53,958 nt of DNA, from contig JAQWTL010000029.1 of NCBI GenBank assembly GCA_029242715.1, forward strand, positions 1-53,958, given 5' to 3'. The notes under the pieces were generated by a model. The model searched no databases. It saw only the letters and a list, made by a program, of their open reading frames with translations, and had not been told where the DNA came from. The stretch comes from Phycisphaerales bacterium. Lineage in GTDB: Bacteria; Planctomycetota; Phycisphaerae; Phycisphaerales; SM1A02. Shown one piece after another: positions 1 through 53,958 of the stretch. Position 1 is the first letter of the stretch, and each line of letters opens with the position of its first letter. The position numbers and the translations under genes were made by a program.

Positions 1-10
1 AACCCCACCG

Positions 11-43
11 CAGCCCCGGCAGAGACCCTGTCGGGGCTGTTTC
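11..43 (+). terminator. Intrinsic terminator of an upstream gene
   Basis: A perfect 8-bp stem (CAGCCCCG at 11-18, CGGGGCTG at 32-39) with a 13-nt loop is followed by TTTCTT. This is the layout of a rho-independent terminator on the plus strand. It presumably ends a gene that lies left of the window. Confidence 0.75.
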
Positions 44-122
44 TTATATATGGAAGGCGAAGGCTTGAACCTGTGGGCCAATCCGTCAGAATGGAGCCTG
101 GACCTGTCGGGAGAGAAGATCC

Positions 123-1571
123 ATGAGAGCTATCTGTGCAATCGTTGCGAGCCTGATGCTCAGCTGCAACACGTTTGCAGACGTGATCAATGTCCCTGCG
201 GACTATCCCACCATTCAGGCAGCCATCGATGCGTCATCTGATGGTGACGTGATCAACATCGCTGCGGGTACCTTCAACGAGGCCAACCTCAATCCAGGCG
301 ACAAGGTTGTCACGATCCAGGGCACGCTCAACACCAATGGCTCATTGGCGACCACCATTGATGCGAATATGCAAGGTGGAAGCGTTTTCTACATAGCAAA
401 CAATCAAAGTCCCAATCTTGAACTCAAGCATTTATACATCACTGGCGGCCAATCCTTTGCAGGTGCTGGAATCTACTGTGTTGCAAGCAATCCCACCGTG
501 AGTCATTGCACGATACTTGGCAACATTGCCACCATTAGTGGCGGAGGTGTTTATTGCAATAACAGCAGTCCTACTATTTTTGACTGTGCCATTGTCAACA
601 ACTCCTCTAGCGAAGCTGGCGGCGGAATCACTTGCGATATTTCCAGCAACCCTACGATCACCGACTGCATAATCTCGAATAATGTTTCAGAACAAAGAGG
701 CGGCGGTATCTTTTGCTACAACGATTGCAGCCCAGTCATCTCCAACTGCATCATTTCGAGAAACACCGCCAGCGATAACTCATATGGCGGCGGGGTCTTC
801 TGTTACAGAAGTAGAACCATGTTTGATAACTGCGTCATAGAGAACAACAGTATAAATGGCAGTGGCGGCGGCATCAGCTATTTCAACAGCAACGGCACGA
901 TGATCGACTGCGCCATATTGAACAATAACACCACTGGTATCTATGGTTTTGGCGGAGGCTTAGAAACTGTTTTCAGCAGCCATGTCGAACTTATCTCATG
1001 CACCATTTCGGGAAATGATGCTTCAAGGTATGGCGGAGGAATCTATGCCAGTAGCTCCAATAATTATTTGGTTACCAAAGGATGCACTCTCACAGACAAC
1101 ATGGCATGGAGAGGCGGTGGCTTCTACTGTTACCAAACTAATGCCCTCATAACTGAATCTCTTATCGAAAACAACAGTACTGGATCCTATGGTGGCGGAA
1201 TCGTATGCAGATCCAACAGCAACACGACCATTAACAGTTCTATGATTTTGAACAACTCAGCAGGATTTGATGGTGGCGGGATCTACCAGGAGAACGCTAT
1301 CAGCGCCCTGATGGATACCATTGTCTGTGGCAATGCTCCTGATCAGATTTACGGTGACTGGACCGACAACGATGGCAACACCGTTACAGATGATTGCCCT
1401 CTATGCCCCGGCGATGCGACTGGTGACGGATACGTCGACGTCAACGACGTGCTCTACCTCATCTCCGCCTGGGACACCGCAGATCCCAACGCCGACTTCG
1501 ACGGCGACGGCCTGGTCGACACCGATGATGTCCTCATCCTGCTGAGCAACTTCGGGGAACCCTGCCCATAG
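123..1571 (+). CDS. Secreted right-handed parallel beta-helix protein with C-terminal dockerin-like EF-hands
   Basis: This 482-residue protein starts with a signal peptide (basic start, hydrophobic run to about residue 19, FADVINV). The motif VPADYPTIQAAIDAS follows, typical of planctomycetal beta-helix proteins. From about residue 100 to 410 there are repeated coils of the type GGGIYC...N.SPTI.NC.I..N, with stacked Cys and Asn positions as in pectate-lyase-like right-handed beta-helices. The last 55 residues hold two calcium-loop segments (GDATGDGYVDVNDVL and ADFDGDGLVDTDDVL), which resemble dockerin type I repeats. The start is supported by GGAGAG eight bases upstream. It is probably exported and bound to the envelope or to a polymer; the ligand is unknown and no catalytic residues can be assigned. 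A second protein of the same layout is encoded at 2667. Confidence 0.9.
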   Translation: MRAICAIVASLMLSCNTFADVINVPADYPTIQAAIDASSDGDVINIAAGTFNEANLNPGDKVVTIQGTLNTNGSLATTIDANMQGGSVFYIANNQSPNLELKHLYITGGQSFAGAGIYCVASNPTVSHCTILGNIATISGGGVYCNNSSPTIFDCAIVNNSSSEAGGGITCDISSNPTITDCIISNNVSEQRGGGIFCYNDCSPVISNCIISRNTASDNSYGGGVFCYRSRTMFDNCVIENNSINGSGGGISYFNSNGTMIDCAILNNNTTGIYGFGGGLETVFSSHVELISCTISGNDASRYGGGIYASSSNNYLVTKGCTLTDNMAWRGGGFYCYQTNALITESLIENNSTGSYGGGIVCRSNSNTTINSSMILNNSAGFDGGGIYQENAISALMDTIVCGNAPDQIYGDWTDNDGNTVTDDCPLCPGDATGDGYVDVNDVLYLISAWDTADPNADFDGDGLVDTDDVLILLSNFGEPCP

Positions 1572-1635
1572 TCTCCTCCCCCACTGTGGCGCCCACTGTG
1601 GCGCGCACCCGGTTCTGGAGGGGATTCCAGGAGAC
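1571..1635. repeat. 12-bp tandem duplication inside an inverted repeat
   Basis: CCCACTGTGGCG occurs twice head to tail (1580-1591 and 1592-1603), and each copy contains the small palindrome CCACTGTGG. The pair is enclosed by GTCTCCT (1571-1577) and AGGAGAC (1629-1635), which are complementary, so the transcript of the beta-helix gene could fold here just past its stop codon. There is no T-run, so this is not a typical intrinsic terminator. Confidence 0.5.
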
Positions 1636-1694
1636 GACACGAGACAACCGCCCAGCGCGAACACTGATTTCGATGCGATGAAGGTGGTTGTGAA

Positions 1695-1768
1695 CGCCCC
1701 GAGCACGACTCGAACGTGCGACCTGCGGTTTAGAAGACCGCTGCTCTATCCAGCTGAGCTACCGGGGC
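1695..1768 (-). tRNA. tRNA-Arg (anticodon TCT)
   Basis: Read on the minus strand, the 74 bases fold as a full cloverleaf. The acceptor stem is GCCCCGG paired with TCGGGGC and the D arm is GCTC...GAGC. The anticodon arm is GCGGT-CTTCTAA-ACCGC with anticodon TCT, and the T arm is GCACG-TTCGAGT-CGTGC. The discriminator base is G and no CCA is encoded. The gene stands alone between two protein genes. Confidence 0.95.
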
Positions 1769-1890
1769 CAGGCGGGCATATTAACCGACACCTGCCAAGG
1801 ATGAACAGCGCCTCGGGATACCACGATCTCTCCCCCAGAGACCATCAGACACCCTCAGATGCAACAAGTTGTAAAGGCTCGTAGAAAGAG

Positions 1891-2280
1891 TTACGTCAGC
1901 GTGATGACGCCCATTTCGACGCCAAATCCGACTGTCGCTACACCCTGAACAAAGACATAGACAAAGGCCAGTACAAATCCGGTTGAAACAGAGATCCTGT
2001 TTCCTTCTCGACACTTGTAGAACTCACGGATCATGAACCAGGAAAACAACAGGCAGGCAAGGGCTGGGCCGAACACATCGATCGTGAATGAAACAAACAA
2101 TGTGTTCAGCACAAAGAAGACCATCCAGAAGAGACTGAAACTGACGGCAGCAATCCCAAGACTCATGAACAGGTACTTCCACCTTCCCGGGCAATGCAGA
2201 ATGAACTTTCCAAAGCACCACAACAAAACCGCGCTGATCAGAACCGGACTCGTCAACAAAAGAATTTCCCAGATGTTCAT
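1891..2280 (-). CDS. Small multi-pass membrane protein, unknown function
   Basis: The protein is 129 residues long with about four hydrophobic segments: roughly 5-27, 34-63, 66-86 and 101-128, with a charged turn around residues 87-97 (REFYKCREGNR). It has no signal peptidase site, no lipobox and no family motif I recognise. AAAGGACG lies just upstream of the ATG. The gene stands alone between the tRNA-Arg gene and a divergent beta-helix gene. It is called as real because of its coherent membrane-protein composition and good ribosome binding site. Confidence 0.65.
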   Translation of the reverse strand: MNIWEILLLTSPVLISAVLLWCFGKFILHCPGRWKYLFMSLGIAAVSFSLFWMVFFVLNTLFVSFTIDVFGPALACLLFSWFMIREFYKCREGNRISVSTGFVLAFVYVFVQGVATVGFGVEMGVITLT

Positions 2281-2666
2281 TGTTCGTCCTTTTCAAAAGT
2301 CAACGACATTGAGTCGAACGGTTTCAGTCAGGCTTTCTGCCACATCAAGAAAAACGTGGACGAGGTAATCGTACTTCACACAAATTCGGCTACTCCAATG
2401 CAGACTTTTTTTCTTCGATGACACATCATCATTCTTTTTTCACTAAACCGAAAAACACCCCACTACTCTGATAACTGCGAGTTCGGGTAAGCCAAATCAG
2501 CGGATTTGAATGGCCTGGAATCGATTCCAGGAGCTCCCGGACTCCTCTTTCGACCGTTCCAGGTGCGATTTTCCACCTGCTTGCCGACACTGACTGAATA
2601 AGTCTTGAAGACAGAGTTGCAGGCTGTTCCAATGGTTGTCGTATCTTCACACCAGAGGAGAGAACC
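2281..2666. other. Intergenic region with inverted repeats
   Basis: This 386-base gap separates a minus-strand membrane protein from the plus-strand beta-helix gene, so it must hold promoters for both. I see no convincing gene in it. It contains a perfect 18-bp palindrome (2514-2531) and a hairpin CAGGTG-N8-CACCTG (2560-2579). The palindrome is described separately. Confidence 0.6.
2514..2531. promoter_or_regulatory. Perfect 18-bp palindrome, candidate operator
   Basis: CCTGGAATCGATTCCAGG is identical to its own reverse complement. It lies about 135 bases upstream of the beta-helix gene at 2667 and about 235 bases from the divergent membrane protein gene. A dyad of this length fits a dimeric regulator site or an RNA hairpin; no regulator is identified. 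Confidence 0.4.
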
Positions 2667-3626
2667 ATGAGATGTCTGGCTCGGTGCGCAATTTTGATTG
2701 GGCTTTCCAGCTCCAGTCTTGCTGAAACCTGGACCGTCGATGATGACGGCCCGGCAGATTTCAGCACGATCCAGGAAGCCATTGCCGCAGCCAACCAGGG
2801 TGACACCATTGAGATCGCCGGTGGAAGCTATGGTGAATCTGATCTTTTCATCGCAGATGCGGACATCACCTTGATTGGCGCCGTCAACCCCGACGGCTCC
2901 CCCGCCGTGAAAATTGATGGGCAGTCCACGCAGAACATCCTGCTGGGAATTGGTCTTGCTGCCGCCACCGGAGCCACTGTTGAGAATCTGATCTTCACCG
3001 GCTCAACTGGAAACGCACTCTGGATCTACCACCACGCGCCGACAATCCGGAACTGTACGTTCGTCGAGAACTCTTCTGAGTTTCAGGGCACAGCCGTCTG
3101 GACCAGTTCGACAGAAGCCGTCTTTGAATCATGCCGGTTCATTGGCAATACGGCAACAGACAATGGGAACGTGGTCCACATCAAAGGCGTAACCGGATTC
3201 CAGGGTGAAGACCATGGAAATCCCGTTTTCCGCGATTGCCTGTTCGAAAACAACTCCGGCTCAAGCATCGTGCTGGCGGTGTTCTGGGACGCCCGCTTCG
3301 AGCGTTGTACATTCCATGACAATACGGCTGCTTCCATCCTGCAGTCACATCAGGGCAATCTGGCCCTTTTGAACACACAATTGTGTGAAAACGAGGGCGA
3401 TCCCATCATGGGCGACTGGACGGATGAGGGCGGAAACTTCATCGGAGAGATCTGCCCGACCGATTGCGTCGGCGATTTCAATGGTGACCAGATCGTTGGT
3501 GTTGATGATCTGCTGACGGTTCTGGAATCCTTCCAGATCAACGGCCAAGGCGACTGCGATGATGATGGTGATACGGATGTCGACGATGTCCTCATCCTGA
3601 TAAACAGTTGGGGAAACTGTGAATAG
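2667..3626 (+). CDS. Secreted beta-helix protein with dockerin-like C-terminus
   Basis: The 319-residue product has a signal peptide (MRCLARCAILIGLSSSSLAET) followed by WTVDDDGPADFSTIQEAI, the same entry motif as the protein at 123. The central part has shorter, less regular beta-helix coils (for example TIRNCTFVENSS and FESCRFIGNTA). The C-terminus carries two EF-hand-like calcium loops (VGDFNGDQIVGVDDLL and DDDGDTDVDDVLILI). GAGGAGAG lies directly upstream of the ATG. The role is probably the same as that of the first protein (exported, repeat-mediated binding). The shorter helix suggests divergence after duplication, not a recent copy. Confidence 0.9.
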   Translation: MRCLARCAILIGLSSSSLAETWTVDDDGPADFSTIQEAIAAANQGDTIEIAGGSYGESDLFIADADITLIGAVNPDGSPAVKIDGQSTQNILLGIGLAAATGATVENLIFTGSTGNALWIYHHAPTIRNCTFVENSSEFQGTAVWTSSTEAVFESCRFIGNTATDNGNVVHIKGVTGFQGEDHGNPVFRDCLFENNSGSSIVLAVFWDARFERCTFHDNTAASILQSHQGNLALLNTQLCENEGDPIMGDWTDEGGNFIGEICPTDCVGDFNGDQIVGVDDLLTVLESFQINGQGDCDDDGDTDVDDVLILINSWGNCE

Positions 3627-3959
3627 TTCACTGAGTTGAACACGTTTGATGTCAACACGAGCGCCTGACTAATTGAACAAAATCCACTGCTATGCAGGTT
3701 TTTACTTGCCAAACCGGGTGGTCATTGCGCATAGTAAGAGTGACGCATGTGACATCGATCGAAATGATCTGATGAAACAGGTGTTCTCCCCACTAGCGGG
3801 GACCGCGACCGGAACAGGCCATCGCACAGATAGTGCGGCCTGGAGACTTGCTGAAGACCATCACGTTCTCTCCCTCCCAGGATGAAGATTGACGGTCCAC
3901 GCAAGTAACTTCATTTAGCCCCCGGTACCGGTCACCTGCTACGGGTGATGATGTCGATT

Positions 3960-4115
3960 GCCAGGTCCAACGGGGGACCTGTGAAAGAAAACACGAGGGG
4001 AACACGCGGGCGCTACACCGGCCCTGTGCCACTGTGGCATGCCGCCTGGGGATGGCTGCTCTGTCCCGCGCATGTGCCCCCTTGTGTTGGTCTCTCTCCA
4101 CAGCCCCCGTTGACG
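3960..4115 (+). ncRNA. Candidate structured non-coding RNA (6S-like overall layout, unidentified)
   Basis: The element folds as one long rod. The closing stem is CAACGGGGG (3968-3976) with CCCCCGTTG (4104-4112). It continues as CTGTG (3979-3983) with CACAG (4099-4103). Next comes an asymmetric internal bubble, AAAGAAAA on one side and a 12-nt pyrimidine-rich strand on the other. A 9-pair stem (3992-4000 with 4078-4086) and CGCGGG (4005-4010) with CCCGCG (4065-4070) follow. The apex contains the hairpin TGCCA-CTG-TGGCA. A closing stem, large bubble and terminal stem recall 6S RNA, but I do not recognise conserved 6S sequence. The transcribed strand is not proven; plus is chosen because the following small ORF is on plus. 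Confidence 0.45.
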
Positions 4116-4139
4116 GCAATCGAAGAAAGGCGGTGCGAC

Positions 4140-4247
4140 ATGCTGGTAGGTCCCGTTCTGGTCACGTATGCAATTACGACCCTGGGGGGGATTGGTCTAT
4201 GCCTCCTCGTTGCGGCATTGACCACAGGACACCGCGAAAGACCGTGA
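4140..4247 (+). CDS. Possible 35-residue single-pass membrane peptide
   Basis: An ATG at 4140 opens a 35-codon frame whose product is almost entirely one hydrophobic helix (about residues 2-28) with a short basic tail (GHRERP). AAAGGCGG lies a few bases upstream and could serve as a ribosome binding site. It starts 28 bases after the closing stem of the structured element at 3968-4112, so that element could be its leader. It could be a small membrane protein, a toxin-like peptide or chance; composition is the only evidence. Confidence 0.3.
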   Translation: MLVGPVLVTYAITTLGGIGLCLLVAALTTGHRERP

Positions 4248-4271
4248 GTGCATAGGCCTTGCGCCGTTTGC

Positions 4272-4314
4272 TCCCGGAATCCGGCCGCTGTTGATCAGAA
4301 GGCCCCTTCCGGGA
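4272..4314. other. Strong hairpin without T-run
   Basis: TCCCGGAA (4272-4279) pairs with TTCCGGGA (4307-4314), and inside it GGCC (4283-4286) pairs with GGCC (4301-4304). It lies between the possible small ORF and the hisN-like gene. It may be the 3' end of a transcript or part of an untranslated leader. Confidence 0.45.
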
Positions 4315-4454
4315 ATCCTCCCCCGACGACGTGAGGCCATGCATCTTCATATCTCTGTCCCAGTCATCTCAATGATGTGGATGATCTGCAGTTGAGTGAA
4401 GAGAGCCGCATCGCCCATCAACGCCGAAACTGAAGCCTCGTTAACATTCTCAGC

Positions 4455-5285
4455 ATGACCATTGCACTTGATGACGACATCAAGACCGGCCTGCATGAAC
4501 GTCTTGAAGCCGCTCAGGCCATCGCCCAGGCCGGCAGTGAGATCCTGCGCCATTACTTCAAGAGCCAGGAATGGTCCGTCGAGGACAAGGCCGATGGTTC
4601 CCCGGTAACCACTGCAGACCGTGAAACGGAAACCTGCATACGCAAAGCGATCAACCATGCCTTTCCAGGTGATGGTCTCATCGGTGAGGAATATGGCGAC
4701 AAGGATGCTGATGGAACAACCGGCTATCGCTGGGTGATTGATCCCATCGATGGCACGATTTCATTCGTACATGGAGTACCCATGTTCGGAATACTCATCG
4801 GCATCGAACATGACCAGAAACCACTGGCAGGATTGATGGAATTTCCAATGCTTGATGAACGTGCCTGGGCCATACGTGGCGCGGGCGCTTGGCATCAAGT
4901 CGGCCACCAGGAACCAGTCGCAGCCCACGTCTCCAATACGAACAGCCTTGCACAATCAATGGTCTGCACGACATCCTTTGATTATTTCCGGGATCACGAA
5001 TACCCCGATGCCTACGTTGCCCTTGGACAGGCCTGCCGCCGAACCCGCGGATGGAGTGACTGCTACTGCCAACTGCTGCTGTGTACCGGAAGGGTCGATG
5101 CCGTGGTTGAACCGGAACTCAAGCGATGGGATATCGGTGCCATCGTGCCGATTCTCCAGGAAGCCGGGGGACGGTTCACCAACTGGAGTGGCCTGCAGGA
5201 GGGCGATCCAGGTGTCCCGAAGGGCATTGCGAGTAACGGATGCCTTCATGAGGCACTTGTTGATCTACTGAAGGGCTGGAGCTGA
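4455..5285 (+). CDS. hisN: Inositol monophosphatase-family phosphatase, probably histidinol-phosphatase
   Basis: The 276-residue protein has the full metal-site set of the inositol monophosphatase superfamily. GEEYG at about residue 76 supplies a glutamate ligand, WVIDPIDGTISF at about 94-105 is the DPxDGT motif, and RWDIGA at about 221 supplies the third aspartate. The sequence around the second motif (DPIDGT-SFVHGVPMFG-LIG) is closer to HisN-type histidinol-phosphate phosphatases than to SuhB. The likely reaction is L-histidinol phosphate to L-histidinol, but other phosphomonoesters are possible and no his genes are adjacent. It is cytoplasmic and Mg-dependent. No strong Shine-Dalgarno is visible. 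Confidence 0.82.
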   Translation: MTIALDDDIKTGLHERLEAAQAIAQAGSEILRHYFKSQEWSVEDKADGSPVTTADRETETCIRKAINHAFPGDGLIGEEYGDKDADGTTGYRWVIDPIDGTISFVHGVPMFGILIGIEHDQKPLAGLMEFPMLDERAWAIRGAGAWHQVGHQEPVAAHVSNTNSLAQSMVCTTSFDYFRDHEYPDAYVALGQACRRTRGWSDCYCQLLLCTGRVDAVVEPELKRWDIGAIVPILQEAGGRFTNWSGLQEGDPGVPKGIASNGCLHEALVDLLKGWS

Positions 5286-5304
5286 AAAGCTACACTGCTC
5301 CCTG

Positions 5305-5377
5305 GGGCTAGTAGCTCAGCGGTCAGAGCACGCGACTCATAATCGTTTGGTCGCAGGTTCGAATCCTGCCTAGCCTA
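5305..5377 (+). tRNA. tRNA with CAT anticodon (elongator Met or Ile2)
   Basis: The 73 bases fold as a cloverleaf. The acceptor stem is GGGCTAG with CTAGCCT (position 1-72 is a G-T pair) and the D arm is GCTC...GAGC. The anticodon loop is CTCATAA with anticodon CAT at 5338-5340, and the T arm is GCAGG-TTCGAAT-CCTGC. The discriminator is A and CCA is not encoded. The anticodon stem is weak at its outer end, with a G-T pair and a C-T mismatch. Initiator features (three G-C pairs in the anticodon stem) are absent, so it is elongator Met or the Ile2 species whose C34 is changed to lysidine. Sequence alone does not decide. Confidence 0.88.
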
Positions 5378-5392
5378 TTGACTGAAGGACAA

Positions 5393-5422
5393 GGCCCCGG
5401 CCCGGACCGGGGCCATCTTCTT
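5393..5422 (+). terminator. Intrinsic terminator after the tRNA
   Basis: GGCCCCGG (5393-5400) pairs perfectly with CCGGGGCC (5407-5414) across a six-base loop and is followed by ATCTTCTT. It lies 15 bases after the tRNA and would end its transcript. Confidence 0.8.
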
Positions 5423-5616
5423 GCCTGCAAACTCCTGTCAGACATGTATTTCCATGAAAAAGGGGTTTGTATTCTGGCGTGAAGAGCTCACGTGGGATGC
5501 TGGTCCAGAAAAGCCGCCACTGTGACAATTCCCGTCATGGGTTACCTTGCATCCCGTTGGGAGGATCGCCGGCGATTCGTTAGCGCGGCATAGCCCCTCC
5601 GAACCTGGAGGTATTC

Positions 5617-6171
5617 ATGGTCTGGCTTTGGGATCTGATCTTCGTTTTCATCATCGCCTGCATCGTTTTCGGTGCGATCTACTCGATGGCTGTCCGTCCA
5701 ACCTATTCAGCAAGAGCTGCTGCAGCCGATGACAGCGCCGCAGACATCGGATGTCTCTGGCTGATCTTCCTGTTCTTCCTGTTCTTCCTGCCTATCTGGG
5801 GCGGTGGACTCTGGGTCGAACCCATTGGACCTGAGATCAATGGTTCCCATGCCGTCAACTTCCTCCTGTTCGCCTTCATCATCCTCATATTCTTCGGGGT
5901 GATCTGGGCAGTCATTCCAGGAACCGAGTTCGCATGGGATGGTGAATCAGGTGATGCTGCAACTACTGATGATGACGGCGGCTGGGGCGCGATATTCTGG
6001 TTCTTCATCGTCATCATCGTCCTGGTGATCATCTTTGGATACATGTGGTCTTCACCGAAAACAATGCGTGACAAGACGACAACCGTCGAGACCACCTCGA
6101 TGATCCTGGATGAACAAGTACCTTCAACACTGGCATTCGATGAGCACATGAACCGCCTTCTCGAATCCTGA
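5617..6171 (+). CDS. Membrane protein of unknown function
   Basis: The 184-residue product has four hydrophobic segments: about 3-25, 46-66, 82-105 and 126-146. Between segments 3 and 4 there is an acidic stretch (DGESGDAATTDDDGG). A soluble C-terminal tail of about 35 residues follows (SSPKTMRDKTTTVE...). The start ATG is preceded by GGAGG at a good distance. A clear terminator follows, so it is a single-gene transcript. I do not recognise the family. Confidence 0.75.
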   Translation: MVWLWDLIFVFIIACIVFGAIYSMAVRPTYSARAAAADDSAADIGCLWLIFLFFLFFLPIWGGGLWVEPIGPEINGSHAVNFLLFAFIILIFFGVIWAVIPGTEFAWDGESGDAATTDDDGGWGAIFWFFIVIIVLVIIFGYMWSSPKTMRDKTTTVETTSMILDEQVPSTLAFDEHMNRLLES

Positions 6172-6203
6172 ACACGACGAGCTTGAAAGTGATGAGTAGA
6201 CGT

Positions 6204-6230
6204 GGCCCCGAAAGGGGCCGCGTTTTTTTA
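6204..6230 (+). terminator. Intrinsic terminator
   Basis: GGCCCC-GAAA-GGGGCC with a GNRA-type tetraloop is followed by GCG and seven T residues. It ends the membrane protein transcript from 5617 and lies 35 bases before the end of the convergent pseudopilin gene. Confidence 0.92.
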
Positions 6231-6264
6231 TCTGTATTGAGACTGGATCATGCTGAAACGGAAG

Positions 6265-7056
6265 CTAGTCCCACTGGAGAACCGGGCCATCAGCTTCCAT
6301 TCGATACGTGAAACCCAGGATGGCATCCGAGTGGCGAGTGGTATCGTCGATGGAGAACAATCCATCGGGACCACCGCGATTCAAACTGCCTCGAAAGGCC
6401 GATGGCGATCCCAGGAAATCCACATGTCCATCACCAAAGGCGACATAACCACCCCATTTACCATTGAAACAGGCATACGACTCTTCGGTCTCGATGCCAT
6501 CTTCTGGCCCACGATTGCCAAACAGTGGAAAACTCGTGCTCAACTTCATGCGTGAGCCCCAGTTGTTCTTGAGACGGTCGCCATATAACGGCATGTGTGC
6601 ATAGGACACGTTGCTGATGTCATTGAGATTGGCTTCAAACGAAGAATCCCAATACACCCCACCGCGTGGATCATAAGCAGCCCAGTTGTAATCCTCGTCA
6701 GGATCAACCATGTAATCAGCGCGAGAGACCAGCTTGTCAGGCGTGACGTAACGCTGCATGACCAGCAGGCTGTACAGGTTGGCTGTTGTGTCTTCACCGA
6801 TGTCGCGGCTGCCGGAAACTTCGCTGGGAACGGGCATGCCCTCCCCTGAACTCAGACCAGCTACGTTGAGTCCCTGCATCAAGGCGTACAGATTGACCTG
6901 ATCATGCATGCCCCAACCACTGACAGCTGCCTTGCCGCCTTCTTCCTTGAGACCTGTCAAGCTTTTCTGCATCGAGGGAAGCAGGATTGCCAGAAGGACC
7001 CCGATGCACAAAAGTGACATCAGCATCCCGACCATGGAAAACGCTCTGCGGTTCAT
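6265..7056 (-). CDS. Type II pseudopilin-like protein with H-x9-DG-type motif
   Basis: The 263-residue protein begins with a short basic leader and a long hydrophobic helix (AFSMVGMLMSLLCIGVLLAI). This is the arrangement of prepilin/pseudopilin N-terminal methylation domains, although the usual Glu at +5 is absent here. The rest is soluble. Near residues 205-215 it has YVAFGDGHVDFL, the motif found in the expanded DUF1559-type pseudopilins of planctomycetes. It probably assembles with or is processed like type II secretion/pilus subunits. Its start overlaps the upstream lipoprotein gene by four bases, so it is the last gene of a three-gene operon. Confidence 0.8.
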   Translation of the reverse strand: MNRRAFSMVGMLMSLLCIGVLLAILLPSMQKSLTGLKEEGGKAAVSGWGMHDQVNLYALMQGLNVAGLSSGEGMPVPSEVSGSRDIGEDTTANLYSLLVMQRYVTPDKLVSRADYMVDPDEDYNWAAYDPRGGVYWDSSFEANLNDISNVSYAHMPLYGDRLKNNWGSRMKLSTSFPLFGNRGPEDGIETEESYACFNGKWGGYVAFGDGHVDFLGSPSAFRGSLNRGGPDGLFSIDDTTRHSDAILGFTYRMEADGPVLQWD

Positions 7057-7625
7057 TGTCCAGGAGTCCCGCTGCCATCGTCATCAGCTTCGGATGCTTT
7101 CTCGATGGCAGAGTCACGTTGCAATTGCCGGTCGATGCTGGGCTTGGGGAGTGATTCCATGTAAGACTTGAAGCGGCTGGAAGTGATCTTGTTGAGTATG
7201 CCGTAGACCTTCTCAACCGAATCAGCATGGCCATAGACCGTGAAACTGGCATGCCCACCCTTGGCATTCCATGCCTTGATCCACCAGGTCTGAGATTCAC
7301 TCCCATCACCAGTTGGAGGCTCGACAAACCACTTGCCGGCCTGAACCGCGGCTGCAATGGCCTGGCCATCTGCACGATCAACCCGGCCTTCCCAGGAATA
7401 GACGTTATTGGCAACATCTCGACCACCGGCATACTTCAGCAGACCGTTTCCACTGAGTTGGATCCGAACCATCTGTTGAGCCTGTCCTTCCATCAACAAC
7501 TCGATGGAGATTCCGTCGGTCGGACTGTCGGGGCCTCCGGTCACAACCCAGTTGGAAGCGCAACCACCCAACGATCCCAGACACATGACCAGAGCAATGG
7601 CTTTGATGATCCGGCTAGTTGCCAT
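7053..7625 (-). CDS. Lipoprotein of unknown function
   Basis: The 190-residue protein starts with a lipoprotein signal (LGSLGGCASNW, acylated Cys at about residue 22). The mature part contains a compact domain to about residue 150 (ELLMEGQAQQ, RIQLSGNGLLKYAGG, SFTVYGHADSV) and an acidic, Ser/Gly-rich tail. The middle domain has the same general plan as the upstream lipoprotein (an output-style beta segment with a measured-versus-displayed value phrase such as GLLKYAGG and TLRYANLPG). The two may be distant paralogues. It overlaps the pseudopilin gene by ATGA and the upstream gene by 11 bases, which implies translational coupling. Confidence 0.8.
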   Translation of the reverse strand: MATSRIIKAIALVMCLGSLGGCASNWVVTGGPDSPTDGISIELLMEGQAQQMVRIQLSGNGLLKYAGGRDVANNVYSWEGRVDRADGQAIAAAVQAGKWFVEPPTGDGSESQTWWIKAWNAKGGHASFTVYGHADSVEKVYGILNKITSSRFKSYMESLPKPSIDRQLQRDSAIEKASEADDDGSGTPGQ

Positions 7626-8292
7626 CAGTCATTTCCTCCTGGGCAGCCTGCAACTCCGCATTTTTGCGGTACTGGGCATAGGGATCTGGCCCATAGTCAT
7701 ATCGCTTGGGATCGATGGCGATCGTTGCATCGGCATCATCCTTCGCCCATGCAAGAGCGGCCATGTTCCTCAGGAATGATCGAAGTCCTGGATCCAGTTC
7801 CTGACCAGGGTCGACCTTGCGTGTGAAATTCCAGTACTCACCATCCGCAGTAAACGCGAACAGGTAGACGTGGCCCTCCCAGGGCGACCAGACTTTGCGG
7901 AAGTTTCTCACCTCATCTGCGCGAGAAATGTCCGTCAAACCCAATTGCCTCACCCGATTCCAAAGCTCCTCGACCTGCCGATGGCTGAGTCGACGAACGA
8001 TCGGTGGCAGCGTGTTGGGTCCGCGGCCTGGCAGGTTGGCATATCTCAGAGTGCCATCCGGAAAGAGGACGTAGCGTGCATTTCGAGCTTCAGCCCGAGG
8101 CCCCTCTTCTGCGGCCAGGATCGTGATATCCACCGAGAAGTCATCAGGAACTGAGCTTGTCGCCAAAGGTGAACGATCGCCAGTTGTCTGTGGCTCGCTC
8201 GTGGCAGCCTGCTGGGTTGGCTGCTCCTGGGTGGATGAGCACCCCACCAGCCCCAGGCAAAGAATCAACAGAAGTTGCCAGGTCGATCTCAT
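7615..8292 (-). CDS. Lipoprotein of unknown function
   Basis: The 225-residue product has a clear lipobox (LGLVGCSSTQ, Cys at about residue 18) and a Gln/Thr-rich linker. A folded domain follows from about residue 50 (VDITILAAEEGPRAEARNARYVLFPDGTLRYANLPG), then HRQVEELWNRVRQLGL and a region with YLFAFTADGEYWNFTRKV. It ends in a polar helix. It is the first gene of the minus-strand operon with the lipoprotein at 7053 and the pseudopilin at 6265, and it diverges from pheT. No enzymatic motif is visible; an envelope role linked to the pseudopilin is inferred from the operon. Confidence 0.8.
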   Translation of the reverse strand: MRSTWQLLLILCLGLVGCSSTQEQPTQQAATSEPQTTGDRSPLATSSVPDDFSVDITILAAEEGPRAEARNARYVLFPDGTLRYANLPGRGPNTLPPIVRRLSHRQVEELWNRVRQLGLTDISRADEVRNFRKVWSPWEGHVYLFAFTADGEYWNFTRKVDPGQELDPGLRSFLRNMAALAWAKDDADATIAIDPKRYDYGPDPYAQYRKNAELQAAQEEMTDGN

Positions 8293-8376
8293 GCTGGAAG
8301 TCTATCTCACCCGCCCATCAAGAGGGCTGAAAGGCCTCCCACCCCGCAAAGGCATCGCCCCGGATACCCTGCCTGC

Positions 8377-10395
8377 ATGTATACGTCCGTCGCCTGGATC
8401 AATGACTACCTCGACCCCCCCGCAACCGACCAGGAGCAGGCAGACCTGCTGACCCAGGCTGGGTTCCCACTGGAGGAGCGAGAGGAGGTTGCAGACGATA
8501 TCCGCCAGGATTTCGAGATGACCTCCAATCGTGGTGATTGCACCTGCCACGTTGGACTGGCACGGGAAATCGCCGCCGCTTCCAATCGAAAACTGCTGGC
8601 ACCAGCTCCCCGACTCGTTGAGGATGGGGATGCCGTTGAAAACCATGCCGAGGTCACAAACGAGTGCCTCAAGGCCTGTCCTCTCTACACCGCCCGGGTG
8701 ATCCGAGGCGTCAAGGTCGCCCCATCACCTTCTCATATTGCTTCACGACTTGTTGCCCGTGGTGACATCCCTCGCAACAACATCGTTGATGCCACCAACT
8801 TCGTTCTCTTCGAAGTAGGACAACCAACGCACGTTTTCGATCTCGACAAGCTGGCCGGCGGGAAGATCATTGTCCGAATGGCCCGTGCAGGCGAACGCTT
8901 CCTTCCCATCGGTGAAGATGCTGTTGAAATCGAACTTGACGGCTCAGAACTTGTCATTGCAGATGCAGAAAAACCGGTTGCGCTCGCCGGCGTCAAGGGT
9001 GGCGCATTGACTGCGGTCACTGATGAGACAACGAACATCCTGGTCGAAGCCGCTACGTTTGATCCTGTTGCGGTTCGGCATACGAGTCGGCGTCACAACA
9101 TCAGCAGCGATTCATCCTTCCGCTTCGAGCGATGGGTCTCCCCTTCTGCAGTAGACCCGGCCGCCGAGCGGCTGGTCGAACTCATTCTGGAACATGGCGG
9201 CGGAACACTTTCCAAAGGCGTGTGTTCACAAGGCGCTCCTCTGCCTGAACCCCATCAGGTCCAGATGCGGCCTCAGCGATTCCGTGACCTCACCGGAGTC
9301 CCGCTCGATGATGACACGATGATCGGCTACCTCGACCGCCTGGGCTTCCAGCCGGAATCCGATGGCAAGTTGATCACGACAACCGTCCCCTGTCATCGTG
9401 GGGATATCGCCAGGGAAGTTGATCTCATCGAGGAAGTCGTGCGGATGCATGGTTTCGATGACATCGACATGCCTGATGAAATGCGGCTTCGCCCTGCTGC
9501 CATGCCCCCTGCATTGATGTGCCAGCGTGCGATATCAAGGCTGCTCGTGGGTGCCGAGTTCATTGAATCCGTTACGCATACGCTCGTATCCGAACGTGAA
9601 GGATCGGCATTCCTGAAAGATGGCGAATCCATGATGCGCGTCGAAGCAGCCTGCGCCGGCGGTGACGCCTGTCTTCGACCGTCGATCCTCGCAAGCCTTC
9701 TTCGCGTCCGCAGATTCAACCTCGACCAGGGCATGCGGTCACTTTCGCTCTTTGAATGGGGATCGACATTCCACACTCGTGATGATGCTCGATCCGAGAA
9801 ACGATCGCTGTCTTTGTTGTGCGATGCCGATGAAGATGGCTTGAGGCCACTGCGTGGTGTAATGGAACGATTGGCCAGCCTCCTGTGCGGACCCACGACC
9901 AATCTTGAGATTGATTCTGGTGAATCACCCGGTTGGTATGCCCCGGGCGGTGTCGTTCGAATCAACAAGACACCCGTTGGGTGGGCTGGCCGGCTCTCAC
10001 CTGAAGCCACCAAGAACTTCGGCCTCGATCAACCCATGATGGCTGCCGAGTTGTACATCGATGAATTCATGACCAACTGGCCACCTGATATCGAAGTGCA
10101 TCCGCTGCCTGCCTACCCCGCCATCGAACGCGATCTCTCGGCAATCGTCAGCGAGTCCACTGCCTGGCAGTCCATTCGAGATGGCATCACCGGCCTTGAC
10201 CTGCCTTCCCTGGAATCCGTTGAGTTCGTCACCGCCTACAGAGGCAAGGGAATCGACAAGGGGCACAAGTCATTGACTCTTCGACTCAGATTCCGTGCAG
10301 ATGAACGGACTCTCCGCAGCGAGGAAGTGGATGAGCACATGCCTGGTGTCATTGAACTTCTCAAGTCACGATTTGATGCGGAGATCCGCGCGTGA
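8377..10395 (+). CDS. pheT: Phenylalanine-tRNA ligase beta subunit lacking the N-terminal tRNA-binding domain
   Basis: PheT pairs with PheS to charge tRNA-Phe. The frame is open further upstream, but the ATG at 8377 (MYTSVAWINDYLD) matches the usual PheT start and gives 672 residues against about 790-800 in most bacteria. The missing part is the EMAP/OB tRNA-binding domain normally at about residues 40-150; here the sequence goes directly to FEMTSNRGDCTCHVGLAREIAA. The B3/B4 region (NNIVDATNFVLFEVGQPTHVFD), the B5 domain (RFRDLTGVPLDDD...DIAREVDLIEEVVRMHGFD) and a C-terminal anticodon-binding domain (YPAIERDLS...SLTLRLRFRADERTL) are present. pheS is not adjacent. The next gene overlaps by four bases. 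Confidence 0.95.
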   Translation: MYTSVAWINDYLDPPATDQEQADLLTQAGFPLEEREEVADDIRQDFEMTSNRGDCTCHVGLAREIAAASNRKLLAPAPRLVEDGDAVENHAEVTNECLKACPLYTARVIRGVKVAPSPSHIASRLVARGDIPRNNIVDATNFVLFEVGQPTHVFDLDKLAGGKIIVRMARAGERFLPIGEDAVEIELDGSELVIADAEKPVALAGVKGGALTAVTDETTNILVEAATFDPVAVRHTSRRHNISSDSSFRFERWVSPSAVDPAAERLVELILEHGGGTLSKGVCSQGAPLPEPHQVQMRPQRFRDLTGVPLDDDTMIGYLDRLGFQPESDGKLITTTVPCHRGDIAREVDLIEEVVRMHGFDDIDMPDEMRLRPAAMPPALMCQRAISRLLVGAEFIESVTHTLVSEREGSAFLKDGESMMRVEAACAGGDACLRPSILASLLRVRRFNLDQGMRSLSLFEWGSTFHTRDDARSEKRSLSLLCDADEDGLRPLRGVMERLASLLCGPTTNLEIDSGESPGWYAPGGVVRINKTPVGWAGRLSPEATKNFGLDQPMMAAELYIDEFMTNWPPDIEVHPLPAYPAIERDLSAIVSESTAWQSIRDGITGLDLPSLESVEFVTAYRGKGIDKGHKSLTLRLRFRADERTLRSEEVDEHMPGVIELLKSRFDAEIRA

Positions 10396-11009
10396 GCCTT
10401 GATCTGAAAGAGGTCACGCTTGCAGGCTTTCTCACCTGCCTTGCAGACCGAACCCCCACTCCGGGTGGTGGTGCCGTTGCTGCAGCTTCCCTGGCGATTG
10501 CCGGTGCCATTGGGCACATGGCCATTGCTTATTCCAAGGGCCGTTCATCACTGGCTGAATACGACTCTCTTCACGATGAAGCCCTGTCATCGCTTTCAAG
10601 CCTCGCGACAAGTGCATTGGACCTCGCTGAGCAGGACGCCCAGGCATACGCCCAACTCAATGATCTCTTCAAGCGGAGCAAGGATGATCCCATCCGCATT
10701 CAGGGATGGGATGATGCTGTCGATGCGGCTATTGCCGCCCCACTTGCCGTGATGCAGGAAGCAGACGAGCTTCTCCAACTCCTTGAGCGTCTGATCGTGG
10801 CGACCAACCCGATGCTGCACAGTGATCTTGCCGTGGCGGCCATCTCCGCTGAAGCAGCGGCACGCTCGGCAAACTGCAACGTGCGCATCAATCTGCCATC
10901 CGTATCGGACGTCTCCACCGCAGAAACATGCCGACGCAAGGCTGATGAAATCCTCGATCGCTGCCGGGCAGCTGCCTCCAGGATCGAATGTGAATGCACT
11001 GCTCAATGA
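10392..11009 (+). CDS. Cyclodeaminase/cyclohydrolase family protein
   Basis: The 205-residue protein matches the C-terminal cyclodeaminase domain of formimidoyltransferase-cyclodeaminase. It has the conserved TPGGGAVAAASLAIAGAIGHM segment near residues 22-43, an all-helical fold, and the later NPMLHSDLAVAA and RSANCNVRINL stretches. Members of this family convert 5-formimino-THF to 5,10-methenyl-THF or perform related folate hydrolysis. It starts with GTG inside the pheT stop (GTGA overlap), so it is translationally coupled to pheT. The link to Phe-tRNA charging is not obvious. There is no sign of the transferase half. Confidence 0.85.
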   Translation: MSLDLKEVTLAGFLTCLADRTPTPGGGAVAAASLAIAGAIGHMAIAYSKGRSSLAEYDSLHDEALSSLSSLATSALDLAEQDAQAYAQLNDLFKRSKDDPIRIQGWDDAVDAAIAAPLAVMQEADELLQLLERLIVATNPMLHSDLAVAAISAEAAARSANCNVRINLPSVSDVSTAETCRRKADEILDRCRAAASRIECECTAQ

Positions 11010-11062
11010 GACTGCCTTGAGACAGAAGGAATCACCGGCTTCCTGCCGATAGGAAAGGAGCC

Positions 11063-11311
11063 ATGACAGATTCCAGAGACATTCTCGATATCTCAGGCCT
11101 CGACTCAGTCACCTGCATATCAACTCCAGCGACTCCGAGAAAACGCCACTTTCTCTCGATCTGGTTCAGATGCTGCCATGTGTACGGACGGCTGTACCGC
11201 AACGCCTCACGAACAAGCTACAACGGCGGATGCCCGAGGTGCGGGACCCGGGCCAGAGCCCTGGTCCGCTCTGATGGCACTACACGACGTTGTTTTCAGA
11301 CTGTTCGATGA
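11063..11311 (+). CDS. Small CxxC (zinc-ribbon-like) protein
   Basis: The 82-residue protein is preceded by AAAGGAG. After a variable N-terminus it has HFLSIWFRCCHVYGRLYRN, SYNGGCPRCGTRARALV and GTTRRCFQTV. The two Cys pairs (RCC and CPRC) could hold zinc. I believe this W-F-x-C-C...YGR...CPRCG layout recurs in short planctomycetal proteins of unknown function, but I cannot check this. It lies just upstream of mqnC, separated by 31 bases, and could be co-transcribed with it. The function is unknown; nucleic-acid or protein binding through a zinc ribbon is a guess. Confidence 0.7.
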   Translation: MTDSRDILDISGLDSVTCISTPATPRKRHFLSIWFRCCHVYGRLYRNASRTSYNGGCPRCGTRARALVRSDGTTRRCFQTVR

Positions 11312-11342
11312 TCCAGACCCCCTGCCCCTATGATGAGGGGCC

Positions 11343-12761
11343 ATGATCGCCTGGACACCAGCCCAATGCCTGCCTGATGCGAATCCCCTTGATGAAGGAT
11401 TCCTTCGTGGCGTGGTCAACGGAGAGGTGCGACTGACCCCCGAACAGACGCTCCGGATCTACAACGAAATGCCCATCCAGGAACTGGGTCGATGGGCTGA
11501 TGCCCGCTGCCGTGCGATCCATGGCGATCAACTGCGGACATATGTCATTGATCGGAACATCAACTACACGAATATCTGCACGGCCAAGTGCACTTTCTGC
11601 GCCTTCAGGCGAGACGGTGACGAAGAGGACGCCTATACCCTGGAAGTCGACGACATCCTGGGCAAGATCAAGGAACTCGTAGACATCGGAGGAACTCAGA
11701 TACTCATGCAAGGTGGCATGAACCCTGAACTTCCCCTCTCCTGGTACGAGAATCTCCTTGGAACGATCCGGGAACAATTCCCGTCGGTGCACGTCCATGC
11801 CTTCAGTCCCCCGGAGATCATCGAGTTCATCGATTTCTTCGATCCTCCCGGCGCAACGCTGGAAGAACAATTGCGATGGGTACTCAAACGGCTCAAGGCC
11901 GCTGGATTACATACGGTGCCAGGTGGTGGCGGTGAAATCTTCGCCGACCCCGTCCGCCGCAAGATCGGGCTGGGCAAGTGCCATGCCGAAGCCTGGTTGA
12001 CCACGATGCGAGTAGCACATGAACTTGGCATGAATACCTCAGCCACCATGATGTTCGGTCATATCGAGGGCATTGCCGACCGTGTTCATCACATGGAACT
12101 GGTTCGATCCTGGCAGGACCGGAGTGTTGCCGACTTCGGAGCAGATGGCGGCGGACGCACGATGGCCTTCATCTCCTGGCCCTTCCAACGTGAAAACACA
12201 CCCCTTGGCCGATGCCGCGAATGGGGTGACCATGACAATGATGATCTGGACGGCGTCTTCCCTGGTGATGCCGTCGCACAACTGGATGGAAAGGGAGATC
12301 ACAAGGCCCATCCCGAGTTTGGACGACGCGTCCGAATGTCAGGAGCAAGTGATTACCTTCGCACCCAGGCCGTCTCGAGACTGCACCTGGACAACATTCA
12401 TTCCATCGGCGCCAGTTGGGTCACCATGGGCCCGCATATCGGACAAGTTGCGCTCGCCTGGGGCGCCAACGACATGGGTTCTGTCATGATGGAAGAGAAC
12501 GTCGTGAGTGCAGCCGGTACCACCTACTGCCTTGATGAACCAATCCTCTGTCACCTGATCCGTGGTGCAGGCTTCACGCCCGCCCAGCGGGATAATGCCT
12601 ATGGCATCCTCAAGGTCCATGACGGCGCAGATGCCCCGGATCATTCCGTCAAGGACTGGTCGACTCAGCGTGCCAGACGACTGCATGTTCAGACTGAATC
12701 AGGTTGTGCTTCTGGAGAATCAGAAGACGCACCGATCAACCTGACTGTTCAAGGCAAGTAG
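11343..12761 (+). CDS. mqnC: Dehypoxanthine futalosine cyclase (radical SAM, menaquinone synthesis)
   Basis: MqnC performs the radical cyclisation of dehypoxanthine futalosine in the futalosine route to menaquinone. The radical SAM cluster site is C79-x3-C83-x2-C86 in NINYTNICTAKCTFCAF. The phrases QILMQGG and HAFSPPEI separate it from MqnE, which normally has VGG and AFTAVEI. GLHTVPGGGGEI, NTSATMMFGHIE and FISWPFQ are further family motifs. At 472 residues it is about 100 longer than usual. Much of the excess is a polar segment after FQRENTPLG (about residues 287-330: EWGDHDNDDLDG...) and the C-terminal tail. No other mqn genes are in the window. Confidence 0.9.
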   Translation: MIAWTPAQCLPDANPLDEGFLRGVVNGEVRLTPEQTLRIYNEMPIQELGRWADARCRAIHGDQLRTYVIDRNINYTNICTAKCTFCAFRRDGDEEDAYTLEVDDILGKIKELVDIGGTQILMQGGMNPELPLSWYENLLGTIREQFPSVHVHAFSPPEIIEFIDFFDPPGATLEEQLRWVLKRLKAAGLHTVPGGGGEIFADPVRRKIGLGKCHAEAWLTTMRVAHELGMNTSATMMFGHIEGIADRVHHMELVRSWQDRSVADFGADGGGRTMAFISWPFQRENTPLGRCREWGDHDNDDLDGVFPGDAVAQLDGKGDHKAHPEFGRRVRMSGASDYLRTQAVSRLHLDNIHSIGASWVTMGPHIGQVALAWGANDMGSVMMEENVVSAAGTTYCLDEPILCHLIRGAGFTPAQRDNAYGILKVHDGADAPDHSVKDWSTQRARRLHVQTESGCASGESEDAPINLTVQGK

Positions 12762-12777
12762 CTGAACAAGAGTTGAA

Positions 12778-13728
12778 TCAGACCTCGGATGCGTTCTCTC
12801 GCACGAGACTCCGGAACTTGGCTGTCAGTTCCGCCGTGATCGGGCCAACCCGACCATCACTGATATCCGTGGAATCGATGCGATTGACACCTATGACCTC
12901 TGCAGCTGTGCCCGTGAGGAAGACCTCATCGGCTTCGAAGAATTCATCCACCGTGTGGGATCGCTCCTCGATCGTGTAGCCAAGAGATGGGGCCACCTCG
13001 CTGATCACGAACTGTCGGGTTATTCCGTGAAGCATGCCTGCGCTCACATCGGGTGTCGAGATCTTGCCATTCTTGATCAGGAAGATGTTGTCGCCGGTGC
13101 ATTCGGCAACTTCACCCTTGGCATTGAGCATGATGGCCTCAAGGACACCAGCCTGGATCGCCTCGACCTTGGCCAGAATGTTGTTGAGGTAATTGAGACT
13201 CTTGATCTCCGGGTTCAGGCACTCGACGGGTATTCGCCTTCGCTTGGCGACCACGACCGGCAACCCTTCTCGATACAGCTCCTCGGGATACAGCGCGATA
13301 TCGGCTGCAATCACGAAAGCCGTGTGTTCAGTGCAGTGGAATGGATTCAGCCCCAACGTCCCCACTCCGCGAGTGAAGACAAGACGGACGTATCCATCCT
13401 TGACATCATTGTCCGAAACGGTCATGCGGATGGCATCTTCCATCTCATCCATGGACCATCGAGGCTTCAGATAGATCTTCTCTGCCGAGGCGTACATTCG
13501 TTCGAGATGGGACTTCAACTTGAAGATCCGGGAGTTGTAGACCCGGATCCCTTCGAAGCAGCCATCCCCGTAGAGAAGGCCATGATCAAAGACGCTGATC
13601 TTGGCTTCCTGCGCTGGGACCATTCGGCCGTCCAACCAGATATTGCCAACCTGCGGCATCCCTGCCACGCCAGAAGCGATGGGAGCACCGGATTCACAGG
13701 CCGTTGAGAGATCAGACGGATCAGACAT
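12778..13728 (-). CDS. ilvE: Branched-chain amino acid aminotransferase (class IV)
   Basis: The 316-residue PLP enzyme transfers the amino group between branched-chain amino acids and 2-oxoglutarate. It has the class IV landmarks: WLDGRMVPAQEAKISVFDHGLLYGDGCFEGIR near the N-terminus, the PLP lysine K176 in PEIKSLNYLNN, ECTGDNIFLI and TPDVSAGMLHGITR. The phosphate-binding FLTGTAAEV lies near the C-terminus. AGGAG nine bases upstream supports the start at 13728, which gives a 24-residue extension before MPQVGNIW. It is downstream of the epimerase/HAD gene on the same strand (88-base gap). A D-amino acid transaminase is a less likely alternative. Confidence 0.9.
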   Translation of the reverse strand: MSDPSDLSTACESGAPIASGVAGMPQVGNIWLDGRMVPAQEAKISVFDHGLLYGDGCFEGIRVYNSRIFKLKSHLERMYASAEKIYLKPRWSMDEMEDAIRMTVSDNDVKDGYVRLVFTRGVGTLGLNPFHCTEHTAFVIAADIALYPEELYREGLPVVVAKRRRIPVECLNPEIKSLNYLNNILAKVEAIQAGVLEAIMLNAKGEVAECTGDNIFLIKNGKISTPDVSAGMLHGITRQFVISEVAPSLGYTIEERSHTVDEFFEADEVFLTGTAAEVIGVNRIDSTDISDGRVGPITAELTAKFRSLVRENASEV

Positions 13729-13816
13729 AACGCAAAGTCTCCTGGTTACACATCATACGCGCAGATCCCAATCCACGGGAAAGGAACCCGATCTGGCTAA
13801 GTTCAGGCCTTGTGAG

Positions 13817-15502
13817 CTACAGAAAGGAGTCCACGGCATCTGCGACGCCATCAATACCCTTGAGTTCCAGGATTCGATCACAAAACTGTGACACCTGTTG
13901 AGGAGCATCGTGAAGTGCAATGGATTGACCGCACCACTGGGCCAATCCACTGGAACGAACACCACTCAGGATTGCATTGACTTCTTCGCGGTCAACATTC
14001 CATCGCCGAGCGAGCCATTGCACGGCAACACTGCGCTCAGCCATTCCCACAAGAACTTCCACACGCCCTGGCCGGTCTCGATGAATCTGCACGTGACCAG
14101 GCTGCCACCAATCCGGGCCAATCGTTTGCAGGAAGGAATCCAGTCCTTTGGCCGTTCCAGACAGACGGATTCGTATGCAGTCCTGTATAGGTTGAGTCGA
14201 CGCCGGTTCATTCGTAACACGCCGCTTACCTGCAAGATCCTCCAGAGTCACCTCAAGAGACGAATCACAACCGGCGATGATGGCTAACAGTCCGGCTTGA
14301 GTTTCAGGCGGAATCGTGCAGCGATGCAGAACTGAATCCACATCACGCTGAATGATCACGGCGCCGTCAGCAGCAATGACCGGGCAGTCCACCCGGGACT
14401 GAACCAGAAATTCACGAGCACCTTCAGGTCCCATTGATGTGGCCAGTACGACCCTCGCGCCCGCCTCGTCAACCTGGCGAAGAACTCGACGAAGCAGTGG
14501 CGCACCTGGTGAAAGTGAATCGATTTCGATGACGACCATACCGCAGGTTGGCGTCTCGGGATCACGGTCCTGATCACGAATGACGCTTCTGAGCCCACGA
14601 TGAATCGTTGGCGACATCCACTCGAATGGTGTCGAAAGAACGATCTTGGGGACAACTCGTTGGGAGGAAAAAACGATCTCGGCAGCGCCGCCAAGCACAA
14701 GTTTCAATGCAAACCGCGGAACCGGGAACCATGCGGGCCGGCGCACGATGCGAGCCAATTCTCCGGTGAAAGCTCGGTTCGTGACTGGATCTGGAGAAAC
14801 GACATTGACAGGCCCGCGTATTTCGGAGCGCCTGAAGAAATGTTCAATCATCGCAATCACGTCCTGGCAGGTGATCCAGGAGACATATTGCCGACCGCTG
14901 CCGAGCCGACCGCCAAGACCCAGTTTGAAGATCCGAAGCATTCTGGGCAAAGCCCCACCATCGTGATCGAGGATCATCCCGAATCGCATGCAGATGACTC
15001 GACAACAGGACTCCGCCTTGAGGGCCTGCGACTCCCACTCTGCGCAGGTTTCAGCCAGGAAGCCTGTGCCCGGATCATCTGTTTCATCGAGTTGCCGATC
15101 ATCCCGATCACCGTAGAAACCAATTGCTGAAGCATTGAGCAGAACACGTGGCCGATGGGAGGCCTGCTTGATGGCTCGTACCACTTGGTACGTACTGTCA
15201 ATCCGGCTTTCCCGAATGGTGGCGCAGTAGGCACTGGACCAGCGTTGATCCATGATGCCAGCCCCGGCAAGATGAACAACGGCATCACAACCGTCGATGG
15301 ATGCCTGCCAGGTGCCGGGAACCGTTGGATCCCCCTCGATGACCTTCAATTCACCTGGAAGGTTCTCATGGGCTATTCCCAGACGTTCCTTGAGCTTTGA
15401 GGCATTTCGAGTGAGGGCCAGGACCTCGTCACCACGGCGAAGTCGGTCCATGAGAAGCCGGCGTCCCACTGTTCCGCTTCCGCCTGTCACGAATATCCTC
15501 AT
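13817..15502 (-). CDS. TIGR01777-type NAD(P)-epimerase fused to a degenerate HAD (Cof-like) domain
   Basis: Residues 1-300 are an SDR-type epimerase of the YfcH/TIGR01777 family: MRIFVTGGSGTVGRRL (dinucleotide loop), VVHLAGAGI, SAIGFYGDR and MRFGMILDHDGGALPRML. Residues 321-561 resemble a class IIB HAD phosphatase but with its catalytic signature worn away. The DxDGT motif is replaced by IEIDSLS (325-331), motif II survives as LATSMG (353-358), and the late GDxxND segment reads LSGVRSSGLAQW. The Ala-x-Ala-Pro-like end (SIALHDAPQQV) is kept. A pseudo-phosphatase used for binding is inferred. AAAGGTGG precedes the start. ilvE follows on the same strand. Confidence 0.8.
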   Translation of the reverse strand: MRIFVTGGSGTVGRRLLMDRLRRGDEVLALTRNASKLKERLGIAHENLPGELKVIEGDPTVPGTWQASIDGCDAVVHLAGAGIMDQRWSSAYCATIRESRIDSTYQVVRAIKQASHRPRVLLNASAIGFYGDRDDRQLDETDDPGTGFLAETCAEWESQALKAESCCRVICMRFGMILDHDGGALPRMLRIFKLGLGGRLGSGRQYVSWITCQDVIAMIEHFFRRSEIRGPVNVVSPDPVTNRAFTGELARIVRRPAWFPVPRFALKLVLGGAAEIVFSSQRVVPKIVLSTPFEWMSPTIHRGLRSVIRDQDRDPETPTCGMVVIEIDSLSPGAPLLRRVLRQVDEAGARVVLATSMGPEGAREFLVQSRVDCPVIAADGAVIIQRDVDSVLHRCTIPPETQAGLLAIIAGCDSSLEVTLEDLAGKRRVTNEPASTQPIQDCIRIRLSGTAKGLDSFLQTIGPDWWQPGHVQIHRDRPGRVEVLVGMAERSVAVQWLARRWNVDREEVNAILSGVRSSGLAQWCGQSIALHDAPQQVSQFCDRILELKGIDGVADAVDSFL

Positions 15503-15598
15503 CAGACCACCTTTCCAGGTCCAGTGTAAGCCCGGTACCGCCTCAGGTCTCCTGCGAGTTCTCCGGTCTGGTCACTCACTGGGCCGATAGAGAGAAAC

Positions 15599-18115
15599 AT
15601 GAAGCTTCTGCTGCTGGCTGCACTGCTTGGTTCGGGAACCCCAATCTGCCTTGGTGGGGATCGTGTGGTTGATCAGTTCGATTTCGAGGAAGCTCAACTG
15701 CGGCCTCTGACCATGCCACTTGCCTTTGAGCAGGTCGGCGAACATGGCAGTGGGACTGACTTTCCAAGATTCGGTGAAATGAGCCTGACGGAAGACAATC
15801 CCTTCAGTGGCCGATTCGCATTCCGCTTTGATCTCCAGGGGCGGTCCATGGCTGCCAGGACCCTGCCAGGGACCATCTCGGTCCTTCCGTTGGTGGATCA
15901 TCGAGTCTCACTCCAGGTTCGGACCGCAGATCTGGAACGAGCCGGTGTGAGGCTGGTTGCCTGGCTGACAGATGAGCATGGCGACATCATTCCATCCTCC
16001 CCCAGCGTCTCAGAAGTGCTCCGAGAAACGAAGGATGATGAAAATACCTGGCAGCCACTCTCGCTGATCATCCCGGGGAATGATCGAGAAGCGACGGAAC
16101 TGGTCCTTGAACTGCAACTCGTGCAACCCGATCTGCAGACGGGTGAATTGAACCGAGCCAGACAAACCCGCCCATCTCTTGAAGATGTTGCCGGCACAGC
16201 CGTGTTTGATGACATTGTGGTTGAACAATGGCCACGGTTGTACCTGGCAGATGCCAGCCGAATCGGGATTCACACGGGCAACCAGCCTGTTCTGCACCTG
16301 CGAGTCGATGATCCTGCTGGATGCTCGCCCAACTGGCATATCAAGGTCATCAACAGTCTCGGCCACCTCGTGCATACCGATACGGGACCCGTTCCGCCCA
16401 ATGGCCTGGACAAGACTCTCACGCTTCCATTGGATACCTGTGATTGGTACGCCGTCCATGCCCAGATCGATGAAAACGGCCGCGTATTACTTGAAGACGA
16501 CCTCTCACTTGCACTGCTCGATGAAATGACGAGCATGCATCCCGAGCCGAGGATTCGCCTGGATCTCACCGGTTATGAATCCAATGATGACCAGGCTGAA
16601 CTGGCACTGGATCTGTTGGGCCATCTGGGGCCTGGTGAAGCTGTTATTCCCGCATGGCATGCCAACGTGCCCTTTGAGACATCGTGGCCAGGCACTGTCA
16701 ACCATGTCGATGAATTGAGGCGACTTGATATCAAGCCGATGCTGGCATTGAACTGGATCCCGCCCGAGTATCAAACAGTTGGTCCATTCGATCCGAAGGA
16801 TGCAGCACGTTTCCTGGCAAGGCATCCAGAAGCACTTGACGAAACCGTCAATGCCGCTGTGATTGCCTGGGGAGATGAAGCCTCTCGGTGGCGTATCGGA
16901 AGATTGGAAGACAACAAGGACGACATGGCTGCTGCAATGGCGGCACTCCATGATCGACTTGACGGTCTGGTCATCGACCTGGACATCACCGGAGCCAGTT
17001 CAGCGCCTCTGCATGAACAGAATGACATGACACCTCGCCAACGGATGCAGAGATCCGCCACTGAACTGGTTGAAGCGTGGTGTGATGGACAACCCACAAT
17101 TCTTGTTGCCGCACCCTGGCAACAGGGCACCCGGGGAATGGAACCAACGCCGACCTATCCGGTACTGCACACCCTGATTGAAGCCGTATCGGGTCGACCA
17201 GAAGTCGCCACGCTGCCCACAGGCCCTGGACTCCAGGCCTGCCTGCTGGAGGGTCGAGGAAGACAGCCCGTTGTCATCGCCTGGAAAACATCCTCGGACT
17301 CGATGACCGCCGAAACAGGCCTGCGCCTTCCAATGAATACCGCTGTTGCCCGGTCCCATGATGCTCTGGGCAATCCAGTGACCATTCATCCCCTGCAGAA
17401 TGATGCCATTGTTCCAGTGGGCGATCTCCCCGTGATTGTCAAGGGATTCAAGGCATCCACGATGCGGCTGCCTGCACGCTGCCACATTGAACCGGCGACT
17501 CTCAATGCAAGCCTCCAGGTTCATGACCATGTACTGACATTGGAAAACACTCTGCCGGGCTCCATGCAAGGCCACCTTATTGCTCGTGCTCCAGAAGGCA
17601 TCACGATTCGACCTTCAGTCATTGGTCTGGATCTGCCACCGGGTGGCACATTACGCATGCCCATCGAGATCATTGTCACCACTCCACTACCTGCAGCCCC
17701 CATGGCCGTGAACCTGGAAGCCAGGCTTGATACCGGTCGTCATATCCCAATCACACGTTGGCTGGATGTTGCGATACCAGGACTGGACGTCAAATGGCAG
17801 TTGCGCAATGAACCAGACAATGATGACCTCATCATCGACCTTGAGGTCAGCAACCGTGGCATCGATGCCAGACGACTGAATGCCACGCTGGGTCATGAAG
17901 AACTGGAGATGACGCATCCAGCTCGTCTTCGAATCGATGGAGAGAGCTCGATCCAGCAGACCTTCCGCATACCCGGTGGCATCAGTACGCTCGCTGGAAA
18001 TCCGGTTGCTCTTCTGCTGGAGGATCCTGAAGGCAGCGGAAGACTTCGGGATATCCTGCTGATACCCGGCCAGCACAGAACGGTACTCGTCGACGACGCA
18101 ATGACATCGCCCTGA
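15599..18115 (+). CDS. Large secreted protein, possible glycoside hydrolase-like core
   Basis: The 838-residue protein has a signal peptide (MKLLLLAALLGSGTPICLGG). Residues 20-210 look like a beta-rich jelly-roll, carbohydrate-binding-like domain (FDFEEAQL...SGRFAFRFDLQG...FDDIVVEQWPRLYL). Residues 310-600 alternate helices and short strands in a barrel-like pattern (VIPAWHANVPFE, DIKPMLALNWIPPEY, VIAWGDEASRWRIG, LDGLVIDLDITGAS). The last 230 residues look like Ig-type beta domains. I cannot assign a family or catalytic pair. It is probably periplasmic or surface-exposed. It diverges from the epimerase gene at 15502. Confidence 0.75.
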   Translation: MKLLLLAALLGSGTPICLGGDRVVDQFDFEEAQLRPLTMPLAFEQVGEHGSGTDFPRFGEMSLTEDNPFSGRFAFRFDLQGRSMAARTLPGTISVLPLVDHRVSLQVRTADLERAGVRLVAWLTDEHGDIIPSSPSVSEVLRETKDDENTWQPLSLIIPGNDREATELVLELQLVQPDLQTGELNRARQTRPSLEDVAGTAVFDDIVVEQWPRLYLADASRIGIHTGNQPVLHLRVDDPAGCSPNWHIKVINSLGHLVHTDTGPVPPNGLDKTLTLPLDTCDWYAVHAQIDENGRVLLEDDLSLALLDEMTSMHPEPRIRLDLTGYESNDDQAELALDLLGHLGPGEAVIPAWHANVPFETSWPGTVNHVDELRRLDIKPMLALNWIPPEYQTVGPFDPKDAARFLARHPEALDETVNAAVIAWGDEASRWRIGRLEDNKDDMAAAMAALHDRLDGLVIDLDITGASSAPLHEQNDMTPRQRMQRSATELVEAWCDGQPTILVAAPWQQGTRGMEPTPTYPVLHTLIEAVSGRPEVATLPTGPGLQACLLEGRGRQPVVIAWKTSSDSMTAETGLRLPMNTAVARSHDALGNPVTIHPLQNDAIVPVGDLPVIVKGFKASTMRLPARCHIEPATLNASLQVHDHVLTLENTLPGSMQGHLIARAPEGITIRPSVIGLDLPPGGTLRMPIEIIVTTPLPAAPMAVNLEARLDTGRHIPITRWLDVAIPGLDVKWQLRNEPDNDDLIIDLEVSNRGIDARRLNATLGHEELEMTHPARLRIDGESSIQQTFRIPGGISTLAGNPVALLLEDPEGSGRLRDILLIPGQHRTVLVDDAMTSP

Positions 18116-18141
18116 CGTCTGCCTACTGCCTGATCATTGAT

Positions 18142-18840
18142 TCAATTGATGGTGACGTTGTAGTCGAGCTCATCGCGCTGCTGGCGAGTGGCAAGCAGCA
18201 GCAGGTGTTCCAGACGAAGCAGTTCTTCACGAACCAGATCCGCTCGAGCCGCTACGGATGCTTCAGCCAGGATCGCATAGCGGGCATTGGCATCCCGAAC
18301 CAGCGCAGAAGCAATGATCTCCAGCAAGGTCGGTGTATCGACCTGTTGGGACTCCATGCACTTGAGCACCATGGTCACCGACTCGAGCCTCTGCAGGTCG
18401 GTATCACAGAGCAGTGATTCCAACTCGGAACGTACGAGGTCCAGATCGGTTTCATCTGGCGAAGGATCCATGAGCGGGCGCAAGGTTGCCGACCTGTACA
18501 ACACATCCCCTTCTGGCTCAATCATCGAAATGATCCTTGCACGGCATACGCCATGCAAGACGACCTGGTATCCGTCATGAACACGCTCATGCTGAACGAT
18601 CTGCCCGAGACAGACGATGGGGCGAAGCGGCCGTGCCCCATCACTACCTTGTTGCCAGGAATCATCAGCGAAGCACGCCATGGCAATTTGCCCTGCTCGA
18701 TCGAGTGTGTCCTCAACCATCTGGCGGTATCGCGGCTCGAATATGTGGAGAGGTGCGACGCTCTGGGGCAACAGGATCGCCTCCGGCAGCGGGAAGAGCG
18801 GCACAGGAAGATTGAAATTGACCCGGACCGATTCAGTCAT
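18142..18840 (-). CDS. Lon protease N-terminal (substrate-binding) domain protein
   Basis: From the ATG at 18840 the product is 232 residues. LPVPLFPLPEAILLPQSVAPLHIFEPRYRQMVED and IVCLGQIVQHERVHDGYQVVLHGVCRARI are the hallmarks of the LON substrate-binding (PUA-like) domain. The rest is helical and there is no AAA+ or protease domain. Such stand-alone proteins are widespread in bacteria; their role is unclear, possibly protein binding or quality control. The frame extends 52 codons upstream, but the extra part lacks domain character and overlaps the amidase neighbourhood. It lies downstream of the amidase gene on the same strand (43-base gap). Confidence 0.85.
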   Translation of the reverse strand: MTESVRVNFNLPVPLFPLPEAILLPQSVAPLHIFEPRYRQMVEDTLDRAGQIAMACFADDSWQQGSDGARPLRPIVCLGQIVQHERVHDGYQVVLHGVCRARIISMIEPEGDVLYRSATLRPLMDPSPDETDLDLVRSELESLLCDTDLQRLESVTMVLKCMESQQVDTPTLLEIIASALVRDANARYAILAEASVAARADLVREELLRLEHLLLLATRQQRDELDYNVTIN

Positions 18841-18883
18841 CACACAGAAGTGTAGCAACGCCACCGGTTGCCAGGCACGGTTC

Positions 18884-19612
18884 TCAGGCGATCGTTCCGT
18901 CTCGCCTTGCCTTGACCATGAACTTCTGGAGTGATCGCCCTGGACAGGCGGTTGCAGCCATTTCCTGATGGGTATGGATACGCGACACCGGTACACGGTA
19001 CTGACGGGTTTGTGCCGCCAGGAAAGCTGCCAGAGCAGCCTGCTGAGCTCGGTTCACGGTTTGCTTGTCGTAGTTTCCGAGCACGACGATGCCGAGGTTG
19101 CCAGGATTCTGGCCTCTGACATGCGCCCCCTGATAGGTCAGTGGACGACAGCACCAGACCCTGCCGGCGGGATCAATGGCGTAGTGGTAGCCAATATCAC
19201 CAAACCGTTGAGGTTTCCTTTTGATGTGCGCCCTTCGAATGGACTCCAGCCGATTGGCTGCTGCCTGGTAAGAGGTGTCCGTGAAGGGCTGCATTCCATC
19301 ATGGTGGATCGTGATTCGTTTGATTGGCCGATTGCTGTCCATCCGGCTGGGGACCGGGTTTCCTCCGGCCCAGGCCGATCGAGAGATGACGCCCGAAGGG
19401 AGCGGGATCGTGGTTGGCGGCACGGGACCCGCCGGTGTCGGCTTTGGCGTGGAAGTAGGTGACCACCATGGATCTGGAAGATTGGATACGACCGTCTTGG
19501 AACCCGTGGCACAACCAGCAAGAAAAAGGGTCCCTGCAACTACGAAAAGGCGACGGCTCGGCGAAGACTCGCTTTGAGGGTCGGGGCTCGGAGTTCCATT
19601 CAAACTGTCCAT
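18884..19612 (-). CDS. N-acetylmuramoyl-L-alanine amidase, Tat-type lipoprotein
   Basis: The C-terminal two thirds form an amidase_2/PGRP domain that cleaves the bond between MurNAc and the stem peptide. Likely zinc ligands are in ITIHHDG and IHTHQEMAATACPG, and GYHYAIDPAGRVW is the conserved central strand. The N-terminus has SRRLFVVAGTLFLAGC, which combines a twin-arginine motif with a lipobox, so export by Tat and lipidation are predicted; tatC lies 6 kb away. A Pro/Thr-rich linker separates anchor and domain. The ATG at 19612 is chosen; a GTG 30 bases upstream is in frame. It is likely involved in wall recycling or remodelling. Confidence 0.88.
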   Translation of the reverse strand: MDSLNGTPSPDPQSESSPSRRLFVVAGTLFLAGCATGSKTVVSNLPDPWWSPTSTPKPTPAGPVPPTTIPLPSGVISRSAWAGGNPVPSRMDSNRPIKRITIHHDGMQPFTDTSYQAAANRLESIRRAHIKRKPQRFGDIGYHYAIDPAGRVWCCRPLTYQGAHVRGQNPGNLGIVVLGNYDKQTVNRAQQAALAAFLAAQTRQYRVPVSRIHTHQEMAATACPGRSLQKFMVKARRDGTIA

Positions 19613-19815
19613 GTGGTTCTGCCGCTCCTGCTGATGGTCCACGCCTAAAGGCGTTATCGACTCCAGCGTCGGCTGGGCTGAAGTATACCCCGGTTCAAGG
19701 GCATTTCTGGGTGCCTGCGGGGACCGTCTGTTCCGACCCGTTCGGAGACCAAAATACGGTCCGGAAACAGCTGTGGAAGAAGCCCCAAAAAGGCCTTAAC
19801 GACGCCCTTTGAAGC

Positions 19816-19821
19816 TATAAT
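19816..19821 (+). promoter_or_regulatory. Consensus -10 box (TATAAT) upstream of gyrB
   Basis: A perfect TATAAT lies 72 bases before the gyrB start. The -35 position holds only weak similarity (CTTAAC at 19795-19800 with a short spacer). The leader between it and the ATG has no strong Shine-Dalgarno. This is the best promoter candidate for gyrB. Confidence 0.5.
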
Positions 19822-19878
19822 GCAAGGCCAGGAATCAGGCATTAATCGATGCCATTTCCCGGCCCTTTTCGATACTGA

Positions 19879-22407
<2,529 letters not shown>

Positions 22408-22416
22408 CAGTCAGAC

Positions 22417-23109
22417 TCAGGACGCGTCCCGCACCAACGGATCAGCACAGCCCGCACCCTCAAAGCCCCTGGCTCGCAGTATGCAAGCATCGCAACGATC
22501 ACAGGGAATGCCATCTTCAGAGGGCTGGTAGCAGGTACTTGTCAATCCGTAATCAACACCAAGCAACAGCCCCTTCTTGATGATCGACGCCTTGTCCATA
22601 TGCTGCAGCGGCGCATGCACCTGGAAGCTGTCGCCTTCGACACCCGCTCTCGTAGCCAGATTGGCCAGGGCCTGGAAGGCTTCGATGAAAGCGGGCCGGC
22701 AATCCGGGTATCCCGAGTAATCCACGGCATTGACACCAATGAACAGGTCGCGACTTCCGATGTGCTCGGCATATCCGAGGGCATGTGAAAGGAGGATCGT
22801 GTTGCGAGCCGGCACATAGGTCACCGGGATCGATGCTTCCATGACATCATCAGAACGATCGACTGGAACAGCCGGGCCATCCGTGAGTGCAGAGCCACGG
22901 AACGCTGTCTGGTCCAGTTGAAGTACATGGTGCATGGCCCCCGCTGCCTGCGCAACACGAACAGCGCAATCCAATTCATGGCGATGACGCTGGCCATAAT
23001 CGAATGTCAGGGCATGAGGTTCAAATCCCTCATCACCTGCCATTGCCAGAACCGTTGCCGAGTCCAGGCCGCCTGAAAGAAGGACGACAGCTTGGCGTCT
23101 GGTACTCAT
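22417..23109 (-). CDS. queC: 7-cyano-7-deazaguanine synthase (preQ0 synthase)
   Basis: QueC converts 7-carboxy-7-deazaguanine to preQ0 in the queuosine pathway. From the ATG at 23109 the protein has 230 residues. It carries the N-type PP-loop [10 protein letters not shown] (residues 11-20), [27 protein letters not shown] and [15 protein letters not shown]. The C-terminal zinc site is TSTCYQP...[10 protein letters not shown]. The start overlaps the stop of the sugar-transferase gene by ATGA, so it is translated after it from one transcript. A longer frame upstream is only the read-through of that neighbour. Other queuosine genes are not in the window. Confidence 0.95.
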
Positions 23110-24593
23110 TCGGCACTGGAGTCGCTGAAGATGCGACGGACTGTAAGCAGGATAATCCAGAAATCGAACCAGACCGACCAGTTCCGGATGTAGTGAATGT
23201 CGTACAGCATTCTCACTCGGTTGTTTGCTTCGCCACGAAGCCCGTGAACCTGTGCCCAGCCGGTGATCCCGGATCGGACATTCTGCCGCAACATGAATCC
23301 GTGCCACGAATCCCGGGCATCGGCAACCTCACCAGCAGCCAAAGGCCTGGGGCCCACCAATGACATCTCTCCGCGAAGCACATTGAACAACTGGGGTAAT
23401 TCATCAAGGCTGGTTCGCCTGAGCAGCCGACCGATGCCCGTAACCCTGTCCTTGTCGCCTCGTTGCCAGCGATCGGATGTTTCCTCGATTCGAGCCTGGT
23501 CTGGTGTCAGTTCACGCATGGTTCTGAACTTGAGTATTGAGAACTCCCGTCCATTGGCCGTGTGACGGCGTTGCCTGAAGAAGATCGGACCAGGACCGGA
23601 GCACCGGACCAGAATCGCAGCAACCAACATGGGAATGGCGAGCAGGATGATGGCCAGGAGCGAGCCGAAGATGTCCACGGTTCGTTTGAGAATCCCGCCC
23701 CAACCGTTCAAAGGAGATTCACGAACCGAAAGAATCGGAACACCATCCAGAGCCGTGGTCTTCATGTTCATGATGAAGCGAAACGTCAGGTCCGGAACAA
23801 CGCGGACATCAACAGGATAATTTCCGAGGATCGTCATGAGCTCCTCGATCCTGGCGGCCATGCTGTTTGGCAATGCAATGAAGACGCCGGAAGGAGATTC
23901 CGACTTGAGAACAGACTCCAGCGTCTCCAGTCCGCCACGTACAGGCAGTCCTTCAAGGGCCTCAGGAGGATCATCCTCCACATGACTGATGAAGAAGGAC
24001 GGATGGATTCCTGTCCAACTGTTGGAACGAAGCGTACGACAGATCTGCTGGCCTGTTGGTCCTGTTCCAATGATGGCAACCGGACGGATATTCAATCCCC
24101 GGCTTCGTGCCCATCGAAGAATTCGCCGGATCAGGTAGTGGTTCAATGTCATCCCGATCACGACAAGAACCGCCCAGAGAACAAACTGCAGATTGTTGAG
24201 GACCACGCCCTGGGTCAGTTCGTTCCTGAAAAGTGTGAGCACGGTCACCAATGAAATGGCGCCGACCACCACTGTCCTGAGGATGGCCTTGAACTCCCTC
24301 AGGAAATGCTCGTCTCGACGTGGTTTGTACAACCTCATGATTCCGGCCACGGCCAGGAGCACAGGCCCTGCAGCCCAGAAGGGAATCATGGTCGAGTCGA
24401 CGAGTTCACCGTAGGGCTTGAAACCTTCCAGCAATCGAAAACGAAGCCACCACGCACCCCAAGTCGCAGCTGTCACGATGATGGCATCGCTGGCAACAAA
24501 GAGTCCAAGGAAAATGTGGTGGCGTTCTCGGAGCATGATTGAAGCTGCCCGGTTCAATGCCCGAGCGACCCATGTGGCGGGAGATTGTCCCAA
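23106..24593 (-). CDS. Polyprenyl-phosphate hexose-1-phosphate transferase (exopolysaccharide initiation)
   Basis: The 495-residue membrane protein matches WbaP/WcaJ-type enzymes, which start surface polysaccharide synthesis by moving a sugar phosphate to undecaprenyl phosphate. Four N-terminal membrane helices (about 30-145) precede a CoA-binding-like domain ([20 protein letters not shown]). A membrane hairpin ([28 protein letters not shown]) and the catalytic domain follow: [47 protein letters not shown] and [16 protein letters not shown] weak upstream extension is possible; the sequence from about residue 20 ([11 protein letters not shown]) could also be the start. No polysaccharide cluster surrounds it. 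Confidence 0.92.
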
Positions 24594-24631
24594 CAGGACC
24601 CCAAGGATTCAATCCCGAGGGGCAGAAGGGG

Positions 24632-25561
24632 CTATGAGAACCCTTCCAGCCCGGTACGAGGGTCTGGAAGTTCACCAGACAACTGATCGAGTGCGTCCTG
24701 GCTGGCTTGGGAGAGTGTGTCCCCTTCAGGAGCCCTGATCTGGATGATCGCGTAGAAATCCCCCTGCTTACCGGCAGCATCCTTGATGCCTTTGCCGGCA
24801 ATCCTGAGCTTTCGACCACTGGATGATCCCGCAGGGATTCGAAGATCAACGTGACCTTCAAGCAAGGGCACGGAGATGGACGTTCCCCGAATCGCCTCGA
24901 CGACCGTAACTGGAACATCCACCATCACGTCAAGATCCGAACGGGTAAACACCGGATGCTTCCCCACTCGCACCGTCATGATGAGATCCCCACGTGGACC
25001 ACCGCCCGGCCCCGGCTCGCCCTTGTCCCGCACACGGAGTCGCCCACCATCGTCGATGCCGGCAGGGATTCGCATTGAAACCTGTGTGCCATCGTCAAGC
25101 TTGATGCTTTCCTCCCCGCCCATCGCAGCGGTCAGGAAGGTGATGGTGATGCTCCTGGAAATGTTTGCCCCACGTCGAGGTTGTGGAGCACGAGACCCAC
25201 CACCTGAGAATGGAGAACTCCCGGCGCCACCGCTGAACATCTCCTCAAAGATGTCCTGAAAATCCGCAGGATCGACTTGTTGGCCCCCGCTCCCTTTGTA
25301 CTGCCAGCCACCACCCCCCGGACCACCGGGCGACGCACCGACTCCGGATCGACCGAAACGGTCATAGGCCTTCCGCTTCTCAGTATCCGAGAGGACCTCG
25401 TAGGCTTCCTGAGCCTCGGCGAAACGTCGTTCGGCATCCGCTTCCTGACTGACATCCGGGTGATAGCGCCTGGCAAGCTTCCGGAAGGCGGTCCGGATCT
25501 CATCATCTGTAGCGGTCCGTCCGACGCCCAGGATGTCGTAATAGTCCTTGTCGTCAGCCAT
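24632..25561 (-). CDS. DnaJ/CbpA-type J-domain co-chaperone
   Basis: From the ATG at 25561 the protein has 309 residues. The J domain occupies residues 5-70 (DYYDILGVGRTATDDEI, RRYHPDVSQEADAERRF with the HPD triad, AYEVLSDTEKRKAYDRFG). A Gly-rich linker follows and then two DnaJ C-terminal beta domains (SITITFLTAAMGGEESIKLDDG, VRIPAG-type phrases, GDLIMTVRVGKHPVFTRSDLDV). The Cys-rich zinc finger of DnaJ is absent, so it is CbpA-like. It stimulates DnaK ATPase and delivers substrate. It diverges from tatC with overlapping upstream regions. The 19-codon extension upstream is less likely. Confidence 0.92.
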   Translation of the reverse strand: MADDKDYYDILGVGRTATDDEIRTAFRKLARRYHPDVSQEADAERRFAEAQEAYEVLSDTEKRKAYDRFGRSGVGASPGGPGGGGWQYKGSGGQQVDPADFQDIFEEMFSGGAGSSPFSGGGSRAPQPRRGANISRSITITFLTAAMGGEESIKLDDGTQVSMRIPAGIDDGGRLRVRDKGEPGPGGGPRGDLIMTVRVGKHPVFTRSDLDVMVDVPVTVVEAIRGTSISVPLLEGHVDLRIPAGSSSGRKLRIAGKGIKDAAGKQGDFYAIIQIRAPEGDTLSQASQDALDQLSGELPDPRTGLEGFS

Positions 25562-25640
25562 GGCGATCGTGCTCCCACCGGTTTCCCGGGGCAAGCAGTA
25601 TAGGGAGCGATCAGCCAATGCATCAGGCGGGTACGATGAG

Positions 25641-26642
25641 ATGACACGTATGTTTGATCTACCACATGACCCGAAGACCTACACGATGCCTCTGGGTGAT
25701 CACCTGGAGGATCTTCGCAAACGCCTGATCCTGGCGTTGGTCGTGCCGATCCCCCTTGCCTTGGTGCTGTTCATGTTCAGCGATGGCATGGTGGAGATAC
25801 TCCTTGAACCACTGCTCGAAGTTCAGCAGAGGAACGGATATCCCCAGCAGGTGCAGGTACTCAGCCCGCCTGAATTCCTTCTGATGAAGATCAAGCTCAG
25901 TGTGATCTTCGCCATCGTGGTTTCAATTCCCTGGATCATCATGCAGGTCTGGCTGTTCATTGCCCCCGGGCTTTACCCCAGCGAACGCCGCTACATCCAC
26001 ATTCTCTTTCCGGGAAGCGTGATCCTCACCGTCGCCGGGCTCCTGATCATGTATGTGATCATGCTGCCCATCATGTTGCATGTCCTCATGTCATTGACAA
26101 GTGGTGTGGACATGTCACCTGATCTGATCCCGATGATTCAACCGGACGCCATGGCGTCCGGGGCGGCCACGATACCTGTTATGGAAACACCTCCTGAAGC
26201 AGCACACCTGGGTCAGGCATGGTTTGATCCGAAAACAGCCACGCTTCGAATGGCTGTTGGAACAAGCACGCCTGGTTCACTGCAGATTCTCAGCGTCCCC
26301 CTCCAGGGAGATGCTGTTGTCTCACAGGTTTTCCAGTTGACATCATTCATCAACTTCGTCCTGCTTCTGCTGCTGGGTATCACTGTGGCCTTTCAGATGC
26401 CACTGGTCATCCTGCTCCTTGGCTGGATTGGCGTTGCCACACCTGAATGGCTCTGCAAGCAGCGAAAGTATGCCCTGCTCGGGTGTGCCATTCTCGCTGC
26501 TCTGACGACCCCAGCAGACGTGATCTCGATGTTCATGATGCTGATCCCGCTTTACCTGCTCTACGAACTGGGCATTCTCCTGCTGAGACTGCTGCCGGCT
26601 TCCAGAGTTGGTGGACGTGATCTTGATACGGAAGCTTCGTGA
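25641..26642 (+). CDS. tatC: Sec-independent protein translocase subunit TatC with enlarged periplasmic loop
   Basis: TatC is the twin-arginine signal receptor of the Tat export pathway. The 333-residue protein has the cytoplasmic start MPLGDHLEDLRKRL and six hydrophobic segments. LSPPEFLLMKIKLSVIFA and FAPGLY-like IAPGLYPSERRYI appear before helix 3, and FQMPLVILLLGWIGV and a TPADVISM helix appear near the end. Between helices 3 and 4 the loop is about 90 residues, against about 25 in typical TatC, and contains LGQAWFDPKTATLRMAVGTS. The last base of its stop overlaps the tadA start (TGATG). tatA and tatB are not seen here. Confidence 0.93.
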   Translation: MTRMFDLPHDPKTYTMPLGDHLEDLRKRLILALVVPIPLALVLFMFSDGMVEILLEPLLEVQQRNGYPQQVQVLSPPEFLLMKIKLSVIFAIVVSIPWIIMQVWLFIAPGLYPSERRYIHILFPGSVILTVAGLLIMYVIMLPIMLHVLMSLTSGVDMSPDLIPMIQPDAMASGAATIPVMETPPEAAHLGQAWFDPKTATLRMAVGTSTPGSLQILSVPLQGDAVVSQVFQLTSFINFVLLLLLGITVAFQMPLVILLLGWIGVATPEWLCKQRKYALLGCAILAALTTPADVISMFMMLIPLYLLYELGILLLRLLPASRVGGRDLDTEAS

Positions 26643-27124
26643 TGCAGCCGCAATCCGGGGACAACGGTCCAACTGACATCGATCTGATCATGATGCAGCG
26701 TGCCATTGACCTGGCACGTCGTGCTGCAGTCTCAGGCGAAGTACCGATTGCGGCTGTCATCTACGACGGTGAGCACTGCCTTGCAGAAGGATGGAATCTG
26801 CGAGAAACAAACCATGACGCTTCTGCACATGCAGAGATCGTTGCCATCAGAAATGCTGGACAGCAACTGGGCGAATGGCGATTGAATGGACTCTCCATGG
26901 CTGTCACGCTGGAACCCTGCCCGATGTGCGCCGGAGCGCTGGTCAACGCACGACTCAAGCGGCTGGTCTACGGAGCAGATGATCCAAAGGCGGGGGCCTG
27001 TCGGACACTCTATGAGATCCCGACTGATGAACGACTCAACCACAGACTTGATGTCATCGGTGGCGTGCTTGCTGATGATTGTGTCAGCCTGCTTCGTGAT
27101 TTCTTTGCTGCCAGGCGTTCGTGA
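26642..27124 (+). CDS. tadA: tRNA-specific adenosine deaminase
   Basis: TadA makes inosine at position 34 of tRNA-Arg(ACG). The 160-residue protein has the cytidine-deaminase fold zinc site H63-A-E65 (SAHAEIVAIR) and C93-P-M-C96 (LEPCPMCAGAL), with VPIAAVI before and NARLKRLVYGADDPKAGA after. The start is taken as the ATG inside the tatC stop (TGATG); a GTG one codon earlier would also read. Co-translation with tatC is likely. Family members also act on guanine, but the EPCPMCAGA phrase and adjoining residues favour TadA. Confidence 0.93.
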   Translation: MQPQSGDNGPTDIDLIMMQRAIDLARRAAVSGEVPIAAVIYDGEHCLAEGWNLRETNHDASAHAEIVAIRNAGQQLGEWRLNGLSMAVTLEPCPMCAGALVNARLKRLVYGADDPKAGACRTLYEIPTDERLNHRLDVIGGVLADDCVSLLRDFFAARRS

Positions 27125-27149
27125 CATCCGACGGCCGCGAAGAACCGAG

Positions 27150-28472
27150 TCACTGTCCCGACTTTTCAATGCTGGGTAACCAGCCACGTTCCTCGACGAC
27201 ATCAGCCCCCATGATCTCGGCAAGTACCCCCGTGGCGTATGCACCCTTTGGCAACTCGAACTCCACCCGGATGTAAGAGCCTCGCTCATCAGTGCCCGCA
27301 TCCAGCTTGTGATTCCGGACAGGCACACGCAGAGGGCGGCGACTACCACGACGGGCGCCCCCTCCTTCTACCATCAGGTCCCAGTCAATACCGGCATTCA
27401 CAGCCGCCTGTCTTTCCATTTCATCGACCATGGAGCCAGGTGATGGCATTCGACGGCCCGGTAGTGGACCAGTTGCTGATACATCGATCTTCTGTATGGC
27501 TTCCAGCATTTGCTCGTGTTTCATATCCGAGGAATGCTGGCGGAACCATCGACCTTTCCCGTGATCCCATGCAATATCGTCATCAAGCAAGTCACCCATG
27601 GTTCCATCACGCATGCGCTGAGACAACAACCTGTTGAAGATCGAAGCCTGGGCGGCGTCGATCCAGAGCTTCCTGATGACCGAGGGTACGGCACTGCACG
27701 CCCTGGCTGGTGATGCGCCTCCGGCCAGGGCTTCAAGAGCCACCTTCTCCGCTCTCCACTCGCGGCTGCTTGCCTTGCTGGCCTGCTGGTATCGACCAGC
27801 GTCATAGTCATTGCGTACGTCTACTTCCGATGGAGGGTAGGGGCTTCCGCCCGTTCCAAGCCACTCATCCAGCAGATCGGTCCATCGATTTGTCAGCCAG
27901 GCGGCACCAAGACGATGATTGTTCAACCGGTATCCGAACCGTTGGCTCATGTACGCGTTGGGCAATCCATTCTCGGCAAGTGCCTGCAGAATCTTCCAGG
28001 CCCGCGGCCCATCAAGCGGATCAACTTCGCGAATCTTGATGTTGAAACGATTACCGAGGAGCTGGCCATTTCTCAACTTGTGATCATGTCGATCCGCCCA
28101 GAGCAGATGCATGCCTTGTTCATCGAGATTCGGCAAGTCCTGACGATCCGTATGGATCGAGATCGTCTGCTGGGTCACAGCCCGACGGTCCTTCATTCCG
28201 GCATATCCGATGGCCGACTCGGGCAATTCGAAGGCATTGAGCACTCGCCCGATCATGTCTCGGTGCGAAATGCCCTCCTTCAGAACTCGCAGATACAGGT
28301 GCTCGCCATTACCTGATGGTTCAAAGAGAGGAATTTCCTCGACATGAAACTCGTCGTTATGAACACGGAAACGGCCGCCGATGCCCTGCTCATCGGTCAC
28401 AGTCGCCTGGAGGCGTGGATCGGGAAGGGTATTGGGGCCTGAATCCCTTGAGGAAGAATCGGTCATCACCAT
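27150..28472 (-). CDS. truD: tRNA pseudouridine(13) synthase
   Basis: The 440-residue protein carries the TruD signature [14 protein letters not shown] with the catalytic aspartate at D95. Other family phrases are [15 protein letters not shown] at about residue 35, [34 protein letters not shown] and a C-terminal [13 protein letters not shown]...[20 protein letters not shown]. It isomerises U13 in tRNA-Glu. The gene overlaps the end of the upstream bifunctional-nuclease-family gene; an ATG at 28466 inside TGATG is an alternative start two codons later. It converges on tadA with 25 bases between stops. Confidence 0.94.
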
Positions 28473-28924
28473 GGCGGCTGCTCTTCGTCTTCCGCATCGG
28501 GCATCTTGAAATCTGGAGGAAGCCCTCCATCCTTTTCAATCTGCTCGAGTACATGCTCGCTGACAAGTATTGGAACGCCAGTTGCCACACCAAGGGCGAT
28601 CGCATCGGAGGGACGAGCATCTACCTGGACATCTCGATCATCCTGACGCATGCACAACATGGCGTAGAACGTACCCTCGTTCAACTCATGTATCAGGATG
28701 CGATCCAAAGTCCCACCCATTGCCTGCATCACATTGTCCAGAAGTTCATGGGTCTGTGGGCGTGGAACGGATACCCCCTTGAGACGTCGTTCAATGGCAA
28801 ACGCCTCGTTGATCCCGACCACAATGGGAAACGCACGGTCACCATTGACCTCGGTGAGCTCGATGATCTGAAGATCCTCCAGCTCACGTATGAAGATTCG
28901 GGACAGTTCCATTTGGACGTCCAT
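28466..28924 (-). CDS. Bifunctional nuclease family (DUF151/BFN) protein
   Basis: From the ATG at 28924, with GGAG just upstream, the protein has 152 residues. It matches the BFN family: [82 protein letters not shown]. The [11 protein letters not shown]-type motif is the family hallmark. Characterised homologues have been reported with DNase and RNase activity, but the general role in bacteria is unclear. It is the first gene before truD and diverges from metK. The C-terminal 20 residues are acidic (PDAEDEEQ). Confidence 0.88.
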
Positions 28925-29009
28925 GGTGGTCTCCGGGGCAAATCCCTGTTGCCCACATGTTACCCCCCCACGCCCCAGCCGAAACAGCTGTGCACACCAT
29001 CTCCAAGGA

Positions 29010-29038
29010 TTGTTGAACCTGCCCCCAAGCACTACAAT
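29010..29038 (+). promoter_or_regulatory. Sigma-70-type promoter of metK
   Basis: TTGTTG (29010-29015) and TACAAT (29033-29038) are separated by exactly 17 bases and lie 49 bases upstream of the metK start. I see no SAM riboswitch core in the leader between them and the ATG. Confidence 0.6.
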
Positions 29039-29086
29039 CAGGCCTTGGCAACCGCATTTCAACCGGGCCCCAGGGAATCAAGACAC

Positions 29087-30292
29087 ATGACCACTGAACG
29101 CAGCTACCTGTTCACTTCTGAATCCGTCTCCATGGGACATCCTGACAAGATGGCCGATCAGATCTCTGATGCCGTCCTGGATGCCATGCTTGCTCAGGAT
29201 TCCAATGCACGGGTCGCCTGTGAAACGATGGTGACAACCGGCATGGCCGTCATTGCAGGTGAAGTCACATGCGATGGTTATGTTGATATCCCCAGTGTCG
29301 TCCGGGAAACCGTCCGGAACATCGGCTACACGGATGCAGCAATGGGCTTCGATGCTGATTCCTGTGCCGTCCTGGTCTCTCTCGACAAGCAGTCCCCTGA
29401 CATTTCGCAGGGTGTCACTGAAGGTGAAGGTCTCCATGAGCAACAGGGCGCTGGCGACCAGGGCATCATGTTTGGTTTCGCCTGTCGAGATACCGAAAAC
29501 CTGATGCCGCTTGCCATTGAGATTTCACACCGGCTCGTCGAGCAGCATGCAGAAATCCGTCGCAACAATACGATTCCGCATCTGCGACCCGATGCCAAGT
29601 CACAGGTTACGGTCCGATACCACGGCAACAATCCACAGGCAATCGATACGGTTGTCCTGTCCACGCAGCATGGACCTGAATGGAACGAAAAACAAGATGG
29701 TCTGCATGATGAGGTGCTCAAACACATCATCAAGCCGGTTCTTGGCGACTGGTGGCATGAAGACATCACGGTTCATGTCAATCCGACTGGCAAGTTCGAA
29801 GTCGGTGGTCCGCTGGGTGACTGCGGGTTGACTGGCCGCAAGATCATTGTCGACACCTATGGAGGCCGTGGCCGTCATGGCGGAGGCGCCTTCTCCGGCA
29901 AGGATCCCAGCAAGGTTGATCGCAGTGGTGCCTACATGGCACGCTACATCGCGAAGAACATCGTGGCTGCGGAACTGGCCGAGACCTGTGAAGTGCAGCT
30001 CTCCTACGCAATCGGCGTACCGGAACCCACTTCGATTCTGGTGGACTGCATGGGTACCGCAAAGGTGGATGAATCCGTATTGGCCCTGGCTGTCGCGGAA
30101 GTATTCGACTTGACGCCCAAGGGCATCATTACAACTCTGGATCTGCTCAAGCCCATCTACAAGCACACTGCCGCCCACGGCCACTTCGGTCGCAAGGCAG
30201 ACGAATGTGGGCCTGGCACGTTCTCATGGGAACGAACAGATCGCACCTCCGAACTCAAGACTGCCGTTGAACGTGCAACCGCGAGCGTCTGA
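29087..30292 (+). CDS. metK: S-adenosylmethionine synthase
   Basis: MetK makes SAM from ATP and methionine. From the ATG at 29087 ([32 protein letters not shown]) it has 401 residues, the usual size. The frame stays open much further upstream, but that part covers the opposing truD and BFN genes and is a shadow. Conserved phrases are [12 protein letters not shown], the phosphate loop [45 protein letters not shown] and GHFGRK at the end. The SAM it makes serves MqnC and the RsmB-like methyltransferase nearby, among many others. Confidence 0.97.
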
Positions 30293-30315
30293 GTGCCAAC
30301 ACTGGAACTACGCAT

Positions 30316-31620
30316 ATGACTGCACGTGCCACGGCTTATGCCGCCTTGGCTGAACGGGTCATCGCTTTTCCTGACCTGCACCGACGAGTAATCGATCGGA
30401 CAGGACTTTCGGATCGTGATGCCCGGTTGGCCAATGCAATCGACCACCAGGTGACTCTACGGTGGCTGACCCTTCAGGCATTGATCGAACCCCATCTTCG
30501 AGATTCATGGCAGGGATTGAAACCAGTCGTCCGTGCGGCGCTGTTGGGTGGCAGTGCTCAACTGCTGCTGATGGATCGAATACCGGATCATGCCGTACTC
30601 AATGAAACTGTCGAGTGGATCAAAGCTGGAAGCCAACCGCGTGCAGCAGGCCTGGTCAATGCCGTTCTCCGGCGAATCTGTGATCTCCGAAAAGGTCGCA
30701 TCGAACAGGCTGATCCTGATCGCCCGGACATCGTCCTCCGTTCGGACGGCAGCGGCATTGAATTGACCAAGCCGATGTTCTCCAAGGATGCAAGCACCAG
30801 ACTGCAACAGCAATCAAGCTGCCCCGCTGCACTCTTTGAACACTGGCAGAAATCCTACGATGAATCTGAAACACGTCGACTTGCGCTTCATGGCATTACC
30901 GACGCGCCGCTGATCATTACAGCCGCAGATTGCGATGACCTGGATTCCATGACAGATCCCCATGAACTACCAGGCTTTCGCGTTGTTCGATCTGGCCACG
31001 GTATTCGCGAAGTGATTCAGGCCTGCCCCGGAACACTCGTCCAGGATCCGGCATCAGCTGATCCTGTCCGCGCAACGATTGGCCTTGAATTCGATTGCAT
31101 TCTCGACATGTGTGCTGGTCGGGGAACCAAGACAAGACTTCTGTCGAAGCATCACCCCAAGAGCCGAATCATTGCTACAGATATTGATCGCAAGCTCATC
31201 GATGACCTCAAGTCATCAACTGCGGATTGCTCGAACGTGGAAGTTTGCAGCTTTGGCCGATTTGAAAATCTCCTGGGTGCAGTAGATCTGCTGGTTCTCG
31301 ATGTGCCCTGCAGTAATACGGCCGTACTGGCCAGAAGACCCGAAGCCCGATATCGATTTACACCTGAAGCCATCTCTGATCTGGTCGGTCGGCAACGGCA
31401 GATCATGGCTGATGCCCTGCCCCTGCTGAGTCCCTCAGGTCGAATCCTCTACGCCACCTGCAGCCTGGATCCCCAAGAAAATCAGGAACAGGCTGGCTGG
31501 CTCGAACACTGGCATCGTTTCAAGATTGAATCAGAACGAATGCTCATGCCCAGGAGCCTTCCTGGTGATCCCGCCACGAGTTATCACGATGGCAGTTATC
31601 ACGCCCTTTTGGCGAGATGA
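30316..31620 (+). CDS. rsmB: 16S rRNA m5C967 methyltransferase-like protein (NusB + methyltransferase)
   Basis: The 434-residue protein has an N-terminal NusB-like helical domain (residues 1-130, ending GLVNAVLRRICDLR) and a C-terminal SAM-dependent RNA m5C methyltransferase. The SAM motif is LDMCAGRGTKTRLLS, motif IV is LLVLDVPCSNTAVLARRPE with the release cysteine, and motif VI is ILYATCSLDPQENQEQ with the catalytic cysteine. ARYRFTPEAI and RQRQIMADALPLLSPSG are further family phrases. The middle region (about 140-240) is longer and less conserved than in E. coli RsmB. It lies 23 bases after metK and is probably in the same operon. RsmF or another m5C enzyme is a less likely reading. Confidence 0.87.
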   Translation: MTARATAYAALAERVIAFPDLHRRVIDRTGLSDRDARLANAIDHQVTLRWLTLQALIEPHLRDSWQGLKPVVRAALLGGSAQLLLMDRIPDHAVLNETVEWIKAGSQPRAAGLVNAVLRRICDLRKGRIEQADPDRPDIVLRSDGSGIELTKPMFSKDASTRLQQQSSCPAALFEHWQKSYDESETRRLALHGITDAPLIITAADCDDLDSMTDPHELPGFRVVRSGHGIREVIQACPGTLVQDPASADPVRATIGLEFDCILDMCAGRGTKTRLLSKHHPKSRIIATDIDRKLIDDLKSSTADCSNVEVCSFGRFENLLGAVDLLVLDVPCSNTAVLARRPEARYRFTPEAISDLVGRQRQIMADALPLLSPSGRILYATCSLDPQENQEQAGWLEHWHRFKIESERMLMPRSLPGDPATSYHDGSYHALLAR

Positions 31621-31690
31621 GTTCGCTGCATTGGATCCGGGCCGGTACACTTCCCCGCTTTCCTAGAGAACCCGGGACCGGAAAAGCTGC

Positions 31691-32152
31691 ATGGACCTCT
31701 TGAAACTTATCTCACCTGAAGTATGCCGCATACCGATGCAGTCGAGTGATCGTCAAGGCGCCATCATTGAACTCGTAGAGCACCTTGCTGAACTCGGCAT
31801 GGTTGACGATGTCGACCGAATCGCGAAGGTCGTCTGGGAACGGGAAATGCAGAGGACCACGGGGATCGGTGAAGGGCTGGCTGTTCCTCATGGCCGGTGC
31901 CCCACTCTGAAAAAACTCATTATCGCCATGGGTGTTCCGCCACAGCCCATCGACTTCCAATCCTTTGACCGGAAGCCGGTCCAGTTCATCGTGCTGGTGC
32001 TGTCACCTGAAGAGGCCATCACTGATCATGTTCAAGTGCTTGGTGCGATCAGTCGATTGATGGCCAACCCCGGTTTTCGTCGCCAGGCCTTCGCTGCAGA
32101 ATCCACTCAGGCCCTCAGTGACCTGTTCTGTGAGGAATTGAAGAAGAGCTGA
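31691..32152 (+). CDS. PTS EIIA-like (PtsN/nitrogen-regulatory type) protein
   Basis: The 153-residue protein is a fructose/mannitol-type EIIA domain. The phosphorylatable histidine is H67 in GIGEGLAVPHGRC, followed by QFIVLVLSPEEAITDHVQVLGAISRLM, as in PtsN. There is no membrane part or EIIB, so a regulatory phosphotransfer role (as in the PTS-Ntr branch) is more likely than sugar uptake. GGAAAAG precedes the start. The partner kinase PtsP and carrier NPr are not in the window. It converges on the polyferredoxin gene with 12 bases between stops. Confidence 0.85.
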   Translation: MDLLKLISPEVCRIPMQSSDRQGAIIELVEHLAELGMVDDVDRIAKVVWEREMQRTTGIGEGLAVPHGRCPTLKKLIIAMGVPPQPIDFQSFDRKPVQFIVLVLSPEEAITDHVQVLGAISRLMANPGFRRQAFAAESTQALSDLFCEELKKS

Positions 32153-32164
32153 TGTGGAGTCGGG

Positions 32165-34186
32165 TCATTGGACCGACTGGTTCAAACGTGATTCCAATTG
32201 CCTTGCCTGGGACATCCTGCCAGTCTCCAGGTAGTAGCCGATGGCCTCCATCACGACAACTCGATTGGTCGGTGCCAACGAGAGCGCCTTGGCAATCGCG
32301 TCATCTCCCTCGGTTCTTCGATTATCCAATACCAATGTCCTGGCCAATGTCGCCCAGGCAAGCGCATCTCCTGGAGCAAGCTCGAGGTAGCGATGCATGA
32401 TCTTGATGCTTTCCTTGATCTTCCCTTCCTGGAGCAGAAGAATGGCCTGCCTTTGCAACAATGACAATGCACCTGGCTGTTCCTCGAGACCTGACTGGAT
32501 GAGCTCATAGGCACGGGCCTGATCGCCGTTCAATAGTGCACGGTCCAAGGCAGCAACTCGGAAATCCAGCCATTCCGGATGAGATTCCAGTGTCTGATCT
32601 TCGAATCGTTGAACATCTTCAAGAGGCTCGAGGGTTGTCTTGACACTCAGGACGACCAATTCAACAGATTGCATCGCGCCGGTGGTTTCCCGCACCTGTT
32701 CCTGCAGTTCAAGGGCACGTTCCGGATTGCCAAGAATCAGGTGGAGCCTCGCAGAAGCCAGAAGCACATTGGGATCATTGGCAAATCCAATGCCTCCGCT
32801 ATCAAACCGGGAGGCGAATCGATATGAAGCCAATGCGGACTTCGCATCTCTCACCTCTGCTGTTGTGGTTTCTGGTCTGGCAGGATCAAGTGCCATGCGA
32901 ACAGGCATGTCCACACGCTTCAGAAGTCGATCTCCGTTCCAGGTTGCAGAACGTATGGCCAGCGCCTGAAGAGACATCAACAGGAGTATGAACGTGATGA
33001 TGATGAAAACATATCCAGGCAGTCGAAGCCGCCCCTGATACTTCATTCGCCATCGGTGCAGATTGGCGTTCTGATCCCTCAGCAATCGCCAACCTCGCCA
33101 GAACATCCAAGTCAGCACACTGGCGATACCAATTGCCATCAACATCGGAATGGATGCGTAGAGCCCACGCCATGACCAAAAGAGGATGATGCAAAGGATG
33201 GCCAGCACGACCTCTTCGGTCATCGAGAGATCCCACTTGCGAGGCCGAGGCTCGGCACGCTGAACGGAACTGCGTTTTATCGCCGGCTTTCCAAATCCAA
33301 AATAGAGGGCCTCCTTTGGACAGTTGGCCACACAATCCATTGTCTTCATGCAACCTGGATCGGTCACCATGCCCCAGGCCTTCACCTCTTCATGAACACG
33401 CACATTTGATGTGCAGACTGCCGTGCAATGTGCACACCCTTCGCAGGCATCTGTCACCCTGATCCGCATGGGCGCCACCTTGTCAACGGGCGCAAAGAAT
33501 CCGCCATATGGACAGCCATATGTACAGAAGCCCTTGGCCCCAAGAACATAGACCGTGGCAAATCCACAGACACCAAGAAAAATGATGCCGACAAATACCC
33601 CTGGAAAGGTTGACCAGAAATCCGTCGTAGTCAGGTGCGTGGTGATCCCTGGCCACTCCAGATCCGGACGTGTAAATGGCGCAATCACGAACCGATAGAA
33701 AATCGGCCATATGAACATGTAAACCGCAAGGACAAACGGTGCCCAGAGCAGCAGACGCGATCGGAATGGTCTTGGGTGAACCTTGAAACGTCGCATGATC
33801 CAGAGACAGAAGTCCTGAAGCATCACCACATGGCAACCCCAACCACAGAACCAGCGACCAAGAATGAGTGTTGAAAGCAATGCAAGAACAAAGAAGATCA
33901 GCCCTGCATTGATCACCCCGTACTTGGAAAATTCCATGCTTTCGGAAGGTTCGATGGGTGTGATGGTCCGACCATCAAACCAGCCGTATTCACGGCTGAG
34001 GACCCAGATGACGACATGGGCGATGATCCCCAGTTGCACCAGCACCAGAATGATGGCACGCCGACGACCCATCCGGTTGTTCCGCTTGAGGGGGCCACCG
34101 ACGGGGCGGGATCCCTCCACGACTGGGAGAGAAACTTCACTCCCACTGCAGCCGGCAGTTGCCTTCCGACCCGTTGACTGCGGCAT
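32165..34186 (-). CDS. NapH/CcoG-like membrane polyferredoxin fused to a TPR domain
   Basis: The 673-residue protein has an N-terminal membrane part with several helices and the paired motifs LGRWFCGWGCHVVMLQDF and GFCTYGCPYGGFFAPVDK. These are the CxxxC phrases of NapH/NosR/CcoG polyferredoxins. A soluble 2x[4Fe-4S] stretch follows (ACEGCAHCTAVC and CMKTMDCVANCPKEAL), then two or three more helices (about 345-440). The last 200 residues are tetratricopeptide-like helices (VLLASARLHLILGNPERALEL, LLLQEGKIKESIKIMHRYLELAPGDALAWATLARTL). It probably moves electrons across or along the membrane, with the TPR part docking a partner. The partner is unknown and no nap, nos or cco genes lie nearby. 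Confidence 0.85.
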   Translation of the reverse strand: MPQSTGRKATAGCSGSEVSLPVVEGSRPVGGPLKRNNRMGRRRAIILVLVQLGIIAHVVIWVLSREYGWFDGRTITPIEPSESMEFSKYGVINAGLIFFVLALLSTLILGRWFCGWGCHVVMLQDFCLWIMRRFKVHPRPFRSRLLLWAPFVLAVYMFIWPIFYRFVIAPFTRPDLEWPGITTHLTTTDFWSTFPGVFVGIIFLGVCGFATVYVLGAKGFCTYGCPYGGFFAPVDKVAPMRIRVTDACEGCAHCTAVCTSNVRVHEEVKAWGMVTDPGCMKTMDCVANCPKEALYFGFGKPAIKRSSVQRAEPRPRKWDLSMTEEVVLAILCIILFWSWRGLYASIPMLMAIGIASVLTWMFWRGWRLLRDQNANLHRWRMKYQGRLRLPGYVFIIITFILLLMSLQALAIRSATWNGDRLLKRVDMPVRMALDPARPETTTAEVRDAKSALASYRFASRFDSGGIGFANDPNVLLASARLHLILGNPERALELQEQVRETTGAMQSVELVVLSVKTTLEPLEDVQRFEDQTLESHPEWLDFRVAALDRALLNGDQARAYELIQSGLEEQPGALSLLQRQAILLLQEGKIKESIKIMHRYLELAPGDALAWATLARTLVLDNRRTEGDDAIAKALSLAPTNRVVVMEAIGYYLETGRMSQARQLESRLNQSVQ

Positions 34187-34239
34187 GCTGGAGACTCTCC
34201 GACGAGTGAACGTGAGGTTACAACGTCGATGCTACGCGT

Positions 34240-34270
34240 CGCCCCGCCGCGAAGCAAACACGGCGGGGCG
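34240..34270 (-). terminator. Strong hairpin 3' of the sigma factor gene
   Basis: CGCCCCGCCG (34240-34249) and CGGCGGGGCG (34261-34270) form a perfect 10-bp GC-rich stem 44 bases past the sigma factor stop. It lacks a T-run on either side, so it may act as an RNA-stabilising or factor-assisted end rather than a standard intrinsic terminator. It also lies upstream of the polyferredoxin gene. Confidence 0.5.
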
Positions 34271-34313
34271 TCACTGAGGAGAGAGCATTCATTCAGGCAT
34301 GGCCAAGGGCCAT

Positions 34314-35360
34314 TCAGTTGGGAATGAAGAGAGGTTCGGGAGTATCACGATCAGAAGTTGGGAGATACCGCTCGGACAAGGTGTCCCGGAGTTTTTCGAG
34401 GGCCCGGTTCTGGATCTGCCTGACCCGCTCCTTCGTGAGGCCGATCAAGGATCCAACCTGGGCCAGTGTCAGACGTCGACCATGGGCACCAGCGTCCATC
34501 CCGAAACGGTGATGGATGACCTCCTGCTCGATGTCGGTCAGATCCGCCGTGTTCTGAACGATCACGTGAACTGCTTCAGCAGCTCGTTCCATTTCATCTT
34601 CGCGCCGCCGCTCGGCAGGCTCGTTGGATTTCTCAAGGAGCGGATCGAACTCGGTTGGAAACCTCTGGCGATAGCGGCTCTGCTTCATTCCCAGACGTGA
34701 GAAGGATTTGAGAATCGCACGGCAGGCATAGGTCGAGAACTTGAAGCCTCGCTCGATATCGAACTTGTCAATGCTTCGAAGCAACGCCATGTTGCCCTCG
34801 CTGACAAGGTCACCGAAATCAAGGTCTGAAGCTTTGACTCGCTTCGCCATGGCCAGAACCAGAGCAAGATTGCATTCGGCAATCTGGGTACGAAGATTCC
34901 TTGAACACTCGTACCAGTCAAAGACCTGCCGAACCTGGGAATCTCGAGGGCGATCGTCACCGATCTCCTGACGCAGTTGCTCCAGACGGAATCGAGCAAA
35001 GTTGTACTGAAGAAAGAGGATCCGTTCCTCCGCAGCCGTCAGCACCTGACTCTTGGCTGGCTTGGAAGACTGATCCGAGGCAACGGACTGGTTGATCAAC
35101 GGGTGATACCAGGCCGTGTCCGGCTGCATCACAGCTGGAGCATTATCAAAGATGTCCAGATGGGCATCAGGCCCATGGAAGGCCTCGGCATCCATGTAGA
35201 AAACCGGCTCGATCAGCAACGCCATCGCCTTGCGGCGATCTGCAGCATTGATTCTTCGTCGGCCCGGCTTTCTCTTGGAAGAAGCCGGCCGCCTTGGACG
35301 AGTTGACTGGTTGGGCCTTGTAGATGGTTTGGAAGGATGAGGACTTTGTCGCTTGGCCAT
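34314..35360 (-). CDS. RNA polymerase sigma-70 family factor with basic N-terminal extension
   Basis: From the ATG at 35360 the protein has 348 residues. The first 45 are very basic and Pro/Ser-rich (MAKRQSPHPSKPSTRPNQ...KRKPGRRR). Region 1.2-like helices precede region 2 (NLALVLAMAKRVKASDLDFGDLVSEGNMALLRSIDKFDIERGFKFSTYACRAILKSFSRL). Region 4 is LTDIEQEVIHHRFGM...RRLTLAQVGSLIGLTKERVRQIQNRALEKLRDTL, a full helix-turn-helix. Region 3 is shorter and divergent. It resembles group 2/3 factors, not the principal RpoD, so it probably directs a conditional regulon. There is no anti-sigma gene beside it. Confidence 0.87.
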   Translation of the reverse strand: MAKRQSPHPSKPSTRPNQSTRPRRPASSKRKPGRRRINAADRRKAMALLIEPVFYMDAEAFHGPDAHLDIFDNAPAVMQPDTAWYHPLINQSVASDQSSKPAKSQVLTAAEERILFLQYNFARFRLEQLRQEIGDDRPRDSQVRQVFDWYECSRNLRTQIAECNLALVLAMAKRVKASDLDFGDLVSEGNMALLRSIDKFDIERGFKFSTYACRAILKSFSRLGMKQSRYRQRFPTEFDPLLEKSNEPAERRREDEMERAAEAVHVIVQNTADLTDIEQEVIHHRFGMDAGAHGRRLTLAQVGSLIGLTKERVRQIQNRALEKLRDTLSERYLPTSDRDTPEPLFIPN

Positions 35361-35576
35361 TTGAGGGGGGCTCCCAGTGGGCGTGACGAAACGGCATCCC
35401 AACACACAGGACGCTTCGACGGACCCGGGGCCATTGCGTGAAAGACTCCACGAGTCTGACACGACACCCAAGCCGGAGACCACTGAGGTATCCGGACAGC
35501 CCGCCACCACTAGAACGCTTCGCCGGGAGGATTGTTCGTTTTGAAGCCCTTTTTCCTGCCCTTAAACTGATCCAAA

Positions 35577-35593
35577 ATCACTAGATATGTGAT
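35577..35593 (-). terminator. Weak terminator-like hairpin after ndk
   Basis: On the minus strand ATCAC-ATATCTA-GTGAT is followed by TTTTGG. The stem is only five base pairs with a short T-run. It lies 64 bases past the ndk stop and is the only terminator-like element there. Confidence 0.4.
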
Positions 35594-35656
35594 CTGGAGC
35601 CCTTGGCAGGCCCTACAGGCATTTCCTTCGGATATTCCAGGCCTGCTCTATAAGGC

Positions 35657-36127
35657 CTATTCAGGCTCATCGCCGGAGAGGTCGTAGATCCAACCCTCTG
35701 AAGCCCGGTTCCATTCAAGAATATCTTCGACCTTGAAGAAGAGCCCCAATTCCTTCTCAGCAGCCTCTGGACTGTCGCTGCCATGAATGAGATTGAAGCT
35801 GTTGGAGACACCGAAATCTCCCCGGATCGTGCCTGGCTCGGCGTTGGAGCCAAAGGTGGCCCCCATGAGTTTGCGGCAGATGGCGATCGCCCCAACTCCC
35901 CTGAGCGCCAGTACGACAACCGGAGAAGAGGTCATGAACTTGACCAGCCCCTCATAAAAGGGCTTGCCCTGGTGGGATTCGTAATGGCATGCAGCCAGTT
36001 CCGGTGAGATCTGCATGAGCCTGGCACCGACGACCTGGAGTCCCTTCTCCTCAAAACGGCTGATGATTCGCCCGACTAGCCCACGCTGCACGGCATCGGG
36101 CTTCAGGATGATGAGGGTGGTCTCCAT
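35657..36127 (-). CDS. ndk: Nucleoside diphosphate kinase
   Basis: Ndk balances nucleoside triphosphate pools by phosphate transfer through a histidine. The 156-residue protein starts METTLIILKPDAVQRGLVGRII and carries the catalytic H115 in NSFNLIHGSDSPE, with MGATFGSNAEPGTIRGDFG before it. The length is slightly above the typical 140-150, with a short acidic tail (SGDEPE). It is a single gene, divergent from the topoisomerase VI operon with about 240 bases between. Confidence 0.96.
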   Translation of the reverse strand: METTLIILKPDAVQRGLVGRIISRFEEKGLQVVGARLMQISPELAACHYESHQGKPFYEGLVKFMTSSPVVVLALRGVGAIAICRKLMGATFGSNAEPGTIRGDFGVSNSFNLIHGSDSPEAAEKELGLFFKVEDILEWNRASEGWIYDLSGDEPE

Positions 36128-36367
36128 GTCTCTCGGCTCCAGTTTCTGGCTGGTTTCAGTAGCTGCCTCGGGCCGGACGATCCGACCTCGAAAGGGAGGG
36201 ATTCTAGCGAAATCATCCCATCCTCGGGGCCCTGGAATGCTCCAACCAGACCTTTCCTGGATTGGCTTGGTACAGTGGCAGCGTCAGGGGGCGGGCACGG
36301 AAAGCTCGCCAGAGACTCCAATCAGCATTGCTCCCCCCATCCAGGGATGGACACGGGTCGCAGGGAC

Positions 36368-38197
36368 ATGGCGAAGGCCGCAACAAAAACCAAGCGAAAG
36401 AGTCGAGCAACAGCGGAGGAAATGGCCTCACGCCAACGGGAAATCTCCGTCAGCGAATTCTTCGCAAAGAATCGCCATCTGCTTGGATTCGATAACCCCA
36501 GAAAAGCGCTGCTGACCACAGTCAAGGAAGCTGTTGATAATGCCCTGGACGCCTGCGAAGAAGGTGGCATCCTGCCGGAGATCCAGGTCACGTTGTTGCA
36601 GGTTGAAGAGACTCGCTTCAAGATCACCATTCGTGACAACGGACCAGGCATTGTTCGAAAGCAGATAGACAACATCTTCGGCAAGCTTCTGTATGGATCA
36701 AAGTTCCATCGAATGAAGATGTCCCGGGGTCAGCAGGGTATCGGCATCTCTGCGGCTGGCATGTACGGCCTCATGACCACCGGCAAACCTCTCAAGATCA
36801 TTTCGAAGACAAAACGCAAGCCAGCTCATGAGGTCACACTCAAGATTGATACTTCCAAGAACCGCCCCGAGGTGGTTTCAGACAAGGAAGTTCCAAACGC
36901 TGACAAGCATTTTCCCGAAGGCCATGGAACGATGGTCACCATCGAACTGGAGGCTCGCTACCAGAAGGGCAAGCAATCCGTTGATGAGTATCTTGAACAG
37001 ACGGCTATCGCCAACCCACATGCCTGGTTCGTGTATGTGAACCCCGCCAACGAAACCATCGAGTTTCCTCGCGGCGTTGATGAACTTCCTGATGAGGCCA
37101 AGGAGATCAAGCCACATCCCAAAGGGATTGAGCTGGGCACGCTCATCCAGATGCTCGAACGGACTGATCCCAAAAGCGTCAGCGCCTTCCTCCAGGATGA
37201 GTTCTCTCGCGTCGGTCAGCGAAAAGCCAGCGAACTGGTCACTGTTGCTGCCAAGAAGACAACCAAGACACTGACCCCACGAACGCGCATCAGTACCATG
37301 GGGCATGATGAAGCTGAAGCCCTGTACAAGGCGATTCAGGACACCACCATCATGGCTCCGCCGACGGATTGCCTGGTCCCGATCGGTTCCAGAGCGATGC
37401 TTGCCGGCCTTCTGAAAGAGGTCAAAGCCGAATTCTTCTCTGCTGCCACCAGGCCCCCCGCCGTCTACCGCGGCAACCCTTTCCAGATCGAAGTAGCCAT
37501 TGCCTTTGGCGGCAAGCTTTCTTCAGACGAGTCTGCACGTGTACTGCGCTTTGCCAACCGAGTCCCGCTGCTTTACCAGCAATCCGCCTGTTCCTCATTC
37601 AAAGCCGTCATGGAAACGTCCTGGAAGAACTATGGGCTTTCTCAACCACGAAACGGAATGCCTGTAGGTCCGCTTGTCGTGCTGATTCACATGGCCAGCG
37701 TCTGGGTCCCCTTCACAAGTGAGTCGAAGGAAGCCATTGCGGACTACGACGAGATTCGAAAAGAAATGAAACTTGCCCTGCAGGAATGCGGGCGCAAGCT
37801 TGGCATCTATCTGCGACGTCGTACTCGCATGAAGAAGGAAGCTGAACGCCGCAGCGTCTTCGAGCGATACATTGGCGAGATCGCCAATGCCTGCGAATCC
37901 GTTACAGGTACTGATGCCAAGAAGGTCTACGATGCCTTGAAGAAACAGGCTGCACGCAAAACCGCGGAAGCGGACACCCAACTGGACCAGGATGGTCGTA
38001 TAGTTGAAAAAACCAGCCGACTGGATGACGACGAGCAGGTCATCATCATCGAGGAAGCCATACCCGACATCGGCGAAGATGATGAGATGAATGGCGAGCT
38101 TTTCGAGACAACTCGACTGGCCAGCCCCTCGGCACGTGGCAAGAAGAAGACCAAGGCTCGGAAGAAGAAAAAGAAGACGTCGCGCCGGTCTAGTTGA
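36368..38197 (+). CDS. top6B: DNA topoisomerase VI subunit B
   Basis: Subunit B is the ATPase of the type IIB topoisomerase. From the ATG at 36368 it has 609 residues. The GHKL site is clear: TTVKEAVDNALDACEEGG (N58), IRDNGPGI (D90) and the lid RGQQGIGISAAGMYGLM (120-136). An H2TH-like stretch with PHPKGIELGTLIQML and SVSAFLQDEFSRVGQRKASEL follows, then a transducer domain (YRGNPFQIEVAIAFGG, RFANRVPLLYQQSACSSFKAV, GPLVVLIHMASVWVPFTSESKEAIA). The C-terminus is an acidic stretch and a Lys-rich tail (GKKKTKARKKKKKT). It lies 20 bases before subunit A. Topoisomerase VI is typical of archaea and plants and uncommon in bacteria. Confidence 0.93.
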   Translation: MAKAATKTKRKSRATAEEMASRQREISVSEFFAKNRHLLGFDNPRKALLTTVKEAVDNALDACEEGGILPEIQVTLLQVEETRFKITIRDNGPGIVRKQIDNIFGKLLYGSKFHRMKMSRGQQGIGISAAGMYGLMTTGKPLKIISKTKRKPAHEVTLKIDTSKNRPEVVSDKEVPNADKHFPEGHGTMVTIELEARYQKGKQSVDEYLEQTAIANPHAWFVYVNPANETIEFPRGVDELPDEAKEIKPHPKGIELGTLIQMLERTDPKSVSAFLQDEFSRVGQRKASELVTVAAKKTTKTLTPRTRISTMGHDEAEALYKAIQDTTIMAPPTDCLVPIGSRAMLAGLLKEVKAEFFSAATRPPAVYRGNPFQIEVAIAFGGKLSSDESARVLRFANRVPLLYQQSACSSFKAVMETSWKNYGLSQPRNGMPVGPLVVLIHMASVWVPFTSESKEAIADYDEIRKEMKLALQECGRKLGIYLRRRTRMKKEAERRSVFERYIGEIANACESVTGTDAKKVYDALKKQAARKTAEADTQLDQDGRIVEKTSRLDDDEQVIIIEEAIPDIGEDDEMNGELFETTRLASPSARGKKKTKARKKKKKTSRRSS

Positions 38198-38217
38198 GAA
38201 CCGGCTGGAGTTTCCTG

Positions 38218-39402
38218 ATGGCCAAGAAGACCACGAAGAAAAAGACTTCCACGAAGAAGACCACGAAGAAGTCATCTTCTCGCAAGAATGTCGGACGCAC
38301 CGTGTCCGCCAAACGCGACAAGGAAACAACCGCCAAGATCGAGAAGATGGTTGAGGGAGTCGTCAAATCAAGCCTTGCACAGAAAGATCCGTTCCTGGAC
38401 ATCCCCATACGTTCCGTTTCGAACATGAAGTTCAATCAGCGGAAACGAATCCTGGAAATGGGCGAGAACACCCAACGACGAACACTCTTCAACGTGGGCC
38501 AAGCCCGCAAGTTCATGCAGGGCGTCCTGTTGTCCAAGGGTTGCCGGGATCTGATCGCCGCAGACAAGACCCTGAGCCTCCGTGGCATGTATTACATGTC
38601 ACTGCACACGATCGAGGGGACGAACGAGAAGACCTTCAATGAACAGTCCGAATCGGACGGCATTCTCGAGGATCTCGAAGTCACACTCGATGGCCTGAGA
38701 GAAGAGCTTCATGTCTTCGCGAAGAAGCGTGGCACCATGGTCGGAAACATTACGGTGACTGATAATGGTGATGAGATCAACTGCCGGCGAATGGGGACTG
38801 GCGGCTATGCCATTCCCAGCATCTGCGAGCCCAGCGTGATCCAGTTCGGGAAATGCGAAGCCGACTTTGTCCTTCATGTCGAGAAGGACACTGTCTGGAG
38901 CCGTTTCAATGAGGACAGGTTCTGGGAAGAACACAACTGCATTCTCACGGAAGGTTCAGGCCAACCCCCTCGTGGTGTACGCCGGCTCCTCTCCAGGCTC
39001 AACAAGGAGTTGGGACTTCCCATCTACTGTCTGCTCGATTGCGATCCATGGGGACACTACATCTACAGCGTCATCAAGCAAGGTTCGATCAACCTCGCAT
39101 TTGAAAGCGAACGCATGGCTGTCCCGGATGCCAAGTTCATCGGCATTCGCTCTGATGACTACGACCGGTGTGAACTTTCATCCGATGTTCGAATCGCGTT
39201 GAACGAACGTGATATTGCCCGAGCCAAACAGATTGCCGATTACCCATGGTTCCTCGACCGCAAGCCATGGCAGAAGGAAATCAGAACCATGCTCGGCAAC
39301 GGATTCAAGATGGAAGTCGAGTCGCTCATCACGAAAGACATCTCATATGTCACCGAGGTCTATGTCCCGGACCGGCTAAAGGCCAAAGATTTTCTCGACT
39401 AA
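38218..39402 (+). CDS. top6A: DNA topoisomerase VI subunit A (Spo11-like)
   Basis: Subunit A cuts both DNA strands through tyrosine. From the ATG at 38218, preceded by GGAG, it has 394 residues. The 5Y-CAP domain has SLRGMYYMSLH; by alignment with Spo11 the catalytic tyrosine should be Y126. The Toprim domain has VLHVEKDTVWSRF (metal glutamate) and LLDCDPWGHYIYSVIKQGS (DxD). RFWEEHNCILTEGSGQPPRGVRRLLSRL is the usual connecting segment. The first 35 residues are almost only Lys, Thr and Ser (AKKTTKKKTSTKKTTKKSSS), a histone-H1-like tail not typical of archaeal subunit A. It is immediately downstream of subunit B in one operon. Confidence 0.93.
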   Translation: MAKKTTKKKTSTKKTTKKSSSRKNVGRTVSAKRDKETTAKIEKMVEGVVKSSLAQKDPFLDIPIRSVSNMKFNQRKRILEMGENTQRRTLFNVGQARKFMQGVLLSKGCRDLIAADKTLSLRGMYYMSLHTIEGTNEKTFNEQSESDGILEDLEVTLDGLREELHVFAKKRGTMVGNITVTDNGDEINCRRMGTGGYAIPSICEPSVIQFGKCEADFVLHVEKDTVWSRFNEDRFWEEHNCILTEGSGQPPRGVRRLLSRLNKELGLPIYCLLDCDPWGHYIYSVIKQGSINLAFESERMAVPDAKFIGIRSDDYDRCELSSDVRIALNERDIARAKQIADYPWFLDRKPWQKEIRTMLGNGFKMEVESLITKDISYVTEVYVPDRLKAKDFLD

Positions 39403-39441
39403 CCGCCGGGAACACCTGCTAAAGAGCGAATAGATAGTTGT

Positions 39442-39470
39442 TTGGACCTCGTTGTTTTCGAGGTTACAAT
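39442..39470 (+). promoter_or_regulatory. Sigma-70-type promoter of the ANTAR regulator
   Basis: TTGGAC (39442-39447) and TACAAT (39465-39470) are 17 bases apart, close to consensus. They lie just after the topoisomerase VI operon and 55 bases upstream of the chosen ATG. A transcript starting near 39477 would exclude the earlier in-frame ATG at 39438. Confidence 0.6.
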
Positions 39471-39524
39471 GATTACTGGCAATTCCCAGAAGAGTTGCCC
39501 CCTGCACCAAGCGACTGCAAGACG

Positions 39525-40163
39525 ATGTCCCCGATGACTAAATCAGATCAACAAGAACTGTCTAATGGCCACCTAGATGAGAGCCCTATACGTGTTCTGG
39601 TTGCTGATGATGAGCACTTGATTGCCACTGGCATGCAATCAAATCTCGAAGATCTCGGCTACGAGGTCATTGGACCAGCAAGCAATGGCAAAACCGCCGT
39701 CGACCTGTGTCGGCTGGAGTCTCCAGATCTGGCGATACTCGACATCAAGATGCCGGAAGTGGATGGCCTCGAAGCTGCTGACAAGATCTTTGGTGAACTG
39801 GGGATCCCGGTTGTAATCCTCTCCGCTTACTCTGACCCCGAGTATGTGCAGGCCGGCAACAAGATTGGCATCTTTGGATACCTGCTCAAGCCCGTGACCA
39901 AAAATCAACTCCATGTCGGACTGGAAGTCGCCTGGGCCCGCTATCAGGACTGGGCCGATCAGAATGAAGAAGCCGAAGAGCTCCGTGTACGGCTCGAACA
40001 ACGCAAGATCATCGAGCAAGCCAAGTGGATCATCGTCAAACGCAAGGAAGTCGAAGAGCCCGATGCCATGCGGATGCTGCAGAAGCAGGCCCGCAACAAT
40101 CGCAAATCTCTCATTGACGTCGCACAAGCCGTAGTTGACAGTGAGAGTCTGCTGGGCGAGTGA
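39525..40163 (+). CDS. Response regulator with C-terminal ANTAR RNA-binding domain
   Basis: The 212-residue protein has a receiver domain (residues 22-135): acidic pocket LVADDEH, phospho-acceptor D73 in LAILDIKMPEVDGLEA, switch S100, and LLKPV with K122. A coiled segment follows. The ANTAR domain is at about 155-212 (LEQRKIIEQAKWIIVKRKEVEEPDAMRMLQKQARNNRKSLIDVAQAVV). ANTAR regulators bind paired RNA hairpins and prevent transcription termination, as AmiR, NasR and EutV do. A signal-dependent antiterminator role is expected. It faces a histidine kinase gene (stop-to-stop gap 33 bases), but co-transcription is impossible, so partnership is only suggested. Confidence 0.9.
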   Translation: MSPMTKSDQQELSNGHLDESPIRVLVADDEHLIATGMQSNLEDLGYEVIGPASNGKTAVDLCRLESPDLAILDIKMPEVDGLEAADKIFGELGIPVVILSAYSDPEYVQAGNKIGIFGYLLKPVTKNQLHVGLEVAWARYQDWADQNEEAEELRVRLEQRKIIEQAKWIIVKRKEVEEPDAMRMLQKQARNNRKSLIDVAQAVVDSESLLGE

Positions 40164-40196
40164 CGCCCCTCCCCGAACCACATCAGAATGATCTAT

Positions 40197-41024
40197 TCAA
40201 AGATCTGCCTTTGGCAGTTGGATCGTGAAGGCTGTGCCCTGCCCAGGCTCGGAATTCACTACGAGCCGACCCCCATGCTCCTCGACGATGCGACGTGAAG
40301 TGGGAAGCCCAAGACCTGTACCGCCCTTCCGGCCCGAGACATAGGGATGGAAGATTTCCTCCTGCAAATCGGCCTGAATCCCTGGCCCCGTATCCACCAC
40401 CTGAATGCGAACCTGCTCATCATCTGATTCCACCCTGAGGATGAGTTCGGATGAGCAGTCATCATCTTCACTGGAAGTCATGGCCTGTACAGCATTGAGC
40501 ATGAGATTCAGAAGAGACTGCTTCAGCATTCCCTCATCAACCTTCGCGATCGCCGGTGTCTCCTGAAGATCCAATCGCATCACGACATCAGCCTGATCAC
40601 ACTGTGGGTGATAGAAATCTCCCAGATCTTCCACGATGCTTCGCACATCCTGTGAGTGGACATCGAGCTTGATTCTTCCGGCAAACTCAAGGAAGTCCGT
40701 GAGGATTCCACGCAATCGATCTACTTCACGATGAAGCGTTTCGATCCTTTTCACCAGTCGACCACGCTCATCTTCATCGATCTTGAGATGAGCAAGATCT
40801 TCCTGAAGAAGCTGAGCATTCAGACCGACCGTGGACAAGGGGTTCTTGATCTCATGCGCCAACCCACTGGTCATGGCACCGAGTTCAGCAAGTCGCTGAT
40901 TATGTCGTGATTCACCTTCCGCTTCACGGGCACGCCTTGTCGCCCGACGCAGCGCCCACAACAGAACGGGCACGGTCGCAACCATGCCCGCTCCGATGCC
41001 GATGATGAACCAGGTCGCATCCAC
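40197..41024 (-). CDS. Sensor histidine kinase (NtrB/ZraS-like, minimal sensor)
   Basis: The 275-residue protein has one N-terminal membrane helix (about 4-25) and essentially no sensor domain. The HisKA domain carries H57 in GAMTSGLAHEIKNPLSTVGLNAQLL. The ATPase domain has LLNLMLNAVQAM (N box), DTGPGI, FHPYVSGRKGGTGLGLPTSRRIVEEHGG and GTAFTIQLP. The core is of the NtrB/AtoS type. It lies 27 bases after pnp and is probably co-transcribed with rpsO-pnp. The convergent ANTAR regulator is a possible partner. Confidence 0.9.
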   Translation of the reverse strand: MDATWFIIGIGAGMVATVPVLLWALRRATRRAREAEGESRHNQRLAELGAMTSGLAHEIKNPLSTVGLNAQLLQEDLAHLKIDEDERGRLVKRIETLHREVDRLRGILTDFLEFAGRIKLDVHSQDVRSIVEDLGDFYHPQCDQADVVMRLDLQETPAIAKVDEGMLKQSLLNLMLNAVQAMTSSEDDDCSSELILRVESDDEQVRIQVVDTGPGIQADLQEEIFHPYVSGRKGGTGLGLPTSRRIVEEHGGRLVVNSEPGQGTAFTIQLPKADL

Positions 41025-41051
41025 GACCGGTCCTCCTTGTTCAGCCGACGA

Positions 41052-43238
41052 TCATGAAGCCTCGACAGGCTCCTTGTCCTTGGCGCCTTCGCCCTTCTCC
41101 TCAGCCTCATCCAGAAGGATGGCCTTGCGAGAAAGCTTGATGCGTCCGGTTGGATCGACGTTGATTACCTTGACCTTGATGATGTCACCGATCTTGACGA
41201 CATCATCGACGTTCTTGACATAGCCATCAGCCAACTCGGAGATGTGGCACATCCCGTCGGTTCCAGTAGCGATCTCGATGAACGCTCCGAAATCCTTCGT
41301 TGAGACAACCTTGCCCTCGTAGATGGATCCGACGCGGATCTCAGCCGCAATGGCCTCGACCTCGGCACGGGCCTTGTCACCTGAAACACCGTCGGTGCTG
41401 GAGATCGTGACGGTGCCATCATCGTCGACGTCGATATTCGCACCAGTGCCTTCCTGGATGCTGCGAATGGTCTTGCCGCCAGGGCCGATGAGCTTGCCGA
41501 TCTTGTCGGGATCGATGGTGAGCTGGATGATGCGCGGTGCATGCTGTGAGATGTTCTCACGAGGACCATTCAACGCGGCTTCCATTTGTTCGATGAGCCA
41601 GATGCGACCCTCAAGGCACTGCGCGAAGATCTGCTTGATCTCATCAAACCAGAGTCCACGTGCCTTCAGGTCCAACTGGATGCCGGTAATGCCTTCACGA
41701 CTACCGGAGATCTTGAAGTCCATGTCGCCGAAGAAATCCTCTTCGCCGATGATGTCGGTGACGTGAACGACCTTGCCCGAATCATTGCTGAATCGGCCAC
41801 AGGAGATGCCTGCACAAGTGTTCTTGATAGGGACACCAGCGTCCATCAAAGCCATGCAACCGCCGCAGACGGAAGCCATTGATGAGGATCCGTTCGACTC
41901 GGTGATATCACTCACGATTCTGACGGTGTAGGGGAAATCATCCACGTCGGGCAGGATGCCCAGAAGTGAACGCTCCGCCAATGCGCCGTGGCCGATCTCG
42001 CGGCGACCGGGTCCCATGATGCGACCTGCTTCGCCCACGCAGAACGGCGGGAAGTTGTAATGAAGGTAGAACTTCTTGGCATACTCGGGCATCAAGCCGT
42101 CGACGATCTGCTCATCACGACCGGTGCCGAGCGTGCAGGTGACGACACTCTGGGTCTCGCCTCGCTGGAAGAGGGAGGAACCATGTGTTCGGGGGAACAT
42201 TCCCGTCTCGATACGCAATGGTCGAATGGTCGTGTAATCACGGCCATCTGCACGAATCTGCTCATCTACGATCAGGCGACGCGTGGTCTTCTTCTCGAGT
42301 TGACGGAAAGCCTCACGAGCCCACCGCTGACGATCCTCAGCAGCACGGTATTCGGTGTAGGACGCATTCTCAGGAAGTGCGAAGTGCTCATCAACAACCT
42401 TGTTTCGCAGGGCGCTGACGGCATCATTACGTTCGGTCTTGCCGGGAATCTTGCGGAGCGATGTCATCTCATCGCCTGCAACAGCCTTGACCTTCTCAGC
42501 AACGTCATCCGGTGGAAGTGAGAGTTCGCCAACTCGCTTCTCAGGTGCGTCTGCCTTGTCACGCAGTTCATTGATCATCTCGAGGATGGGCTTGACGCCT
42601 TCCTCATAACCAAACTCGATGGCCTTCAAGACCTCCTCGTCCGGTACTTCTGCAGCACCGACTTCGATCATGTTCACGCCATCGCAATGGCCGGAGAGCA
42701 CGAGATCCAGGTCGGAATATTCCATCTGGGCCTGCGTGGGGTTCAGAACGAATTGCTCACCCTGCTCAGTCGTGATGCGACCGACTCGAACGGTTGCGAC
42801 GGGCCCCTCGAAAGGAGAATCTGTCAGGTGCAGTGCGGCCGCAGCACCGGTGCAGGCGATCACATCGGTGTCATTCTGGCCATCATGGCTCATGACCCAG
42901 CACTGGATCTGAACCTCGTCAATGAAACCATCAGGGAACAGCGGACGGATCGGGCGATCGATCATCCGCATTGTGAGAACTTCCTTCTCGTTCGGGGCGC
43001 CTTCACGCTTTCGGAAGCCACCGGGGAACTTGCCGCCAGCAGACGTTCGCTCACGGTAATCACACTGAAGTGGGAAGAAGTCCAGGCCTGGGCGGGGATT
43101 GGCCCGCATGGCCGAACACATCACGGTGGAATCAGCATGTGAAATCAGGACAGCAGCGTTGGCGAGCTTGGCCACAAGGCCGGTCTCCATACGCATTGTG
43201 CGTCCGCCGATTTCACGCTCGACATGACATTCTTTCAT
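41052..43238 (-). CDS. pnp: Polyribonucleotide nucleotidyltransferase (PNPase)
   Basis: The 728-residue PNPase degrades RNA by phosphorolysis. It contains two RNase PH domains: the first has GLDFFPLQCDYRERTSAGGKFPGGFRKREGAPNEKEVLTMRMIDRPIRPLFP, the second starts near IRADGRDYTTIRPLRIETG, with MGPGRREIGHGALAERSL and SSMASVCGGCMALMDAGVP. The helical spacer, the KH domain (IDPDKIGKLIGPGGKTIRSIQEGTGANIDVDDDG) and the S1 domain (VGSIYEGKVVSTKDFGAFIEI...GMCHISELADGYV) follow. The tail is acidic and Lys-rich. It lies downstream of rpsO, with GGAGAG before the ATG and a leader hairpin at 43277-43306. Confidence 0.97.
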   Translation of the reverse strand: MKECHVEREIGGRTMRMETGLVAKLANAAVLISHADSTVMCSAMRANPRPGLDFFPLQCDYRERTSAGGKFPGGFRKREGAPNEKEVLTMRMIDRPIRPLFPDGFIDEVQIQCWVMSHDGQNDTDVIACTGAAAALHLTDSPFEGPVATVRVGRITTEQGEQFVLNPTQAQMEYSDLDLVLSGHCDGVNMIEVGAAEVPDEEVLKAIEFGYEEGVKPILEMINELRDKADAPEKRVGELSLPPDDVAEKVKAVAGDEMTSLRKIPGKTERNDAVSALRNKVVDEHFALPENASYTEYRAAEDRQRWAREAFRQLEKKTTRRLIVDEQIRADGRDYTTIRPLRIETGMFPRTHGSSLFQRGETQSVVTCTLGTGRDEQIVDGLMPEYAKKFYLHYNFPPFCVGEAGRIMGPGRREIGHGALAERSLLGILPDVDDFPYTVRIVSDITESNGSSSMASVCGGCMALMDAGVPIKNTCAGISCGRFSNDSGKVVHVTDIIGEEDFFGDMDFKISGSREGITGIQLDLKARGLWFDEIKQIFAQCLEGRIWLIEQMEAALNGPRENISQHAPRIIQLTIDPDKIGKLIGPGGKTIRSIQEGTGANIDVDDDGTVTISSTDGVSGDKARAEVEAIAAEIRVGSIYEGKVVSTKDFGAFIEIATGTDGMCHISELADGYVKNVDDVVKIGDIIKVKVINVDPTGRIKLSRKAILLDEAEEKGEGAKDKEPVEAS

Positions 43239-43276
43239 TATTCAAACTCTCCTGCCGACACGAATCGGCGATGCGG

Positions 43277-43306
43277 GTCCGTATCTCGATTTGTTCGCAT
43301 ACGGAC
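43277..43306 (-). promoter_or_regulatory. Hairpin in the rpsO-pnp intergenic region
   Basis: GTCCGTAT (43277-43284) and ATACGGAC (43299-43306) form a perfect 8-bp stem with a 14-nt A/U-containing loop, about 40 bases upstream of the pnp start. No T-run follows. By analogy with the pnp leader of enterobacteria, it could be a processing or autoregulation site. The analogy is positional only. Confidence 0.5.
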
Positions 43307-43428
43307 AGTTTTGAGGCCGCGGGCCGATCTTTTAGAGGGCAGAAGACAAGAATCAGTACAACGACTGGTGCTTGTCCACTGCCGACTGTCATCTTCGGCA
43401 ACGGGCCAGTTGGCTTTCGCTCGCCTGC

Positions 43429-43698
43429 CTACTTTCGCAGGCCGAGCTTCTTGATGAGCGCCCGATATTCAGCAGGCCGTGTCCGCGACAAGTAGCGGAG
43501 CAATCGGTTGCGCTTACCCACAAGCATCAGCAGACCGCGACGTGAGGAGTGATCCTTCTTCGCGACCTTGAGGTGCTCGGTGAGTTGCTGGATACGGATC
43601 GTCATGATGGCAATCTGGACCTCGGGTGAACCGGTGTCCTTTTCGCCACGACTGTGCTCGTTCACGATTTCTCGTGTTTGTTCAACGGTGAGGCTCAT
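43429..43698 (-). CDS. rpsO: 30S ribosomal protein S15
   Basis: The 89-residue protein has the exact family length and the conserved [29 protein letters not shown]...[25 protein letters not shown] pattern, ending IKKLGLRK. S15 binds 16S rRNA helices 20-22 early in assembly. GAGGA lies just upstream of the ATG. The gene heads the rpsO-pnp-kinase transcript, the classical rpsO-pnp order. Confidence 0.98.
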
Positions 43699-43710
43699 GA
43701 AATCCTCGTC

Positions 43711-43727
43711 GGGGCCTCATTGGCCCC
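43711..43727 (-). promoter_or_regulatory. Hairpin in the rpsO leader, candidate S15 autoregulatory site
   Basis: On the minus strand GGGGCC-AATGA-GGCCCC forms a perfect 6-bp stem that begins within an AGGAGGGGG run and ends 12 bases before the rpsO ATG. Several bacteria regulate S15 translation through leader RNA folds that S15 itself binds. Position and compactness suggest such an element, but no S15 contact motif was verified. Confidence 0.45.
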
Positions 43728-43802
43728 CTCCTAGTTCTGGTGCTTTGCTAATTGAATCACGCAGTGTAGCGTCCACCAGCCACCCACGCGAGAGACTTGA
43801 TG

Positions 43803-43841
43803 CCTGGAAGGGCCAAACAAGCCCCAAAAGAGGCTTCCAGG
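43803..43841 (-). terminator. Hairpin just past the aminotransferase gene
   Basis: CCTGGAAG (43803-43810) and CTTCCAGG (43834-43841) pair perfectly, with a possible inner GGGC/GCCC stem. It begins 25 bases after the aminotransferase stop. There is no downstream T-run, so termination is only presumed. Confidence 0.45.
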
Positions 43842-43865
43842 GGGGAATCCCTGATTTTACAGGCC

Positions 43866-45089
43866 TCAGGTCAGCTGATCCAACCATTCTCGGACCCTCT
43901 GGCAGCCTCTGTTGATGTCTTCTTCAGAGCAGGCAAAGGAGAGCCTGACATGGTTGGCACCACACCCAAGGAAGCCCTCCCCTGGGACGACCGCCACGCG
44001 AGCCTCATCAAGAAGGGCTGAGGCAAAATCCATGGCCGCCTTGATCTTGACGCCACCAGCTGAGGTCTTGCCAAAGCAACCGGAGATGTCCGGGAAGATG
44101 TAAAAGGCCCCCGTTGGCTGCGGGCAGGTAACGCCGGGCCATTGACTGACCAGACCATGGATGAGCTTTGCCCGACTGGCAAACGTCTCCCGCATGGCCT
44201 GGACTTCCGCAGTGGCTTTCTGAAGTGCAGCGGGTATTGAGGTCATCAGAAAACTAGTTATTGAAGAGGTCATCTGGCTTTGAAGTCTGGTCATTGCCTT
44301 GATCACCTCACCCTTGTGGCCAGGGGCACAGGCATATCCGATTCGCCAACCAGTCATGGCAAATGTCTTGCTTAATCCGTTGATCGTGATCGTCTGCTCG
44401 GCCATCTCCGGCAAACTTGCCATCGAAAGATAAGGCTCGTCCGTGTAGACCAGCCGCTCATAGATTTCGTCAGCAATGATGGCGACATCAGGATGAGATT
44501 GCAGGACCTTCGCCAGTGCACGAACCTCATCTGGCGTGTACATCGTTCCACATGGATTGGATGGGCTGTTGAGGATGATGGCCCGTACCTGACCATCAAG
44601 CGCCTGCTCAAGCTGCGGGGCTGTCATCTTGAAGTCCGAGTCAGGACCTGCAGGAATTTCCCGCACCACCCCTCCTGCCAACTCGATCATGGGCTTGTAT
44701 GAGACCCAGGCCGGGGTAGGCAGCAGGACTACATCACCGGGATTCACAATCGCCTGAAGCGCAAGATAGACCGTGAACTTGGCCCCGTTGTTGATGATGA
44801 TGTCACTGGCAGAACAATCGATGCCGTTTTCTGTTCGTAGTTTGGCTGCGATGGCCTCGCGGGCTTCTGGCGAACCCGGTGTCGGAGCGTATCTGGTCTG
44901 CCCGGCACGCAGGGATTCCACCGCAGCATCACAGATGACCTGAGGCGTACCGAAATCCGGCTCCCCTGCCCCAAATCCGATGATGTCCTCACCGGCCGCC
45001 TTGAGCTCCTTGACCCGTGCAGTAATAGCCAGCGTGGGAGAGGTGGGCACGCCGAGGGCACGCTTAGAGAGATTCATCGCGTTGGTCAT
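43866..45089 (-). CDS. Class I/II aminotransferase, probably aspartate aminotransferase
   Basis: From the ATG at 45089, with GGAG eight bases upstream, the protein has 407 residues. Family landmarks are DIIGFGAGEPDFGTPQ, the AYSR-like TRYAPTPGSPEAREAIA, NNGAKFTVYLALQAIVNPGD, NSPSNPCGTMYT, ADEIYERLVY and the PLP lysine K241 in NGLSKTFAMTGWRIGYACAP. RLSFACSEEDI near the end holds the carboxylate-binding arginine. This pattern is the Ib subgroup of aspartate aminotransferases, which can also act on prephenate. An upstream frame extension overlaps the prfB start and is rejected. It diverges from prfB. Confidence 0.9.
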   Translation of the reverse strand: MTNAMNLSKRALGVPTSPTLAITARVKELKAAGEDIIGFGAGEPDFGTPQVICDAAVESLRAGQTRYAPTPGSPEAREAIAAKLRTENGIDCSASDIIINNGAKFTVYLALQAIVNPGDVVLLPTPAWVSYKPMIELAGGVVREIPAGPDSDFKMTAPQLEQALDGQVRAIILNSPSNPCGTMYTPDEVRALAKVLQSHPDVAIIADEIYERLVYTDEPYLSMASLPEMAEQTITINGLSKTFAMTGWRIGYACAPGHKGEVIKAMTRLQSQMTSSITSFLMTSIPAALQKATAEVQAMRETFASRAKLIHGLVSQWPGVTCPQPTGAFYIFPDISGCFGKTSAGGVKIKAAMDFASALLDEARVAVVPGEGFLGCGANHVRLSFACSEEDINRGCQRVREWLDQLT

Positions 45090-45174
45090 CGTGGTCTCCA
45101 TGACCGGGAGGATACCGCCAGTCACCAACTGGGGCAGAAACGATCTGCCCTTGTCTGCGGTACACTCACCAGCC

Positions 45175-46282
45175 ATGCATTATGACGCTCATCAACCAGT
45201 GCTTGACGACCTCGAGGCGCGGATCTTGACCATCCGTGACTCTCTTTGACTACGACAACAAGGTCGAAAATCGTGATGCACTTCAGGAAAAGATGAACGA
45301 AGCGGACTTCTGGAACAACCAGGAGGCCGCTCAGAAGGTCATCTCCGAATTCAAGCTCCTGAAGGCCCAGACAGAGGGTCTGGAATCAGTGATCACCGAT
45401 TTCGAAGACACCCAGGTCGGCTATGAACTGGCCCGCGAGGCGAATGACACGGAACTTTTGACTGAAGTCGATGGCAACCTCCACAAACTGACCCGCCGCA
45501 TGGAAAAGGTCGAATTGCAGTCTCTGCTCTCCGGGAAGCACGATCATCGAAACTGTTTCGTGGCGATCCAGGCAGGTGATGGTGGCAATGATGCCGACGA
45601 CTGGGCGGCCATGATGGACCGCATGTACCGCTACTGGTGGGATCAACAGGGCTGGAAGTACGAACAGATCTCTCAGGTACACGGCTCGGAAGTCGGGATC
45701 TCCGAGGTCTCCTATCACCTCAAGGGTCCCCTGGCGTTCGGTTACATGTCATGCGAGCGAGGCACGCACCGGCTTGCACGAGTAAGCCCGTTCAATGCAC
45801 AGGGCAAGCGACAGACCTCCTTCTGCACTGTTGACGTCATTCCTGAGTTTGAGGAATCAGATGTCACCATCGATGAGAATGAACTTGAGATCACGACATT
45901 CGCCAGATCCTCAGGACCCGGCGGCCAGAACGTGAACAAGGTGGCATCCGCTGTCCGACTTGTTCACAAGCCAACCGGAATCATGGTTGTCTCATCAACC
46001 TTCCGTGATCAGGGGCAGAACCGTCGGCAATCCATGCAGATCCTGCAATCCAAGCTGGAGCAAATAGAAGAGGAACGCCGACAGGCCGAACTTGATGCCG
46101 CAACAGGCGGCAAGGTTGATCGTGGCTGGGGAACCCAGATTCGCTCTTATGTGATCTACGACAATCGTGTGAAGGACCACAGAACCAATCACGAAGTTGG
46201 CAATCCCCAGACTGTTCTGGACGGGGATCTGGATGGTTTCATCGATTCAGAGCTCAAGCGGCGACGATCGGAGCGGGAGTAA
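45175..46282 (+). CDS. prfB: Peptide chain release factor 2 with programmed +1 frameshift
   Basis: RF2 ends translation at UGA and UAA. The gene starts with ATG at 45175 and reads 24 codons ([17 protein letters not shown]...RDSL) to an in-frame TGA at 45247-45249. The site CTT-TGA-C (45244-45250) is the classic RF2 slip sequence; moving +1 continues as [10 protein letters not shown]... for another 344 codons, giving 368 residues, the usual size. SPF (about 204-206, stop-codon recognition) and GGQ (about 249-251, in [18 protein letters not shown]) are present. The Shine-Dalgarno-like AGGGGG that normally lies before the slip site is not visible. Autoregulation by RF2 level is expected. Confidence 0.95.
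45244..45250 (+). promoter_or_regulatory. RF2 programmed +1 frameshift site
   Basis: CTTTGAC is the conserved RF2 recoding sequence: CTT in the P site, TGA in the A site, with C as the weak stop context. The upstream codons CGT-GAC-TCT do not form an anti-anti-Shine-Dalgarno purine run. Confidence 0.93.
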
Positions 46283-46369
46283 ATAGGCTCCCTCTGGCGA
46301 TTCGAGGCCGGTAATCTCCGACTGTAAGCACGCTGAAACACTTAGAAAACCACAATAGGCAGGCTTTTC

Positions 46370-46398
46370 TTGCTTCTACTGCTGAGCAGTCGTACATT
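46370..46398 (+). promoter_or_regulatory. Promoter of the Cys-rich protein/export cluster
   Basis: TTGCTT (46370-46375) and TACATT (46393-46398) are 17 bases apart. Transcription would start at about 46405, right at the ATGs at 46402 and 46408, so the first gene may be translated from a nearly leaderless message. No Shine-Dalgarno is visible there. Confidence 0.45.
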
Positions 46399-46401
46399 GG
46401 A

Positions 46402-46827
46402 ATGTCCATGAATCGATATCGAAGAGGTCTATTTCACCGCATCACCGCACTGCTTCTGGCAGTAGCGATGCCACTGTGCTGTTGCATGATCAACAGTGCC
46501 AGCGGCGCAAGCTGTTGCGATGTCGAACCAATCATGGAAGTTGCCTCCTGTTGCAGCAGCTCTCATTGTCAGGCCGCACCTGAAGACAACCCACCGGCTG
46601 ATCCATGCGTCGGTATCACATGCCAATGCTGCCTCAAGGCACCATCCAATGCCTTCGACTGGACGCCTCCAGTCGACACGATCGGATCTCCCCTGGATCA
46701 AAGCCTGTTCTCTTTCGAACAGGATGCCTGGCTTCAGATCGATGCCGACACGATCCAATGGGATGATCCCCCGCCCGTTGCCTGCTCCCCTGGCATGTTG
46801 CGTGGCAACGTGATCCTGCAGGTCTAG
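46402..46827 (+). CDS. Cysteine-rich exported protein of unknown function
   Basis: The 141-residue product has an export signal (ITALLLAVAMPLCCC). The mature part has many cysteines, mostly in pairs, between residues 26 and 75 (CCC, SCCDV, SCCSSSHC, DPCVGITCQCC), plus one histidine. A less remarkable acidic region follows. There is no lipobox of normal form, although a Cys follows the hydrophobic run. A metal-binding or disulfide-rich periplasmic role is plausible. ATG at 46402 or 46408 could start it. It lies 83 bases before the TolC-like gene and is probably the first gene of the export cluster. Confidence 0.65.
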   Translation: MSMNRYRRGLFHRITALLLAVAMPLCCCMINSASGASCCDVEPIMEVASCCSSSHCQAAPEDNPPADPCVGITCQCCLKAPSNAFDWTPPVDTIGSPLDQSLFSFEQDAWLQIDADTIQWDDPPPVACSPGMLRGNVILQV

Positions 46828-46910
46828 TTTTTCATCACTGTCTTTCATTGAACCGCGTGCGCGATGTCGTGCGCGTTGCCTGCATGGACTCCTGATGAGA
46901 AACCAAGATC

Positions 46911-48359
46911 ATGACTTCACCAAGAACCGGAAGCGGTACATACATTCTGACGATCTCCATTGCATTCATGGTTGTGATGCTGCTGTGTACAGGCTGCGCC
47001 AGCCTGAATGCTGATCGAGAAATAAATCTGACGGCCGACATGGCTCGTCGTATTTCCGGCAACCTGGATCCCTCCGATGCCTGGGCGTTGCCCGTGCAGG
47101 GAGAGAGCCCTGCATGGAATGGGCAAGACCCCCTCGACTACGATGCTGCAGTCTCTGTAGCCTTGCAGGGGGACCCTACTCTTCGAACAGCACTTGCTGT
47201 CATCGTGGAACGTCGCGCTCAATACGTACAGCAAGGCCTGCCGCCAAATCCCACGGTTGCCTTTGGCATCGGTATCGCCATCGATGGCCTCGCTGGAGCC
47301 CCGATGATGGTGCAGGGAATTCAGATGCTGAGTTGGCTCTGGAAGAATCCATGGCGTGTCGATGCTGCTGAAGCCGAACTTCGTGCGGCCGTCTACAAGG
47401 CCGCGGAACGTTGCGTGATCGTCCTGGCCAAGACACGAATCCAGTTGGCGGCCGTTCTGGCTGCCCAGGAAACACTTGTGCTTGATGAGCAGTACGTGGA
47501 GATCACACAGAAAACGATCGATCTCGTTGATGCCATGCGGCAAGCCGGTGAACTGGCTGAGCTTGATCTTGATCGAGCCCTTGTTGATCATGAGCAGGCT
47601 GTTGCTTCAGCAGTAGCCAGCAAACACGCACTGACAGAAGCCAAGCTTGAACTGCTGGGAACAATGGGGCGCCCTGACGCTTCGATTGATTGGATCGCCA
47701 TTGGCGACCTGCCCCCAAAGTGGAACATCCCGGAAGACGAAGAACAACTGCTCGAACTGGCAGCCATCGGTCGATTGGATGTGGCCGCTTCCTTCGAAGC
47801 CGTACGGCAAATCGAAGCAGAACTTGGCCTGGCAAAGACACGTCGATTCCCGGAAATTGGAATCAATGTCAGCTACCAGAAAAGTTTTTCTGGGCGTGAA
47901 GGCATCCTTCCAGGAGCCGCGATCACTATTCCGATCCTTGATAACGGCGATCCCGCCATCGCCATGCAGAAGGCCAGGCTCGAACAGGCCCGAATGAAAC
48001 TCCTGGCGGCAAGTGAGAATGCCCAGCGTGAAGTCCGTACAAGCTTCAACCAATTGCTCGACGCCAAGGAACGTGCACGAATTATTCGTTATGGCCAGTT
48101 GCATGCCGCTATCAATGCTCAGCAACGCAGTGATTCTGCATATGCAGAAGGCGAGGTCAGCCTCAACACTCAATTGCTGACACAGCGCCAGCGAATTGAA
48201 GTCGAACGGGAACTTGTTTTGATGGAATTCAAGACCATGCAGGCCATGTGCATGCTGCGCCAGGCCGTTGGTGGCAGCTTCGACATGACAAAGGATGCCG
48301 TTCCTGAGTTTGAAATTGAGGCACGCCCTGAGAAGGCTGCCAAGGAGCATTCCTCATGA
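46911..48359 (+). CDS. TolC-family outer membrane efflux lipoprotein
   Basis: The 482-residue protein has an N-terminal lipobox (MLLCTGCASL, Cys at about 27). The rest is the repeated outer-membrane efflux pattern: long helices with QYVQQGLPPNPTVAFGIG, AVLAAQETLVLDEQYVEITQKTIDLVDAMRQAGELAELDLDRALVD, RFPEIGINVSYQKSF, AITIPILDNGDPAIAMQKARLEQARMKL and LNTQLLTQRQRIEVERELV. It forms the outer channel of the tripartite system encoded next. The stop overlaps the adaptor gene start by four bases. Confidence 0.92.
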   Translation: MTSPRTGSGTYILTISIAFMVVMLLCTGCASLNADREINLTADMARRISGNLDPSDAWALPVQGESPAWNGQDPLDYDAAVSVALQGDPTLRTALAVIVERRAQYVQQGLPPNPTVAFGIGIAIDGLAGAPMMVQGIQMLSWLWKNPWRVDAAEAELRAAVYKAAERCVIVLAKTRIQLAAVLAAQETLVLDEQYVEITQKTIDLVDAMRQAGELAELDLDRALVDHEQAVASAVASKHALTEAKLELLGTMGRPDASIDWIAIGDLPPKWNIPEDEEQLLELAAIGRLDVAASFEAVRQIEAELGLAKTRRFPEIGINVSYQKSFSGREGILPGAAITIPILDNGDPAIAMQKARLEQARMKLLAASENAQREVRTSFNQLLDAKERARIIRYGQLHAAINAQQRSDSAYAEGEVSLNTQLLTQRQRIEVERELVLMEFKTMQAMCMLRQAVGGSFDMTKDAVPEFEIEARPEKAAKEHSS

Positions 48360-49654
48360 ACCAGCAGATTCCCATGCCAGCTCGAAAATGGATGCTGCGA
48401 ATCGGGTTTCCGATGTTGGTCATCCTGGCAGCAGTCGCAATACTTGTACTAGCCAGCTGGTCAGCGTTGAGACCTGCCAGCACGGTTCGTGCTGTAGCTG
48501 TCGTCATACGCCAGGTCGAGACCAATGAACCTCTGCAACGAGAATCAGAACCAGAGGTCGTGCAGGCACCTGGGTGGGTAGAAGCCGACCCCTTCAGTGT
48601 CTATGCAGGAGCGCTGACCGAGGGAATCGTCCAGGACGTTCTTGTTCTTGAAGGCGAAGAGATCAAGCAGGGACAGCCTGTCGCACAACTCGTTGATGAT
48701 GAAGCCAAGCTCGAGCTTAAGAAAACCGACGCCTTTGTAGAACACTTGCGTGCAGACCTTGCCCTCGCTGAGGCGAACCTCGCTCAGCTTCCAGCTCGAG
48801 TCAAGGAAGCTCTTGCCAACCAGCATGCCTTGGAAGATGAGGTTCGACGGAAGCAAAAACTTGTTGAAAGTGGTGCTGTAGCCGCAGGCCCTGTCCAGAG
48901 ATTGGCGAAGAAACTTGAAGCTGCTGTTGCGGATGTGGAGCAACTCCAACTCGAGGAAGCCATCCTTCAGGCCATGGTCATGGATGCCAAAGCACTTCTT
49001 GCTGAAGGACAAGCCGTGCGAGACACGGTCCAACTCAGGCTTGACAGAATGATCGTACGTAGCCCCATTGATGGCATTGTGATGGAACGACTCACTTCAC
49101 CTGGCAGCGTCGTTAATTTCGGCAATGGTGAGCATGGTGCCCATATCGTGCACCTCTATGATCCAGAGAACCTGCAAGTCCGAGCAGATATTCCCCTGGC
49201 ACAAGCAGCACGCGTTGGGGTAGGTCACCCCGCCGAGATCGTCGTTGATGTTCTTCCAGGAAAGATCTTTCAGGGAAAAATCACGCGATTCGTGCATCGT
49301 GCGGATCTTCAGAAGAACACGGTCGAAGCCAAGATCCATATTGATGATCCCTCCAGATTGATGAAGCCAGACATGCTGGCTCGTGTACGCATCCTGCAAC
49401 CAGCCGTGGAAAGTGGCGAAACACGACGAATTTCACGTGTGTTTGTCCCCCGTGATGGAATCAAGGATGGAGACAAGGTGATGGTCATCGAAAACATGGA
49501 AGGTGACCGTGGCGTGGTTCGTGAAAGAAGTGTCAAAACCGGTCCCGGTGAAGTGGATGGCTGGATTGAAATCATCTCGGGACTGGCTGCCGGTGATCGC
49601 ATCGTTCTTGATGACGTCACTGATGGCCAGAACGTGAAAATGGAGGTGGAATGA
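48356..49654 (+). CDS. HlyD/MacA-type periplasmic adaptor
   Basis: The 432-residue membrane fusion protein has one N-terminal membrane helix (about 18-40). A split biotinyl/lipoyl-like half follows (VVQAPGWVEADPFSVYAGALTEGIVQDVLVLEGEEIKQGQPVAQLVDDEAKLELKK), then a long alpha-hairpin (about 105-215). The second half-domain is RLDRMIVRSPIDGIVMERLTSPGSVVNF. The C-terminal beta-barrel and membrane-proximal domains follow (LQVRADIPLAQAARVGVGHPAEIVV, SRVFVPRDGIKDGDKVMVIEN). It bridges the inner-membrane ABC exporter and the TolC-like channel. One base separates it from the ATPase gene. Confidence 0.92.
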   Translation: MNQQIPMPARKWMLRIGFPMLVILAAVAILVLASWSALRPASTVRAVAVVIRQVETNEPLQRESEPEVVQAPGWVEADPFSVYAGALTEGIVQDVLVLEGEEIKQGQPVAQLVDDEAKLELKKTDAFVEHLRADLALAEANLAQLPARVKEALANQHALEDEVRRKQKLVESGAVAAGPVQRLAKKLEAAVADVEQLQLEEAILQAMVMDAKALLAEGQAVRDTVQLRLDRMIVRSPIDGIVMERLTSPGSVVNFGNGEHGAHIVHLYDPENLQVRADIPLAQAARVGVGHPAEIVVDVLPGKIFQGKITRFVHRADLQKNTVEAKIHIDDPSRLMKPDMLARVRILQPAVESGETRRISRVFVPRDGIKDGDKVMVIENMEGDRGVVRERSVKTGPGEVDGWIEIISGLAAGDRIVLDDVTDGQNVKMEVE

Positions 49655-49655
49655 G

Positions 49656-50348
49656 ATGTCACTGATTGAATGCAGAAAACTCACTCGTACCTATCGCCGT
49701 GGCAGCGAGGAAATCACCCCACTCAAGGATCTGGATCTGGACATCGCATCCGGTGGATTCGTTGCTTTGATGGGACCTTCGGGATCCGGAAAGACAACGC
49801 TTCTGAATCTGCTGGCCGGTATTGACCGGCCGACTGCAGGAACTCTGTTGATCGGCGGGGAAGCCATCGAGAACCGTTCACGTGCCGCTCTTGCCAAATG
49901 GAGAGCAGAGCATGTGGGTTACATCTTCCAGCTCTACAACCTCGTACCTGTGCTCACTGCCTACGAGAACATCGAGCTTCCTCTGCTTCTGCATGATCTC
50001 ACACGCCGTGAACGACATGATCGTGTCACGGCAGCATTGGAAGCTGTCGGCATCTCCGATCGCCATGCTCACTACCCCAGACAACTCAGCGGTGGACAAG
50101 AGCAACGCGTTGCCATCGCAAGAGCCATCGTGACTGAACCCACGATCCTGCTTGCAGATGAACCTACCGGTGATCTGGATCGTGAAACCGGAACCGCCAT
50201 CATGGACCTGCTTGCAAGGCTCAATCAGGAAGATGGTCGAACCATCATCATGGTGACTCATGATCCCAGGACAACCGACTGGGCAAAGACCACGCTCCAT
50301 CTGGAGAAGGGTCAACTTGTCGAAGCAGTCGCGGAGCACGCATCATGA
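49656..50348 (+). CDS. ABC transporter ATPase, MacB/LolD type
   Basis: The 230-residue ATPase has the Walker [18 protein letters not shown]-loop [22 protein letters not shown], signature [15 protein letters not shown], Walker [13 protein letters not shown], and H-loop IIMVTHDP. The [19 protein letters not shown] and [11 protein letters not shown] phrases are characteristic of the MacB/LolD/FtsE branch, whose members work with FtsX-type permeases as mechanotransmitters. The stop overlaps the first permease gene by four bases. Confidence 0.95.
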
Positions 50349-51505
50349 CCCGCTACATGCGACTGATACCCGTTGTTTTCAAGCAGATCCGTCGAAGTCC
50401 GGTTCGAAGCGGTCTGACCATTCTTGGCATCGCCGTGTCCATGTACCTGTTCGTCATCGTTGAGGCCATGCGAGATGGTGTGCGCGATGCAACAGAGGTC
50501 AAGGCGGGCGACACCACGCTCGTGGTGTATCGTGAAAATCGCTTCTGCCCATTCTCAAGCAGGTTGCCGCAGTTCTATGAAGAAAGGATCGAACGCATCG
50601 ATGGGGTCAGTGAAGTCGTCCCGATGCAGATACATGTTTCCAACTGCAGGGCTTCACTAGATGTGGTCACCTTTCGCGGAGTACCGCTTGATGACCTGGA
50701 GAATGCCCTGGCAACTGGCAGCCAGATCGTTGATGGCTCCAGTGGAGCCTGGCGATCGCGGGGAGATGCCGCCATCGTCGGTGAAGCCCTGGCCAAACGA
50801 CGTGGCATTGCCGTGGGCGATCGATTCAGTGCCGCCGGCATCACCATCTACGTTGCCGGCATTCTGCAGAGTGATCATCCCCAAGATCGGAATGTCGCCT
50901 GGGTCCATCTGCCCTTCCTCCAGGAATCGGCCCGACGTGGCGGCACGGGTTCCATCGTGACTCAGTTCAATGTGACGGTTGATGATCCCACGCAGTTGGA
51001 CAACATCGCTGCAGACATCGATGACGCCTTTGCACATGACGAACATCCGACTTCGACCCGACCAGAGAAAGCTTTCGTAGGACGGGCAGCCAGCGACATC
51101 ATCGAGCTTGTTGACTTCGCCGGGTTGCTTGCCTGGGGAGCGCTTGCCGCAGTCTTTGCCCTGATCGCCAATGCGATCATCCTGGCCATGCGTGATCGGG
51201 TTCGTGATCACGCAGTGCTCCAGACACTTGGATATACGGGCAGGCTTATTGGCTGGATGGTGATCGTCGAAGGCACCCTGCTTGGCCTTGCTGGTGGACT
51301 GGTGGGCGCGATCGCGGCATGGCTGACGGTTCGGCTCGGACACTTCAGCCTGACAATGGAAGGGCTTAATGTCGAAATCGCAACCGGATGGGTCGCCCCC
51401 GCTCTGGGCATCATCGCTGCAATCATCCTGGGGCTGCTTGCCGGCATCGTGCCAGCTGTGCGACTGGCTCGTAATGACATCTCCAGTTCCTTCCGAGCGA
51501 TCTGA
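50345..51505 (+). CDS. FtsX/MacB-type ABC permease
   Basis: The 386-residue protein has the MacB-like layout. A first membrane helix (about 20-38: GLTILGIAVSMYLFVIVEAM) is followed by a large periplasmic domain (about 40-255). Three C-terminal helices are near 262-284, 309-334 and 350-375 (LIANAIILAMRDRVRDHAVLQTLGYTGRLIGWMVIVEG and LVGAIAAWLTVRLG). AVLQTLGYT...I.WMVIVEG is the conserved FtsX segment. It probably pairs with the second permease as a heterodimer. The gap to the next gene is 11 bases. Confidence 0.93.
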   Translation: MTRYMRLIPVVFKQIRRSPVRSGLTILGIAVSMYLFVIVEAMRDGVRDATEVKAGDTTLVVYRENRFCPFSSRLPQFYEERIERIDGVSEVVPMQIHVSNCRASLDVVTFRGVPLDDLENALATGSQIVDGSSGAWRSRGDAAIVGEALAKRRGIAVGDRFSAAGITIYVAGILQSDHPQDRNVAWVHLPFLQESARRGGTGSIVTQFNVTVDDPTQLDNIAADIDDAFAHDEHPTSTRPEKAFVGRAASDIIELVDFAGLLAWGALAAVFALIANAIILAMRDRVRDHAVLQTLGYTGRLIGWMVIVEGTLLGLAGGLVGAIAAWLTVRLGHFSLTMEGLNVEIATGWVAPALGIIAAIILGLLAGIVPAVRLARNDISSSFRAI

Positions 51506-51516
51506 GGAATCACACC

Positions 51517-52692
51517 ATGCGTCTTCTCCCATTTGAATATGCCGCACGCAACCTCGGAAGATCCCCATTGCGTCTCACGCTAAGCGTAGGCGGCAGTGTT
51601 CTGGTCGTACTCCTCGTACTGGCTGCAGCTGGATTCGTGATTGGCATGCAAGCCTCGCTGAAAGTCAGTGGTGATGAACAAAACATCATCCTCCTGGGTG
51701 CCGGCAGTGAGGAAAGCATCGAGCGAAGTGAAATTCCAATGCGAACCACTGGAATCGTCGGCGCCAGCGTGGCCGGAATTCGGACTCGAGCTGGCGTTGA
51801 GGCCGTGAGTCCTGAAATACATCTGGCCATGCCAATGCTTCCAGATGGTGCTGCTGAGGATGCCATCAGTCAGCTTGCTGTCATTAGAGGATTTGAACCT
51901 GCTGCTTTCCTTGTTCACGATGATGTCGTCATCACAAGCGGACGCATTCCCATGGCCGGCCACAATGAACTGGCAGCAGGACAAATCGCTTCAATCGGAA
52001 TGGGGTTTGATCCTCCGGAATCAATCCTGGGCCAGTCCTTCCAACTGGATGGCGAAAAGTATGAGGTCGTTGGACTGCTCGCGGCCAATGGAGGCGTGAT
52101 CGAGGGTGAATTCTGGATTCCATTGACCGATCTTCAGATCACAGCCCAGCGTGATTCGCTTTCCTGCGTTGTTGTTCGTCGCGAATCAGCAACACCGGAT
52201 GACCTTGATGCTTTCGTCGCACAACGACTCGATCTCGAATTGATCTCCATGGAGGAAACCGAGTACTACGCTGCCCTGGCTGCCTTCTTCCGACCAGTTC
52301 AGTGGATGGTGATCGTGACCGCCATTCTGATCGCGCTGGGTGGTGTCCTTGGTGGACTCAACACCATGTACGCTGCGTTTGCCAGTCGCGTGCGTGAAAT
52401 CGGTTCTCTTCAGACGCTGGGCTACTCGCGACTTGCCATCATGATCTCACTGGTGCAGGAATCTATACTGGCAACGTCGGTGGGTGCCATCATCGCCTGC
52501 GGCATCGGGTGGTGGCTTCTGGATGGCCTGGTTGTCCGATTCTCAATGGGCGCATTCGGGATCAGCATCACCTCTGCTGTCCTTGCCCTGGGCCTCCTCT
52601 CGGGCCTCTTTCTCGGCATTGTAGGTGCCATGGTGCCCGCTTGGCGCTGCCTCGTAAAACCGATCCCGGAAGCCCTCCGATCTGGTGAATAG
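51517..52692 (+). CDS. FtsX/MacB-type ABC permease
   Basis: The 391-residue protein has the same plan as the previous gene. It has an N-terminal helix (about 24-46), a periplasmic domain and three C-terminal helices with GGLNTMYAAFASRVREIGSLQTLGYSRLAIMISLVQESIL. Two different permeases with one ATPase suggest a heterodimeric inner-membrane complex, unlike MacB itself, in which ATPase and permease are fused. The substrate is unknown: peptides, lipoproteins, lipids or siderophore-like molecules are possible for this family. Confidence 0.93.
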   Translation: MRLLPFEYAARNLGRSPLRLTLSVGGSVLVVLLVLAAAGFVIGMQASLKVSGDEQNIILLGAGSEESIERSEIPMRTTGIVGASVAGIRTRAGVEAVSPEIHLAMPMLPDGAAEDAISQLAVIRGFEPAAFLVHDDVVITSGRIPMAGHNELAAGQIASIGMGFDPPESILGQSFQLDGEKYEVVGLLAANGGVIEGEFWIPLTDLQITAQRDSLSCVVVRRESATPDDLDAFVAQRLDLELISMEETEYYAALAAFFRPVQWMVIVTAILIALGGVLGGLNTMYAAFASRVREIGSLQTLGYSRLAIMISLVQESILATSVGAIIACGIGWWLLDGLVVRFSMGAFGISITSAVLALGLLSGLFLGIVGAMVPAWRCLVKPIPEALRSGE

Positions 52693-52734
52693 ACCGACTA
52701 TGATTCAATCTGTACAGAAATGACTGGAGAAAAA

Positions 52735-53313
52735 ATGATGCTACGAATCGCCATACTCGCCTCTCTTCTGATTGTCTTTTCAGGCTGTGAAAAGCAAGCC
52801 GAGAAAACCGAAACGACTTCCAAGGAAACCGCTGCCGCCTCGATTCCAAGCAGCCATTTTTCAACGACACGTCCATCTGATGTCAAGAACCTCGCCGAGG
52901 TCAAGATGGCTTCCAAGCCTGGTGAAGATGTCGTCTTTCTTGCACGTGTCGGTGGTAAAGCCAACCCCTTTGTTGAATCACACGCTGTGTTCCTTGCAGC
53001 AGATCCCAAACTCGTTTCCTGTGAACTGATGGGTGATGATGATCACTGCAGCGTCCCCGAAGATTACTGCTGTGAAGACCCTGATATGCTCAAGGCAGGC
53101 TTGGCGACGATCCAGTTCGTTGATGACAACGGTAAACCACTGAAAACAACGGCTCTTGGCGCCGGTGGTCTGGAACCGCTCAAGTTCATCGTGGTCAACG
53201 GGACTGTCCGTGAAAAGAATGATGACGGACTGTTCATCGTGGATGCCCAGACCATCTGGGTTGGTGGCAAGCCCAGTTACAATGAACCAATGTCAGGAAG
53301 CATGTCACCCTGA
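52735..53313 (+). CDS. Lipoprotein, unknown function
   Basis: From the ATG at 52735, preceded by GGAG, the protein has 192 residues. The lipobox is LIVFSGCEKQ (Cys at about 17), followed by a charged Thr/Lys linker. The folded part (from about 50) has VKMASKPGEDVVFLARVGG, FLAADPKLVSCEL, DDHCSVPEDYCCEDPDMLKAGLATIQFVDDNGKPLK and FIVVNGTVREKNDDGLFIVDAQTIWVGG, an OB-fold-like strand order. The Cys/His cluster DDHC...DYCCEDP may bind metal. It follows the export genes in the same direction (about 40 bases) and could be part of that operon. It is not similar to known adaptor proteins as far as I can tell. Confidence 0.78.
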   Translation: MMLRIAILASLLIVFSGCEKQAEKTETTSKETAAASIPSSHFSTTRPSDVKNLAEVKMASKPGEDVVFLARVGGKANPFVESHAVFLAADPKLVSCELMGDDDHCSVPEDYCCEDPDMLKAGLATIQFVDDNGKPLKTTALGAGGLEPLKFIVVNGTVREKNDDGLFIVDAQTIWVGGKPSYNEPMSGSMSP

Positions 53314-53316
53314 TCG

Positions 53317-53958
53317 CTACCACGGCAGTCGTTCGAGATCGACATTGCCCCCACTCAAGATCAGGCCAACTCTGCTGCCGGCAGGAACCGGGAAGCGTGG
53401 TGACAGTGCTGCAGCCAACGGCGTTGCGCCGCTAGGCTCTACCACCGTCTTGGCACGTTCCCAAAGCAGTCGCATCGCGATGATGACTTCCGCGTCATCT
53501 ACAGTGATGATGGTCTCAAGGTGATCCCGAAGGATCGGCCAGGTCAATTGCCCCAGGCTCGTGAGCAAGCCATCACAGATCGTGTCTGGACTTGTCTGAG
53601 GAATCAGTTCGCCAGCGGCGAGAGATCTCGCAGCATCATCTGCGCCGGCAGGCTCGACACCGATCAAACGTGTCGATGGTGATAATGCCTTCATTGACAG
53701 GCATGTGCCCGACATCAGCCCACCACCACCGACCGGAACGACTACGGCATCGAGTTCACCAGAATCTTCAAGAAGCTCGATCGCTGCGGTGGCCTGACCA
53801 GCAATGATTCTCGCATCATCGTAGGGATGAATGAAGGTGGCTCCGGTTTCTTCAACGATCCGTGCCGCCGTTGTTTCACGAGCTTCCAGTGTTGGTTCAC
53901 AAGGAACCACATTGGCGCCGTAACCCTCGACCGCTCGGCGTTTCACCGCCGGCGCCGT
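53317..53958 (-). CDS. Threonine/serine dehydratase-like PLP enzyme, C-terminal part (cut by window end)
   Basis: About 213 residues at the C-terminal side are visible; the N-terminus with the PLP lysine lies beyond the window. The reading starts TAPAVKRRAVEGYGANVV, typical of the threonine dehydratase/serine racemase fold after the active-site region. The phosphate/glycine loop PVGGGGLMSGTCLS, LIGVEPAGADDAARSL, VVEPSGATPLAA and the last strand VGLILSGGNVDLERL are intact. There is no ACT domain after it, so it is the short (catabolic or racemase-like) type. It converges on the lipoprotein gene with three bases between stops. Confidence 0.88.
   Translation of the reverse strand, partial: TAPAVKRRAVEGYGANVVPCEPTLEARETTAARIVEETGATFIHPYDDARIIAGQATAAIELLEDSGELDAVVVPVGGGGLMSGTCLSMKALSPSTRLIGVEPAGADDAARSLAAGELIPQTSPDTICDGLLTSLGQLTWPILRDHLETIITVDDAEVIIAMRLLWERAKTVVEPSGATPLAAALSPRFPVPAGSRVGLILSGGNVDLERLPW

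Follow-up and report, generated by a model that had tools for sequence, protein, structure and literature searches.

An intact topoisomerase VI operon with lysine-rich tails and an LF motif in a Phycisphaerales bacterium

What does a topoisomerase VI do in a bacterium that also has gyrase, and what might the lysine-rich ends of its two subunits contribute? These questions are raised by an operon on contig JAQWTL010000029.1 of Phycisphaerales bacterium (the window refers throughout to the whole stretch of DNA that was analyzed, 53,958 nucleotides), and they bear on a broader one, namely, how bacteria beyond the MukBEF model couple the decatenation of chromosomes to their replication.

The topoisomerase VI operon

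The genes and catalytic motifs are as follows:

19894..22407, + strand: gyrB (Pfam/NCBIfam profile matches)
36368..38197, + strand: top6B, topoisomerase VI subunit B, 609 aa, comprising GHKL ATPase, transducer and disordered C-terminal tail (profile matches, alignment)
36527..36760, + strand: GHKL motifs of B, EAVDNALDAC (residues 54-63), DNGPGI (90-95) and RGQQGIGISAAG (120-131) (alignment)
38218..39402, + strand: top6A, topoisomerase VI subunit A, 394 aa, comprising winged helix and Toprim domains (profile matches, alignment)
38581..38598, + strand: catalytic region RGMYYM of A, with Y126 the invariant tyrosine (alignment)
39037..39054, + strand: Toprim DxD of A, D274 and D276 (alignment)

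Both genes start with ATG (at 36368 and 38218) and are separated by 20 nt. In searches against Pfam and NCBIfam, Top6B matched HATPase, Topo-VIb_trans and, at 688 bits, PRK04184; residues 14-550 are covered by PF02518, PF09239 and PRK04184, so that both the GHKL ATPase and the transducer are present, and an H2TH domain would fall within the full-length topoisomerase VI B profiles, which is a whole-protein match rather than a domain-level score. Top6A matched TP6A_N, the topoisomerase VI all-beta domain, the TOP6A-Spo11 Toprim domain and, at 531 bits, PRK04342, and the PDB sequences matched by either subunit are topoisomerase VI throughout. The preliminary description of this DNA had called the operon adjacent and intact while allowing that catalytic residues might prove to be substituted. 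No substitution was found: R122, Y126, E222, D274 and D276 are invariant in 22 of 22 aligned A subunits, as are N58, D90-G94 and G121-G126 in 22 of 22 aligned B subunits, and the motifs, profiles and PDB matches together confirm the arrangement. We regard the operon as an intact type IIB topoisomerase VI whose activity is predicted from its motifs. The gyrase that was said to share its genome is likewise confirmed by the profile matches of gyrB, and the single PF00521 protein of the genome is a GyrA with a GyrA-box, encoded beyond the window (contig C41).

Two candidate identities were rejected, namely, a Spo11-like enzyme whose A subunit acts in the absence of a complete ATPase partner, as a full B with intact ATPase motifs adjoins, and a Wadjet/MksG-JetD defense nuclease, as the JetD match of Top6A in PADLOC amounts to only 16 bits (E 0.00096) and the scanned flanking genes are housekeeping and regulatory. 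The enzyme shares both subunits, the domain order and the catalytic residues with archaeal topoisomerase VI (M. mazei 2q2e and S. shibatae 2zbk; species as named in PMC11302465) and differs from it in the lysine-rich N-terminus of A and C-terminus of B, in an LF motif and in a host that also has gyrase. In a tree of A with just three archaea, the planctomycete clade of type 1 grouped toward Sulfolobus, and that of type 2 grouped toward Methanosarcina and the haloarchaea (100/99).

Lysine-rich ends and the LF motif

Four features distinguish the ends of the two subunits:

38024..38056, + strand: acidic-hydrophobic stretch DDDEQVIIIEE of the B tail, residues 553-563 (alignment)
38090..38107, + strand: LF motif NGELFE of the B tail, residues 575-580, candidate sliding-clamp-binding motif (alignment, disorder prediction)
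38138..38194, + strand: lysine-rich C-terminus of B, residues 591-609 (composition)
38218..38286, + strand: lysine/threonine/serine-rich N-terminal tail of A, residues 1-23 (composition)

Within residues 1-31 of Top6A, 24 are lysine, threonine, serine or arginine (net charge +12), and the last 25 residues of Top6B carry a charge of +13. Few proteins have ends as rich in lysine in a sample of the same genome, for which 239 ORFs with a length of 150 aa or more were called mechanically in 378 kb, the window included: Top6A ranks first by lysines in the first 35 residues, with 12 against 7 in the runner-up, and Top6B second by lysines in the last 25 (9; one protein has 11). Lysine-rich tails had been described on both subunits, and both are present, but the unbroken K/T/S/R run of A spans residues 3-23 and not about 35, and the basic end of B is preceded by an acidic, hydrophobic, LF-containing stretch, in which V558 is nearly invariant. 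The epithet "histone-like" suits the composition of the tails and nothing beyond it.

Conservation of the tails was surveyed in 62 of 76 extracted loci, from the best 80 of at least 559 confirmed loci, leaving out those with an unclear start or truncation (L162, L179, L204, L192, L141 and L178) and those without a readable B upstream. The tails are kept in close relatives, with at least +7 on A and at least +9 on B in 16 of the 18 readable loci with A identity of at least 74%, but below 74% both are strong in only 8 of 44 loci, and at L143 and L147 the tail of A and that of B are weak. Alignment of the relatives yielded no alignable tail; charge and the LF core persist and nothing else. The basic tails conserve charge rather than sequence and weaken with distance. 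The charges of the A and B tails correlate over the 62 loci (Spearman 0.55; 0.34 below 74% and -0.08, that is, not at all, at 74% or above), a correlation that is not corrected for kinship and is therefore not taken as proof.

Better conserved than the lysines, and overlooked in the earlier reading, is the LF motif, located in a region of B (residues 548-609) predicted to be disordered (pLDDT < 50 in a mediocre model based on a 22-sequence alignment, pTM 0.40). The form xxLF occurs in the B tail at 50 of the 51 named loci with A identity of at least 64%, where shuffles give about 5%, versus 42 of 246 neighboring ORFs, and a strict form at 45 of 51 versus 2 of 246. LF lies within the last 50 residues in 72 of 99 distinct B tails, with a mean of 4.6 and a maximum of 11 in 1000 shuffles; for these counts L001 and L029 were omitted as duplicates of the window, removal of the remaining duplicates turns 73/100 into 72/99, and relatives are not independent observations. 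The carriers on subunit B are two subtypes of type-1 topoisomerase VI; LF is missing from 10 of the 13 B tails of named loci with less than 64% A identity, and the C-tail is entirely missing from all 17 type-2 B subunits read. The position of the motif varies, preceding the lysines in some relatives and following them at the C-terminus in others.

Short LF motifs were also sought at the ends of 27 ParC and 28 GyrA proteins (the box-less GyrA-like L217 was placed in neither set). LF is kept on topoisomerase VI and on the ParC of some related families and not on GyrA, whose ends are mostly acidic or neutral. In ParC, it occurs in an N-terminal extension, mostly after a basic stretch, in all genomes examined of families f6 (4/4), f21 (2/2), f15 (2/2) and f38 (1/1). 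Family f6, nested in the same order as the window's genome, has topoisomerase IV and lacks topoisomerase VI, and its ParC combines basic residues with the same LF motif in 4 of 4 genomes. Three distant ParCs carry QQSLF, QMDLF or QLKLF close to the C-terminus. LF is missing from 14 of the 27 ParC (G048, in whose ORF the motif was not seen, was not scored as a carrier), and ParC starts are not generally basic, ranging from -5 to +10 in the 27 proteins. The DnaE of the window's own genome has GQGNLFGG at what we take to be the location of the E. coli DnaE clamp motif.

In form, the LF motif of Top6B is similar to a degenerate version of the motif that binds the sliding clamp (QxxLF), but without the Q in most copies. 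With the motifs of clamp clients (QL[S/D]LF, QxxLF; PMC12309361) it shares LF at positions 4-5 and S, D, T or G at position 3, the residue before L being T, S, G or D in 59 of 73 cases; it differs in that Q is mostly missing, being present in 8 of 72 distinct motifs, an enrichment at -3 nonetheless (8/73, p 0.003), and absent from the window's own N-G-E-L-F. The DnaE3 forms given in the same source are xxxLF with a variable first position. As 64 of the 72 motifs lack the Q normally needed by clamp motifs, the partner may be something else. Topoisomerase VI could thus be a decatenase whose LF binds, for instance, SMC/condensin, an SSB-tail-binding protein, or a division or segregation protein, with the lysines making generic DNA contacts, a reading that we consider possible at somewhat less than even odds. 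It would accord with the acidic residues that are commonest at -5 and -4 and with the recruitment of E. coli ParC by the SMC protein MukB (PMC3950513), whereas the T, S, G or D before LF agrees with the consensus of clamp motifs and with the form found in the DnaE of this lineage, and the Q-containing motifs of the three distant ParCs also point to the clamp.

It appears unlikely that composition alone produced the tails, as low-complexity ends with no specific role on an enzyme for which the core suffices: lysine-tail length and sequence do vary widely, and the tails are weak at L143 and L147, as they are at most loci with less than 74% identity, but both ends stand out among the 239 ORFs, GyrA ends are mostly acidic or neutral, and LF recurs in the closer relatives far above its frequency in shuffles.

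Distribution of topoisomerases VI and IV

Topoisomerase VI had been called uncommon in bacteria, a claim not supported here because 36 of the 41 near-group genomes (own included) have Top6A, and 133 of 294 genomes of the phylum have topoisomerase VI. The former count also rules out a recent isolated transfer into this genome. Plasmid origin was rejected as well: tblastn of B against a plasmid collection returned five records, all below 60% identity, one of them from Synechococcus and the other four presumably haloarchaeal by genus name (two confirmed).

No second whole GyrA/ParC gene was found in the 36 near genomes with Top6A; G016 has two matches, which are fragments lying on different contigs, and no match was obtained for G015 or G019. 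Conversely, the three f6 genomes in the near set lack Top6A and Top6B, and each has two GyrB/ParE and two GyrA/ParC homologs, one of the latter with a GyrA-box and the other a ParC without it; a fourth f6 genome is concordant for Top6A and GyrA/ParC. Among 155 good phylum genomes, one versus two or more PF00521 copies were counted in 72 and 9 genomes with topoisomerase VI and in 29 and 45 without it. This tally reflects copy number, not identity; individual checks of two-copy genomes covered 26 genomes. Three checked corrections (two GyrA in G154, one split gene in G288, and a single copy that is ParC in G097) give 73/8 and 29/45 (Fisher p 1e-11, raw count), a second GyrA/ParC gene being found in only 8 of 81 topoisomerase VI genomes. 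The two enzymes are swapped within families f21, f38, f73 and f15; in f2, f23, f40 and f78 topoisomerase VI varies with copy number unchanged, and f64 opposes the trend. In 17 independent, kinship-corrected pairs, topoisomerase IV changed in the opposite direction in about 7, in the same direction in 1 and not at all in 9 (p median 0.07, range 0.04-0.22). The exclusion is strong by raw count and borderline after kinship correction, and the decatenation role suggested earlier fits it. The swap can be masked by annotation in which the product name of Top6A is that of a topoisomerase IV subunit.

Families such as Sedimentisphaeraceae, Pirellulaceae and Thermoguttaceae, which we take to be planctomycete, are among those already listed as combining topoisomerase VI with gyrase, and, as far as we recognize the names, no Phycisphaerales family is. 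The list, of bacterial families with both enzymes and no topoisomerase IV, is that of Allen and Maxwell 2024 (PMC11302465), whose main text uses none of the words tail, Phycisphaer or Planctomycet. Three-enzyme species are placed there in Pseudomonadota and Terrabacteria only, whereas two checked genomes of the window's phylum, G058 and G064, have all three. Topoisomerase VI of Phycisphaerales was not the subject of any of the top matches in the open-licence literature.

Gyrase-only genomes exist, including G038, in which topoisomerase VI was lost, and 29 of the 155 good genomes lack Top6A and also have no more than one GyrA/ParC copy, some perhaps through incomplete assembly; together with the distant likeness of Top6A to JetD nucleases, they could suggest an accessory enzyme for stress, defense or recombination, with gyrase alone decatenating, but this is improbable given the presence of Top6A in most near genomes, the housekeeping and regulatory genes among the scanned neighbors of top6BA, the full B subunit with ATPase and the swap with ParC/ParE in f6.

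A tethered decatenase

We favor, with a probability of roughly 0.6, the reading that topoisomerase VI is a decatenase tethered to DNA by its lysines and, less certainly, to the clamp by LF. In this lineage, it would fill the role that topoisomerase IV has in most bacteria, decatenating sister chromosomes beside gyrase. The folded cores of A and B, judging from their intact motifs, would bind, cut and pass DNA; the lysine-rich ends may, by analogy, act as flexible electrostatic tethers that keep the enzyme on DNA and raise processivity; and xxLF in the disordered B tail could be a recruitment tag, most likely for the sliding clamp DnaN. A clamp-bound decatenase would sit behind the fork, where precatenanes form.

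Topoisomerase IV is a type IIA enzyme with a DNA-gate arrangement unlike that of topoisomerase VI, with which it would share this role, and its ParC in f6, f21, f15 and f38 also carries LF. M. mazei topoisomerase VI is mentioned in PMC11302465 as having rescued a parE mutant of E. coli in unpublished work. Actinobacterial TopA likewise has a lysine-rich end, its C-terminal lysine repeats raising processivity, although it is a type IA enzyme of unrelated fold, and the retrieved part of its description mentions no LF motif (PMC7398561). As for clamp clients, Topo II alpha is listed in the PCNA column of the table in PMC9690074, the bacterial column naming no topoisomerase among the rows listed, and none is named as a bacterial client among the top matches in the open-licence literature.

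The new point is that a short motif, xxLF, recurs both in the disordered tail of Top6B and in f6 ParC, a pattern that hints at untangling enzymes tethered to the replication machinery here. Tentatively, and at less than even odds, Phycisphaerales may have a decatenase that is clamp-tethered by a disordered lysine and LF tag, with the tag kept while the enzyme is exchanged (type-1 Top6B subtypes, f6 ParC). The interchange of type IIB and type IIA enzymes in one clade, with a similar disordered tag on both, is a natural experiment that separates the need of the cell (position and tethering) from the enzyme supplying the chemistry. On the tentative reading above, the recruitment tag would be what stays fixed and the enzyme what can be replaced. 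Such a clade also makes it testable why bacteria retain topoisomerase VI.

The topoisomerase VI operon and its relatives

The topoisomerase VI (topo VI) genes of the window are adjacent, and both yield near full-length profile matches to topo VI subunits:

36368-38197, top6B, subunit B, adjoining top6A
38218-39402, top6A, subunit A, 20 nt from top6B

Structures matched by sequence to either protein are topo VI without exception, and the catalytic residues are invariant in alignments of 22 sequences for each subunit. The genome encodes a single GyrA, carrying a GyrA-box, and a single GyrB; no second GyrA/ParC or GyrB/ParE match was found in its 3.2 Mb assembly (46 contigs, 96.7% complete). The label "DNA topoisomerase IV subunit A", which NCBIfam NF003333 assigns to Top6A, is a trap through which annotation surveys may count a topo IV that is not there; Top6A of a haloarchaeal record (CP031304.1, 171268-172359) is named likewise.

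Top6A was detected in 36 and Top6B in 35 of the 41 near-group genomes, own genome included, and Top6A in 133 of 294 genomes of the phylum sample. Among the matches listed, the nearest named records to the window's topo VI are Phycisphaerales/Phycisphaerae MAGs. Three of the five near genomes devoid of Top6A (G029, G033 and G037) belong to f6, a family of the window's order. In G001, which lacks Top6A, GyrA and GyrB were likewise not found, and this genome is probably incomplete at the topo VI and gyrase loci. G038 looks like a genuine loss: neither subunit was found in the genome, gyrase alone was detected, and the sequence that flanks topo VI downstream in its sister species sits well inside a 193 kb contig of G038 (L128, C20:126000-144000). 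The upstream flank does not adjoin it, so the site is also rearranged. In G039 (family f4), Top6A (172775) and Top6B (755970) lie far apart on a single contig, C1, so not every member of the order has the two genes as an operon. Six genomes (G055, G092, G114, G160, G176 and G206) each contain two Top6A Toprim matches, two partial pieces in the case of G160, and may thus have an additional topo VI or a Topo VIII-like enzyme.

The aligned Top6A sequences fall into two types, 52-94% versus 31-35% identical to that of the window. A tree that includes three archaeal sequences separates the two types (split support 100/99), placing Sulfolobus beside type 1, and Methanosarcina and a haloarchaeon beside type 2. 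Planctomycete topo VI would have at least two sources, and three archaea permit no stronger statement; the portion of PMC11302465 describing two bacterial topo VI clusters agrees with this. Among type-1 sequences, a clade joins f1, another f2 sequence and f73 (100/99) but leaves out those of f5 and one from f2 (locus L081), and therefore two type-1 subtypes exist within one order.

Probable exchange with topoisomerase IV

Family f6 encodes two GyrA/ParC homologues in all four genomes and two GyrB/ParE homologues in all three searched; one GyrA-like copy has the GyrA-box and the other does not (G272 included). A ParE-sized gene lies 3' of the box-less copy in G033, is separated from it by one small ORF in G037, and is on a different contig in G029. 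In the GyrA tree, f6 forms a single clade (support 100) within the order clade (32/32 members, support 100), beside f5 with weak support (55). The four f6 ParC do not group together in the ParC tree, with G272 joining f73 and f38.

Across 155 good genomes of the phylum, topo VI seldom coexists with a second GyrA/ParC copy: genomes with one versus two or more copies number 72/9 where topo VI is present and 29/45 where it is absent, or 73/8 and 29/45 after checked corrections (p 1e-11). Among nine families with both topo VI states, the swap is seen in f15, f21, f38 and f73; in f2, f23, f40 and f78 topo VI varies with GyrA/ParC copies unchanged, and in f64 the direction is opposite. Correction for kinship (116 genomes) left at least 23 topo VI changes and 17 independent pairs, in which topo IV changed oppositely in about 7, in the same direction in 1 and not at all in 9 (median p 0.07). 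Since the trend persists but is weak after this correction, topo VI appears to substitute for topo IV often, not always. Gyrase is apparently alone in 29 of the 155 genomes, and gyrase, topo IV and topo VI co-occur in a few (G058 and G064 checked).

Lysine-rich tails

Among 239 ORFs of the window's genome, Top6A ranks first for lysine richness of the N-terminus and Top6B second for that of the C-terminus, and their tails are unusual for this genome. In the named loci (the best 80 of at least 559 matches), both tails are strongly basic (at least +7 in A and +9 in B) in 16 of 18 readable loci with Top6A identity to the window of at least 74%, and in 8 of 44 below it, among the matches listed. 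The C-terminal tail is missing from all 17 type-2 B subunits read, and many type-2 A subunits have a lysine-starting N-terminus. Charges range from +2 to +16 for Top6A starts (70 sequences), from -5 to +10, a mixed picture, for ParC starts (27), and, in 28 GyrA, from -7 to +4 for starts and -18 to +2 for C-ends. The nearest functional precedent is Streptomyces TopA, as described in part of PMC7398561.

Elsewhere in the genome (L109, 370-1428, contig C41), a 352-aa protein with long PAKKKAPAKKAP repeats at its C-terminal end is encoded beside an IF-2-like gene; it resembles histone H1-like HC2 weakly, with a score below threshold, and is the sole sampled protein exceeding Top6B in C-terminal lysine richness. 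Separately, a stretch of ~160 bp inside an ORF (L118, about 4630-4791), perhaps a common C-terminal domain, has tens of matches per genome in three genomes of genus g21.

A short LF motif on Top6B and ParC

The Top6B tail, predicted from a shallow alignment to be disordered from residue 548 onward, carries a short motif (NGELFE in the window), mostly of the form x-x-[T/S/G/D]-L-F-[G/E/D or end]. Of 99 distinct tails, 72 have LF within their final 50 residues (1000 shuffles: mean 4.6, maximum 11). Among the matches listed, all but one (L188) of the 51 named loci with Top6A identity of at least 64% have it, 45 of the 51 in the strict form, as do 3 of 13 below 64%; the last 50 residues of mechanically called neighbouring ORFs contain LF in 42/246 and the strict form in 2/246 cases. 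All these counts overstate independence because the loci are related. The motif lies on the N-terminal side of the lysines in the window's group and past them, at the extreme end, in others. It is found in B of L005 and L007 (both f5) and L081, and was not found in that of L006 (f5) or the sole f73 B read. A second conserved spot of the tail (38024-38056), the acidic-hydrophobic DDDEQVIIIEE, has VLIV[DE] as its counterpart in several loci further removed from the window and may be a strand docking on something.

The ParC of f6 has a basic N-terminus followed by DGSLF, ERSLF, SDLF or ASLF (4/4 genomes), and, among genomes examined, LF also occurs in ParC of f21 (2/2), f15 (2/2) and f38 (1/1); it was not found in the only f73 ParC or in four more sequences of this ParC type. 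Most of these extensions open with TTG or GTG, so the ParC start is putative. A second ParC type has LF in 0/4 sequences and a third, short type in 4/9, three being QQSLF, QMDLF and QLKLF near the C-terminus. Within the order, 24 GyrA ORFs (18 with a box recognized by pattern) contain a single LF, upstream of the likely start, and 28 GyrA of a partly overlapping set contain two (L213 and L216), seemingly in folded parts. The type-2 Top6A of L271 (G132, f15) has a clamp-like AQGSLFGEE in its N-terminal extension, read from an inferred start codon.

DnaE of the same genome contains GQGNLFGG, at what we take to be the DnaE clamp site, and GQxx[LMFI]F occupies the corresponding place in 28 of 30 DnaE loci. 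The sliding-clamp consensus is QL[S/D]LF or QxxLF, with xxxLF forms also on record in the relevant part of PMC12309361. Q at the consensus place is enriched in Top6B motifs (8/73, p 0.003) yet missing from most, the window's included, so clamp binding is the best single guess for a candidate role of the motif, judged from sequence.

The topo VI of the window is a known enzyme, and planctomycete topo VI without topo IV is a partly known setting. The new, testable layer is that of conserved tags in ends predicted to be disordered, recurring on whichever enzyme is the probable decatenase in this order.
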